A stretch of DNA of 64,000 bases, taken from positions 29,077,089 through 29,141,088 of the forward strand of contig NC_091219.1 of NCBI RefSeq assembly GCF_040958095.1. The letters are read 5' to 3'. The first letter of the stretch is position 1; every line of letters begins with the position of its first letter. Source of the stretch: Procambarus clarkii (taxonomy: Eukaryota > Arthropoda > Malacostraca > Decapoda > Cambaridae). The notes under the pieces were generated by a model. That model was not told the origin of the DNA. It made no database searches and saw only the letters and a program-made list of their open reading frames with translations. Below are positions 1 through 64,000 of the stretch, piece after piece. The translations under genes and the position numbers were made by a program.

Positions 1-1239
1 GAGAGGGGGGTGGTATGTGGAAGTTTGGTGACAGTTGTGTGTAGTTTGTTCATCTTCATTGTAAGTTTCATGGCTTGGTGTGCATTTCCCTAGTAAATTT
101 AATTTGGGAAAAATTCAGGTGTTTGATTTTTTAAATCAACTTTTTAAATGTTGAGTTGTTAAAGCCTCAAAGTGCATGGAGTTGGTTTGGGAGTATGGCA
201 TCCTCATGCTGTTGCGTGCTCGCGTGAGGTAGCAAAGGTGATGTAAAGTTGTGGGGTGTACATGCTTGGGACGTCCTCTCTCGGGATGGCTGGTGTTAGA
301 CCTGTGTGTTTGTCGGTTGTTGAAAAGCCATTGTCATCCTTTGCTGTTGTGGTATTGATTTTACATTGTTCATCTTGTAATTAATACTGTAGTGCGATAT
401 CTAGGGCTACCATTTGTAGGTTTAAAATGTCTAATACAAACAGTTGTCCAATGAGTTTTAATAGGAAATATCATCCACCAAGCACCATTGTACAATTATA
501 TTAATACCTGCACGGTGAATGCTCAAAGACCCTTTCTTTATTCAGTGTTGTCACATACCTCATGGGGGTATGGATAGGCAAACACTCATTCGGTTAAACT
601 TGCCTTGTAGTATTTTCAGAGCTCAGTAATTTGGAATCTGGTTAGCACTTTGCAAATAAATTGACCTTTAAAGTGAATTCCTATTTAGGTTTAAAACATC
701 ATACCGAATGAGAAACTCGGATTATATAGCCGAACACCAGAAATGTTGTTATTCAATTTGGTTGCCTAAAGCACATTCAAGGACTACACATTACATGGCA
801 TTCCAGGATTCCTCTATACCTTGCCTTATGCTGTAAACATTGCCACAACCCTGTGTTTTATTGATTTAAATGGCCACAGGGAGGCATACAACACTGCAGA
901 TTATGATGTCATTAGTTATCCACTGTGCTGACAAGTGGGCTGACTGATGTTCGTTGACACCTGTATCGTGCTTCAATTTAATCGCCAGGAGATCACCCTC
1001 TCACTAGACTCGTCTGTAGGAAGTACAGTATAGTATGTCAAATTACCTTGGATCATAAATAGCATAAGACTTGGGGGTAGGAGAGGGTTGCAGTGTTTGT
1101 CATGGCTCTCAGTTGTTCCTGGTATTAGGCAATTTAGTTCTGGAATCATTTTTGTTGGGCAATGTTAAACTTTTTCGAAAGTAGATGTTTTTCTGAAAGG
1201 GAAGGGGGGGGGGGGGAACCTCTATGCTTGGATACAGTT
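1..1239. other. AT-rich non-coding stretch, nothing recognised
   Basis: No convincing coding region, RNA gene or known repeat is visible here. The only compositional oddity is a short poly-G run near 1204-1216, just before the hAT element. It could be intron or intergenic sequence. Confidence 0.4.
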
Positions 1240-1247
1240 ATCTAAGT
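1240..1247. repeat. left 8-bp target-site duplication of the hAT element
   Basis: ATCTAAGT directly abuts the left terminal repeat and is repeated exactly at 3852-3859. Confidence 0.9.
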
Positions 1248-3851
1248 CAGGGGTCTCCAAACTTTTCAATGTAAGCGCCACATTATATATTTCCCATATT
1301 TATGCGGGCCGGAGGAATAAAAAATGAAAAAAAACAAAAAACAAATCAGTGCCAGTAATTTAATTTCCTCAAATATTAAAGTATAAACATGGAAAAATTC
1401 AAACATATCTTTTTGGAAAAAATCAGGGTAAACTAAATAGATTCCTGCCTTTAGTTTTATGCAACCAAATTAGTGTGACGAATGATACTGTAGTTTTGAC
1501 TTCAAAATTTCATTAAAATCAGGTTCCAGATTAGATGAGCCAATTGTAAGAATTGATTTCAAGTGATCATCAGACAAATTTGCTCGATAGTTAGATTTCA
1601 CATACTTCATTTTGGAAAAAGTTTGTTCACACAAGTATGTTGAACCAAAAATGGACACAAAACTACAAGCAAACTTTATCGAATTTGGAAACTGATCTGG
1701 CTGCAGGCATTTATAAAACTCAATCAGATTTCCTTCTCTATACTTATCTTTCAGTCTGTCATCTGCCTGGAGATCAATAATTTCCATTTGAAATTGAGTT
1801 GGAAGATTTTCAGCATTGCAGTCAAATGGATTATGAAAGAGCCTGATTTCATTTGCTTTGGCATCAAGGTCAGCAAATCGCTTCTGAAACTGTTTTTTCA
1901 AATCTGAAATTATTTCATTTGCAAATGAAAAAGGAAATTCAACTTTACTTCCTGCATGAAATTTTTCACAACATGGAAAATGAGCAAAATTCTTAACCTT
2001 CACCTGGCCTTCAAGTAGTGCAAGTTTTGCTCTGAATGCCTTGACATGAACAAAGTAGTCACTGATCAAATTTGTTTTGCCTTGCAATTTCAGATTCAAG
2101 TTATTCATATGACCTGTCATATCTGCAAAAAATGCCAATTTCCAAATCCATTCACATTCTGATAATAATGGCTGAGGGTTATTTTTCTCTGTGAGAAATA
2201 AATCAATTTCTAATCTGAGCTCAAAGAAATGCAGCAAAACCTTTCCACAACTAAGCCATCTAACTGCTGTATAATAAGGCAAGTTAACAAACTCCGCATC
2301 AATTTCTTTCAAGAAATCACGGAACTGGCGATGGTTGAGTGCATGAGATCTAATGAAATTAACCACAGAAACAACAGGTTTCATGACACAAGACATATCA
2401 ACATATTTTAGGCACAATGCTTGTTGATGGATAAGGCAATGCAGAAAAATGGGTTTTGAGCCTCCAACCTCACAAGCTGTTGTAATTTGCCCAACCAAAC
2501 CCTTCTTTGTCCCAGACATATTCTTTCCTCCATCAATTGTCACACACTGCACTTGTTTCCATTCCAGGTTATATTCTGTCATAGTTTTACTTAGTTCATT
2601 GAAAATGTCCTCTCCAGTTGTTGTGGTGTGCATGCTGTGAACTGATGCTAATTCTTGGTTCACATTAAATTCACTATCAACACCACGAATGAATACTAAG
2701 AGCTGAGAAGTATCACACACATCAGTTGATTCATCCAACGCAAGAGAATACCAACAAAATCTTTTTGTTTTTTTCCTTTATTTGCCGAATTATGTCGCCT
2801 CCTAAATCTTCAATTCTACGAGCAACAGTATTTGACCCAAGACTTATCATTTTGAAGAGGTTTACTTTTTCTGGACATACCTCTCCTGCTGCTTCCACTA
2901 TACACTCTTTTATGATACTACCATCAGTGAAAGGTTTTCCTTTTTTAGCCAACACATAGGCAACTTTGTAACTGGCTCTAGTTGAAGTTTCATTTTCAGA
3001 TTTTTTCTTACTGAAAACAGCTTGTTGAGAATGCAGACTGTGCTGAAATGATTCAAACTTTTTAGTGCGTTCTGCTCCTGTGATGTGAGAATAACTTGAG
3101 CCACGTTTAGATTCATAGTGCCGACGAATATTGTATTCCTTCAGAACAGCAACACTGTCTCTACATATTATGCATAAAGCTTTATCATTTGCTATCACAA
3201 AAAAGTACTTTATCTTCCATTCATCATTGAACCGACGGCACTCAATGTCCACTTTTCTTTTCTTTATCTTTTCCATATCTGAAAACATAAGGGTAAAATA
3301 AATGAAATAAATTCTACAGGAAAAAAACAGCTTGTATGTGGTGTTAAAAAGCATAGCATATTATTATAAAGTGGTAAATATTATGGCAACAGCTTTCGTT
3401 GATAAACTTAATGGTTATCATTTTAACTATTTTAAACATGCAATATTTTTGGCTACAATAGTATTATTGCTATTTTGTATAACTAAGATAAAGGCATTGT
3501 CAAAGTACAGAGAAAAGAATATTGTACAGTGTTTGTGCTCCCTGAAACGGAAGCAGCGAAGCCCCACTCGCCCTCCATCCCCACAATATACAGTTATACA
3601 CAACTGATTGGTTGTAATGCACAACACATACCTACCAGTATTAGTATCTGTGCGTCACACTATCGAGAGAGAGGAAAACTGACTCGGGTTGAGCGCCACC
3701 AGTCAGCAGCCCCAGCTTTGAATAATTCTGCGATGCCATTCGTACCATAATTATTTTTTCAAGGCCACCACACAGGGATTTGTTTGGAGGGCCGGATGAA
3801 ATTATGTGGCAGGCCGGATGTGGCCCGCGGGCCATAGTTTGGAGACCCCTG
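1248..3851 (-). mobile_element. hAT-superfamily DNA transposon, full length, terminal repeats and target duplication intact
   Basis: The element is bounded by perfect 16-bp inverted repeats, CAGGGGTCTCCAAACT at 1248-1263 and its reverse complement at 3836-3851. It is flanked by an exact 8-bp duplication, ATCTAAGT, at 1240-1247 and 3852-3859. An 8-bp duplication and CAGGG-type ends are characteristic of hAT elements. The 2.6-kb body carries one - strand transposase gene (3276-1470). Near-perfect ends and an almost unbroken frame suggest a recent insertion. Only one frameshift near 2760 visibly disables it. Confidence 0.93.
1470..3276 (-). pseudogene. hAT transposase (ZBED/GTF2IRD2-like), one frameshift
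   Basis: This encodes the cut-and-paste transposase of the surrounding element. The likely start is the ATG at 3276 (MEKIKKRK), which directly follows a splice-acceptor-like TTTTCAG. Reading leftward there is a BED/C2H2-type finger (ALCIICRD followed by RRHYESK), then the RNase H-like core interrupted by an all-helical region, then the C-terminal hAT dimerisation segment. Candidate catalytic acids of the DDE triad are all present: DESTD, TIDGGKN and CEQTFS. The frame runs from 3276 to about 2762 and continues in another frame to the stop at 1470, so a single extra base around 2756-2766 explains the break. Without it the protein would be about 600 residues, a normal hAT length. A sequencing error at this one site is possible. 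Related transposases have been domesticated in animals, but here the element ends show a transposon. Confidence 0.88.
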
Positions 3852-3859
3852 ATCTAAGT
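3852..3859. repeat. right 8-bp target-site duplication of the hAT element
   Basis: This is the second exact copy of ATCTAAGT, directly outside the right terminal repeat. Confidence 0.9.
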
Positions 3860-4029
3860 GAATACTTAGATTTATACAGTAGAATAACTACCTTCTTTTC
3901 CTTAGTCAAAATGGTTGCTTGTTTATTTCTAGGGACTTGTATTTTCTTTTATTTTTAACTGCAGCAACTTTCAGTGAATGATAGATTCTTACTGAAAGGA
4001 CCTTTACTTCATTGTTGTTGCTTTATGGT

Positions 4030-4853
4030 CATCTCATTGTGTACAGGGATTCCGCGAAGCTTTTGGGGTTAGTGTTTGACACTCGTTTGTCTTGGTCAGC
4101 CTTATCTCTTGCCTCCGAGTTGAATGCTCTAAGGCCCTTAACCTCCTTAAGGTTTTGTCCCATACTTCTTGGGGAGCGGATAGAGAATCAACTACAACCA
4201 CAACCTTTGTGGTTGTAGTTGATTCTCGTAGTGCCCTCATGGCTCTAGGGTCCTTTAATCCTGTCCATCCGGTGGTCATTGAGATTCAACATTGGCTGTT
4301 TCTTATTTCTAGTAAATTTAAATCAGTAGAGTTTTGCTGGGTTCCCAGCCATATTGGTGTTTCAATGAGCGTGCGGATGCTGCCGCTAAGGAAGCTATCC
4401 GTTCTTGTCCCATCTCCCATAAAGGTATTCCTTATTCCAACTTTTATCCTGTTATTCATTCTTCCCTGTTGGCAGGGTTGTTGGTCCTCTGTGGTTGGTA
4501 ACAAGCTGCATACTCTCAAACTTAGTGTGTCCCCGTGGCCTTCCTCCTACCACCGTAACCGGCGGTGGGACACTGCTTTGGCACGGCTGTGGGTTGGTCA
4601 TACCCGCTTAACCCACGGTCACTTAATGGAGCGCCGCCCTGCTGCTTATTGTCCGAATTGCGTTGTCCCTCTAACAGTTGTGCATATCCTTGTTGAATGT
4701 CCTGACTTCCAGGACGAGCGTGTGTCTTGCTTTCCGACCGTCCCTCGCAGTCACTTGTCCCTCAATAGAATTCTAGGTGAATCGGATACTTTTGATATCG
4801 TTCGCCTTGTGCGTTTTTGTTCTCGTATTGGCATTCTTGGTGATATTTAGCGC
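4030..4853 (+). pseudogene. jockey-like LINE 3' fragment: end of reverse transcriptase, RNase H, CCHC tail
   Basis: This is a 5'-truncated, rearranged non-LTR retrotransposon ORF2 remnant. Two frames around 4030-4190 show the end of the RT thumb (LLGLVFDTRLSW; CSKALNLLKVLSHTSWGADR). From about 4210 the RNase H domain follows (VVVDSRSALMALGS, then FCWVPSHIGV). The C-terminus has the zinc-binding pattern C-x2-C-x7-H-x4-C (CPNCVVPLTVVHILVEC). The frame closes at 4848-4850. An internal deletion joins the RT thumb to RNase H, and the join coincides with the perfect hairpin at 4183-4227. Family assignment comes from domain order and motif recognition. Confidence 0.8.
4183..4227. repeat. perfect 21-bp inverted repeat with 3-nt loop inside the LINE fragment
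   Basis: Positions 4183-4203 and 4207-4227 are exact reverse complements around the loop CCT. The hairpin sits at the point where RT-thumb sequence jumps to RNase H sequence. Confidence 0.95.
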
Positions 4854-4859
4854 CCTCTG

Positions 4860-6015
4860 ATTATTTCGCACTTTGGTGCCTTCTTTTGGTAATTACCTTA
4901 CCTTCATTGTTGTTTCATTTTAATGTGGTAGTTGTGATATGGATTGTTCTGGCTCACATGCAAGGTCTTGGATTTGTTTGTTTTAAGAAATTGCCAGTCT
5001 TGTTACTATTTGTAGAGTTAGAGATCTGCATTAAGGCCTCAATATTATATTCTTTATTTTTTTAATAACATGTTATCAGCAATTTTTGTGGTTGGTAATA
5101 TTTAGATTAATGTCAGTGATGTAAATGACAAGGGTTAAGACCCCTTGTGGTATGACAGCATTTTTCCCAGTCATTTCTTTCATTTGTTAAAGGGTCCTCG
5201 TAACCATTCTTTTGTCCTTTCTACCATGTACCTGTTTGTTGCTTCTTGGTCTTTCATTTGGTACTTTGGCTATTAAAACAATGGTCTTTGGTAATGTTGC
5301 AATTACCATTTCTAAAAAAAATGAGCAGGTTCATTAGGCAGGGTTTGTTTTTAGCAAACAGTTTACAAAAAAAAAAAAAAAAATTCCATTCCTTCAGGAC
5401 CTTGCAGATGTTAGGTCAAACTAATTGACAGTAATCTGTTTTGCCCCTTTCAAACAATGATGGTTTTAATATAGGTAAAATATTTCAGAATATCTGAAGT
5501 TTGGCAGACAAATCATTTAAGAGCTTTGATTAAATTTAAGTTACCAAAGACTTTGTGAAAACCATGTTGTATAGATGCTTCAGTGTCACTTTTCTAATGT
5601 TTTGTAAATTTAACAATGATCTTTAGTTAATTTAATCATAATTTGTACAAAGCTTAGGTGTTGCATAGCTTTAAATTCTTTCAAATATAAAAACTAAAAT
5701 ATTGACTGAAGTTTCTTCCACTTCAATATTTCAGACTAATTTGCAATATTTGTTAGTTTATGTAAATTGAATAGGTAGTCCACTTTTACATCTTTTCAAT
5801 GCATTTTGCATGCACCTATGTAACAAGTTACAAATAGGTGTAAATTTTACAAAGTATTTATTTTCAAAGTAAAAAAATTTCACATGTTTAAACATTGCAT
5901 CAATAGTAGTAAACAATAATTTCCAGCATAATTTCAGGATAAAGTATATAAAGTAGTTTCATTAAAATTGGTTTATTTAATAAGTTTTACATATAGTATT
6001 TATAACATCTAATAT
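4860..6015. other. AT-rich intergenic stretch
   Basis: I see no gene here. There is a poly-A run at about 5369-5383 and AT-rich unique-looking sequence. The piece just after 4853 is probably the 3' UTR of the LINE fragment. Confidence 0.4.
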
Positions 6016-6248
6016 TTATTACTGTTTCAGGTTGTGGGCCAGATGCTCCTAGATGAACAGAAGATCCAAAAGGCCAAGACAACTCCAGAGACAATCACCT
6101 GTAAAACAACAATAAACATTAAACAGGGACACTACTTTTATTATCACCAATGCTTAATAATAAGTCCAAAAAATCCTAACATCCTATCTTTTAAGATAGG
6201 CTCAGCAAGGCCTATCCCTTACTCTGGTTTTATTGCAGAGCTTGTTCC

Positions 6249-6368
6249 CTGAATGGGTGCAGTACATCCACCACTTTAGTGCCCTCAACACATTGTACAT
6301 ATGCTTTACTCAAAGCACTGTACAATGCATGCCAGGCACTAAAGTTTTAGATGCATCCACCCATTCAG
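6249..6368. other. 120-nt foldback with nested stems, possible hairpin RNA or MITE remnant
   Basis: The outer arms, CTGAATGGGTG against CACCCATTCAG, enclose a perfect 11-bp stem (ACTTTAGTGCC with GGCACTAAAGT). Inside it are a perfect 9-bp stem (CATTGTACA with TGTACAATG) and a small terminal stem (GCTTT with AAAGC). The nested arrangement is unusual for chance sequence. Whether it is a precursor RNA or a foldback transposon relic cannot be told from sequence alone. Confidence 0.5.
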
Positions 6369-7057
6369 CAAACAAACCCTGTGAGAATTAACAATGTAAC
6401 CATTGTTAAGGGTCCCTAAACCTAAGCAAATCTAGTCCATCTATTAGATGGGTAGTAGAGCAAAGCTCTGAAAAAGCCATGCCAGGAAAATCTGCAGGAC
6501 TGCCTGGTCCCCTTTTATGAAATGGGGTAGGATCAGTACAAACTGCATCAATCCCTGTGGGTTGTAACAGTAGGACATGGTTACACACCTATAAATGGAC
6601 TAGATAAGAGAATAAAGATTAGGTCATTGATATAGCTAAAACATCAAATTCAAACTCATTTCCTTTTGCAGAGTAAAGGAGCCTCACTCCAAGCCAGTCC
6701 ATGCATCATAATCACTTTCACCTGAAAAAATATTTCAACAAATTAATTTCAGATTTAAAGCCAATCTTGCTTTACTTTTCAAATTAGCATTCAGTACTTT
6801 ACAAATTCAGATGGAAAAAATTTCTTTAAGGAATTTACCTTTCCTACATATTCTAGTAGTAAAGATCTAATTTAGCAATATAAATATATATGGAATCAAT
6901 TTGCCAAGTTTCAGTAAATGTCATTTGAGAAACTATCCAAAACTGCACTTCAATGGCAATTTACATTTATCTTTAGCCAATGCTATATTGTTTAAGTTAA
7001 TACTATTTTTTTTACTTTTATGCAAATCTATTCAGATTAACCTTTACTACAACTCAC

Positions 7058-7116
7058 CTGATTCTGTTTAACTCTTCCAACTGACAGAGGGACTTCTGGA
7101 CTTTCCAAACCACATT
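7058..7116 (-). CDS. candidate exon 4 of the small - strand gene
   Basis: This 59-nt exon sits between GTTTTCCAG and GTGAGTTG and reads NVVWKVQKSLCQLEELNRI plus two bases. Acceptor and donor are both strong. Confidence 0.4.
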
Positions 7117-7548
7117 CTGGAAAACTATATAAATTTAAAACCAAGCTAAAGTAAACATTGAATATTTTTTTTACTTTCAAGGGAAAAATACCATCACTTA
7201 GAACAAAACTTTTCCTGCCATTAACTTTGACTCATGATTACCCTTAACAGTGTTATACATTTATAGATTAAAGCGTATTTAACAAACATTTAATGTTAAC
7301 TAAACAAGATTTATATTTCATTAAAATTATTAATAAAACACCCTCAACTATGCTGTTTAAGATCTAATGCCCCACATTGCAATTTTCACAATTTCAACAT
7401 ACCATTCTATTAAATACATTCCTGAAAGGACTAAACTTGCACATATTGTACCCACTAGCCTAAGCCTAGACTTCCATACCCTAATATTTAATAGGTTTTT
7501 AGCAATTAACTTCTACCCTCTAATTCCAATGTACACAACACTACTTAC

Positions 7549-7602
7549 TGTAGATCTGCAAGTATTTTCCTGCAGCTCTTTGTTGCCAGGACCTTCCACA
7601 AC
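7549..7602 (-). CDS. candidate exon 3 of the small - strand gene
   Basis: This 54-nt exon sits between CATGACAG and GTAAGTAG and reads VVEGPGNKELQENTCRST in phase. All three frames happen to be open, so the frame is set by the neighbouring exons. Confidence 0.4.
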
Positions 7603-7666
7603 CTGTCATGTGAACAGTAAATATTACTAAAAAGTTATATGCATAGCGATGTTATTTTGTTCATAC

Positions 7667-7689
7667 CTGAACCACCAGTTTAACAGTTG
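7667..7689 (-). CDS. candidate exon 2 of the small - strand gene
   Basis: This is a 23-nt exon between AAAACAG and GTATGA. It completes the split codon from exon 1 and reads ATVKLVVQ. It is the least certain exon because the acceptor has a poor pyrimidine tract. Confidence 0.3.
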
Positions 7690-8389
7690 CTGTTTTAAAT
7701 GGCACACTAAGTATCTTGTTGTCCCATCTTAATTACAAACAAAGCTATAGTCATTTCAAGTCAACATCCTATACAAATTTTATTTTCCAACAACTTTAGT
7801 CATGAACATTTTTCTGGAACATTGCAAACAAACTTTAATTTAAGAACCATGTATAACATTTGAATAAAAGCAATACAAAACATGTATACAATTTATTCTT
7901 TTGCAACCACTGCTTACTACTAGGACAAATTTATTCTGTTGAATTATGTACCAAGCTTTTTAGTCTGAAAATTCATAATTAACCCAACTATACTACCAAG
8001 ACAATGCGATTTTACTAAATTTAGTAATTTTCTCCCCCCCCCCCTTCCAACTGTTCAGTGTCAAAAGGGAGGGGGGGGGGGGTGTCCATTTACTGTACCA
8101 CTTACATTTTAGTGTGGGCTTCATCCACTTAGCTGGAACATTTGTGCCAGCTGCTGGTAGGGGAGGCATACCATGTGCCAATTCAGGAAGCTTTCCACGT
8201 TCCTCACTGCATGTCAGCTCAGGACCTCACTACCATGTTGGGAGGCAGTTGAAGACTAACCAATCAACATCCCAGGCTGGAGAGCAGTGCCACCTCAGGG
8301 GAGAATTTACCACCTGCAAAAAATTTAATACTCTTAACAATCTACAACATCTATCTCATCTTTACCTAGCCTCCAAACCTTACATTTGT

Positions 8390-8770
8390 CAGCATTAAAC
8401 TGCATCTGGTAGTCTTAACCATTTCAAAACTATATAGGGCATCGGTATTTTTTATTTGCCAATTCGGCAACTATTGCAGTCTAAACCATAATCTTGCGAA
8501 TAACCGAGGTCCAAGGAGAGCTTTTAGGCACTACTTACAACACTTCCTCCAACTTAACCCCATTTATACTAATTTCCTTTGGTATAGCCATGACCTAATC
8601 AACTTCAGTCAGCATTCCCAATGATCCGAGCCCCTATCAATTTTGCGCCACTATCAAAATCTCTGATGAAGTCAAGGTACACAAAATCACAAACCTTATC
8701 ACCATTTCCTCAACTATGCAACCTAATCCATGAACATTTAGTAATAAAACTATGCGATTCATGTATCTAG
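8390..8770 (-). pseudogene. degraded CR1-like LINE reverse transcriptase fragment
   Basis: Read on the - strand, pieces match conserved RT blocks. VYLDFIRDFDS near 8690-8660 corresponds to the 'VYLDFAKAFDKV' block. QMQFNADKCKV near 8400-8370 corresponds to the thumb block 'W.mkFN.dKCkV'. Stops and indels interrupt every frame. It lies in the first intron of the candidate - strand gene. Confidence 0.6.
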
Positions 8771-9377
8771 TCATGTTTCTCAAAAAGTAGAGAAATGGCA
8801 CTTGCCATGTTAGATTCTAGTAACTTTCCTCACAATAGACTAAGCTAATTGGTCACTAACTTAAGCGTTAAAGTTAACTCAAACTTTTCCTTTAAAACTT
8901 GCTATATTAGGAACTTTCCACGACCGGCCTTTACCAGACATAATTAAATAGGGTAAAAACGGTATATTAAATGCAGTAAAACTACGGTAAATTCAATATG
9001 ATAAACTTGCATTCTTTAAGCAAGTAGTAAGTGAACCAAACTAAATGTTAAGCACCTTGGCAAACCACTTCGTTCTATTCAATTTCTTTATTTAATCACT
9101 TTGTCCGGCTAGAATTTTTAGATTAGATTAAAGGAACACCCTCCCTGGTAACGGCTGAACTAGTTAACCAAATACAAATATTTAGGTAAAATACTTTCAT
9201 AAAACCCGTCTACTTCCCCCACCAGTAGACTTGTTCAGCTAAAGGCATAATGTAATGTTCCACTTTAGTAAATAAACACTTAAAAAAACACTACCCCATC
9301 TGTGTAGTTACCGGTTACCTGACATTCTACGCTTAAAATAACCCATCTATTCCCCATAGTTGTTCGATATAACTTAC

Positions 9378-9423
9378 CTCTCACCCGCTGGTCGAGTACA
9401 CAGCAGTATATATCCTCCTCCAT
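9378..9423 (-). CDS. candidate first coding exon of the small - strand gene
   Basis: It reads MEEDIYCCVLDQRVR plus one base, then a strong donor GTAAGT. The CpG-containing sequence at 9380-9600 on the upstream side fits a promoter region. This is inference only. Confidence 0.35.
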
Positions 9424-9906
9424 CACTCACCGCGTCGATACTATTTCACTCGTTCCGCAAATTGCCTCAAATCACCTGCGTTGTCCATAAACATAGAAGA
9501 GCAACTGACCGTAACACCCGTATAGAGATCATCATATAACGTGGGAACATTAGTAGTACTGCTGTCAAAACATAGATGGCGCCAGGACAAACGGTAATTC
9601 CTCCAGGAACATTCGGGTGGCCTCCATGGGCCTTTAGGGACGACCAGGAGGCCTTTTGGGCCTCCAGGGGGACCTCCACGCACCTCCACAGATATCCAGG
9701 GAGCCTCCCTCCCGGAGATATTGCATATCTCTTACCTAATTTGTATTATGAAATATGACATGATAGTGCGTTACAGACTTCAGTTAGGAAATAATTGGAC
9801 TTGTAATGTGATTACTGATCCATCTGTATCCCAGTCATTTTACTATGTTAATTTTATGTAATTTATTCTTAAGCTTAATAACATTATTTAAATGTGCTAA
9901 ATTTCC

Positions 9907-9910
<4 letters not shown>

Positions 9911-9996
<86 letters not shown>
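9911..9996. repeat. (AT)n microsatellite
   Basis: Pure TA dinucleotide tract. The sequence right after it belongs to a local three-copy repeat (10003, 10880, 11495). Confidence 0.97.
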
Positions 9997-9999
<3 letters not shown>

Positions 10000-10002
10000 G
10001 TT

Positions 10003-10080
10003 TCCAAATTTCTGATGATATACAACATATTGTGGTTTATAATTAAGTTCTTATTAATAGTGATCCTGCATCAAAATTAA
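10003..10080 (+). repeat. copy 1 of a local ~75-bp repeat
   Basis: The block containing ACATATTGTGGTTTATAATT, then GTGATCC and TGCATCA, recurs at about 10880-10955 and 11495-11575. Two of the three copies adjoin (AT)n tracts. Confidence 0.8.
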
Positions 10081-10269
10081 CAATGTTCAAATTCGGTTTT
10101 GTATGTTAAAATTAACTACATTTTTATGTTAATTTCTTTCTGTAAATAATGATGATAAAGTGCAATAAAGGTATGATTGAGACAATGTTAAATCGTTAAA
10201 TCCTAAATATATCTTGAGTCTTATACTTTAAATATTAAATGAACATATAGTGTGTAGTGTAGTGTTTCA

Positions 10270-10880
10270 ATTATTATTAAGAGGGAAGGGTTGGGGGTAA
10301 TGGTTCATATGTCCACATTCGAATGCCCCTCTTCCCAGGACTGGGGGTGCGGGAGTGTACAATAAACTATACCCACCTCCGGCAGCAGCTTGTCGAAGGC
10401 GGAAGTGGAGTCTAGGCCGTTTGTCATGAAAATTATAGTGTGATGGCTCTTATTTTTATTATGGGTACATAATAAGATTATGCCTTTATTCTTAATTTAT
10501 ATTACAATGCTGGTAAAATACACTTCTTGATGAGTATGGAGTACAAATGAACTCATTTTGTACCCTATACTCACAGGATGAGTATAGGGTACACAATAAA
10601 CTACCACTCACATCATGGGTATGGGTTGCACAAGAAACTATCGGAGAGCAGAGTATGGAAAGCAAAGTAAACAAAGATTCACACGATGAGAAAGGGTTCC
10701 ACAATGTCCTATGACTCACAGGATGAGTATGAGGTGCATAATAAATTACCATTCATAGGATGAGTATGGGTTTCACAATAAACTAAAGGTAACAGGATGA
10801 GCATGGGTTGCACAAACTATTGGTAACAGGATGGGTATGGGTTGCACAATAAATTACTGTGCTAGGATGAGTGTGAGTAG
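10270..10880 (+). repeat. copy 1 of a locally duplicated segment
   Basis: About 600 bp here are closely similar in the same orientation to about 13340-14195. Shared landmarks are GGACTGGGGGTGCGGG, GCTTGTCGAAGGCGGAAG and GCTGGTAAAATACACTTC. The 3' part contains degenerate tandem units of about 30 bp (GGATGAGTATGGGTTGCACA type). This copy lacks the 170-bp insertion seen in copy 2. Confidence 0.85.
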
Positions 10881-10952
10881 GATATATATATAAACATATT
10901 GTGGTTTATAATTAAGTTCTTAATAGTGATCCTATCCTGCATCATAATTTAC

Positions 10953-10956
<4 letters not shown>

Positions 10957-11030
<74 letters not shown>
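10957..11030. repeat. (AT)n microsatellite
   Basis: TA tract with one TG interruption near its right end, following copy 2 of the local 75-bp repeat. Confidence 0.97.
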
Positions 11031-11663
11031 ATTAGGAAGTAATGTTTATTTGGGTAAGTTGTCAGCTTATATGAACTAATAGCTAGTGTGGCTTGTATAT
11101 GGGGTACATCCGGTGTCTTACCCTCGACGGTACCCTCCTTACCCTTATCCGCGGCGGTACCTTTATGGTCAGGAAGCCACGGATATTTACAATGGGGCTC
11201 GGTCAGTCAATATGATTCCTTTGACATCACTAAACTAACTCTTATGTATTCTGTTCTCGTATTGACAATTTGAATGACATCAAGAATATTTTGAATATCT
11301 TCTGATATAGATGGTGCTGTAGTTGATTGTTGTTCATGACAAGTCCAATGGGTCATTAGCATCGCTCAGATTAGTGGGAAGAAATTCTTGCTGCAACAAT
11401 GTGTGTTCTCAGAGCTAACTAGGGTAACTAAAATACTTATTTCCTAAATAAATACTTTAATTGTAAATATTTGAAAATATATGGTATGTATCAGAATTTC
11501 TGACGATATAAAACATATTGTGGTTTATAATTAAGTTCTTAATAGTGATCCTATCCTGCATCATAATTTACATAATATCTACTTCTGTTTTGTGTATTAA
11601 AATGACTACTTTTTATATTAATTTCTTTCTGTAAATGATGATGATGATGATAAAGTTCAGTAA

Positions 11664-11770
11664 ATGTAAGTAAGAACATAAGAATGAAGGTATCTGCAAA
11701 AGACTTATTGGCCCATACGAGGCAGCTCCTCGTATGGAGCTGCCTTTGATAAGTAATTACCAAAGAAGGC
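11664..11770 (+). repeat. dispersed repeat with TATTGGCCCATACGAGGCAG motif
   Basis: The TTGGCCCATACGAGGCAGC block recurs in a diverged copy at about 29555-29585. It is followed by a second dispersed module, AGAAGGCACCAAGCCGG (11766-11780), also seen near 22858 and 28545. Confidence 0.65.
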
Positions 11771-11779
11771 ACCAAGCCG

Positions 11780-12840
11780 GGAAGGCTGTGTAGCACAATC
11801 AAATAAGTCAACTGCTCCTGAAGAGGACGGTATTACTTACAGTTTACTGAGATTAGTCTCACAAGTACCAGGTAATCCACTTTTAGTGTTGTACAGAATG
11901 AGTTTAAGTGAAGGAGTGTTACCTGATGATTGGACAGTGTCATTGTTCCCATCCCCAAAGCACACTCAGATAATTATAGACCCATATCTCTAACATAATT
12001 TTGTCTATTAGCACAGTTTTCGGCGTGAATGCATTTTGGTTCTACAAGGTAGCCAACTCCATCAAAATATTAAATATGTACCCAACTCAATTAACGATTA
12101 ATCAACCAATTACTCCATGGGATAACTTGGATCTAGCAGTTGATTTTTAAATGCACCCAAGAAAGATAATGTACACTCTACATTATTAAAACAGTTAACA
12201 CTGTGAAGCATCACTGAAAGTACTCAGAATATGGGTAACGATGTGTATCAGTGGTATACCGACGGTTCTGTAGAAGAAGGTGGACGATGTACCGGATGTG
12301 CATGTAATATATTTGAACAATCTTCTCTCTTACATACATGAATGAAGCGCTATGCTAAACTGTGTAATTACTATTTGAGTACTGGAACACTTGATGATAT
12401 ATTGAACTTGTACCCTAGATTGACGATGTAACGTATCAATTATACAATGAATGTATGTGATGTAACTCTATAACCTGAGCTTGTGAAAGCACCTTAATCA
12501 CCTTCAGTGATTAAGTGCTTAATTGCACACTAGTTTCTCTATCAGTTATCTCACCTTGTCAGAGTAAAAGAGACAAATATATGTGTATGTATGTGTTCAG
12601 AATTCAATTTCACCTTTGTAAATGCACGTTAATGACACTATGTAAAAGACACATCGAACACTTTATGTAGGGCATACGTAAATCTGTGTATTTATGTATT
12701 TACGTATGTAGCTTAGCCTAGCATTTTAAAAACACTACAATCACCTTATGTGGTTGATTGTTCAATAAATCCCTGAACTATATGTTTAACAAATCTCTAA
12801 CCCTATCAATGGAGTTAGTTTAGTTCTTATATTATGCACC
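11780..12840 (+). pseudogene. degenerate jockey-like LINE: RT start, RNase H, 3' tail
   Basis: From about 11805 a frame reads TAPEEDGITYSLLRLVSQVP followed by YRMSLSEGVLPDDW, the conserved region before the RT fingers. It breaks down at about 11990. At about 12240 the RNase H start appears as VYQWYTDGSVEEGGR. The remainder to 12840 looks like 3' untranslated tail, with TCAATAAATCCCTGAAC near 12762. Most of RT between the two coding pieces is missing. This appears to be the same broad LINE group as the piece at 4030-4853. Confidence 0.65.
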
Positions 12841-12849
12841 CTATACCCA

Positions 12850-13330
12850 TCTTGTGGGCGGTAGTGGAAAGGGTTAGAGTCCATGGCGGACTGAAGAAAA
12901 TGTATATATGATGGTTAGCATTGTTAATGTGTGGCCACGTCTGTGGTAGAAAATAATACAAAAAAATCAAATAAAGGTATTATTGAAACTTTATACGAAA
13001 ACATTAAATCCTAAATATATCTTTAATATTATACTTGAAATATGGTATACTTTGCTCTCTCCATCGTACTTCTGCACCTGCTGGCAAGTGGTTCGGTGCA
13101 GTGTGCAGGTGATGTTCATTACTGGGTGAGCTGGCAAGTGGTGCTCACCTGCCAGCTCACCCAACGAAAATTTGGTTTTTAATACACTTACACATTTATT
13201 GGGTCTTTCCTTCACCTTCATTCAAGCACTAGGGTATTACAGTAAGTGTTTTAATTATAATATTTATTAACGTTATTATTTTTAATTTTTATTATTATTA
13301 GTATTATTATTAACAGGAGAGGATCGAGTG
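12850..13330. other. non-coding stretch with diverged repeat pieces
   Basis: No gene is visible. The segment near 12960-13045 (CCTAAATATATCTT) resembles 10190-10215, so it may belong to the same local duplication. The GTGGTAGTGGAAAGGG region near 12855 is the reverse complement of the CACCGCCCG..GGGTGCA motif found near 33590 and 40710. Confidence 0.5.
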
Positions 13331-13339
13331 TGTGTGTGT

Positions 13340-14195
13340 GGGGGGGGGGGGAAATGGTACACATGTCCACATCCCAATGCCCGCCCTTCCAGGACTGGGG
13401 GTGCGGGGGTGTACAATAAACTATACCCACATCCGGCGGCAGCTTGTCGAAGGCGGAAGTGTAGCCTAGAGAATTTGTCATGATAATTAGTGATGACTCT
13501 TATTTTGATTATGGGTCTGTAATCCAGTTAAGCTTTTATTCTTAATTTATATTACAATGCTGGTAAAATACACTTCTTGATGATGAGTATGGAGTACAAA
13601 TGAACTCATTGTGTACCCAAGTTCAAGTTCAAGTATGTTTATTGAGATAAGCAATAAATAAATCTCAAAGTGATAGAGTAGCTTAGGCTATTTCAACCCC
13701 CCTCTAATTCAAGTCCCTCAAGGGGCGCACAAATACTGTGACTACAAATAGACAAATAACATTACAAGAATCCAAACAAGAATTGTGAACCCTATACTCA
13801 CAGGATGAATATAGGGTACACAATAAACTACCACTCACATCATGGGTATGGGTTGCACAAGAAACTATCGCGCAGAGGATGAATATGGAGAGCAAAGTAA
13901 ACAAAGATTCACACGATGAGAAAGGGTTTCGCAATGTCCTATGACTCACAGAATGAGTATTAGCTGCACAATAAACTACAGGTCACAGGATAAGTATGGG
14001 TTGCACAATAAATTACAGGTCACAGGATGGGTATGGGCTGCACAAACTACCGGTAACAGGATGAGTATGGGATGCACAATAAATTACGGGTCACAGGATG
14101 AGTATGGGTTGCACAAACTACTGGTAACAAGATGAGTATGGGATGCACAATAAATTACCGCACAGAGGATGAGTATAGGGTGCACAAACTGGTTG
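13340..14195 (+). repeat. copy 2 of the locally duplicated segment, with a 170-bp insertion
   Basis: It matches 10270-10880 block by block. The 3' part has about seven degenerate ~30-bp units (GGATGAGTATGGGTTGCACA type), more than copy 1. It is interrupted at 13619-13788 by sequence absent from copy 1. Confidence 0.85.
13619..13788 (+). mobile_element. 170-bp insertion, probable retroelement tail
   Basis: Comparison with the empty site in copy 1 (10562) delimits this insertion, flanked by ACCC on both sides (13615-13618 and 13789-13792). It begins AAGTTCAAGTTCAAGTATG. The class is unknown; a short SINE-like or truncated LINE insertion is plausible. Confidence 0.6.
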
Positions 14196-14199
14196 GGTA

Positions 14200-15159
14200 A
14201 ATGGAAATGGTTGGGTACATTTCCTTTCACCTAATGCGACTATTCATGTGTCCGGACACCGGCGATTGTGTGGTATTGGCTATTTATTTAACCATAACTT
14301 TGCATTCATTTAATAATTATATTAAGATATGTTTTCCTTGAAATGTAGTTACATTATCGTCTACATGGCTTTATTCTGACATAAAGACCTATGGCGTTAC
14401 TTTGCATATATGCATAGTAATTATAAAATTGATTGGCTTGTGTGGAGGCCTTCACACTCCCTGAGCGAGCCATCAAGTAACTATAAAAAGGCATATATCT
14501 TAACTTTCAATTCAGTTATATTTATGCCAAAGTATTAACATGCAGCTTATATTTATGTCTTTATGATGACATAGAAAACTTCGTTTATTACAATATCTAG
14601 ATTAAATTAACATTGATCTTCGGAAGGTCATAGTTCCCATATCGGTAAGGAGAGCGTCGGCCATGAAGCCTTGTTTAAAGTATGAATATTTTTCCTCTCT
14701 AATAAGGTATAATCTCTGTGATGGATTCACAAAAACTATTTTATATCTGCCTTTCTGATAACATATACAAATATAATCTTTATTTGTGAATATTTGTTAA
14801 TTAAGCAATATATCAGAGGGCGTGTAGGGTTCGGTGTTCAATGAACGAAAAGGACTGGATCACTGTGTACAGGAGGCTGATATGGCAGCAAACACTCTCC
14901 TGGCGACCATATTTCTTGGATAAGTCGCTCCACACAATTGTCGCTTGGACCGTCGACTTCCTATGGCGTCACCTCTCACATATTTACGTCTCATTTCGTT
15001 ATGAAATTAGATTATTTCAGAGAAAAAATAGGTTTGATCATGTTCTACGTGTAGCACCAACATTATAGTAAGTAAATATACCATATTTCTTCATTACTTA
15101 CGTAATGCTAATACGTTTTGGGTAGTTTTGGCCTGATTTGGGATGATTGGGGTAATTCT
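14200..15159. promoter_or_regulatory. COQ6 upstream region
   Basis: This is AT-rich sequence between the duplicated segment and the COQ6 first exon. No TATA box, initiator or CpG island is clear enough to call. The promoter and 5' UTR of COQ6 should lie in the last few hundred bases by position. A 75-codon open frame at 14841-15068 has no recognisable features and is not called. Confidence 0.35.
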
Positions 15160-15412
15160 ATGGACCCCCTCGCAGGTCACAGCATTATGTGGTTGTCGGG
15201 AAGAATCACAAGGGTTGTAAAGTGTCCTTCGGGAAGGCTCACAAGGGTTGCAAGGAGCCCTTCAGCTAAGGTGTGGAATGAAAGACTGAGGGGGAAGTGT
15301 GGTCGCTGTGTGTCGACGTCTGCTGCAGGTGGCGAGGCCGGAGACACTCCCCATTATGATATCGTCGTCTCCGGGGGCGGCATGGTTGGATTTGCCATGG
15401 CGTGTTCCCTGG
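15160..15412 (+). CDS. COQ6: COQ6 exon 1: presequence and GxGxxG motif
   Basis: It encodes residues 1-84 plus the first base of Gly85, ending before GTAAAT. The presequence contains an 11-residue tandem duplication ([22 protein letters not shown]), visible also as a 33-bp DNA repeat. The FAD-binding strand-turn-helix begins at YDIVVSGGG. Confidence 0.92.
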
Positions 15413-18400
15413 GTAAATGGACTCATTAAATAAAAAATACTTATGATTGGCTAATGTCTTATAAATAATTTATTGTGTTTGGGGACAGGCAGCCAGTGTA
15501 TTTATGCATGTTTGACTTATATCGAGGTCTAACTACTGAGCCGACCTAGGATGCAACCCCACAACAAGCTGACTGGGTACCTACTTATTTCTAGTAGGTA
15601 GTAAGTAGACCTAAGCATGTAGGGTATGTGAAAACCTGAAATACTCCTGAGAATGTAGTAAACACTAATATTAGCATGTATTACCTTGCTAATTCATGTT
15701 AAAGCATCTTCAATCCTTATAATTTAAGGTTTACCAGCATGCTTTGAAACTTGGTATGAAAACACTTGCTCTCACACCTCGGAATACACAGAATTCACTG
15801 CCGAGGCCAACCTGTACAATGCTGTAATTCAGATTAATCGTTATTATTTATAATTCTCATATTGTGAATTACTGTTAAGAACTTGCACAATATTTAATAA
15901 TGGAATATATTGTGTATACACAACTGTAATTAATTAATTTTCAGGTCACAGTAAAAGACTGAGTGACCGAAAAATTCTGTTGTTAGAGGGAGCTCCAAAT
16001 AAGCCATGGAGTCTGCCAGAGGAGTTCAGCAATCGTGTGTGCGCACTCAATGGCCACACTCGCAAGCTGTTCCATAAGCTAGGGGTATGGGAGCACATTA
16101 GACATATGAGAGCCCAGCCTGTTAAGAGGATGCAGGTATGTTTGGGTGAAAGTGCTTATAACATTTTGAATATGAATGTTGTGTATATAAACTATGAACT
16201 GTTGGTCTTCTTAAAGTCTATCATAACATTACTCGGCCTTCTTTGAGAACTATACCCACTCATGAGTACCATGAGAGATTCCCAAGGAATACTGGTATAT
16301 TATTTATTTTAATATGTATAAATTTATGCAAAGAGGTTGATATTAAGTTTTATCCAGGATTTTCTGTTTTTTGGGGGCAAACAAGATGTTGCTCAGGGAG
16401 GTCTGACATATGGTGATGACAATTTACAGGGCATGTGACCTGGTGTAGCCAATGGGAGGAGACCTCTGACAACATCCTTCATGTCCCAACAATAGGATAC
16501 CAATATGTCACACATCACAATATGTAATAGGGGCCTCGTAGCCTGGTGGATAGCGCGCAGGACTCGTAATTCTGTGGCGCGGGTTCGATTCCCGCACGAG
16601 GCAGAAACAAATGGGCAAAGTTTCTTTCACCCTAAGTGCCCCTGTTACCTAGCAGTAAATAGGTACCTGGGAGTTAGTCAGCTGTCACGGGCTGCTTCCT
16701 GGGATGTGTGTGTGTGTGTGATGTGTGGAGAAAAAAAAAAAAAAAAAAAAAATATATAGTTAGTAAACAGTTGATTGACAGTTGAGAGGCGGGCCGAAAG
16801 AGCAAAGCTCAACCCCCGCAAAAACACAACTAGTAAACACAAGTGTGCTGTAAAGAAAAGTGGTGTGGTGAGAAAAGTATAGTCATACCTTCACAGTTTC
16901 ATACCTTATGAAGCTGTATGTATTTATTACAGTATAACAAACTGAAGAGAGACAGGTATTATGGACAAATGCCTGAAATCACAGTTGTATTTATACAAGA
17001 TAACCAAATCACACATCAGAAAACGAAGAAACGAAGACGTTTCAGTCCGTCCTAGACCATTATCAAGATAATTCGGTCCAGGGTGGACCGAAACATCGTC
17101 GTTTCTTCATTTTCTGATGTGTGGTTTGGTCATCATACCTTCAGCCACATTATTGTGACTCGTCGCCTGAATTTAGTCCATTTTTTCTAATCAGTAGCTA
17201 ACTAAATATATTAGAGTATTCTAAATCAAGTAAAAAAGCCATTCCAGTATTAATGATTTTTAAAATAATCAAGAAATTACATATTACTGTTTACATTTGT
17301 GGATCTATAGGGTAAAGTCTGTCCATGCTAACATTTTAATAATCGATTACTGTATCGGAAAAAAGTGAGTATCAGGATAATATGAAAGTTGTTAAAACTT
17401 TATACTCAATTTCTACCAAAACAATCTTAATTTCAATGGTGTGGTTTTGAAGATTTTACAACTATTAAAAAATTACTTCTTATGGTTTTTGTTTATGTTG
17501 TTTGCTTGTAATAAATTATTATTTTGAGCTGTTGTATGTTAACATATTTTGATGATGTAGGTGTGGGAATCCTGTTCAGAGGCAATGATTACGTTTGATA
17601 ATGAGGACCAAGAAAATCTGGTGGCACACATTGTGGAAAATGATGTTATTTTACACTCCATCAAGGAACAAGTGCTGCAAAACATTGAGGTACAGTAACA
17701 CATTACTTCATTATTTTTTATTTATTTACATATCATTTTTACTTTAATAATTTTAGTAGATGATGCCCCGTGGACAGTGACACTTTGTCTTTGAGAGGGT
17801 TTCAGTCATGGGCCACATAATAGTGTATTCAATGGTTTAGTGTAAAGCTAAAATTTCAAAATTATACTCCTAGCAACCTTTCTTAATAATACAAAGTTTA
17901 CTAGTAATAATGTTTTAAGTTTAAATTTTTTTATAAGGAGCTTTGATCAAGAATTACTTTAAGATCTGAAGAACAACAGTCATATATGAGCTGTAAATGA
18001 TTTCTGTTTTATTATTTAAGCACTTTAAAGGGGAAAAAAATAAAAATGTAAATGCCACGGCATGGTAAAAGAATGCAACCGGGGTTGTGGGATCCGTGTG
18101 AGAGCAGTAGCAATCTCGGTTGTAATTCTTTTACCATGTCGTGGCTCAGTCGATTAAGGCGCATCTGGGATCATCCTTGATATAAGTTCGAACCCTCATC
18201 ATGACCCTTATGGATTTATTCATTTGATATATCACGCTATTGTGATTTCTGTGTGTATTGAAGTAAGGGCAAAGTGGTAGAATAGTTTGTTGACAGAGCC
18301 TGAGTGCATGGGGAAGTTGTGTAAAACCCCGGTTTGTGTCTCGAAGAGACTGCGGAATTCGTGTGAGAGCAGAAGCAATCTCGGTTGCAATTCTCTTACC

Positions 18401-21400
18401 ATGTCATGGCTCATTCGATTAAGGCGCATCTGGGATCATCCTGGATGTAAGTTCGAAACCTCATCATGGCCTTTGTGGATTTATTCATTTATATATTTAT
18501 GAAGATTTAAAGTGTTCTTATTGCCAACAGGTGGAATACAGCACCAAGGTAGAGGGATACAAGCTTCCCTCTGACCTCTCTTCCCGAGTGACAGTCTCGC
18601 TCCAGGATGGTAGAACATTGTCAACAGATCTTTTGGTATGTTCTAAAGATGAAACTATAAAGTTTCATTTATTTTAATATACCTAAAACTAAATAATCTA
18701 TTTTCATATAAATAGTACATTTTTTGAATAATCAAGTTACTGTACTATTGTACATTTTCTTAATGAAGCTGTGCAATACACAAAACATATTATTCACTTT
18801 CATATTTACATACCGTTCATTTATTTACATTTGCTTCTTACTTTTAAGCACAATCATGTGCACTGCCTTTCTATCAAAGCTTGATCAGCGTAATTGTACT
18901 GTGACTGGTTTCTATCCAGATATTTACTGTAGAATTAATTCTTCAATTTTTCATTCACCATGGTGAGTCTTATATAAATTACATATGTTGAGTGCCTCAT
19001 AAGTGTTTTCTATGATGCACCATTTGTCAAGATAAATGGTGATGACTGATGCTTGAAGAATTCTGCAGCTCATATTTTACACTTTACACATTTCTATTTA
19101 CATCAGGAATATGTTCCTAGAAATTTTGGGTTGTTTCCTGTACAATAATACTCCTTGTAAGGATTGTTACTGGGGGAGTTTTCCAAAGTTCTTTGTCAAG
19201 TTTCCTTTTTATCATATTTGTAAAATTTCTGCAAATTCATCTGAATAGTCATTCTCTTCTCATGACGGAGCTCCTTATGAGTGAATAAGACTTTCCTGCA
19301 GTGTTTCAATTCACTGCTTTATTCCAATATGGGGGTCATCCTCTGTTAGTCGTCATTTCTACAGGAACATAAGCATTGTATACCTCTACCAGAAAAACGA
19401 GCAACATCTGGAATGACAGAAACCAGTAAATGCAGTCTCACCTGTTTCACTTAAGATTCAGAGCATCTAATGTCAAAGCTTTCCAGGATGGGAAACTGAA
19501 CCACAAACTAATTGCTACACATGGAGGCAAACAGATCCACCTCAGGCAAACAATTATACTGTATCACATATTCACAGCAAGGACATCACATTTAGCTTCT
19601 ATTCCATAAAAAAAATGAGCAGAAGTTAGAGAAACCATTTGTGAGCAATTAGTCATGTTGCAAACATGACCTGTTTGAAGGACTAAATCCCAAGAAACTA
19701 GAAGTGGTGCCAGAGCTAGATTCCCCTTCAAAATTAAGGCAAATTGAAAGACATAGAAATGAAATAAGAGCAAAAAGCATGAAGGAGTTCTAATGAAACG
19801 ATAATGTTTTCCAGATTGGAGCTGATGGAGCCAAGTCCCTGGTGCGTAAGACTATGGGTGTGCAATATGTGGGCTGGGAATATGACCAGATGGGAATAGT
19901 GGCAACACTACAGCTCTCAGAGGTAAGTAAATGTATTGTTAATTTTTTATAAAAAAAAAAAAAAAAAAATTACAATGCATCATATTAGAAAATAATAACC
20001 TAGGTGCAATAAGAATTTGAAGTATAAAAGGGAGCAGCAACACCTATTCTTCCCAATTGGCAATCATTGTCTCAATTTTACCTAATACAATATGTAATGC
20101 GACTTAACTCAAGTTTCAATATTTGAAAAAAGTCAACATTTATGAATCATAGTTTTCTTTTTATCACATTTGCAAAATTTCTGCAAATTCATCTGAATAG
20201 CAGATTCACAAATTCATTATAAATATTTGTATCAGTTTATAAACAAACATAAAAACAAACTCTGTCATAGTTACTACTGTATATCATCAAATTCATCTTT
20301 ATCACATTCATCACATCAACACCACTTTTTTCACACTTCTACTTGTGGCAGAAAGACTACAGTACTTATCCAAAAAAGGCTATAAAAACATTGTAAGAAA
20401 TGTGCAGCCCATTTTCCTGTTTAGGTAATATTTATAGTAACGATGAGGACTATAGTACATATATTGACATAAAAGGCACTTAGTAGAACTCAGTACTACT
20501 GAATTTGGATAAACCAGAAAAGACTTTGTATTTATGTTGCAAAGAAAATATAACCCAACCTAACCTTCCTAGGTCTAATACAAGCTATCTGGCCCATATT
20601 ATAGTACATATGTGCTATACTAGGCCTAGGAATATTTAAGTTTGTGCACAAGTATAATATTGTATTTTTCTTGTGTATTACTGTATATTCATCTCGTGCA
20701 TTATATTTATCATATAATATAGAATAAAAATTTAATATATTTTATGATGTACTGTATTTTATTTTCCAGGCAGCTGACAACACTGTGGCCTGGCAGAGGT
20801 TCCTTCCTACTGGTCCTGTCGCCCTTCTGCCAGTATGTGTCTATGTATTCTACATTCTTTTCAACATAGATTTTCTTTTAATTCTCTTAGAATACCCTGA
20901 ATGCCATTTAGTAGTAGGCATCCATTAGTCTCTGGAGACTATGGAGTTGCGCTCTAGTTGTCTGTCCGGGGTGGCCTCTCCAGGGCAGGTTGATATGGAG
21001 GAGAAGCATGCAGCAGGTCCCCCCCCTCTCCATGGCGCCGAAAGTCTCTAATGGAAAGGCAAATGCCAATATGATTGGTTCCAGCGTCGTTACAGGAACT
21101 GTTAGCTCCGGAGTTGACCTCGAATTTGGTAAAAAAAGGCTCAGGGACTCCAAACCTAGAGACCGCCGTGGTCGGGGCCGGAAAAGAACTACATACACTA
21201 GAAGAAAATGAGTACAGTGGCACCTCGACTTACGATAATTTCGAGATATGCTATAAATTTAATCAGAAAATGTGACTCGACTTACGATAGTGTTGTTGAC
21301 TAACGATATTTGTTGATACACATTTGGGTCGAACGAGCGCATGGTTCCCGATCGCGCGGGCCGAACTGCCTCAGTTTACTAGAGCCGCCCGCTTAGTGAT

Positions 21401-24400
21401 GATCACGCTTATAAGAAATTCTATTTTTTTAGGTGATTTTTTGCTTTTTGAACATAAACCTGATTATTATATATCATGCCATGGGTCCCAAGAATATCAG
21501 TAGTAAGGTTCAACATATGAAAGCACATGTGAGGATGACCATAGAGGAAGTACAGAATATTCCTTCCTCAAAAATTAAGAAAATGTGTGCAGCATGGGAA
21601 GAACTAAACTTTTGCTGAAAGGACTCACCCAAATCGAGCTGCAGTAGGCCGTTGCCTTAACCTCTTCAATAACACTGTGATACATCACTACAGACAAATG
21701 TTAAAATGAAGGGAAAAATAAGTGTCGCTAGGCAAATTTTTAGTGAGACAAACTAGCAGTGAACCTAGCAGGGTCCTAGTGGTATGCAGGCAAAACGTAG
21801 GAGAGTGTGTACCCCAGAAAAATCATCACTACCTGATGTTATAAGGGAAAGGGACTCCCCTTCCAAACAGTAACACCTCTTCTCCTTCCCCCTACTTATC
21901 ATTTTCCATACGCCAACAGGAGTCATCAGTAAAGGTAAGTAATAACTTGTACATACTTTTGTAGTGAAGATTTGGGTGAATTAGATATATCTTTACTTTG
22001 AAGTTAATTTTTTTTGGAGTCATGAACGGATTAATTCATTTCCCTTTATTTATTATGGGAAAAATCGTTTCGATTTCAATATTTCGACTTACGATATGTC
22101 TCTGGGAACAAATTACCATCGTAAATCGAGGCCCCACTGTATTAGGTTACAGTAATACAGTATAATGAGGAATGTTATTATTGCAGGCGTTATATTTTCA
22201 CATATTATTGTACTGTACTAGGTGAACTAATAGCACAAGGTTCTTGGGTACAGTAGATAAGATTAAATAATGCAGTTTGCATAACAAAAAGAACAACAAT
22301 GGAGTGGGGTTCTTCATTGTTCTTCAACAATGTTGAAGAACAACAATCTTTTATTTGCACAGAATTTGTTTGGTTTCCTGTTGTTGGGGGGACAGGAAGA
22401 CAGTACTTGGGGCTTATTGAGATCCCTCTAGGCCAACTACTGGCCTTTCCCTGGATACAACCCACAACAGTTCCCTAACTCCTGGGTTCCTTTTTGCTGA
22501 TTGGTGAATATATGCATGAGGTGAAAGAAACTGTCTCTGTCCTACTATGGGAATAAATTTTGGGACCTTTGGATGTGAGCTGGCGACAAAGACCACCGAG
22601 TCAGACTTGAGCAATTTAGCAGAGATACAGTACTTATTTCGTGTGTTTATGGGCTCTGATATATCCATGTGGGAATAGTTTCAAGTTAGTGTTAGCATTG
22701 GAGTATAGAGCTTTGGAAGTGTAAAAAACATAAGAGGCTCTATGGAGTGTATGTTCAACATGTTTAAGGATTTGAATACGGCTGTTCTTATGTTACTAGT
22801 TTCCAACATGGTACTGTTGAGTTTTTATTAGTGTGTGCACAGTAAGTAATTATCAAAAGAAGGCACCAAGCCGGAAAGATTACGTAACATTATCTGCGTT
22901 GTGGTATATTCAAAATGCCAATACATGAACAAAGGAACATAAAGCGAGCTACATCAAATGTATCAGATTCACTAAGAACCTATTGAGGGCCAAGTGACCT
23001 GGTGGGACATTAGGAGTGTGTCCAGTGTGAGTGTTGGAAATATACATTCTCCCAAGTCTTATTCATTTTTTCTGGATTTTGTAGTTGCCTTTATCTTATG
23101 GTGCATATTCCTTCTGGTCTTGTGTAATCTTTATTCCTCTTCATTACGTTACACTTGTTTCTTTAGAACTAACTGCCATTTTCTCTTTTTTTGTCCTGGC
23201 CCATAACTGTGATTGTACATTTGGTCTATGCTTGTATACCCTATATCTATGGTTAATAACACTACATGCTCTCTCCTTCCGTTTCAATACTATGACTTTA
23301 TTCTGAATTACAATGACCAACCAACCAACCAGAGCATACAGTTTTTAGGTGTTTGTCTATGTATATATGCACACAAGGAGGGGCTTTGATTTTGATTCAA
23401 GTTTTGATACATAAGCCACCGTGGGGAATTACATAAAAACTCGGAAGTATTCCTTTAGTTGGTGTATAATGTAAGTTGCTTCCAGCAGCAAAGGATACTG
23501 TACTAAAGTACTGTACAGATTAATATATAGTACTTTCATTATGAACATAACTTGCTCTGTATAGATGACAATATTTAATTACCATACAGTATTTTTCCAG
23601 TTATATACCTAACATTTTCAACAGCTCTCAGAAGACAGAAGTTCGCTGGTATGGTCAACAACAAAAGAAAATGCAAAAAAATTGCTAAAGCTCTCTGATG
23701 AAGACTTCACGGATGCTCTTAACAGAGCAATAGTGAGTTTTATCCTTTGTAACTTGTTGAATAAAGGCTGTATCTTTTTTCACTGCTTTATTATTTATGT
23801 GAAGTAAAATGAACATGCTATTTCCTGTAGTGAAGAATTTTTGCACTATTTTTATTAAGAAATGAAGCTAGTATTGTAAAGTTGAACCTCACTCCAACAT
23901 GCTAATTGAAACTGTACCTGCTTCCTTTTACCAAGGATTCCAGTCCACAGAGTGCTTTGTTATTTATTGCAAAAAGTTTTCCTTTTCTGTGGGGAGCCCC
24001 GTCGGCGCCCTGAAGCTATCTTACATTGATCAGTGCCATCAATTGCAGAGTTCTATTTGCCTACTTTGGACCATGAGCCAAAACCTAGTCCCCTCAGAGA
24101 GGTGCAAGGAGTAATGGCCTATGAACTCTTTACATTTAAAGCTTATCATCTTTGCCACCACTTAGGGAAGGCACACAGAAAGACAGGTGAATCAGAACAG
24201 ACCACTGCATGGATAAAAACAAGACCACAGCCCCAAAATTATCAAAAGAACTCCCCAACAATGAAAACAAACATAAAAATGTTTGTGAAAATAGCCCCCC
24301 CCCCCCCACTAGTTTCCTCCACCTCCCTCTTCATTGGGCGAAGGTGGGAGCTGGCCCACGTCAGCTGAGACCCCTCATCATTCAGTTCTAGACTGATATC

Positions 24401-27400
24401 TGTGCCTACTGGTCGTCATCGCTTTGGCTCTAGTCTCCTGTTTTTGAGTGGTGTTTTTGCCTTTGAGGTTTTTTGGGGAGGCTCTTTAGAGTCCCTCAAT
24501 TCATGCATCTTTGCTCCTGCTCTCACTCCTGGAAGAAATCAAGATAAGGATTTGGGTTGGGACAGGGGAAAGAAATGGTGCCCAACCAAAATCTACCATC
24601 CAGCCAATGGGCTGGATGGTAGAGTGATGGTCTCGCTTCATGCAGGTCAGAGTTCAATCCCTGACTGTCCAAGTGGTTGGGCACCATTTCTTTTCCCAGT
24701 CCTTTCCCAAATCCTTATCCTGATCCCTTCCAAGTGCTTTATAGTCATAATAGCTTGGTTCTTTCCCCTGTTAGTTCCCTTCCCTTCCTGCTCTTTCCCA
24801 TGCAGCTGCATTGTCAGGTGCCCCATATTTTGGCATGGGTCCTGGTTCTCAATTCAGCTTCTCCTTTTTGTGTTTTGCTTTTTTCTGACGACATTGACAT
24901 TTTTTATTTTGTCAGTCGCTTATTTGCTTTGTTTCCAGTGGGGAAGGGGGTCGTTTTTGCCCTTTTCAGCGGAGTAGAGCCAGGGCTTCGCCTGCTTTTG
25001 GTCAAAGTGGGTCCTCTGTAGTGCTGGCTGCCGAGTCGGATGTGTTTCCCCCAGCTTCGTCTTAGTCAGGTCAGAGCTGTACTCGCTCTGTTCAGAAGAA
25101 TGGTGCTCGTGGTTCGTGCCAGCCCTTTCCGCTGGTCAGCCTTTTGATGGGGTGGTTGGGGAAAGGCTGGCTCACTTTGCTCGCACTTGGTCCCATGATT
25201 CATGGGCATTTTGGGTCATATCTTGTGGCCTGTGGTGGCATTGGGCCATCTTACCTTTGGGGAGTTTGGAGCTGTTGGGGCAGGCCTCTTCTCCTTCCAG
25301 TTGTTGAGTAGTTTGAGTCTGTGCTTTTGGGCGTGGTCAAAATGGCATCTCTTCGGTGGGTTTCCCACCCGTTTCTGGTCTAGAAACAGGATTGTGCAGA
25401 TCATCGGTACATTTGGGATCTTTCCCATCTGACCTGGTTGATATCTTGCTCCTCTTTTTGAATGACTACATTATCCCAGGTCTGGCTTGTTCTCGAGCCG
25501 GGAGCTTGGATGATTTTTCTGGAGTTCAAGGACACTTATTGGTACTTCCATATTCATCTGGGTTCATAGATTGGTTAGGTTTCATTGTAGGGCAATAGGC
25601 TTACTGCTTTCGGGCTCTCCTGTTCGGCCTGAATCTGACACCTTGCATTTTCACATAGTTAACCCGGGTTGTGGTGACCCGTCTCCATCTGTTAGGTTTT
25701 TGGGTGATAGCCTACCTCAAAGACTGGCTGGTTTGGGCCCCTATCTGGTCTGCTTGCTGCTAGCCAGGGTTCTGGTTCTTTCTGAGCTCACTGGGTTTGG
25801 GGTTCCTGGTGAACGGGCAGAAGTCCCAGTTGGTTCCATCTCGTGATCGAACCTGGTTGGGCCTAACTTGAGACTTGAGATTCTCGGTTGGCATCGTTTT
25901 CACAGTTTCCTGTTGTCTTGCTTGAGCTGCAGTTCTGCCTTCTGTTGGCATTGAGGGGAACATGGGTGTCTCATCAATTGCTCGAGCAGCTGTGGTTTGA
26001 ACTATGCTTCGAGCTTTGTACAAAGGGTCTGAACTTTGCCCTTCTGGTTTACCCGTTGGGCAGGGTTTGGCTGTTCTTGTACCTTCGGGGCAGCCCCTTT
26101 CGCCTCTCTCGTGATCGCTGGTTGTGTTCTCCAGTGTCCCTGCGCTGGTTGCTGTGTCACCAGTTTTCTTTTCGTGTTTTTCAGGGTTCGGTGCCATGGC
26201 ACCCTCCCCTTCCCTCGCTCTACATCTTTACAGACACCTTGGCCATTAGTTGGGGCTTTGCTCACCAGTCAGGCCAAGGTTGTTAGCACCCTCTCCTTTG
26301 ATGAGCACACAGTACAGTGCAGGAGTTTGCTGCGGTGTGGCAGGCAAAACTCCACCTTCCCCCTCCCTCAATGAGGGGGAGGGGGATTTGCACAAAATTT
26401 GGGTCGGGTGTTTTCATTATTGGGGAAGTTCTTTTGACAATTTTGGGGCTGTGATCTTGTTTTTAACCATGCAGTGTTTTGATTTGCCTATCTTGATGGG
26501 TGCCTACCCTAGGTGATGGCTAAGATGATAATCTTTAAATGTAGAGTGATCATAGGCCATCACTCCCTGGGCCTCTCCGAGGTGACCAGGTTCTAGCTTG
26601 TGGTCCCTGGTAGGCAAATAGAAGTCTGTGACTGATGGCACTAAATAGTATGGCAGCAATCAGTGTATGATAGCTTCAGGAAGCCTCTGGGGCTCACCCC
26701 AGAAACTGGCATTTCATTACATTTAATGCTTTTATTTTAATTCATTTTAGACCTCTCTTGTTATTCAATTGCTCACTTTTTTGTCTGATTTTATTTTAAT
26801 ATAGACTACTCTTTCTCTACCTAGCACAGCAGATGAAGCTTATAATTACTTTTTTCTGACCAGTGGGATAACAGTACTAGTGATGAGATGGTCCAGTCCA
26901 TACATGAGGGTTGGGTGAAGTTACTGGATACCTTCCTGCCTAGTAGTGGTGCTGACATCCGCCAGCTTCCGCCTAGTGTGAGTGCCATTGTCCCCAACTC
27001 CAGAGGAGCTTTTCCTTTGGGTCTTGGTCATGCAGTCCACTATGTGGCACCTAGGGTAGCTCTTATTGGGTAAGTTGAAGATTATTATATGTTGAGAGTA
27101 CATTCAATAATGATACAAGTGCTGTACATTAAATGGTAATTAGAGGCCACAATGATTAATATTGCCTCAAGATGTAGTATTATATTTTACAGGGATGCTG
27201 CCCATCGAGTTCATCCCCTGGCTGGGCAAGGAGTCAATCTTGGGTTTGGTGATGTAGCATCTCTTTTGGACACACTGGAGAATGCTGTCCTTCTTGGTGC
27301 TGATATTGGTATGATATTTATGTTTTTATACAACTAGCAGCTCCTCTGCTTGTTAAACTGAAGTTTTGAGTGTGTGGGTGAGTTTAAAGTTAAATGGATT

Positions 27401-28352
27401 TAGTGGAGACTATTGGATGATCTATGGATATACTAATTGTTGTCAGTGTGTCAGGCTCCCACACATGCCACATTCCTTGTCTTGATGTATTGTCTGTAAT
27501 ATTTAATTCTAATTTATGTTACAGTAAAAACATATACTGTAAGTAATTTTATTTTTAATTCTTTCTCTAGGGGAGGAAGAGATTCTTCACAAGTATGAAA
27601 GTGAACGACAGAAACACAATGTGATGACAATGGCATCTATTGACGGACTTTACCGCCTTTACAGTACCAGTGCTCTCCCCTTTGTTCTTCTCAGAGCCCT
27701 AGGGCTTTCCACTGTTAACGTCATCACACCTTTGAAGGTTAGAGATAAAATCTTTCTTTCTGTCAAAATGCTTATGATAAATGAATACCCTTTTCATTAA
27801 TGAAATGTAATATGAATGCTTACACTTTATAAAGTATTAAATAACAAATGACAGCAAATCATACTTTCAAGTTGCTGAGCATTTAAAGAAGAGTTAATCA
27901 AGAAATAAAGAATAGTGTTAAAGAGGTGTTTGTTGAGAACCAATAGTGGTGTACAACTTCACTGATGTGGGTGTGCAAGTTTAATAACATTCTAGCTCTT
28001 GCCCTTTATTTGTATTCTCTCCTGGCTTTCTGCTGTGGATGGGTATATTCAATCTTTTCACGTTTGCTTATTTTTCATTATGAATTAGGTGCTCTTTTTC
28101 ATATTTTTTCATGCAGAAGTAGTTAAATCAATGTGTACTTCTTCACCAAGTGAAATAATTAGTTTTGGGTTATAAAAACATACAATATCTAAGAGGTTTA
28201 AAGCCCTTTTAGAGTTACAGTATTGTATTTACATATTGATAATGCAAATAATATATTTATTTTTAAAAATGTATTTTAAGTAACTACCAAATTTATGTCA
28301 TTAATGTATAATTGTTTTTCAGAGACAAATTATACGACATGCAGAAGGTTAA
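15160..28352 (+). CDS. COQ6: ubiquinone biosynthesis monooxygenase COQ6, mitochondrial, 11 coding exons
   Basis: This FAD-dependent monooxygenase hydroxylates C5 of the polyprenyl-benzoate ring in coenzyme Q synthesis. It acts on the matrix face of the inner mitochondrial membrane with the COQ complex. Exons: 15160-15412, 15945-16135, 17561-17689, 18531-18635, 19815-19922, 20770-20832, 23625-23732, 26864-27069, 27193-27308, 27571-27737, 28323-28352. All introns are GT-AG and the joined frame is 491 codons; the human protein is 468. Residues 10-50 are Arg-rich without acids apart from one Glu, a good mitochondrial presequence. The FAD dinucleotide motif is [13 protein letters not shown] (69-81), the DG motif is IGADG (227-231), and the GD motif is [17 protein letters not shown] (385-401). 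An in-frame stop at 15109 limits the start to ATG 15160 or 15187; 15187 has the better -3 base and gives 482 residues. No disabling change is seen. Introns 2, 3, 6 and 7 carry transposons. Confidence 0.96.
15945..16135 (+). CDS. COQ6: COQ6 exon 2
   Basis: It begins after TTTTCAG by completing Gly85 and ends in phase 0 before GTATGT. It carries LLLEGAP, whose Glu99 sits where the family binds the FAD ribose, and [15 protein letters not shown], matching the conserved SNRVSSISP-type segment. Confidence 0.95.
16531..16842 (+). mobile_element. tRNA-derived SINE (type A) with LINE-like tail
   Basis: The head folds as a near-perfect tRNA: acceptor stem 16533-16539 with 16596-16602 (GCCTCGT/ACGAGGC), T arm 16579-16595 with box B GGTTCGATTCC, and an anticodon arm whose loop CTCGTAA would read CGT (threonine). 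It continues directly into a central module (16604-16705) instead of ending, so it is a SINE and not a functional tRNA gene. After an A-rich stretch the 3' end (16768-16838) is nearly the same as the 3' tail of the LINE at 46585. It sits in COQ6 intron 2. Confidence 0.9.
17002..17130. repeat. foldback element in COQ6 intron 2
   Basis: Imperfect inverted arms of about 55 bp (17004-17058 and 17072-17130) share CACACATCAGAAAA and GAAGAAACGA, with GTTTC and GTCC blocks. Related GACGTTTC..GTCC fragments occur near 43213-43232 and 55733-55748. Confidence 0.75.
17561..17689 (+). CDS. COQ6: COQ6 exon 3
   Basis: 43 codons, phase 0 on both sides, between GATGTAG and GTACAG. It reads [13 protein letters not shown] and [12 protein letters not shown], matching the family's 'YIVENDVIMHAL' block. 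Confidence 0.95.
18054..18230 (+). mobile_element. tRNA-derived SINE (type C), copy 1
   Basis: The tRNA-like part has an A-box region GTGGCTCAGTCGATTAAGGC and a B box AGTTCGAACCC (18185-18195). Upstream, 18054-18081 and 18117-18145 form an imperfect 28-bp inverted repeat (CTTTTACCATG arm). A second copy follows about 265 bp downstream in COQ6 intron 3. Confidence 0.75.
18327..18500 (+). mobile_element. tRNA-derived SINE (type C), copy 2
   Basis: It matches copy 1 from GTGTGAGAGCAG through GGATTTATTCATTT. The B box is damaged (GTTCGAAACC). It lacks the upstream hairpin arm of copy 1 and ends about 30 bases before COQ6 exon 4. Confidence 0.75.
18531..18635 (+). CDS. COQ6: COQ6 exon 4
   Basis: 35 codons between GCCAACAG and GTATGT, phase 0. 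It encodes part of the substrate-domain beta sheet ([17 protein letters not shown]), ending just before the DG motif. Confidence 0.94.
19815..19922 (+). CDS. COQ6: COQ6 exon 5: DG motif
   Basis: 36 codons between TTTTCCAG and GTAAGT. It starts with [12 protein letters not shown], the DG motif that contacts FAD and NAD(P)H in this flavoprotein family, and continues through [14 protein letters not shown]. Confidence 0.95.
20436..20645 (+). repeat. dispersed ~210-bp repeat with CCTAACC motif, copy 1
   Basis: It shares an ordered set of blocks with about 30023-30246 and 35388-35600: GTAACGATGAGGAC at the start, a CCTAACCT-type stretch, and CTAGGCCTAGGAATATTTA at the end. All three copies are on the + strand. 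The class is unknown. Confidence 0.8.
20770..20832 (+). CDS. COQ6: COQ6 exon 6
   Basis: 21 codons between ATTTTCCAG and GTATGT. It reads [18 protein letters not shown], nearly the family consensus. Confidence 0.95.
20916..21212 (+). repeat. GC-richer block of unknown origin in COQ6 intron 6
   Basis: This 300-bp stretch stands out in composition from the AT-rich intron and ends exactly at the Tigger element. It encodes no convincing protein. It is probably an older inserted repeat, but I cannot name it. Confidence 0.35.
21215..22139 (+). mobile_element. internally deleted Tigger-like (pogo/Tc1-mariner) transposon
   Basis: The terminal inverted repeats are CAGTGGCACCTCGACTTACG at the left and, at the right end, the reverse complement of CAGTGGGGCCTCGATTTACG. 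TA flanks both sides (21213-21214 and 22140-22141). Inside, MGPKNISSK at 21481 resembles the N-terminus of Tigger transposases. [19 protein letters not shown] and VSLGKFLV near 21650-21750 resemble their C-terminus. The DNA-binding and catalytic core between them is deleted. It lies in COQ6 intron 6. Confidence 0.85.
22385..22545 (-). repeat. diverged SINE central module, reverse orientation
   Basis: GGATACAACCCACAACAGTT, then a CCTGGGTTCC-like stretch and GGTGAAAGAAACTG match the reverse complement of the core module in the SINEs at 16604 and 58010. The module is old and gapped. Confidence 0.55.
23625..23732 (+). CDS. COQ6: COQ6 exon 7
   Basis: 36 codons between TTCAACAG and GTGAGT. It reads [15 protein letters not shown] and [11 protein letters not shown], matching the family's 'SLVWST' block. 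Confidence 0.94.
24539..24800 (+). mobile_element. tRNA-derived SINE (type D) with an inverted 5' copy
   Basis: The tRNA-like head runs from about 24605 (GGGCTGGATGGTAGAGTGAT) to a B box GAGTTCAATCCC (24648-24659). It then enters a body with AAGTGGTTGGGCACCATTTC. The body segment 24672-24724 also occurs inverted at 24539-24590, so the element is preceded by a reverse piece of itself. It lies in COQ6 intron 7. Confidence 0.75.
25020..26370 (+). pseudogene. degraded DIRS-like (tyrosine-recombinase) retrotransposon, RT/RNase H part
   Basis: Forward frames, interrupted by stops and shifts, show the RT order of DIRS elements. [16 protein letters not shown] (about 25168) is the N-terminal block. 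DWLGFIVG (about 25570) and [16 protein letters not shown] (about 25605) follow. [13 protein letters not shown] (25704-25742) is the catalytic box, in which the usual YLDD reads YLKD. ELTGFGV and WLGLTWDL follow as in the RNase H part. No tyrosine recombinase or split direct repeats were identified. The sequence is GC-richer than the surrounding COQ6 intron 7. Several forward and reverse open frames here are shadows of this relic. Confidence 0.75.
26864..27069 (+). CDS. COQ6: COQ6 exon 8
   Basis: 68 codons plus two bases of Gly388, between CTGACCAG and GTAAGT. It reads [20 protein letters not shown] and then [17 protein letters not shown]. The intron interrupts the GD motif inside its Gly codon. 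Confidence 0.95.
27193..27308 (+). CDS. COQ6: COQ6 exon 9: GD motif
   Basis: It completes Gly388 and encodes [20 protein letters not shown], the segment binding the FAD pyrophosphate and ribitol. It ends in phase 1 before GTATGA. Confidence 0.95.
27571..27737 (+). CDS. COQ6: COQ6 exon 10
   Basis: It starts after TTCTCTAG and ends before GTTAGA. It encodes [20 protein letters not shown], the family's 'YE.ERQRHN..mMAatd.L' helix, then [15 protein letters not shown]. Confidence 0.95.
28323..28352 (+). CDS. COQ6: COQ6 exon 11 with stop codon
   Basis: This terminal coding exon follows GTTTTTCAG and encodes RQIIRHAEG before TAA at 28350-28352. It is short, as in other COQ6 genes ending a few residues after the last helix. 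Confidence 0.85.
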   Translation, partial: RQIIRHAEG

Positions 28353-28420
28353 AGGCTTTTCCCAAGAGAATGGTACAGCATTTGTTTTGTACTTACATTA
28401 TGTATATGAAGAAATGGTGA

Positions 28421-28426
28421 AATAAA
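28421..28426 (+). terminator. COQ6 poly(A) signal
   Basis: A canonical AATAAA lies 69 bases after the COQ6 stop codon, the first one downstream in the + direction. Confidence 0.75.
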
Positions 28427-28544
28427 TTGTTAATATCAGATATAATTTGCAAGTTAGTGCCTTATAAAGCTACTGCATGCTGGCTTGTATTATAAACAGC
28501 TGATCCAGTCATTCCTAACATGTGCAAGTAAGTAATTATCACAA

Positions 28545-28580
28545 GAAGGCACCAAGCTGGGAAGACTGTGTTGCTAACCT
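28545..28580 (+). repeat. AGAAGGCACCAAGC repeat module
   Basis: This is the same short module as near 11766 and 22858. Its reverse complement appears near 29700-29730. It is probably the end of a dispersed retroelement. Confidence 0.5.
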
Positions 28581-28879
28581 GTCACCACAATAAACAGGTT
28601 ATATTTTAATCATTTTCTATCTTATCCAGACTATATTAGCATCATTTCTCTGGTAAAAATACATATTTCAACAAATATTTAAGTACAAAGTTACCATAAC
28701 ACTAATAAATCCATTATTCAATAAATCAAATACTGTAGAACAAAGCAAAGTGAACATTTTCTGCATGTGAGTGTAACATGAGAGGAAAATTCCAGTTTTA
28801 TGGCATTGTATGTTGGGATAGATCTCCTTATAACTCGAGACAAAGCAATTTAACAAGTATAATGACATGACTTCCCATT

Positions 28880-29025
28880 ATCAGGGACAGGAGGTCTTGA
28901 CTTTGGTTTATTGCAGTAACCCTTTGGCCAACAACTGACCATCCTCAGGATGCATTCCACAATAGTTGACTAAAATTCAAGTAACTGTTTACTACTAGGT
29001 GAATGAAATGAGGCATCGCACGTTA
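28880..29025 (-). repeat. diverged SINE central module, reverse orientation
   Basis: GGATGCATTCCACAATAGTT followed by TTTACTACTAGGTGAATGAA corresponds to the reverse complement of the SINE core. Confidence 0.55.
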
Positions 29026-29029
29026 GAAA

Positions 29030-30022
29030 ATGTGCCCAAATGTCTTTCTATGTTTTCCAATCAAACTCTGCTCCAATTGCTTTTATATGACACCACTTGC
29101 CATGCTGGATCCTAATAATTGATTTATTAATTATGTATTTCATTTATGTGCCTTGTATTTTTATATATGCTGTTTACCAGAGTACAGATACAAAAATTGA
29201 ATAAGCTTTAACACATTCACCCACCCTGTATTGACAATGTCATTTAAATTTTGAATCATTGCTTGAGAAAGAATATAAAATGCTTTAAATAAAAAAACTA
29301 ATATAATCTGGCATGGCATGAACAAATTTAATATACAGACAAATTGGAAAATATAAATATAACTTGAGACTATCCTTGTATCAGACTACATCTGATCACT
29401 TGGTCACTGGTGAGAAGGATCAGAACAGTAAATATCACTTAACAGGTGTTGATGAACTATGTAAATATCACTTAACTATGTTGATGAGCTGGCAGTGATC
29501 AGCTATAAGAGGAAATGTGCACAGGCAAGCTGTCATAACAATAATAGAAACTGAAGGAGTATTGGCCCATACAAGGCAGCAACTGTTGATATTCACCCAA
29601 ACTTATTAATGTGTAAGCATATCAATTCTAAGGACATTACACATCACGTTTCAATATGACTTGTTAAGGCAACTAAGAACAAGGTGATGCTACTTAGTCT
29701 TCCCAGCTTTGTCTTCTTTTAATAATTACTTACATACCAACAAGCTGAAATATTTAACAAGTGTAGCCAAGTTGTGAAATACTTTTCAAAGTATATGAAT
29801 TAGTGTACTCTATTGATTGCATGAAAATCATTTGCAAAGTGTTTAACTGAGCAGACTTCAGTAGTACCAATTAAGGGTTAAGGATCCAGTTGATTATGTG
29901 GTTTATGAGTGACTGGAAAACGGCATTAAATACATCAAGTATCTGATATTCTTAAAGAGACCAGGGATAAGGAGTGTCTAAATTTTGTAACCATTCCTCC
30001 AGTTTTGGTAGTACTGTACTTA
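29030..30022. other. intergenic stretch between COQ6 and ARL4
   Basis: AT-rich sequence without a recognisable gene. A diverged copy of the TATTGGCCCATAC repeat lies near 29560. Confidence 0.45.
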
Positions 30023-30246
30023 TAGTAACGATGAGGACCATAGTATAAATACCGACGTACAATGAAATTAGAACCTAGAAATCTGAACTATTGAGTTGGA
30101 CAAACCAGAAAACTATTTTTTACTTGCGTTGCTTTGACAAAGTAAACTAATGTAACCTAACCTAACCTTTCTAGGCCTAATACATGATATCCGAGGCCAA
30201 ATATAGTACGTGTGTGCTATATTAGGCCTAGGAATATTTAAGTTTG
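30023..30246 (+). repeat. dispersed ~210-bp repeat with CCTAACC motif, copy 2
   Basis: See the copy at 20436. This one keeps GTAACGATGAGGACC, AACCTAACCTAACCTTTC and AGGCCTAGGAATATTTAAGT. Confidence 0.8.
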
Positions 30247-31020
30247 TTTTTTAGCTTCATTTATTTTAAAAGAATTCCTTACTAGTCAGTATACTACTAT
30301 CTAAAAGCGAAGTATGTACGAATTCATGACTACTGACGAACATCACAATAGGTACTATCTAAAGAGGAGGATGGGTTGAAAAAATAGTCTGAGAAATTTT
30401 CTAGGTTGTGATTCAAAGGCAATGGCAGTGTTGAGGAGTAGCCCCTATCACACAGATAAGGGTCCTCGCTGGACGAGCAATGTTAAGTTGTGGTGACCTA
30501 TTACAGTGACATCTAAAAATTAAATACTTAATTTTTGGTGAAAGAGATTAGGTAGAGGTCAGTTACCTTACAATCAATGCTCCTTTTTCCTGTTGTCCAT
30601 AGACTAGGGAAAAAATCCTGGATCTCCAACAGGTGTGGATCTTTTGAGGTGTTGAACACAACAGTCACTTAAAAAATAAATTTTACAGATTTAACTATTG
30701 TTCTTATGAAATCTGTTGATTATTACAATGTAGTGGAAAACTTAGCAATTTATTTACTTGAACAAAGAAGAAAATAATTCACCATTTTTCCTGTCTTAAA
30801 ATGCATACACTTGTAAATCATTTAGATGAACAAAACAAACTGTTTATTTACTTTGCAATCTCATTAATTAAATCATTATATGATTGTATGACATTAGGCA
30901 TTAAATGACAGTAAACATACAATGATATTTTCTTTTAAACTAGTGTCTAGGCAGCAATTGGTGAGGATATGCTATTAACTGGATGCTGGTGTATACAGAT
31001 ATACTTTGTATATTGGTGTG

Positions 31021-31025
<5 letters not shown>
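30247..31025. other. AT-rich intergenic stretch
   Basis: No gene or clear repeat is visible. Simple AT-rich sequence leads up to the (AT)n tract at 31027. Confidence 0.4.

Positions 31026-31026
<1 letters not shown>

Positions 31027-31057
<31 letters not shown>
31027..31057. repeat. (AT)n microsatellite
   Basis: Short TA tract. Confidence 0.95.
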
Positions 31058-31061
<4 letters not shown>

Positions 31062-31471
31062 GCACCACTTGGTTTCCGAACCCCATGGGGACGAGACCCG
31101 TCGGTTAACATGTAAGTTCGTATACGAGAAATAGAGGGGAAAAAATAAACTAGAAATGTAAAAAGAAATTTTTCCGAAAAATTTATGAAAAAAACTCTAG
31201 GGAAAAAAATCGTCAGGTTCATGGCGTAAATGCGACCGTGTTTTGTTTGTACTCATCAATAAGTGAAGTCCTGATCCGCTTTATAAAAGTCCTTAATTGT
31301 TCCTAACTGATTATTAAGACGTCTGGCAAACATCCTCTGGATGTTTCCTGCCAGCCTGCAGGAACATCCTGCCTAAAATATACGATGATGTACTGTACAT
31401 TTAAGAAACAAATCTGGCCGGGTCACAGGTCTGTGGAGTGTGGTTAGGCTTACGGAGTCAGCCGGTCCCTC

Positions 31472-31622
31472 CCCCACCACCGACACACCTCCCCCTCTCC
31501 CCCCACCACCGACACACCTCCCCCTCTCCCCCCACCACAGACACCTCCCCCTCTCCCCCCACCACCGACACACCTCCCCCTCTCCCCCCACCACCGACAC
31601 ACCACCCCCACCCCCCACCCCA
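31472..31622 (+). repeat. 29-bp C-rich minisatellite, about 5 copies
   Basis: Unit of the type CCACCACCGACACACCTCC plus CCCTCTCCC, with one copy shortened. Its flanks (GTTAGGCTTACGGAGTCAGC on the left, CTCAAAGATCACGTGGTTCA on the right) recur in diverged form at 32545-32640, so the block was duplicated around the next array. Confidence 0.9.
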
Positions 31623-31702
31623 AACCCATACACACACACACACACACACACACTCTCTCAAAGATCACGTGGTTCACGGCTCACTTCAACACCCATATAT
31701 CG

Positions 31703-31957
31703 CTTCCTGCCTGCCTGCCTGCCTCCTTCCCAGCCTGCCTCCTTCCCAGCCTGCCTCCTTCCCAGCCTGCCAGCCTGCTTCCTTCCCAGCCTGCCTCCTT
31801 CCCAGCCTGCCTCCTTCCCAGCCTGCCTGCCTGCCTCCTTCCCAGCCTGCCTGCCTGCCTCCTTCCTAGCCTGCCAGCCTGCTTCCTTCCCAGCCTGCCT
31901 GCCTGCCTCCTTCCCAGCCTGCCAGCCTGCTTCCTTCCCAGCCTGCCTCCTTCCCAG

Positions 31958-31989
<32 letters not shown>

Positions 31990-32520
31990 CTTCCCAGCCT
32001 GCCTCCTTCCCAGCCTGCCTCCTTCCCAGCCTGCCAGCCTGCTTCCTTCCCAGCCTGCCTCCTTCCCAGCCTGCCAGCCTGCTTCCTTCCCAGCCTGCCT
32101 CCTTCCCAGCCTGCCAGCCTGCTTCCTTCCCAGCCTGCCTGCCTGCCTCCTTCCCAGCCTGCCTGCCTGCCTCCTTCCCAGCCTGCCAGCCTGCTTCCTT
32201 CCCAGCCTGCCTGCCTGCCTCCTTCCCAGCCTGCCTGCCTGCCTCCTTCCCAGCCTGCCAGCCTGCTTCCTTCCCAGCCTGCCTCCTTCCCAGCCTGCCA
32301 GCCTGCCTCCTTCCCTGCTTGCCAGCCTGCCTCCTTCCCAGCCTGCCAGCCTGCCTCCTTCCCTGCCTGCCAGCCTGCCTCCTTCCCAGCCTGCCTCCTT
32401 CCCAGCCTGCCTGCCTGCCTCCTTCCCAGCCTGCCTGCCTGCCTCCTTCCCAGCCTGCCAGCCTGCCTCCTTCCCAGCCTGACAGCCTGCTTCCTTTCCA
32501 GCCAGCCTGCCTCCCTCCCT
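31703..32520 (+). repeat. CCTGCCTCCTTCCCAG-type minisatellite
   Basis: About 820 bp made of CCTGCC, CCTTCCCAG and CCAGCCTG modules in varying order. It has no stop in several frames, which creates long false open frames on both strands. One strand is almost pure pyrimidine, a composition that can form triplex or other non-B structures. Confidence 0.95.
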
Positions 32521-32655
32521 GCCATCATGCTAACGGGTAGTGTGTGTTAGGCTTATCTTCGGGAATGAGCCGGTCTCGCCCCCACCACCAACAAACCACC
32601 CGCCCCCCTACATCCCATCTCTCAAGGTCACGCGGTTCAACCGCGTGACTACCAC

Positions 32656-32760
32656 TCACTCCCTGCCTGCAAGCTAGCCTGCCTGCCTGTCTGCCTGCCT
32701 GTGCCTGCCTGCCTGTGCCTGCCAGCCTGCCTGCCTGTGCCTGCCAGCCTGCCTTTCCCT
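32656..32760 (+). repeat. CCTGCCTG-type tract
   Basis: Short repeats of CCTGCCTGTG and CCAGCCTG, compositionally a continuation of the preceding array, separated by a 130-bp spacer that copies the 31.44-kb flank. Confidence 0.85.
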
Positions 32761-32981
32761 TCCTAATTCTCACTACTACTTCCATCCCTTCCTGCCTACC
32801 TCCTAGCATCTCTCCCTACCTCCCCCTCCCTCTTAGCATCTCTCCCTACCTCCTAACATCTCTCCCTACCTCCCCCTCCCTCCTAGCATCTCTCTCCCCC
32901 TCTCTCACTGATTCTCCCCCCCCCCCCCCTCATTCATACTGCCTCCCACCTAAACTCCATCGTCCATCCACCCACCAGTCA

Positions 32982-32982
<1 letters not shown>

Positions 32983-33057
<75 letters not shown>

Positions 33058-33068
33058 ATATATATATT
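32983..33068. repeat. (AT)n microsatellite
   Basis: TA tract with a TGTGTG interruption near its end. Confidence 0.95.
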
Positions 33069-33578
33069 AACTAAAAATATTAAAATTGAATTAAGGTGGT
33101 TTATTGCAAATGGTCTTAATCCCAACACTATGCAAGGATTGCATAATGTGTTATCTGTATGCACACAGAAAAATGGTATTCAAAACCAGGTTTTTGTCTT
33201 TCTTTATCAATAAAATCATGCACTGAGCATAGTATAGTTAGAAATTCCTGTCTTGATTGCCTTGTTTGCTTGATTCAACACAGGGCTCGCTGTGGTTATT
33301 GAGGAGTAAAAAAAATTATCAGTATATCAACTTCACCAAGCACTAAGTTTTCCCACTTATTTGAGTCCCAGTTGCAATATCTTGCAGTCGTCTTATCATC
33401 ACCTACATTTTCATAGCTGCAAGCATAATATGTCATCACCTAACCTACACTCTCTCTCCTACATACTCTCTCTCTTAACATGCCCTTCCCTTTCACATAC
33501 ACTTGTCTCTTGCCCTCAGAACACTCTTCTTTCACATTCTCTGGAGATAAAATTAGTTAGCCTTTTGTGCTCAGTAAT

Positions 33579-33690
33579 CCTTTTTGCGCTACCGCTCACA
33601 GAATGAGTATAATTTTTGCGCTACCGCTCACAGAATGAGTATAATTTTTGCGCTACCGCTCACAGAATGAGTATGGGGTGCACAATAAAC
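33579..33690 (+). repeat. 32-bp tandem repeat, 3 copies, ending in a GGGTGCACAATAAA motif
   Basis: The unit TTTTTGCGCTACCGCTCACA plus GAATGAGTATAA is repeated three times, and the last leads into GGGGTGCACAATAAACT. The CACCGCYC..GATG.GTATGGGGTGCA..AATAAA motif also occurs in the 10.3/13.3-kb duplication and at 40704-40748, so it looks like a common retroelement 3' end. Confidence 0.8.
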
Positions 33691-33719
33691 TAGCTGCATC
33701 CAGCAGCAACAATAAACAA

Positions 33720-33870
33720 ATAAACAAGCTGACTAACTTCTGGGTACTTATTTACTGCTGGGTGAACAGAGAGATTAAGTGAAAGGAAGTGCACCCAACA
33801 TTTTCTGTACCAGCCGGGATTCTAACCTGGAATTCTTGATTTGTGAGTCAAGAACGAACTCGACTGTACA
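33720..33870 (-). mobile_element. diverged tRNA-derived SINE, reverse orientation
   Basis: Read on the - strand it has a B-box-like stretch (reverse of CCAGCCGGGATTCTAACCTG), then TTTCACTTAAT and CACCCAGCAGTAAATAAGTA, the order of the type A SINE head and core. Confidence 0.65.
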
Positions 33871-34029
33871 GAATGAGTATGGTAGTTATAGGGTCTAAGT
33901 TTACCATTGCTGAGGACAAGAAGCCTGTTAAGATTTTCTAGGTGCCACAAGACCCGCTACTGACCTTCGCCAGGATGCAACCCCACACCAGTTGGCCAAC
34001 ATTCAGGTATCTACGGTAAGCTGTACAAC

Positions 34030-35387
34030 CTGGGACTCCACCGACTCCCCAGGACTTGTGGAGGCGGCTACTGAGTCTGCCTTGCTCCAATTTATTTTGT
34101 CATTGATATATCACGTTGTTTGATTTCCTTGTGTAAATATTACTAATAATAATAAATACTATACAGAAGAACATGATAGAGTGGTTAATTAGTTATTACA
34201 GACGATGCATATTTATTAACGGCATTAACGCACACAGTGTTATCCCATGATCGTCATCGCCCCATAATTCACAACAATAACGCACACAGTGGAGACATGT
34301 GGCATAGTCGGTGCTGAAGTTAAGGGAGCGGGCACACACAGGTGCCACCACATACTAAATAATATTAAATTCATTACATATTTGGATTTTGTGCTTAAAA
34401 TCAAAACACAAGATACAGTTTTAAGGTCAGTACATTATTATTTTGTATTTAAAATCAAATCAATAAATCCATTACTAGCAAAGCTGCTAGTAATTTTAAG
34501 AATTTGTGCGTTGTTGTCAGAAAGTCAGAATTTCTGAAGAAAATGGTGGTGGGAAGAAATCAATACAAGACATGATGAACTACTTAACCAGCAAACTCGA
34601 AGAAGCTGAGAGAAGATACATACAGCACTGAAGGATAAATGGACCAAGAAGAGAATTTTTCCTGAATTTACCCGAGGATAACTATCTCTAGTGGCCTCGA
34701 CGAGGACAGGAAGCTGACAGCTTGTCAGAGGTCACACCTATTGTCCCCTAAGGTTTTTTTTTTTATAACTGAATAAAATGTGGATACCTGGCTGTGCCGA
34801 GTCTGTCCCCCCCACTCCCCCACGCCCCCGTCTCACCTTATTGTCCCTATCTCTCCTCTCCCCTATCTCCCTCCTCACCCTTCTTCCCCTCGTCTCTCTT
34901 TCCACACTCGCATCTTTCCCCCTCCCTTCTCTCCCTCAACATCACCCCCTCCCTCCCTCTCTCTTAGAGAAAAACAATATTATTAAGTGCTGAAAACTGC
35001 TAAAAAAAAAACTTAAGAAAACAAATCCCCGATTTCAGATCATGAAAATCTCAGGGGTCACGACAGATGCCGATGTTTCTTAAAGAGGTGGCACTGAGGC
35101 CGACCCCGACTGGCTCTACCATACCCCCAGCCCATACCCTCCATGTGTCAGCTTGGAAATTTGGGTGAAACTAACCCCAAGCATCTGACCTCAACTTTGG
35201 ATAAACAGATGAGAATAACAAGCAAAACTGTATAGATTAAATGAAAGAGAAATAAGATGAAATATCGTCGTAAACTAAGAACCTGCCTAAACTACTCCAC
35301 ACCCCCATCAGAAGGAAGATGACTGTGAGTGGATCAGACAAGAGAGAAAGATGCAGCCCAGCCTCCTAAAATGACAGTACCAGTACT
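34030..35387. other. intergenic stretch, no gene recognised
   Basis: It contains a C/T-rich low-complexity stretch (34800-34970) and AT-rich sequence. The ATATATCACGTTGTTTGATTT block near 34110 resembles the end of the type C SINE at 18230. Confidence 0.4.
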
Positions 35388-35600
35388 TATAGTAACCATG
35401 TGGTAGAATGTACAATTATGTCGTGATGGACCACCAGAAAGCAGACTTTTGTATTACTGAATGTGGATAAGCTAGAAACGTTTTCAGATTTATGTTACTA
35501 ATAAAAACTAACCTAACCATACTAGGAATAATACACGCTATCTGAGGCCTCATAAAGTACATATGTATGCTATACTAAGCCTAGGAATATTTACGTTTGG
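35388..35600 (+). repeat. dispersed ~210-bp repeat with CCTAACC motif, copy 3
   Basis: See the copy at 20436. This copy is the most diverged but keeps ACTAACCTAACC and AAGCCTAGGAATATTTACGT. Confidence 0.75.
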
Positions 35601-35940
35601 TTTCAGCTCTACTTTTTTCCAGACTTTATAAAAAGAGTAGAACAAAAAAGTGGCTTACAAAAAAAAGTGGCGAGTATTGGAACTCATTACTAAATGGAGC
35701 TGGTATGATCGACCAGTGTTACAAAAAGTATTTTCATTTTAGGAGGATGGCTGACACAGATTCATTGGAAAAGGAGAAAGCCCTGGGGAATAGACTAACA
35801 CAAATATATTCCCAGAACCACACATCAGGAGAATAACTTCAGCATCACTTCATGGGCCACATCCGAAGTTGGACAAGCTATGTGAGAACTACGCTTGAGT
35901 ATGCAGCCTCGGTAAGGAACTCCCACCTAATGGGTGGGAG
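35601..35940 (+). pseudogene. LINE C-terminal fragment
   Basis: Two short frames resemble the region after the RT thumb in CR1/jockey-type LINEs: SYVRTTLEYAASVRNSHL near 35876-35930, the 'YVRP.LEYAs.vWnPhl' block. It ends at a small perfect hairpin (35918-35927 with 35933-35942) next to the palindrome. Confidence 0.55.
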
Positions 35941-35954
35941 TTATATATCAATTC

Positions 35955-36226
35955 AGGATCAATTCTATAGTATGACTGCCGAGTTCCTTGTTCGAAACTC
36001 GGGAAAGAATCACACTGCGATACTGTTTGACGCTGTTAACCATACCTGGCCAGTAGTAGTCTTGACGGATTCCGTGGTAGGTTTTGTTAAAACCGTAGTG
36101 CGAAAGTGCTCCCTGGGCCAGGTGTAGAATAGTGGTCCGCAGGCTGGTAGGAATCACTAGTTGTTCGACGTTGGCCCAATCGTCCTCCTCCTTCAGTTTA
36201 CTGGGTCTGTATCTACGGTAGAGCAA
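35955..36226 (-). pseudogene. Ty3/gypsy-type integrase zinc-binding fragment, left arm
   Basis: This is the mirror copy of the right-arm fragment, read on the - strand. The visible protein change is RKY to RRY near its start. Confidence 0.75.
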
Positions 36227-36396
36227 CTCGTTCTCTAGAAAGAACCCAGGTATACTGTCAGGTAAGCCTGGTATACCTGACAGTATACCCAGGTATACTG
36301 TCAGGTAACCCAGGTATACTGTCAGGTAACCCAGGTATACTGTCAGGTATACCTGGGTTACCTGACAGTATACCTGGGTTCTTTCTAGAGAACGAG

Positions 36397-36668
36397 TTGC
36401 TCTACCGCAAATACAGACCCAGTAAACTGAAGGAGGAGGACGATTGGGCCAACGTCGAACAACTAGTGATTCCTACCAGCCTGCGGACCACTATTCTACA
36501 CCTGGCCCAGGGAGCACTTTCGCACTACGGTTTTAACAAAACCTACCACGGAATCCGTCAAGACTACTACTGGCCAGGTATGGTTAACAGCGTCAAACAG
36601 TATCGCAGTGTGATTCTTTCCCGAGTTTCGAACAAGGAACTCGGCAGTCATACTATAGAATTGATCCT
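36397..36668 (+). pseudogene. Ty3/gypsy-type integrase zinc-binding fragment, right arm
   Basis: The frame reads ENELLYRKYRPSK, then TILHLAQGALSHYGFNKTYH and IRQDYYWPGMVNSVKQY. This is the H2C2 integrase N-terminal zinc domain that precedes the catalytic core in gypsy-like pol. The two His positions are present. The frame loses the expected C-x2-C just after VKQY, so the domain is truncated. The core is absent. Confidence 0.75.
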
Positions 36669-36676
36669 ATGAAGTA

Positions 36677-36880
<204 letters not shown>

Positions 36881-37231
36881 CCTACATGAGACCCACTCTT
36901 GAGTAAGCTGCCCCGACACAGAAGCTACACGTATGTAAACAAACTTAGATTTTGGTTGATGTATTAACACGAAAGCGCTCAAGTAATTTCTTGTTTAATT
37001 TTCCCTTCACGATTATACATTTTTATATGTATAAAACCCCGAACCAAAACAGTTACACATTTTCATATGTATAAACCGCCTGCCAGAAACGCTATGCGTG
37101 TTAGTGGATTTGGAAGAGTGTAATAACAGCGATATTATGTACTCTCACAACCCAATGTACTTTCTTGTATATAAATAAATGTATTTCGAAAGAGAAGATT
37201 AAATTGTGAGTCTGAACATTGGACAACCGAC

Positions 37232-37300
37232 GCCAAGAAAGGCGGGGTCCAAGAGCTAACAGCTCGATCCTTCAGGGCCAAATAGTAAACACACACAGAG
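37232..37300 (+). repeat. LINE/SINE 3'-tail relative
   Basis: AAAGGCGGGGTCCAAGAGCT, then AACAGCTCGATCC and AGTAAACACACACA parallel the tail GAGGCGGGACCAAAGAGCC.. AGCTCAACCCC.. found at 16768, 46585 and 59246. Confidence 0.6.
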
Positions 37301-37549
37301 AGTGTAGTGTCAGGAATGAGGGCACTACAAATAACACTCCCCAGCGAACAGGGAAAGGGGTGGTAGTCATTAGGTTTTAATTAAGGGAGTTGGAAGGTCT
37401 GAGGCGAAGTTTGCTAAGGAACGCGTGCAGGACGGGCTGAGGAGAGTTCAAGTCTCAATGGCCCAGCTTCAAGTTGGGTGTAGGTCCACCTACACCCGCA
37501 TTCTACTTCCCTGCGTGTATCTTCCTCCGCTTTAACACAGGCTGGGTGC

Positions 37550-37640
37550 GGGTGTTCTTTGGTGTGCGGGGGTGTACGTGGGTGTGCGGGGGTGTACGTG
37601 GGTGTGAGGGGGTGTGCGGGGGTGTGCGGGGGTGATTGGG
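37550..37640 (+). repeat. GGTGTGCGGG/GGTGTACGTG minisatellite
   Basis: About eight 10-bp units alternate as GGTGTGCGGG and GGTGTACGTG. Confidence 0.85.
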
Positions 37641-39097
37641 AACGTGCATCCTGACCCAGTGTTGTGAGCGGGCGAGGATTTGGGACCAGTGACCCAGTCT
37701 CGCGCTCTCCGGCCTTGAGGTTTTACGGATATTGCTAACTGGCCGGCGCCATATTGATTGCCTCTGCCGCCTCCGTTCTCTCTGAGTGACGCAATCTGGA
37801 GTGTGTGCGTGTGTGTGTGTGTGGCCGGTAGTGCGGCTTCCCTCATGCGGGTATATGCAATTGTCTACCGTAATTGTCGACATTGTCGACTTGTCATGCC
37901 GCGAACTGTATGACAAAGTCTCATCACAGTTGATATTATCCTTTGTATGCGAAACTTTTGTATGGCAAAGTAAGCCAAGTTTCCGACCCGTCTTTTAATA
38001 GCATGTTTTCTATTTTTAGAACCAAACATCCATTCTGTAGAGTGTGGGTGCCGATATAGCACCAATCCTGGATGAGCGCACTTCTCTCTTCCATACAATT
38101 ACCGTTGAAGGCACCAGTGGAAGACTGACACGAATTTTGCTGTTCTTTGCATATTGTAAACCTGACGGCAAACGTTTGTTGTGAGGGTGGATGTAGTCAG
38201 CTGTGAGGGGCCGGCGTGCGCATGTGTGCCTCACCGCTGTCAACCCAGACTGGTGCCGCTACCCCCACACCTTGTACATTCTTCACCCTCACAACACCTG
38301 CCCTCACACTACCAGTGAGGGAGCCCCGATGTAATGGTTATGCTTTACGAGTGCGTGGAGGGGTGATGGAGTGAGTGTGTGTGTAGAGGGAGTGTAGAGG
38401 CTGTGGTGGAGATGTAAAGGGTGGCGGGATGTGGCAGTGGTGGCAGCCGTGTGGCCGCTGGCGCTGGTGGAGGCTCAGTCAACGGTGTGAGGGGATCCTA
38501 GCGCCCCAGAGAGAGAAAATAGCCTTAGACGTTGTTACCGTGTCGCCACGTCGCGTTGGTTGGCACTGAGGGCCACGTAGGGCTAGCGGTGCCAAGAGCG
38601 TCCATACTAGCCAGAGTGCCAGTGGGGCGGGAGAGGTGCGGGTGACCTAGTGTTGCTTGTGTTGCATGATGAGTGACCCGTGGCCGGGATCTGACCACCT
38701 GCTGGCTGTCTCCGCAACACAAGACCGGTGTGTTGACCCGAGAAGAAAAGCCTGAACACAACACAGAAACAGGACAGGAAGTTGCAGGTGGGTGGAGGAG
38801 TGTGGTGGTGGAGGAGTTAGTATGATAAATAATGGAGTGTAGTGTGAGGGCAGGACGCCAGCAACATTGTCCACAACCGACAAAGTCGCCACAGCAACAC
38901 ACAAACACCACCGCTCGTCACTGCAATGTCTGGGTGCGCCACGAGTGACCACTAGAAGGGAAATGTGGCTAAAGGGCTCCGGGAGAACACTATATGATAA
39001 TATTCCTCAACAAGAGACTAAATATAAATATAGGAACTAGAGAAACAGAGAGAAAAGGGGAGATAAAGAGAGAGAGAACCCATCTCTGCTCAACCCA
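37641..39097. promoter_or_regulatory. GC- and CpG-richer region upstream of ARL4
   Basis: Base composition rises here compared with the AT-rich flanks, with CG dinucleotides and a GCGCCATATTG motif at 37746-37756. By position it could hold the promoter and 5' UTR of the ARL4 gene. Several open frames on the - strand (38525-38952) look like chance frames. No TATA box or 5' UTR splice pair is called. Confidence 0.35.
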
Positions 39098-39531
<434 letters not shown>

Positions 39532-39704
39532 TAAGTTAGCTGTGTGGCCAGGCTAAAACTTAAGTTTATTATTAATACTCGATACCAACACAAGAATACT
39601 AATATTTTGGAACTTAATATAAGAAAGCAATTTAATATTCGAGGCGTAATTGATAATGTTATTGAAATTAATGATCTAATTGATATTAAAATGCTTAGGC
39701 TAGC

Positions 39705-39773
39705 CCATCTTAACCCTTGCACAAAAGCAAGGGTTAAGATGGCCTTTAAGATTAAAGGTCAAGACCTTTAATC
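39705..39773. repeat. two adjacent perfect hairpins in the ARL4 intron
   Basis: CCATCTTAACCCTTGC (39705-39720) pairs perfectly with 39727-39742 around a 6-nt loop. GATTAAAGGTC (39750-39760) pairs with 39763-39773 around a 2-nt loop. They are separated by seven bases. Confidence 0.9.
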
Positions 39774-39779
39774 AAGGTT

Positions 39780-40097
39780 AACATTGTGCAAAATGGACCA
39801 CTAAAACTGTAAGTGGACTCAGAACGTATCAGCTTCACAACGTGTACCCAGAGAGACAACAACGGCACTTTCCTGCACCGTGGGAGATTACCCCTTTCTA
39901 ATTTTAATCCCTCCCTTTCCACCCAAGAAGCAAATTGAAGGCCAATCTTCGTCTTGAGGCAAAGCTCAACGCCTTAAGCCATCTTAATTCTCTGCTCAAG
40001 ACATATATACACAGATGATTGTCTACCCCGCCCCACGGGTGCAGCTGGAGGTACTGTTCTTATTGATATGTATATGTATTTGTGTACATGTGTATAT

Positions 40098-40110
<13 letters not shown>
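39780..40110. other. intronic sequence after ARL4 exon 1
   Basis: No gene feature is visible. It ends in a short (AC)n and (AT)n tract. Confidence 0.4.

Positions 40111-40111
<1 letters not shown>

Positions 40112-40141
<30 letters not shown>
40112..40141. repeat. (AT)n microsatellite at the left MITE end
   Basis: TA tract preceded by (AC)n, directly abutting the foldback element. Confidence 0.95.
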
Positions 40142-40144
<3 letters not shown>

Positions 40145-40528
40145 GTACCTAGTAGCCAGAACTCACTTCTCAGCCTACTATTCAAGGCCCGATTTGCCTA
40201 ATAAGCCAAGTTTTCCTGAATTAATATATTTACTATATTTTTTTTCTTATGAAATGATAAAGCAACCCTTTTCTCTATGTATGAGGTCAATTTTTTTTTA
40301 TTGGAGTTAAAATTAACGTAGATATATGACCGAACCTAACCAACCCTACCTAACCTAACCTAACCTATATTTATCGGTAAGGTTAGGTTAGGTAGCCAAA
40401 AAAAGCTAGGTTAGGTTAGGTTAGGTAGGTTAGGTAGACGAAAAAACATTAATTCATGAAAACTTGGCTTATTAGGCAAATCGGGCCTTGAATAGTAGGC
40501 TGAGAAGTGCGTTCTGGCTATTAGGTAC

Positions 40529-40531
<3 letters not shown>
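40142..40531. mobile_element. foldback MITE with telomere-like TTAGG tracts
   Basis: The inverted ends, about 85 bp with three visible differences, begin TGTCGTACCTAGTAGCCAGA on the left and mirror that at the right. They run inward through GGCCCGATTTGCCTAATAAG. The interior holds (CCTAA)n at 40346-40367 and (TTAGG)n at 40378-40394 and 40406-40436, also in inverted arrangement. Both outer ends abut (AT)n tracts, so the target duplication, probably TA, is masked. No protein is encoded. Confidence 0.9.

Positions 40532-40582
<51 letters not shown>
40532..40582. repeat. (AT)n microsatellite at the right MITE end
   Basis: TA tract directly abutting the foldback element. Confidence 0.95.
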
Positions 40583-41117
<535 letters not shown>

Positions 41118-41134
41118 CATACATATACACTTTA

Positions 41135-41236
41135 GGCTTATATCGAGGTCCTTCCTAATGCAACCCTTCAACAGTTGATTAAGTCCCGGGTACAATACCT
41201 ATTTACTGCTAGGTGGACAGATGCATTTAGTGAAGA
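41135..41236 (-). repeat. SINE central module, reverse orientation
   Basis: TATATCGAGGTCC, CAACCCTTCAACAGTTGATT and TACCTATTTACTGCTAGGTG match the reverse complement of the core module. The 38-bp minisatellite starts exactly where it ends. Confidence 0.65.
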
Positions 41237-42433
41237 ATGGAGTGGTGGAGGTAGACTCCCTCCCTACACGGGTTGTGGAGTGGTGGAGGTAGACTCCCTC
41301 CCTACACGGGTTGTGGAGTGGTGGAGGTAGACTCCCTCACTACACGGGTTGTGGAGTGGTGGAGGTAGACTCCCTCCCTACACGGGTTGTGGAGTGGTGG
41401 AGGTAGACTCCCTCACTACACGGGTTGTGGAGTGGTGGAGGTAGACTCCCTCCCTACACGGGTTGTGGAGTGGTGGAGGTAGACTCCCTCCCTACACGGG
41501 TTGTGGAGTGGTGGAGGTAGACTCCCTCCCTACACGGGTTGTGGAGTGGTGGAGGTAGACTCCCTCCCTACAAGGGTTGTGGAGTGGTGGAGGTAGACTC
41601 CCTCCCTACACGGGTTGTGGAGTGGTGGAGGTAGACTCCCTCCCTACACGGGTTGTGGAGTGGTGGAGGTAGACTCCCTCCCTACAAGGGTTGTGGAGTG
41701 GTGGAGGTAGACTCCCTCACTACACGGGTTGTGGAGTGGTGGAGGTAGACTCCCTCCCTACACGGGTTGTGGAGTGGTGGAGGTAGACTCCCTCCCTACA
41801 AGGGTTGTGGAGTGGTGGAGGTAGACTCCCTCACTACACGGGTTGTGGAGTGGTGGAGGTAGACTCCCTCCCTACAAGGGTTGTGGAGTGGTGGAGGTAG
41901 ACTCCCTCCCTACACGGGTTGTGGAGTGGTGGAGGTAGACTCCCTCCCTACAAGGGTTGTGGAGTGGTGGAGGTAGACTCCCTCCCTACAAGGGTTGTGG
42001 AGTGGTGGAGGTAGACTCCCTCACTACACGGGTTGTGGAGTGGTGGAGGTAGACTCCCTCCCTACACGGGTTGTGGAGTGGTGGAGGTAGACTCCCTCCC
42101 TACAAGGGTTGTGGAGTGGTGGAGGTAGACTCCCTCACTACACGGGTTGTGGAGTGGTGGAGGTAGACTCCCTCCCTACACGGGTTGTGGAGTGGTGGAG
42201 GTAGACTCCCTCCCTACAAGGGTTGTGGAGTGGTGGAGGTAGACTCCCTCACTACACGGGTTGTGGAGTGGTGGAGGTAGACTCCCTCCCTACACGGGTT
42301 GTGGAGTGGTGGAGGTAGACTCCCTCACTACACGGGTTGTGGAGTGGTGGAGGTAGACTCCCTCCCTACACGGGTTGTGGAGTGGTGGAGGTAGACTCCC
42401 TCACTACACGGGTTGTGGAGTGGTGGAGGTAGA
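41237..42433 (+). repeat. 38-bp minisatellite, about 31 copies
   Basis: Unit GGAGTGGTGGAGGTAGACTC followed by CCTCCCTACACGGGTTGT. Two variable positions (CCCTCC or CCCTCA; ACACGGG or ACAAGGG) define three unit types. In the right half they recur in the order consensus, ACAAGGG, CCCTCA, a 114-bp higher-order repeat. Confidence 0.96.
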
Positions 42434-42700
42434 TTCACTTACAGAAAACAAATCCAAAACTCAAAATTTGGGGAATTAAAAAAATCTTGGGCGTGATATA
42501 GAAAGGTTATGAAGAAAATGCCGTCTAAATAAAAAAAAAAATTACGCTATTAAAATAATTAATTTCCGATAATCTGCAATAACATTACTTTGAATAAAAT
42601 TACGTTCATTTACATATATATTTACAATATTTTCTGTGTTACGTGTAATATTTGACTTTAAATTCGCATCTGGCAGGTTCGAAATCGGAAATATAATCAG
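42434..42700. other. AT-rich spacer between two minisatellites
   Basis: No feature recognised. Confidence 0.4.
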
Positions 42701-42705
42701 TGTCG

Positions 42706-42950
42706 TGGGCGGCGATAGACAATGGTAGTGGTGGCCTCAGAGTTGTGATAGACAATGGTAGTGGTGGCCTCAGAGTGGTGATAGACAATGGTAGTGGTGG
42801 CCTCAGAGTGGTGATAGACTATGGTAGTGGTGGCCTCAGAGTGGTGATAGACAATGGTAGTGGTGGCCTCAGAGTGGTGATAGACAATGGTAGTGGTGGC
42901 CTCAGAGTGGTGATAGACAATGGTAGTGGTGGCCTCAGAGTGGTGTCCAG
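42706..42950 (+). repeat. 33-bp minisatellite, about 7 copies
   Basis: Unit GTGATAGACAATGGTAGTGG plus TGGCCTCAGAGTG. The period is divisible by three, so a single peptide repeat is open on both strands. This is not evidence of coding. Confidence 0.95.
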
Positions 42951-43226
42951 GGCGACGCTGGGATAAGACTCCATGCCCTCTGGGGATCATCAAAGGCTAG
43001 CTAATCAAAGCATCAAGCGGCCGCCTGCCTGTTATTGGCGAGTTAAACATCACAGGAAGAACACAATGTTAGCCCATCAGTGTAGCAACGTTGATACACT
43101 CAATATGGTCTACATTAATTCTGATGTAACTTTCTTGGTGGAACAACCATAGGAAAGGTATATATATATATATAACCCTTCCCACACACACACGTGTGAA
43201 TGTTCAAGTGTCGACGTTTCTGTCCG

Positions 43227-43468
43227 TCCTGGGACAGGAGTCATCAACATGTACGAAACCTGTACATCTTTCCTCAATCTTGGCGACTTATTTACACGTA
43301 TTAAACAGTGTATGCGCTCCTAAGCACTACGAAGTTGTTTATAACAATAATAACCTTGGGTTGTGAAGTTCCCCAGCTCGTAAACGGTTTAATAAGTGTA
43401 AACAAAGCCACCATCATAGAGGAAAGATGTACAGGTTTCGTAAATGCTTGATGACTCCTGGCTCCTGG
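43227..43468. mobile_element. foldback MITE, copy 1
   Basis: The inner ends CGAAACCTGTACATCTTTCC (43254) and its mirror, ending at 43440, enclose about 140 bp. The inverted match continues outward through AGGAGTCATCAA on both sides. TA immediately flanks the inner ends. A second copy lies at 60366-60590 with its interior in the opposite orientation. Confidence 0.85.
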
Positions 43469-43605
43469 ACATTTATCAAGTCATAGGTGAGCAACAGTCA
43501 AATAAATCACGACCAGAAGATCTCAGTTAATAGTGCATAACCTCGGAGGGAGAGGAGTAAGGCGGTCAAAATAAAGGTAAAATATAGTTGCCCACACGAG
43601 TGGGA

Positions 43606-45826
43606 CACATGGAGCTCCCAGACCTGTGTGGGACACATGGAGCTCCCAGACCTGTGTGGGACACATGGAGCTCCCAGACCTGTGTGGGACACATGGAGCT
43701 CCCAGACCTGTGTGGGACACATGGAGCTCGCAGACCTGTGTGGGACACATGGAGCTCCCAGACCTGTGTGGGACACATGGAGCTCCCAGACCTGTGTGGG
43801 ACACATGGAGCTCCCAGACCTGTGTGGGACACATGGAGCTCCCAGACCTGTGTGGGACACATGGAGCTGCCAGACCTGTGTGGGACACATGGAGCTGCCA
43901 GACCTGTGTGGGACACATGGAGCTGCCAGACCTGTGTGGGACACATGGAGCTCCCAGACCTGTATGGGACACATGGAGCTCCTAGACCTGTGTGGGACAC
44001 ATGGAGCGCCCAGACCTGTGTGGGACACATGGAGCTCCCAGACCTGTGTGGGACACATGGAGCTCCTAGACCTGTGTGGGACACATGGAGCTCCCAGACC
44101 TGTGTGGAACACATGGAGCTCCTAGACCTGTGTGGGACACATGGAGCTCCCAGACCTGTGTGGAACACATGGAGCTCCTAGACCTGTGTGGGACACATGG
44201 AGCTCCCAGACCTGTGTGGGACACATGGAGCTCCCAGACCTGTGTGGGACACATGGAGCTCCCAGACCTGTGTGGGACACATGGAGCTCCCAGAGCTGTG
44301 TGGGACACATGGAGCTCCCAGACCTGTGTGGGACACATGGAGCTCCCAGAGTTGTGTGGGACACATGGAGCTCCCAGACCTGTGTGGGACACATGGAGCT
44401 CCCAGACCTGTGTGGGACACATGGAGCTCCCAGAGCTGTGTGGGACACATGGAGCTCCCAGACCTGTGTGGGACACATGGAGCTCCCAGACCTGTGTGGG
44501 ACACATGGAGCTCCCAGACCTGTGTGGGACACATGGAGCTCCCAGAGCTGTGTGGGACACATGGAGCTCCCAGACCTGTGTGGGACACATGGAGCTCCCA
44601 GAGTTGTGTGGGACACATGGAGCTCCCAGACCTGTGTGGGACACATGGAGCTCCCAGAGCTGTGTGGGACACATGGAGCTCCCAGAGCTGTGTGGGACAC
44701 ATGGAGCTCCCAGAGCTGTGTGGGACACATGGAGCTCCCAGAGTTGTGTGGGACACATGGAGCTCCCAGACCTGTGTGGGACACATGGAGCTCCTAGACC
44801 TGTGTGGGACACATGGAGCTCCCAGACCTGTGTGGGACACATGGAGCTCCCAGAGCTGTGTGGGACACATGGAGCTCCCAGACCTGTGTGGGACACATGG
44901 AGCTCCCAGAGTTGTGTGGGACACATGGAGCTCCCAGAGCTGTGTGGGACACATGGAGCTCCCAGAGCTGTGTGGGACACATGGAGCTCCCAGAGCTGTG
45001 TGGGACACATGGAGCTCCCAGACCTGTGTGGGACACATGGAGCTCCCAGAGCTGTGTGGGACACATGGAGCTCCCAGAGCTGTGTGGGACACATGGAGCT
45101 CCCAGAGCTGTGTGGGACACATGGAGCTCCCAGAGCTGTGTGGGACACATGGAGCTCCCAGAGCTGTGTGGGACACATGGAGCTCCCAGAGCTGTGTGGG
45201 ACACATGGAGCTCCCAGAGCTGTGTGGGACACATGGAGCTCCCAGACCTGTGTGGGACACATGGAGCTGCCAGACCTGTGTGGGACACATGGAGCTCCCA
45301 GACCTGTATGGGACACATGGAGCTCCCAGACCTGTGTGGGACACATGGAGCTGCCAGACCTGTGTGGGACACATGGAGCTGCCAGACCTGTGTGGGACAC
45401 ATGGAGCTCCCAGACCTGTATGGGACACATGGAGCTCCTAGACCTGTGTGGGACACATGGAGCGCCCAGACCTGTGTGGGACACATGGAGCTCCCAGACC
45501 TGTGTGGAACACATGGAGCTCCTAGACCTGTGTGGGACACATGGAGCTGCCAGACCTGTGTGGGACACATGGAGCTCCCAGACCTGTATGGGACACATGG
45601 AGCTCCCAGACCTGTGTGGGACACATGGAGCTCCTAGACCTGTGTGGGACACATGGAGCTCCCAGACCTGTGTGGGACACATGGAGCTCCCAGAGCTGTG
45701 TGGGACACATGGAGCTCCCAGAGCTGTGTGGGACACATGGAGCTCCCAGAGCTGTGTGGGACACATGGAGCTCCCAGAGCTGTGTGGGACACATGGAGCT
45801 CCCAGAGCTGTGTGGGACACATGGCA
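43606..45826 (+). repeat. 28-bp minisatellite, about 79 copies
   Basis: Unit GGACACATGGAGCTCCCAGA plus CCTGTGTG, with variants CAGAGC, GCTGCC, GCTCCT, GCGCCC, TGTATG and TGGAAC. The unit has no stop in any of the six frames, so both strands show open frames up to about 670 codons. A block of rare variants near 43868-44030 recurs near 45268-45460, which indicates internal segmental duplication. It runs directly into a LINE coding fragment at about 45840. Confidence 0.97.
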
Positions 45827-45845
45827 GCCAACAAGCACCGGTGAA

Positions 45846-46665
45846 CACACACTAAAGGACGACCTGAGAAAACTAGAGGAATGGTCTCGGAAATGGCTAC
45901 CCAAGTTTAACTCAGGTAAGTGTAAAGTAATGAAGTTCGGTGAAGGGAGCAGGAGGCTGAACACAAGGTACCATCTGGGAGGTGATATCCTGCAAGAGTC
46001 AAATAGAGAGAAACATCTGGGGGTTGATATCACACCGAACCTGTCCGCAGAGGCCCCACATGAAAAGGATATCATCAGCGGCATATGCTAGGTTGGCCAA
46101 CATAAGAACTTCCTTTAGAAACTTGTGTAAGGAATCGTTCAGGACCTTGCATACCACTTATGTCAGACCAATACTGTAGTATGCAGCTCCAGCCTGGAGT
46201 CCATACCTAAACACAAGACAAAGTTAGAGAAGATTCAGAGGTATGCCACCAGAACTGAGAGGTATGAGTTACAAGGAAAGGCTACGGGAGCTAAACCTCT
46301 CGTCCCTGGAAGACAGAAGAGTTAGGGAAGACATGATCACCACGTACAAAATTATCAGAGGCATTGACAGGGTGGACAATGACAAACTATTTAGAATGGA
46401 TGGTACGCGAACAAGAGGACACAGGTGGAAACTTAGTACCCATATGAGCCACAGAGACATTAGAAATTATTTTTTTCAGTGTCAGAGTAGTTAACAAATG
46501 GAAAGTGATGTGGTGGAGGCTGACTCCATACACAGTTTGAAATGTACATATGCTAGAGCCCAATAGGCTCAGAAATGAATACACCAGTTGATTGGCAGTG
46601 GAGAGGCGGGACCAAAGAGCCGAAGATCAACCCCCGCAAGGACTCCCAGGTGAGTACAAGATGAC
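45846..46665 (+). pseudogene. CR1-like LINE: RT thumb, C-terminal domain and 3' tail
   Basis: Three consecutive frames carry one protein: LKDDLRKLEEWSRKW and FNSGKCKVMKFG (RT thumb), KHLGVDITPNLS, then RTSFRNLCKESFRTLHTTYV, and finally RLRELNLSSLEDRRVREDMI to the stop at 46492-46494. These are the standard blocks at the end of CR1/jockey-type ORF2. The 3' tail after GGAGGCTGACTCCATACACA ends with the 46585-46657 block shared with the type A SINE. The catalytic RT core is missing on the left, where the minisatellite stands. Confidence 0.85.
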
Positions 46666-47092
46666 TCTCAAAGTTCCAACAGAGGAGAGTGCAAGTGTTC
46701 ACACCTCACACTACTAACAGACGCAACAACAGTTAAAAGGATCTATATAATTTGTCTATATAATCTGATAAACAACAATAACACCAAAGAAAGAACACTG
46801 CATAAAGATGGCGCCACCGGCGTCCGCCAACAATGACGTCACTAAAGCATTATATCTCCAGATCCTTCTATACATAACTCGCTAAAAACGCGAATATGTT
46901 CTCATTTTGATCACCAAATATATAACTCGCTAACACAGCACAAAGAATATTTTAGCAGCGGATATTTCGCCAGGTTTATTTACAGGTAAACACACATTAA
47001 TTGAACTGGAAATTATTTCCTGCATTAGAACAGCGGTCTATAACGAGTCTGTGTCGCTTTGTTTGTTTGTCTTGCTTCTCTCTCCTCTGTAT
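46666..47092. other. non-coding stretch
   Basis: AAGATGGCGCC at 46806-46816 and a CRE-like TGACGTCA at 46834-46841 lie close together and could be remnants of a promoter. No associated gene is seen. Confidence 0.4.
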
Positions 47093-47712
47093 TGACCTGT
47101 CTGGTGACCTGTCTGGTGACCTGAGAGTCTGTCTAGTGACCTGAGAGTCTGTCTGGTGACCTGTCTGGTGACCTGAGAGTCTGTCTAGTGACCTGTCTGG
47201 TGACCTGAGAGTCTGTCTAGTGACCTGTCTGGTGACCTGAGAGTCTGTCTAGTGACCTGTCTGGTGACCTGTCTGGTGACCTTTCTGGTGACCTGAGAGT
47301 CTGTCTAGTGACCTGTCTGGTGACCTGAGAGTCTGTCTAGTGACCTGTCTGGTGACCTGAGAGTCTGTCTAGTGACCTGTCTGGTGACCTGTCTGATGAC
47401 CTGTCTGGTGACCTGTCTGGTGACCTGAGAGTCTGTCTAGTGACCTGAGAGTCTGTCTGGTGACCTGTCTGGTGACCTGAGAGTCTGTCTAGTGACCTGT
47501 CTGGTGACCTGAGAGTCTGTCTAGTGACCTGTCTGGTGACCTGAGAGTCTGTCTAGTGACCTGTCTGGTGACCTGTCTGGTGACCTTTCTGGTGACCTGA
47601 GAGTCTGTCTAGTGACCTGTCTGGTGACCTGAGAGTCTGTCTAGTGACCTGTCTGGTGACCTGAGAGTCTGTCTAGTGACCTGTCTGGTGGCCTGTCTGG
47701 TGGCCTGTCTGG
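47093..47712 (+). repeat. 32-bp composite minisatellite (12 + 20 bp modules)
   Basis: Modules GACCTGTCTGGT (12 bp) and GACCTGAGAGTCTGTCTAGT (20 bp) mostly alternate. A run of about 240 bp (from 47150 and again from 47455) repeats with the rare variant GACCTTTCTGGT, indicating a higher-order duplication. Confidence 0.95.
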
Positions 47713-47825
47713 TTATGTCTAGGCACCTGTTACTGTCTATAAATCCGTCTGTCTGTGTCAAGAGACCTGTCAGTGTCACACTATGTGTTGACCTGTGTCT
47801 AGTGATCTGCTGATTGGTCTTTAGT

Positions 47826-47932
47826 CTTGTAGTGTGGTAGGCTGGTATTGTGGTAGACTGGTAGTGTGGTAGTGTGGTAGACTGGTAGTGTGGTAGACTG
47901 GTAGTGTGGTAGACTGGTAGTGTGGTAGGGCG
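47826..47932 (+). repeat. 16-bp minisatellite GTAGTGTGGTAGACTG
   Basis: About six units, some shortened to GTAGTGTG. Confidence 0.9.
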
Positions 47933-48328
47933 TCAAGCACCACTGGACACTCTGGGTCACACGACTCAGTAAAGACAATATCGACCAGCACCTCCCCCCT
48001 CCCTCCCCCTTCCCCCTCCCTCTTCCTGGCTAATAACTGCTACTACAGAGGGACCTCTTGCTAAACATTTTCTTCCCTTCCATCCCCTCCCACGCTCAGG
48101 TCAGCGCGTCCCTCCACCCACTCTGCCCCCCACCCACTTTCCCATTCCACATCACACTGCTCCCTCCACGCTGGAATAGATGGCTATATCCATTCCATGT
48201 ATGCTCTCTCCTCCTCCTGCCTTCTTCTACTAATATTGGAGACTCTCCATCTATTTTATACGCTCTTGTGGACGTGAGTCGCTGTCATATTCACGGTGAC
48301 CCAAGAGAGGCCTTTCTCCCTCTCTCTC

Positions 48329-48990
48329 GTGTTCTCCCTCACCCTTGTGTGTTCTCCCTCACCCTTGTGTGTTCTCACTCACCCTTGTATGTCCTCCCTC
48401 ACCTTTGTGTGTCCTCCCTCACCCTTGTGTGTCCTCCCTCACCCTTGTGTGTCCTCCCTCACCCTTGTGTGTCCTCTCTCACCCTTGTGTGTCCTCTCTC
48501 ACCCTTGTGTGTTCTCCCTCACCCTTGTGTGTTCTCCCTCACCCTTGTGTGTCCTCTCTCACCCTTGTGTGTCCTCTCTCACCCTTGTGTGTCCTCCCTC
48601 ACCCTTGTGTGTTCTCCCTCACCCTTGTATGTCCTCCCTCACCCTTGTGTGTTCTCCCTCACCCTTGTGTGTCCTCTCTCACCCTTGTGTGTCCTCTCTC
48701 ACCCTTGTGTGTCCTCTCTCACCCTTGTGTGTCCTCCCTCACCCTTGTGTGTCCTCTCTCACCCTTGTATGTCCTCCCTCACCTTTGTGTGTCCTCCCTC
48801 ACCCTTGTGTGTCCTCCCTCACCCTTGTGTGTCCTCCCTCACCCTTGTGTGTCCTCTCTCACCCTTGTGTGTCCTCTCTCACCCTTGTGTGTCCTCTCTC
48901 ACCCTTGTGTGTCCTCCCTCACCCTTGTGTGTTCTCCCTCACCCTTGTGTGTTCTCCCTCACCCTTGTGTGTCCTCTCTCACTCTTGTAT
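48329..48990 (+). repeat. 20-bp minisatellite, about 33 copies
   Basis: Unit CTCACCCTTGTGTGTCCTCC with variants GTTCTC, CCTCTC and GTATG. Three units make 60 bp and 20 codons in every frame, so all three + frames stay open. The open frame at 48058-49116 reads through it and is not a gene by this evidence. Confidence 0.96.
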
Positions 48991-48999
48991 GTTGGAAGA

Positions 49000-50165
49000 T
49001 CTTTAATAAGTTTATGCATTGTATTCATTATTAAGCGTTGTATTTTGACGTATACTTTACCTAAGGCCAAAAATCATCGTACTAGAAAATGGTGGCGGCT
49101 CGCGAAAAGGACATAATGTTCCGTTTTCTGTTTTGGGTCCTCTGGTAGGTTAGGATAAAGGCACTTTAATACGACAGTTTCTTGACGTTGGGGAGCACTA
49201 GGAGGACGGGCTGGGTATACTACCCAAGGGTATACACCCCTATCCCTCACTCCCCAACTCTCCCTCTCCCATCCTCTCCCCTATTCTCTAACTCTCTATC
49301 CCTGAACCCTTCGTAAATCCGGTAACTGATTTATCTTAAATCCCGTTCGACCTCGTTCCCAAATCCCCCCAAACTCACCTCCATGTATATCAATCAATTT
49401 GTGTATGTATTCTTTCCTCTCTCACAATCTCTCTCACCTGAATCCCTCTCTCATTCTCCCTCACTCTCATTACCATATCCTGTCAACTCATTCACAGTGC
49501 AATAACAAATGTATTTTTTTTTACGAAATTGTAGAAATATGTTACAATTTTTTTAAACAAAATCAGTGAGGTGTGTAATTGTATTTTGTTCAATGGGGCA
49601 AGAGTCTGGGAGAGGAGGCCTGGAAGACAAGGGAAAGGGGCTGGAAGAGAGGCGGGGAGGTGGGTAGACTGGAAGGAAGAGAGGGATGAAAAGTGACAGA
49701 GTGAGAGAGACAGAGGGAGAGGGTGAAGAGTGAGAATCAAGGCTGGAAAAGAAAGGTGAAGGATGAGAAGGTTTATATGTGAGGAAGGTGAGAAAGGTTC
49801 AATTATGAGTAACTGAAAATGAGGAATATCAATTAAAGTTTAATAACAATAATGATATAACAACAATTTAACATGTAAAATAATCACAATAATTTTAAGT
49901 TTAAGAAGAAGAGGACAAGACTGTAAATGACTTACACACTCCCAGTCACCCGGGAGACTGTATTATCTCTCGAGAGTAACTGCTAACTGTTGGCAAGTTT
50001 GTCTCAAGTAGCCGTAGTGTTCAGCACCTGAAGCTTACACCATCACCACAACCAGCTACACACACACACGCCTTATGAACCATCATCTGAACAACAGATG
50101 AACACAGAGAAGCTCACATGCAAAGCTTCAGCTTAATGATTCTAATGGAAGCATTAAGAAAAGAG
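49000..50165. other. intergenic stretch with C/T-rich low-complexity sequence
   Basis: CTCTCCC-type low-complexity lies at 49240-49460 and a G/A-rich stretch at 49600-49740. No gene is recognised. Confidence 0.45.
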
Positions 50166-50169
50166 TTCT

Positions 50170-50325
<156 letters not shown>

Positions 50326-50329
50326 AACA

Positions 50330-51659
50330 TCAGGAGGGAAGACACACATGGTAACAGCTCCCCCCCCCCCAACACCTACTCTCTTTAACGAGCCAATCAA
50401 AACTCGGGGACAGATGAGAGGGGAAGTTGTGATTCATGACGGGTGAGAGCTGTTACGTTGACGCTAACGAGGCTAACTCTGGCGGGCTGGATGACTGTGG
50501 CTCTATACACCCAGTACTCTTCACTCCCAGTCACGCCCGATATGAATTGGGAATAACCCCGTTTTCTAAATCTTCATTTCCTCACTTAATGATGGATTTT
50601 TCAGTGTGTTTAGGTGGGAAATGTCTTGCTCAGTTTCACTGTCTGTCATAATATGTTTTTGTTGTCTCTTATAATTTGTTGCTTTGAATTGGTTTGTTGC
50701 TTTGAATTGGTTTGTTCATGTTTGTCAAAGCAGGATTCTTTGGTGATTATCCTCTCTGTTTCTGTCTTATGTTTGGTTGTCTGTGTTTCTTATCTGTATC
50801 TGTTCTTCTTTAGTTCTTCCTCCTCCTCCCCTTCCCAACACCCTCTCCCCCACCAAAGTCTTGGAACCTTAAAACTTTAAACATTAGTGTCATAGTCACT
50901 TAAAAGTGTCCAAGTGAAACTATCACTCTGCAGCGGTGATTCCCTTTGGTCTCTGTCACGTTATGACTGTAAGGCTTTGATTAATGTCACGTTGGTCACT
51001 GTGAGAGTGGGAGAGGGAAGGTGGGGAGGAGAGGAGAGGTGGAGGGGGAGTGGGGAGAGAACAGGGGTGCGGATGGAGAGGAGCAGTGGATAACTACTCT
51101 TCTGATATAATGCTATAATGACAAAACCATACAAATCGATGTTAGAGAGAACGAATATAGGGAGAGAGAGAGAGAGAGGGGGGGGAGGGAGGGAGAGAGG
51201 ATTATAATTATCAACACTTGGAACACGACAACAAGCCCTGCCGTCTACTGCTAAATATGAAGAATTATAGATGATTTGTGTTATGACGGCCCAGCCCGTC
51301 CACCCTAGCCCGTCGTCCCCAGCCCGTCCTCTCCTACTGTAGGTCTACCAGACGAAGGGTGAGGGTGGGGGGGGGTAGTGGTAGACAGGAGCAGGGTATT
51401 GGGAAGGAGGTAAAACAAGTTTATCGTGACTCGTCAGTCATGTTGGTGGACATGTTGGCCGGCATCCCTCAAGACGGTGGCCTCACTCTTGCCTGTCACT
51501 CAAGCCAAGAGTCATTCCACTGCTTCACGGATTAATTACCAAGGGAGGAGGAGAGGGAGAGGGGTGTTAGGGATGTGGTGGGGTGTGGGGGGGAGGGGGG
51601 GAAGAGCTGATTGGATCTTGTGGTGGTTGGGTGACAGCCAGTTGGATACAGCAGTAGGA

Positions 51660-51660
<1 letters not shown>
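50330..51660. other. intergenic stretch, no gene recognised
   Basis: It includes several G-runs and GA-rich pieces (51000-51070, 51160-51200, 51540-51610). A 32-codon frame at 51439 looks like chance. Confidence 0.4.

Positions 51661-51662
<2 letters not shown>

Positions 51663-51744
<82 letters not shown>
51663..51744. repeat. (GA)n microsatellite
   Basis: Pure AG tract ending in GATAGATC. Confidence 0.97.
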
Positions 51745-51748
<4 letters not shown>

Positions 51749-51859
51749 TCAGGTGCCCCTAAGAATCACATGAGAAAAGCGAATGACATCTTCCTAACAA
51801 AAGAAATAGTAAATAAAAATACTTGCATATTAGACAACACGTACGAGGCTACGTTGAAA

Positions 51860-52088
51860 TTTTAGTTCCGAGTGGCTAAATCTAAAACAACAAACATGCA
51901 CAAAACCCAAGATGTAAAAACATTACAAATTCTTGAACCAATCCACATAAAAATAGAACAACCTACCATGAACACCCAAATCACGGAACTATTTACTCTA
52001 CCCACCATGAGAGTAAGGACAAGACCGGAACATAACGATGCCAACACAGAAGACACTGTTCAACATAATAGGCCTATTACACCTGATT
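51860..52088 (+). pseudogene. Penelope-like element, C-terminal endonuclease-region fragment
   Basis: The frame reads TTNMHKTQDVKTLQILEPIH, then IKIEQPTMNTQITELF, closing with TAA at 52088-52090. This resembles the C-terminal end of the GIY-YIG region of Penelope-like elements ('R..D...L.ILEal.I....P.iN'). The stop is immediately followed by a 220-bp (AT)n tract. Confidence 0.5.
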
Positions 52089-52089
52089 A

Positions 52090-52312
<223 letters not shown>

Positions 52313-52540
52313 GGAAAAGGTGTGTGTGTGTGTGTGTGAGAAGGTAGAGTGTCTGGAGGAAACAAAGTTCAGCAACATGACCCCACGCAGCCAATTAGTC
52401 CTCATCACCGTAATATTGGAAATAAAGGGATAACTTTTGAACATCTTCTGGCCGCTTGTCCTAGTTGATGCCACTAGAGACTCCCCGTTAGATAAATGCA
52501 GCTAACATAACACCCAAGTGAAGGGAGGCGTGAGGGCGCG

Positions 52541-52810
52541 CACTCTCGGTGTGACGGTGTCACTCTCGGTGTGACGGTGTCACTCTCGGCGTGACGGTGT
52601 CACTCTCGGTGTGACGGTGTCACTCTCGGTGTGACGGTGTCACTCTCGGTGTGACGGTGTCACTCTCGGTGTGACGGTGTCACTCTCGGTGTGACGGTGT
52701 CACTCTCGGTGTGACGGTGTCACTCTCGGTGTGACGGTGTCACTCTCGGTGTGACGGTATCACTCTCGGTGTGACGGTGTCACTCTCGGTGTGAAGGTGT
52801 CACTCTCACA
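52541..52810 (+). repeat. 20-bp minisatellite, about 13 copies
   Basis: Unit CACTCTCGGTGTGACGGTGT, nearly invariant (single variants GGCGTG, GGTAT, GAAGG). Confidence 0.97.
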
Positions 52811-53275
52811 ACCTCACAGTCCTTCCCACTTGTCACCAAAAAAAGAAAACCACTAATTCCGGCACCGCTGGCACTGTGGGCGGGTAACTTGGCAGACACC
52901 AGGCAGCCTCTTGAGTGCCACCACCCGCAGTCGTTTGTGGCCCCCTCCCCCCCCCCCCTGATCATCAACAAGTGAAAGAAATCCCTCCGTCTCACCCCCC
53001 CCCCCCTCCCCCATACTCAGCCCGAGCCATTCAGCGCCGCCTCCACGCCCGGTGTTACAAGACTCGGTAGGCGGTAGTGGTGGTGGGGGAGGGGGGGGAC
53101 TTGGGTGCCGGGCTTTTCACTATTCAATGCGACAATTGGACAGGAAAACTTGGGCTAATGATGGACCGTCATTGATGACGCATCTCGTACAAAGCGATGT
53201 AAACCTACTAACGGGGGTCTCGGTAGTACCCGAGACATTTGGGCATTTGAGGACCACTTGGGGACTGTAAGCCCC
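52811..53275. other. non-coding stretch with C and G homopolymer runs
   Basis: Poly-C runs near 52946-52958 and 52997-53008 and a G-rich run near 53080-53098. No gene recognised. Confidence 0.4.
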
Positions 53276-53478
53276 AGAGAACTCAGTATATAGGCAAGAC
53301 AACAACGTCTCTTTCTAGGCGATCAACAATGCTTAAACAACAGGGCTCCATCAAGGAACATCGTCTTACAACCAGACCATCACCAGAGAAATCTTAACAA
53401 ACAACACAGAAATCATCGATAGATACAGCGATAGCAGGCGGCTCGACATCTGCGAGGCACTACTCATCAAAAAGTGAA
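53276..53478 (+). pseudogene. Penelope-like element GIY-YIG endonuclease fragment
   Basis: Frame 1 reads RTQYIGKTTTSLSRRSTMLK and QQGSIKEH (a GIY-YIG core piece with Tyr-Ile-Gly and the following Arg). After a shift near 53370 the next frame reads YNQTITREILTNNTEIIDRY and SRRLDICEALLIKK with a stop. It meets the RT part of another or rearranged copy on the opposite strand at about 53480. Confidence 0.7.
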
Positions 53479-53484
53479 CACTAA

Positions 53485-54119
53485 GGCATAGACGACGTTG
53501 GTTTCCGTCAAGGCGTTCTGCTTGGTGTTTGGGGAGTTTTTCATGAGTAATTGGCCGTTTTTTTGGATTTATAGGAAATTGTCAATTGTATTTTCTGATT
53601 TTTGTCTGTAGGGATAACGTTTCTATCAACAATATCTTTTAGGACATTTTCCTCCGTTTTAAGAGCCGTCGAAAAGAAGTTCCTGTAAAATAGTCTAATA
53701 GGGGGTACAAGTGTTGTGTTGGTTGACTCTTTAGAGGTTGCATGGCATTTCACCTTTCTTTTTATGATATCTTCAACAAAACCGTTAGACAAGCCGTTGT
53801 TGACTAGGCTTATCCTACAGAGTTCTTCATTGACTTGCTTCCATCCTGAGCTGTGGCTGAGAGCATGGTCGACGTAAGCGTTGACAACACTCCTCTAGTC
53901 TGGGCAGTTACTATTGGCATTGAGGCACATTCCTATGTTTGTTTCGTTAGTGTGGACTGCAGTGTGGAAGTCTCCGCTCCTTTCCGTGACTATTACGTCC
54001 AGAAAGGGCAGCTTCCCATTATTCTCCATCTCGTCAGTGGAACTCAACACAGAATTCCGCTCAAATGCCTCCTTCAGCTGCTGCAGACATCTGGCATCAG
54101 GTACCTGCATTAGGTACAT
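53485..54119 (-). pseudogene. Penelope-like element reverse transcriptase C-terminal part
   Basis: Read leftward from 54119: FERNSVLSSTDEMENNGKLP then FLDVIVTERSG and NANSNCPD, the end of the Penelope RT. After a shift, VNNGFSNGFVEDIIKRKVKC and IRLFYRNFFSTALKTEENVL follow, then LLMKNSPNTKQNALTETNVV at 53550-53490, the linker that normally precedes the GIY-YIG endonuclease. The endonuclease found next to it (53276-53478) is on the opposite strand. Confidence 0.8.
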
Positions 54120-54136
54120 GATGCCATTAGGTCAAT

Positions 54137-54139
<3 letters not shown>

Positions 54140-54197
<58 letters not shown>
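54140..54197. repeat. (AT)n microsatellite
   Basis: TA tract close to the Penelope-like RT fragment. Confidence 0.96.
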
Positions 54198-55580
<1,383 letters not shown>

Positions 55581-55865
55581 GACTTGGGGAGGGCGAGGTG
55601 AGCAGAGAGAGAGAGGAGATGGTGGGACGGGTATGAGTGTGCTGGGAGGAGACAATGTAAGGGGAGGACATGTGGGGGGGAGGCATCGACCCGGGCACCG
55701 CCGGATATCCCATTTAGTCAGGATAAAGTGGAGACGTTTCGGTCCATCTTTGACGGTCCGAATGCCCTCACTTCCTTTATTTTCATATGGTCATTTTCAG
55801 ATCATTGGAACCTGGCTAAGCCAAGTTCCAATGTTATCCTTCAAGGTGAGGCTGGTCGTAGACTT

Positions 55866-57396
55866 CTGGAAGCCGAGTCTGGTCGCAGGGTTCTCCTGGA
55901 AACAGAGTCTGGTCGCAGGGTTCTCCTGGAAGCCGAGTCTGGTCGCAGGGTTCTCCTGGAAGCAGAGTCTGGTCGCAGGGTTCTCCTGGAAGCCGAGTCT
56001 GGTCGCAGGGTTCTCCTGGAAGCCGAGTCTGGTCGCAGGGTACTCTTGGAAGCAGAGTCTGGTCGCAGGGTTCTCCTGGAAACCGTGTCTGGTCGCAGGG
56101 TTCTCTTGGAAGCCGAGTCTGGTCGCAGGGTTCTCCTGGAACCATGAGTCTGGTTGCAGGGTTCTCCTGGAAGCAGAGTCTGGTCGCAGGGTTCTCCTGG
56201 AAGCAGAGTCTGGTCGCAGGGTTCTCCTGGAAGCCAAGTCTGGTCGCAGGGTTCTCCTGGAAGCCTGAGTCTGGTCGCAGGGTTCTCCTGGAAGCCTGAG
56301 TCTGGTCGCAGGGTTCTCCTGGAAGCCGAGTCTGGTCGCAGGGTTCTCCTGGAAGCCTGAGTCTGGTAGCAGGGTTCTCCTGGAAGCCTGAGTCTGGTCG
56401 CAGGGTTCTCCTGGAAGCCTGAGTCTGGTCGCAGGGTTCTCCTGGAAGCAGAGTCTGGTCGCAGGGTTCTCCTGGATGCTGAGTCTGGTCGCAGGGTTCT
56501 CCTGGAAGCAGAGTCTGGTCGCAGGGTTCTCCTGGAAGCAGAGTCTGGTCGCAGGGTTCTCCTGGAAGCAGAGTCTGGTCGCAGGGTTCTCCTGGAAGCC
56601 AAGTCTGGTCGCAGGGTTCTCCTGGAAGCCTGAGTCTGGTCGCAGGGTTCTCCTGGAAGCCTGAATCTGGTCGCAGGGTTCTCCTGGAAGCCGAGTCTGG
56701 TCGCAGGGTTCTCCTGGAAGCCTGAGTCTGGTAGCAGGGTTCTCCTGGAAGCCTGAGTCTGGTCGCAGGGTTCTCCTGGAAGCAGAGTCTGGTCGCAGGG
56801 TTCTCCTGGAAGCTGAGTCTGGTCGCAGGGTTCTCCTGGAAGCAGAGTCTGGTCGCAGGGTTCTCCTGGAAGCAGAGTCTGGTCGCAGGGTTCTCCTGGA
56901 AGCAGAGTCTGGTCGCAGGGTTCTCCTGGAAGCTGAGTCTGGTCGCAGGGTTCTCCTGGAAGCAGAGTCTGGTCGCAGGGTTCTCCTGGAAGCAGAGTCT
57001 GGTCGCAGGGTTCTCCTGGAAGCCTGAGTCTGGTCGCAGGGTTCTCCTGGAAGCCTGAGTCTGGTCGCAGGGTTCTCCTGGAAGCCTGAGTCTGGTCGCA
57101 GGGTTCTCCTGGAAGCCTGAGTCTGGTCGCAGGGTTCTCCTGGAAGCCTGAGTCTGGTCGCAGGGTTCTCCTGGAAGCAGAGTGTGGTCGCAGGGTTCAC
57201 CTGGAAGCCGAGTCTGGTCGCAGGGTTCTCCTGGAAGCCTGAGTCTGGTCGCAGGGTTCTCCTGGAAGCCTGAGTCTGGTCGCAGGGTTCTCCTGGAAGC
57301 AGAGTGTGGTCGCAGGGTTCACCTGGAAGCCGAGTCTGGTCGCAGGGTTCTCCTGGAAGCAGAGTGTGGTCGCAGGGTTCTCCTGGAAGCCAAGCC
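55866..57396 (+). repeat. 30/31-bp minisatellite, about 50 copies
   Basis: Unit GGTCGCAGGGTTCTCCTGGA followed by AGCCGAGTCT or AGCAGAGTCT (30 bp) or AGCCTGAGTCT (31 bp). The 31-bp units shift the frame, so open frames change register along the array. The longest - strand frame (about 465 codons) is a by-product. Rare variants (GTGTGG with TTCACC) cluster at the right end in two copies (57181 and 57303), a local higher-order duplication. Confidence 0.96.
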
Positions 57397-57496
57397 AGGT
57401 CCCGCTGGGACTCGACAACAAGAAGTGTTGGGAATATTCCTGCTCCAGGACTTCTCTGGGGCCTTCCACATCATGTCGAGATTGTGTTGAACTTCC

Positions 57497-57591
57497 CGGT
57501 GCGTCCCGCGGGAGTTCACGGGAGTAACGTCAATAGAGAAGGTCCCGGTGCGTCCCGCGGGAGTTCACGGGAGTAACGTCAATAGAGAAGG
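57497..57591 (+). repeat. 47-bp direct duplication
   Basis: GGTGCGTCCCGCGGGAGTTC, then ACGGGAGTAACGTCAATAGA and GAAGG appear twice in tandem with no visible difference. Confidence 0.9.
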
Positions 57592-57697
57592 AACTGAGGA
57601 GCACAGTAATTAAAATCTCACGAAAAGCAACTCTAAAGGAATACCTTATTATTTTTAGAAAACCTTAATGGATCTTGTAATAATATTTACTGAAGAC

Positions 57698-57848
<151 letters not shown>

Positions 57849-57934
57849 TGCCCCGGTTCTCTGGGGCACAAAGCCCCGGAGAACCTGCCACAGGTCCAGC
57901 CTGCCTGTAGGCCGGGGGGGGCTACCTCCCTGTG

Positions 57935-58185
57935 GGAGCCGGTGGCCGAGCGGACAGCACGCTGGACACTTGATCCTGTGGTCCCGGGTTCGATCCCGGG
58001 CCCCGGCGAGAAACAATGGGCAGAGTTTCTTTCACCCTATGCCCCTGTTACCTAGCAGTAAAATAGGTACCTGGGTGTTAGTCAGCTATCACGGGCTGCT
58101 TCCTGGGGGTGGAGGCCTGGTCGAGGACCGGGCCGCGGGGACACTAAAAGCCCCGAAATCATCTCAAGATAACCTCAAGAAGAAG
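57935..58185 (+). mobile_element. tRNA-derived SINE (type B)
   Basis: The head has A box GTGGCCGAGCGG and B box GGTTCGATCCC with a CCCGG/CCGGG T stem and a near-complete acceptor stem; the anticodon-like loop is CACTTGA. From GAGAAACAATGGGCAGAG (58006) to CTGCTTCCTGGG (58109) it carries the same central module as the type A SINE at 16604-16705, about 93 percent identical by eye. The tail GCCTGGTCGAGGACCGGGCC..CATCTCAAGATAACC differs from type A. It is a SINE, not a tRNA gene. Confidence 0.9.
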
Positions 58186-58262
58186 GAAATTAAAGGGATA
58201 CCTTACCTTGCGATGATTTCGTGGCTCAACGTCCCCACGGCCCGGTCCCCAACCAGGCCTCC
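58112..58262. repeat. inverted repeat formed by the SINE B tail and an opposite module
   Basis: The tail at 58112-58170 pairs with 58195-58262 (TGATTTCGTGGC..GTCCCCACGGCCCGGTCC) over about 60 bp with several mismatches. The right arm continues into CTGTTGGACGCGGCTGCTCG, apparently a second repeat family that shares this tail. Confidence 0.75.
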
Positions 58263-58335
58263 TGGTTGCTAGTCAACCAGGCTGTTGGACGCGGCTGCTC
58301 GCATCCTGACGTATGAATGACGTATGGCTGGGTGA

Positions 58336-58470
58336 GAAATGATAGAGGCCTATGTGAGAGACCCATGTGATAGAGACCTATGTGAGAGACCCATGTGATA
58401 GAGACCTATGTGAGAGACCCATGTGATAGAAGCCTATGTGAGAGACGTATGTGATAGAGACCTATGTGAG
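58336..58470 (+). repeat. 28-bp minisatellite, about 4-5 copies
   Basis: Unit GAGACCTATGTGAGAGACCC plus ATGTGATA. Confidence 0.9.
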
Positions 58471-58686
58471 AAGGACCTACAGTATGTGTGAAGGTGTGGG
58501 AGTGGGACTGGGGTCAAAGGTTCTAGACAACGGACCCTTAAGATACTAAATTACCCGAACCCAACCTAACCGAGTACCCACGATCAGAAAACGGGACATC
58601 AAGTATAAATTTTGCGAGCTGCTGTGATTTTTAGCACATCAGTTTTTAGGCCGAGGTGAATGAATAGGCTGGTGGTGAGAGAGGGG

Positions 58687-58689
<3 letters not shown>

Positions 58690-58751
<62 letters not shown>
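58690..58751. repeat. (GA)n microsatellite
   Basis: Pure AG tract. Confidence 0.97.
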
Positions 58752-58754
<3 letters not shown>

Positions 58755-59072
58755 AACTACAGGAGAGGAGCCAAGGGACAGAAGAGACGCAGTTCCGTGT
58801 GCAGATTTACCTAAACAGAGTAATATTTTGGCAAGGCGTCGGGCGCCAGTGTCAACACTGTGTGACGCATGTGAGGGGCAGGGGGGGGGGGGAGGGGCAG
58901 GGGAAAATATGGGGACGGGACAGTGAGGGAAAGAGACAGGGGAGAGAAAAGCAAAAAAGGGAAATTTCCTTGCCAGCTCGGTAGTAAGTAAAAGAATGAT
59001 TAAGGATCCGTTTCACATTGTCTCATACATATACATAACTACAGGTAGCCTACTCCCACTAGATGTATCATG

Positions 59073-59073
<1 letters not shown>

Positions 59074-59160
<87 letters not shown>
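59074..59160. repeat. (AC)n microsatellite
   Basis: Pure AC tract of 87 bp, directly before a LINE 3' tail. Confidence 0.97.
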
Positions 59161-59162
<2 letters not shown>

Positions 59163-59318
59163 GGGAGTGGCAGAGAGAGGCTGACTCCATACACAGTTTC
59201 AAATGTAGATATGATAGAGCCCAGTAGGCTCAGGAATTTGTACATCAGTTGATTGACAGTTGAGAGGCGGGACCAAAGAGCCAGAGCTCAACCCCTGTAA
59301 GCACAACTAGGTGAGTAC
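59161..59318 (+). mobile_element. LINE 3' tail only
   Basis: It matches the 3' part of the LINE at 46500-46657, from GAGGCTGACTCCATACACAG through TTGATTGACAGTTGAGAGGC to AGGTGAGTAC. It is followed by (AC)n. The coding part is missing and replaced by (AC)n on the left. Confidence 0.85.
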
Positions 59319-59332
59319 ACAAACACACACAC

Positions 59333-59367
<35 letters not shown>

Positions 59368-59369
59368 GG

Positions 59370-59650
59370 CGATCACCTATTAGGTGAGAGGAGACCAAAG
59401 GGACAGTACACAATGAAGGGGAACTGCCTACCTGTGACGACGCGAGAAAGAGACCTGGGAGTGGACGTAACACCTAATCTATCTCCTGAAGCACATATAA
59501 ATAGGATAACGACAGCAGCGTACTCTACACTGGCAAAAGTTAGAACATCATTCAGAAACCTAAGTAAGGAGGCATTTCGGGCGCTTTACACTGCCTACGT
59601 GAGGCCAGTCTTAGAGTATGCCACGCTATCCCAGACGTATTCCGACGTGA
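59370..59650 (+). pseudogene. CR1-like LINE RT-thumb fragment
   Basis: The frame reads TTRERDLGVDVTPNLSPEAH, ITTAAYSTLAKVRTSFRNL and AYVRPVLEYATLSQTYSD, matching the blocks in the 45846-46494 fragment. Here it stands downstream of a tail of the same family, so tail and coding part are in reversed order. Confidence 0.8.
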
Positions 59651-59962
59651 TTGAGATGAACTCAATCATGAGATGTTCATTTCATTCACGTCATGTACCA
59701 CCTCACCCCAAGCGAATATAAGCATTGGCAATACATGGAAAATTTGTCTTCGAAAATGTAAGGAGTGCTTTGCGAAACGCATCCCTAGGCGTCAAACCAC
59801 AATAAATTGTGAAAATGAACTTAGGAGAGTTAATTTTTCAACTTCCATCGAGAGTGAAGAAAACATAAGAAATATTGAGTAGATTCGTGTTAGAATCATT
59901 AATCTTACCCTTTCGGTCATATTCAACAACATATGTTTAGAAGAATGACTGCTACCAAAATA

Positions 59963-59964
<2 letters not shown>
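59651..59964 (+). repeat. unclassified dispersed-looking repeat ending at an (AT)n tract
   Basis: It carries a 13-bp-scale hairpin (TTGAGATGAACTCAA at 59651-59665). A 300-bp body ends in CTACCAAAATATA and a TA tract. The class is unknown; retroelement 3' sequence is plausible. Confidence 0.4.
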
Positions 59965-60025
<61 letters not shown>

Positions 60026-60030
60026 ATATC
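59965..60030. repeat. (AT)n followed by (TG)n microsatellite
   Basis: TA tract changing into TGTGTG. Confidence 0.95.
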
Positions 60031-60057
60031 ACGAAAATAAACACGTGATTAAGAATG

Positions 60058-60148
60058 TGACAATGTCAGACCACGGAGGAAAAATGAAACAGGAATTTCC
60101 TTAAGTACTTTCGTATATTAAATACATCTTCGTGGTCTGACATTGTCA
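60058..60148. repeat. hairpin with GACAATGTCAGACCACG arms
   Basis: GACAATGTCAGACCACG near 60059 and its reverse complement CGTGGTCTGACATTGTC at 60131-60147 are perfect 17-bp arms around about 55 bp. An (AT)n tract follows directly. Confidence 0.85.
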
Positions 60149-60365
60149 TATATATATATATATATATATATTTCCAAGCAACTGGAACTCGCTACAATAA
60201 AATATTATCTTTTATAATCGTTCCAAACAATTCTTGTGTTACCAAAATACAATAATTTATTTACAAATAAATTGTCAACATCTCTGATCAATATGTTTTT
60301 GGTTTAATTTTCTCTGGTCACTGCGTTAGCTGGTTTACATACTTAACGCCTTACTAGGGCAATGA

Positions 60366-60590
60366 TCCTGAGCCAAAAGTCATCAAGTATTTACACGACC
60401 ACTTACGAAACCTGTACATCTTTCCTCTATCATGACGGCTTTGTTTACAGTTATTACTTATTACTGCGAAACTTCACAACCCAAGGTTGTTATTGTTATA
60501 AACACCCTCGTAGTGCTTAGGAGCGCGTACACTGGTTAATACATGTAAATATGTCGCCAAGATTGAGGAAAGATGTACAGGTTTCGACAG
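60366..60590. mobile_element. foldback MITE, copy 2
   Basis: The ends CGAAACCTGTACATCTTTCC (60406) and the mirror ending at 60586 match copy 1 at 43254-43440. The interior (GTAGTGCTTAGGAGCGC) is reverse-complementary to copy 1. Outer sequence AAAGTCATCAAGTATTTACA matches the outward extension of copy 1. Confidence 0.85.
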
Positions 60591-60599
60591 TGGTGTGAG

Positions 60600-61160
60600 T
60601 ACAGATGTGTCCCTGACTGATGGGTGTGATGCTCGCTGGTCGGTGTCGTATCGTGCTGGACTTGTCTGGGGATACGACCTCAAGACGACTTGGGTGGTTT
60701 CTAATCAGAAACGTACGAACCCAAGCAACCCCCCTAGCCTATCACTAAGCTGAGGCATAGAAAACGTCAATATTACGATGCTTTAATTATTACAACTACG
60801 TTGCATTTTTAACGAACCAGTCGTTTCCGTAGAAGCTGGGACGGATTAGCTACAAGGACGGATTGGGAAATATGATCCATGTGTTTACAGACAGAATTCA
60901 CAACATTTAAGAAAATTTACAACTATGATTGTTACTTCAAACTGTTATGGTAAGTAAGAAGTGGGAGCCGCCGCCACCACTTCCGCACCGCCGGCTTCCT
61001 CCTCCCTGGAAGTCTCGCTATTTTAAGCGTTAAAGCTACAGTAGCGGAGTTTACTGTATATAAACTCGCTAAATACCTCAGGCACTCCAAGGTACTGTAT
61101 TGTAGTACCCAGCGTAGAGACCGATGGACCAAAACAAATTAAGATGGAAAAAAAGGAATT
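60600..61160. other. intergenic stretch
   Basis: A GC-rich patch at 60960-61015 contains GCCGCCGCCACC. No gene recognised. Confidence 0.4.
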
Positions 61161-61164
61161 TAAT

Positions 61165-61255
<91 letters not shown>
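61161..61255. repeat. (AT)n microsatellite
   Basis: TA tract with one AAAT interruption. Confidence 0.96.
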
Positions 61256-61256
<1 letters not shown>

Positions 61257-61334
61257 ACAAGGTCTTCTCTGAGTACTCTTTATTTTCTTCTCCGAGGCTA
61301 TGGGTCCCTACATTTGCACCAGAGGTGGTACCCC

Positions 61335-61337
<3 letters not shown>

Positions 61338-61421
<84 letters not shown>
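61338..61421. repeat. (AT)n microsatellite
   Basis: Pure TA tract. Confidence 0.96.
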
Positions 61422-61424
<3 letters not shown>

Positions 61425-61767
61425 GCTTGGAAGGGTGTTATATATTTTCTTGTTGAGAAATTGCGTGGTGGAGGTGACTTGGCAGTTGGCACCTCAGGTC
61501 CTGGTGGATCAGTGTTCCATTTCCTGGCGACCTGAGCGTAGTGGAGGCGGGGGGGGGGGGGAAAGGAAAGTTGTCACTGGGTTCTACAACGTCTCACTAG
61601 GTTATACAAGGACCTTCTGGGTTCCCAGTGTAGACCCACTGATTTATAAAAGGACCAATTGAGTTCTACAAGGACCCACGGGGGTCTTTGTAGAACTTCT
61701 TTCCCTTTAATTCCTTATTCCTCACACCTGTTTTTTTTCTCATTCCTGGCTTCTTATTCTTATTCAC

Positions 61768-62310
61768 GCCAGAAGGTGGTCCGGGGCACCAGAAGGTGGT
61801 CCGGGGCACCAGAAGGTGGCCCGGGGCACCAGAAGGTGGCCCGGGGCACCAGAAGGTGGCCCGGGGCACCAGAAGGTGGCCCGGGGCACCAGAAGGTGGC
61901 CCGGGGCACCAGAAGGTGGCCCGGGGCACCAGAAGGTGGTCCGGGGCACCAGAAGGTGGTCCGGGGCACCAGAAGGTGGCCCGGGGCACCAGAAGGTGGT
62001 CCGGGGCACCAGAAGGTGGTCCGGGGCACCAGAAGGTGGCCCGGGGCACCAGAAGGTGGTCCGGGGCACCAGAAGGTGGTCCGGGGCACCAGAAGGTGGC
62101 CCGGGGCACCAGAAGGTGGTCCGGGGCACCAGAAGGTGGCCCGGGGCACCAGAAGGTGGTCCGGGGCACCAGAAGGTGGCCCGGGGCACCAGAAGGTGGT
62201 CCAGGGCACCAGAAGGTGGCCCGGGGCACCAGAAGGTGGCCCGGGGCACCAGAAGGTGGCCCGGGGCACCAGAAGGTGGCCCGGGGCAGCACAAGGTGGC
62301 CCGGGGCACC
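61768..62310 (+). repeat. 20-bp minisatellite, about 27 copies
   Basis: Unit GGCACCAGAAGGTGGTCCGG, varying almost only at one base (GGTCC or GGCCC). No frame contains a stop, so six open frames of 170-230 codons arise. They are not called as genes. Confidence 0.97.
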
Positions 62311-62516
62311 TCCACCTGACGCTAGTAATGCCAAAGGTCTTGTAAGACCTTTAACGAAACACGGCAAGACGTAAAGGTTAAGTCCAATTACTAGTCTACT
62401 AACGACCGTACACCACCATTATACTATTCTCGTATCTCGACCTTTATCACTTTAACATTAATGTTTGGAAAACTCTCCCTTGTCTGCTTCTAAAAATATA
62501 TGAGTAATTATGGAGG

Positions 62517-62960
62517 GAGATTTCTGGTGTTTGTTGTGATGACGTCATTAGATGAGGGGGGAGATAACAGCCAATGAGGAAGTCGAATGATGGTGACGAC
62601 ACGAAACACAAGCCAATGAGGGGGAAAGGAAGCTGGTGAACACTTAGATATTAGCCAATGAGGAGGCGTATATACGATGACGTTATGAAGGGGAAATATC
62701 AACCAATGTGAGAGACTCGCTGGATGTTATGAGGTCTGGTAAATTGTACCAGTTAAAATGATCAGCGACGGAGGCATCGTCAGCTATGTACCAACCAATC
62801 ACTGGCAGAGGTGGCGGTGACGTCAGCTGTGGACCAACCAATCACTGGCAGAGGTGGCGGTGACGTCAGCTGAGGACCAACCAATCACTGGTAGAGGTGG
62901 CAGTGACATCAGCTGTGGGACCAACCAATCACTGACAGAGGTGGCGGTGACGTCATGCTG
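62517..62960. promoter_or_regulatory. ~43-bp degenerate array of alternating CCAAT and CRE sites
   Basis: CCAAT occurs on the + strand at 62571, 62613, 62655, 62703, 62795, 62838, 62881 and 62925. TGACG or TGACGTCA-like sites occur at 62540, 62594, 62678, 62818, 62861, 62904 (TGACATCA) and 62948. In six units the offset from CCAAT to TGAC is exactly 23 bases. The last four units are close copies; the left ones are strongly diverged outside the two sites. In metazoans these sites are bound by NF-Y and CREB/ATF. No transcript start is identified. Confidence 0.6.
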
Positions 62961-63078
62961 GGAGAGAACTACCAGTCAGGACAATGAGGGCGATGATTAC
63001 TCCATCAATAACAGTGAGAGGGAATTATATAGGAGGAGTGACGCCAGCAGTGATTATTTCCATTATTAATAATGTGTA

Positions 63079-63470
63079 CCACAGTGGTTAGTGTAGTGGA
63101 CTCACAGTCTGGTGGTTAGAGTAGTGGACTCACAGTCTGGTGGTTAGAGTAGTGGACTCACAGTCTGGTGGTTAGTGGACTCACAGTCTGGTGGTTAGAG
63201 TAATGGACTCACAGTCTGGTGGTTAGTGGACTCACAGTCTGGTGGTTAGAGTAGTGGACTCACAACCTGGTGGTTATAGTGGACTCACAACCTGGTGGTT
63301 ATAGTGGACTCACAACCTGGTGGTTATAGTGGACTCACAACCTGGTGGTTATAGTGGACTCACAACCTGGTGGTTATAGTGGACTCACAACCTGGTGGTT
63401 ATAGTGGACTCACAACCTGGTGGTTATAGTGGACTCACAACCTGGTGGTTATAGTGGACTCACAGCCTGG
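63079..63470 (+). repeat. 25-28-bp minisatellite resembling a tRNA D-arm region
   Basis: The left part has units GGTGGTTAGAGTAGTGGACT plus CACAGTCT (28 bp, some shortened). The right part has units TGGTGGTTATAGTGGACTCA plus CAACC (25 bp). The unit resembles the A-box half of a tRNA-derived SINE. The sequence after the array (CAGCAGTAAGTAGGCACC, 63494) resembles the SINE core. Confidence 0.9.
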
Positions 63471-63474
63471 TGGC

Positions 63475-64000
63475 CCCAAGTTCCGTCAACCCAGCAGTAA
63501 GTAGGCACCAAGGAGCAAGGCAACTGTTGTGGGGTATATCTTGGGGAAGCTCAATACTTGCCCACTTAAAGCTGCCAAGAACTTGTAAAACTGTTTAAGG
63601 TTAGACATTAAAATATTGGCCAACTAAGAGGTGTGACAAGCACTAATAATCTAGTGTATTTCTGCACCAGATTGTGTGGTGTTGATGACTTGGTGTAGAG
63701 CCACCTCCAGGCCCTGTAAACCACCGGTGTATTTACATGTCGGTAAAGTGTACACTACATATACTTATGTAGTTAAATGTAGTTTATTATCTTTATAGAA
63801 AAGGTTTCTTTGAAGATAAAATGTTTCAAACAGCGAAAACTGCGCATGCGCTCGGGTGAGCATCTGGGAGTAGGGTCCAAGACCTGGGAGATGCACGCAG
63901 CTCTCTACATAACCTCACCAATATATAGATATAAAATATTGGAAGTAAATCTCACAACCGTAGAGGTCAGCAGGTACAGAGGGGATATGATCACAACTTA
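63475..64000. other. end of window, SINE-core-like piece then unique sequence
   Basis: 63485-63535 resembles a diverged SINE core. The rest is AT-rich with no recognised gene; TCACAACCGTAGAGGTCAGC near the end is LINE-like in style but too short to call. Confidence 0.4.

Follow-up and report, generated by a model that had tools for sequence, protein, structure and literature searches.

The feature described here is a stretch of about 420 bases in which CCAAT and TGACGTCA sites recur at a constant start-to-start offset of 23 bases. It lies in a window of 64000 bases, the whole stretch of DNA that was analysed. The array contains eight CCAAT boxes on the plus strand, whose starts are the first positions of units A to D and R1 to R4 in Table 1. 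It also contains seven cAMP-response-element (CRE) sites, that is, TGACGTCA or a near match: the match is exact at 62540, 62818, 62861 and 62948 and has one mismatch at 62594, 62678 and 62904. All of these begin with TGACG except the site at 62904, which is TGACATCA. In six pairs the offset of 23 means that CCAAT and the CRE are 18 bp apart, and the 8-mer at +23 is exact in three of them and has one mismatch in the other three. These counts and positions, and the six pairs at an offset of exactly 23, are the same as in the initial annotation of this DNA.

Table 1. Sites, units and flanking words of the array (positions in the window)
Feature	Position	Strand	Remark
TATA-like word TATATTTT, left of the array; possible minus-strand core promoter	62493-62500	-	TATATT at 62500
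Leftmost CRE, TGACGTCA, palindromic	62540-62547	+	No CCAAT 23 bp before; next CCAAT 31 bp on
Unit A: CCAAT, 18 bp, TGACGACA; offset 23	62571-62601	+
Unit B: CCAAT with full NF-Y consensus	62613-62643	+	No CRE at +23; TGAAC at +24
Unit C: CCAAT, 18 bp, TGACGTTA; offset 23	62655-62685	+
Unit D: CCAAT (AACCAATGTG)	62703-62733	+	No CRE at +23
Decayed unit R0: CCAGT at 62749, CATCGTCA at 62775	62749-62782	+	Right part in register with the 43-bp repeat; partly by eye
Unit R1: CCAAT, 18 bp, TGACGTCA	62795-62825	+
Unit R2: CCAAT, 18 bp, TGACGTCA	62838-62868	+
Unit R3: CCAAT, 18 bp, TGACATCA	62881-62911	+
Unit R4: CCAAT, 18 bp, TGACGTCA	62925-62955	+
43-bp minisatellite, 4.2 copies, 90% matches; contains R1-R4	62778-62960	+	Called by TRF
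TATA-like word TATATAGG, right of the array; possible plus-strand core promoter	63026-63033	+	TATATA at 63026, TATAGG at 63028

Results

Composition of the array

The combination of the two sites at this offset is confined to the array. A CRE with at most one mismatch is found at +23 of 6 of the 48 plus-strand CCAATs of the window, every one of them inside the array, while the other 42 plus-strand CCAATs and all 58 on the minus strand have at least three mismatches to the CRE at that place. The CCAAT boxes are also unusually dense, with eight in the 440 bp of the array against three in the densest other 440-bp clusters on either strand. One extra CCAAT is located outside the array at 62384 and has no NF-Y flanks.

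The consensus for NF-Y consists of CCAAT with RR before it and SR after it. These full flanks (RRCCAATSR) are present in seven of the eight CCAATs of the array and in 9 of the 98 others in the window, counting both strands; the remaining one of the array matches three of the four flank letters. The four copies in the right half represent one event, so the count of 7/8 should be read as 4/5. The CCAATs of the array are predicted NF-Y binding sites.

The two halves of the array have a different appearance. In the left units the CCAATs follow each other at 42, 42 and 48 bp, and then 92 bp separate them from R1 across a decayed unit. The right half is a minisatellite, a head-to-tail repeat with a unit in the range of 10-100 bp, and it is the only part of the array called by TRF. 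Units R1 to R4 are nearly identical, with 22 to 28 of 30 non-site letters alike in pairwise comparison. The right half arose by recent tandem duplication, and the suggestion of the initial annotation that one unit had been amplified by chance is correct for these four units. Since they are tandem copies of one unit, their common spacing is due to descent and has no evidential weight; four of the six pairs, copied from one 43-bp unit, count as about one event. Such amplification is ordinary in this window, where 34 distinct minisatellite loci were found by one count (including the array itself) and tandem arrays occupy 12866 of the 64000 bases.

Surroundings of the array

TATA-like words are found on both sides of the array, and a further one lies inside it at 62669, so that they point to no single direction of transcription. 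The CpG observed/expected ratio is high at 62151-62950, yet 24 blocks of the window pass the same threshold, and this promoter sign was dropped as non-specific. A scan of 62300-63500 for bacterial promoters and terminators, a model of the wrong kind for this DNA, found nothing. No coding domain was detected with Pfam in the six frames of 59001-64000, where one match was far below the cut-off (E 0.46). No Rfam family reaches its gathering score near the array; in the whole window one does, a tRNA at 16533-16603. To the left of the array there is a short palindrome, AAAGGTCTT-GT-AAGACCTTT (62333-62352), which was considered as a histone 3' stem-loop and rejected for lack of an Rfam match. The predicted fold of the segment 62311-62516 is ordinary (z -0.15).

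Several other features of the window may be mentioned. The array is adjoined by a 25-bp minisatellite at 63094-63473, and its unit, GTGGTTAGAGTAGTGGACTCACAG, resembles by eye a part of a tRNA-derived SINE. A larger minisatellite with a 28-bp unit and about 80 copies is located at 43600-45824, where several frames are open on both strands. The segment 35942-36685 is a nearly perfect palindrome without a spacer (94.9% match to its own reverse complement over 748 columns), and the integrase zinc-binding peptides (Integrase_H2C2) encoded on its two strands are almost alike; it is either a fold-back element or an assembly artefact. On the minus strand at 1470-3360 there are remains of a hAT-type transposase, with Dimer_Tnp_hAT and Spin-doc zinc finger matches in two overlapping open frames.

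Comparison with chance expectation

The left 246 bp of the array (62517-62762) were compared with 40000 dinucleotide shuffles of the same segment. At least four CCAATs occurred in 1 of the 40000 shuffles, two pairs at offset 23 in none, and at least one such pair in 10; no shuffle had as many as three full NF-Y consensus sites. It is important to note that the motifs of these tests were picked after the array had been seen. A motif-blind test was made by counting pairs of exact 5-letter runs that are in register with the right unit. The left 246 bp contain three such pairs, a number reached by 24 of 10000 shuffles. Among 505 other stretches of 246 bp in the window, 41 have one pair, four have two and none has three. 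Scoring overlapping matches separately, which could mislead, gives five places; 5 of 5000 shuffles have as many, and at least two places are found in 19 of 620 stretches of the window. The motif-blind test is weaker than the motif-specific ones, which puts the honest level nearer to 0.002 than to 0.00003. The likeness of the left half to the right unit, by kinship or in shape, exceeds chance.

Retention of sites in the diverged units

The initial annotation proposed a comparison of substitution rates inside and outside the two sites. Here letters were compared, with R2 as reference. Units A and C share 12 of the 13 site letters with R2, but only 9 (A) and 8 (C) of the other 30 letters. The background agreement of non-site letters, estimated from random registers of the left half, is 8.05 of 30 (sd 2.46), and the values for A and C range from 7 to 10 of 30 across R1 to R4. 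The gapped comparison with R2 gave the same result, with no resemblance in the spacers and inter-unit DNA of A and C (P 0.20 to 0.81). Thus, outside the sites, units A and C agree with R2 at the background level.

Unit B is different. It shares 15 of 30 non-site letters with R2 (gapped spacer P 0.07), so that a common origin with the right unit may still show here. Units A and C have 16 of 30 non-site letters in common, with P 0.05 for the spacer and P 0.47 for the inter-unit DNA; their CRE 8-mers are alike at 6 of 8 positions and their spacers at 9 of 18. These two units may be related to each other by duplication, judging from these letters.

In the alignment of A, B and C all ten columns of the NF-Y consensus are invariant, compared with 5 of the 32 other columns (Fisher P 2e-6). 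The CCAAT itself set the register of the alignment and was omitted from a second test, in which all five NF-Y flank columns are invariant against the same 5 of 32 (P 6e-4). Each of the five TGACG columns varies across the three units. The NF-Y site is therefore held more clearly than the pair, and the invariant columns together with the consensus flanks are the clearest evidence for retention of NF-Y sites. The statement of the initial annotation that diverged units kept both sites and their spacing is true for A and C and fails for B and D, which have no CRE at +23. With the CRE missing in these two and with A and C possibly related, the evidence for retention of the pair is thin.

Discussion

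Possible regulatory function

We lean, with modest confidence, towards the interpretation that the array is a cis-regulatory element of NF-Y/CREB type, either promoter-proximal or an enhancer. The retention of both sites in two older and much-changed units makes a control element more likely than an accident. This retention is limited to A and C among the old units, which weighs against a regulatory pair.

The proposed element would be a same-strand array of NF-Y sites, most of them 42-48 bp apart, six of the eight having a site for a bZIP factor of CREB/ATF type 23 bp along. NF-Y and a bZIP dimer would sit side by side on the DNA, the former to open the chromatin and the latter to recruit a signal-dependent activator. 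The two factors may cooperate, and the element may drive transcription. The array would have expanded by tandem duplication, after which the older left units drifted except at the sites, chiefly those for NF-Y; the right unit would then have been re-amplified recently by slippage into the 43-bp minisatellite.

Partnerships of this kind have been described. In human cells the sites of FOS, ATF1/7, JUN and CREM tend to have an NF-Y-bound CCAAT nearby, while ATF2/3/4 are among the factors that seem to avoid NF-Y, according to one study (PMC7793273). The distance named in that study for the bZIP bias in ENCODE data is 10-12 bp (FOS at the TRE), not 23 (PMC7793273). For some liver genes NF-Y is said to work together with CREB (PMC11802806). 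No crustacean NF-Y/CRE array was found among the literature matches listed, which were judged by title and start of abstract and had most subscription journals outside their range; this is weak evidence of absence.

A stronger form of the interpretation is an invertebrate enhancer in which selection holds a rigid composite of NF-Y and CREB sites with an 18 bp gap, while the other DNA of the units drifts to saturation. The X2-Y spacing of MHC class II genes would then be an old and general NF-Y/CREB grammar, adopted later by the RFX/CIITA system of vertebrates. We consider this version speculative and quite improbable. If it were true, the X2-Y spacing would not be an invention of antigen presentation.

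Alternative explanations

The array could instead be a functionless minisatellite whose starting sequence happened to include CCAAT and a CRE, with the left units as decayed edge copies and the retention of sites partly due to chance. This explanation is doubtful and still carries appreciable weight. It agrees with the abundance of tandem arrays in the window and with the plain 43-bp copies on the right. In tandem arrays divergence is usually greatest at the edges, and this counts in its favor, as do the letters that unit B shares with R2 and the missing CREs of B and D. One of the two motifs occurs in the consensus of 4 of the 33 other minisatellite loci; both together occur in none of the 33, and this argues against it. 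It is also difficult to reconcile with units A and C, where the site letters are kept and the remainder is at background, and with the fully invariant NF-Y block of units A to C. A working element appears more probable than a decayed minisatellite, well short of certainty.

The array might also be a U3 enhancer that belongs to a mobile element, an LTR retroelement or one of another kind (a solo LTR, for instance), and it would then drive that element and not a host gene. In the U3 region of human LTR12 (ERV9), a unit of about 41 nt with sites for NF-Y, GATA-2 and MZF1 is repeated 5-17 times in tandem (PMC11853044), and the CCAAT steps of the array, mostly 42-48 bp, are close to that length. 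In units A and C a GATA word (62563 and 62647) precedes the CCAAT by 8 bp, a pairing that LTR12 also has and that may be due to chance here. In addition, of the seven open frames of the window that were scanned, four gave matches to families of transposon or zinc-finger type. Against this explanation, 62311-63090 occurs once in the window, and there is no retroelement domain in the six frames of 59001-64000 and no second LTR up to the end of the window at 64000. A mobile-element origin of this kind is improbable. In viral contigs, an exact stretch of 22 bases had no match, and the generic pattern CCAAT-18-TGACGTCA-12-CCAAT had one, without an array in the surrounding 251 bases.

It is hardly credible that the array is a member or homologue of the S-X-X2-Y module of MHC class II genes; the initial annotation drew a parallel in order and spacing to its X2 and Y boxes. 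On the minus strand six units have a CRE followed by ATTGG with 18 bp between, in the order and orientation of X2 and Y, and the X2-Y spacing of HLA-DRA, on which the spacing comparison is based, is also 18 bp. The parallel ends at order and spacing. Eight patterns for RFX half-sites (X1 and S boxes) or related sequences had no match in 62500-63000, so the array is not an S-X-Y module of this class. To our knowledge, arthropods have no MHC class II, and nothing ties the array to immune genes. In MHC-II genes the order, orientation and spacing of S, X, X2 and Y are conserved, and mutation of the X box strongly lowered the activity of an S-Y enhancer (PMC2278383).

If the regulatory interpretation is right, the array offers at one place a natural series in which the NF-Y/CRE units differ in age. 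The important letters of the sites and their spacing could then be read from the drifted and undrifted positions, and the array would test whether the MHC class II X2-Y spacing is a general rule. It would also mean that a regulatory pair of sites was copied through ordinary minisatellite slippage outside the LTRs of primates. If the array is a minisatellite and nothing more, there is nothing unusual about it.

Comparison with known systems

The promoters of cyclin A2 and fibronectin contain a single CRE-CCAAT pair, with the two sites within about two turns of DNA. The array likewise combines a CRE with CCAAT, and it has six pairs instead of one. Promoter VNTRs are minisatellites that carry transcription factor sites; the 43-bp tandem unit with its sites, whose copy number is open to change, is similar to these. 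Unlike them, it is adjoined by older, non-identical units, two of which have both sites. The array is like MHC class II X2-Y in the order and orientation of CRE and CCAAT and, relative to the HLA-DRA reference, in their spacing; it differs by having no RFX half-sites in 62500-63000, by being tandemly repeated and by being apparently of arthropod origin, perhaps from a decapod crustacean to judge by the repeat content.

The closest known architecture is the U3 enhancer of LTR12 (ERV9) in primates. The second site in the array is a CRE and not an MZF1 site, and there is one copy in the window, with no LTR recognised around it. Both are tandem repeats of CCAAT units of similar length, about 41 nt in LTR12 and a period of 43 (by TRF) in the array.
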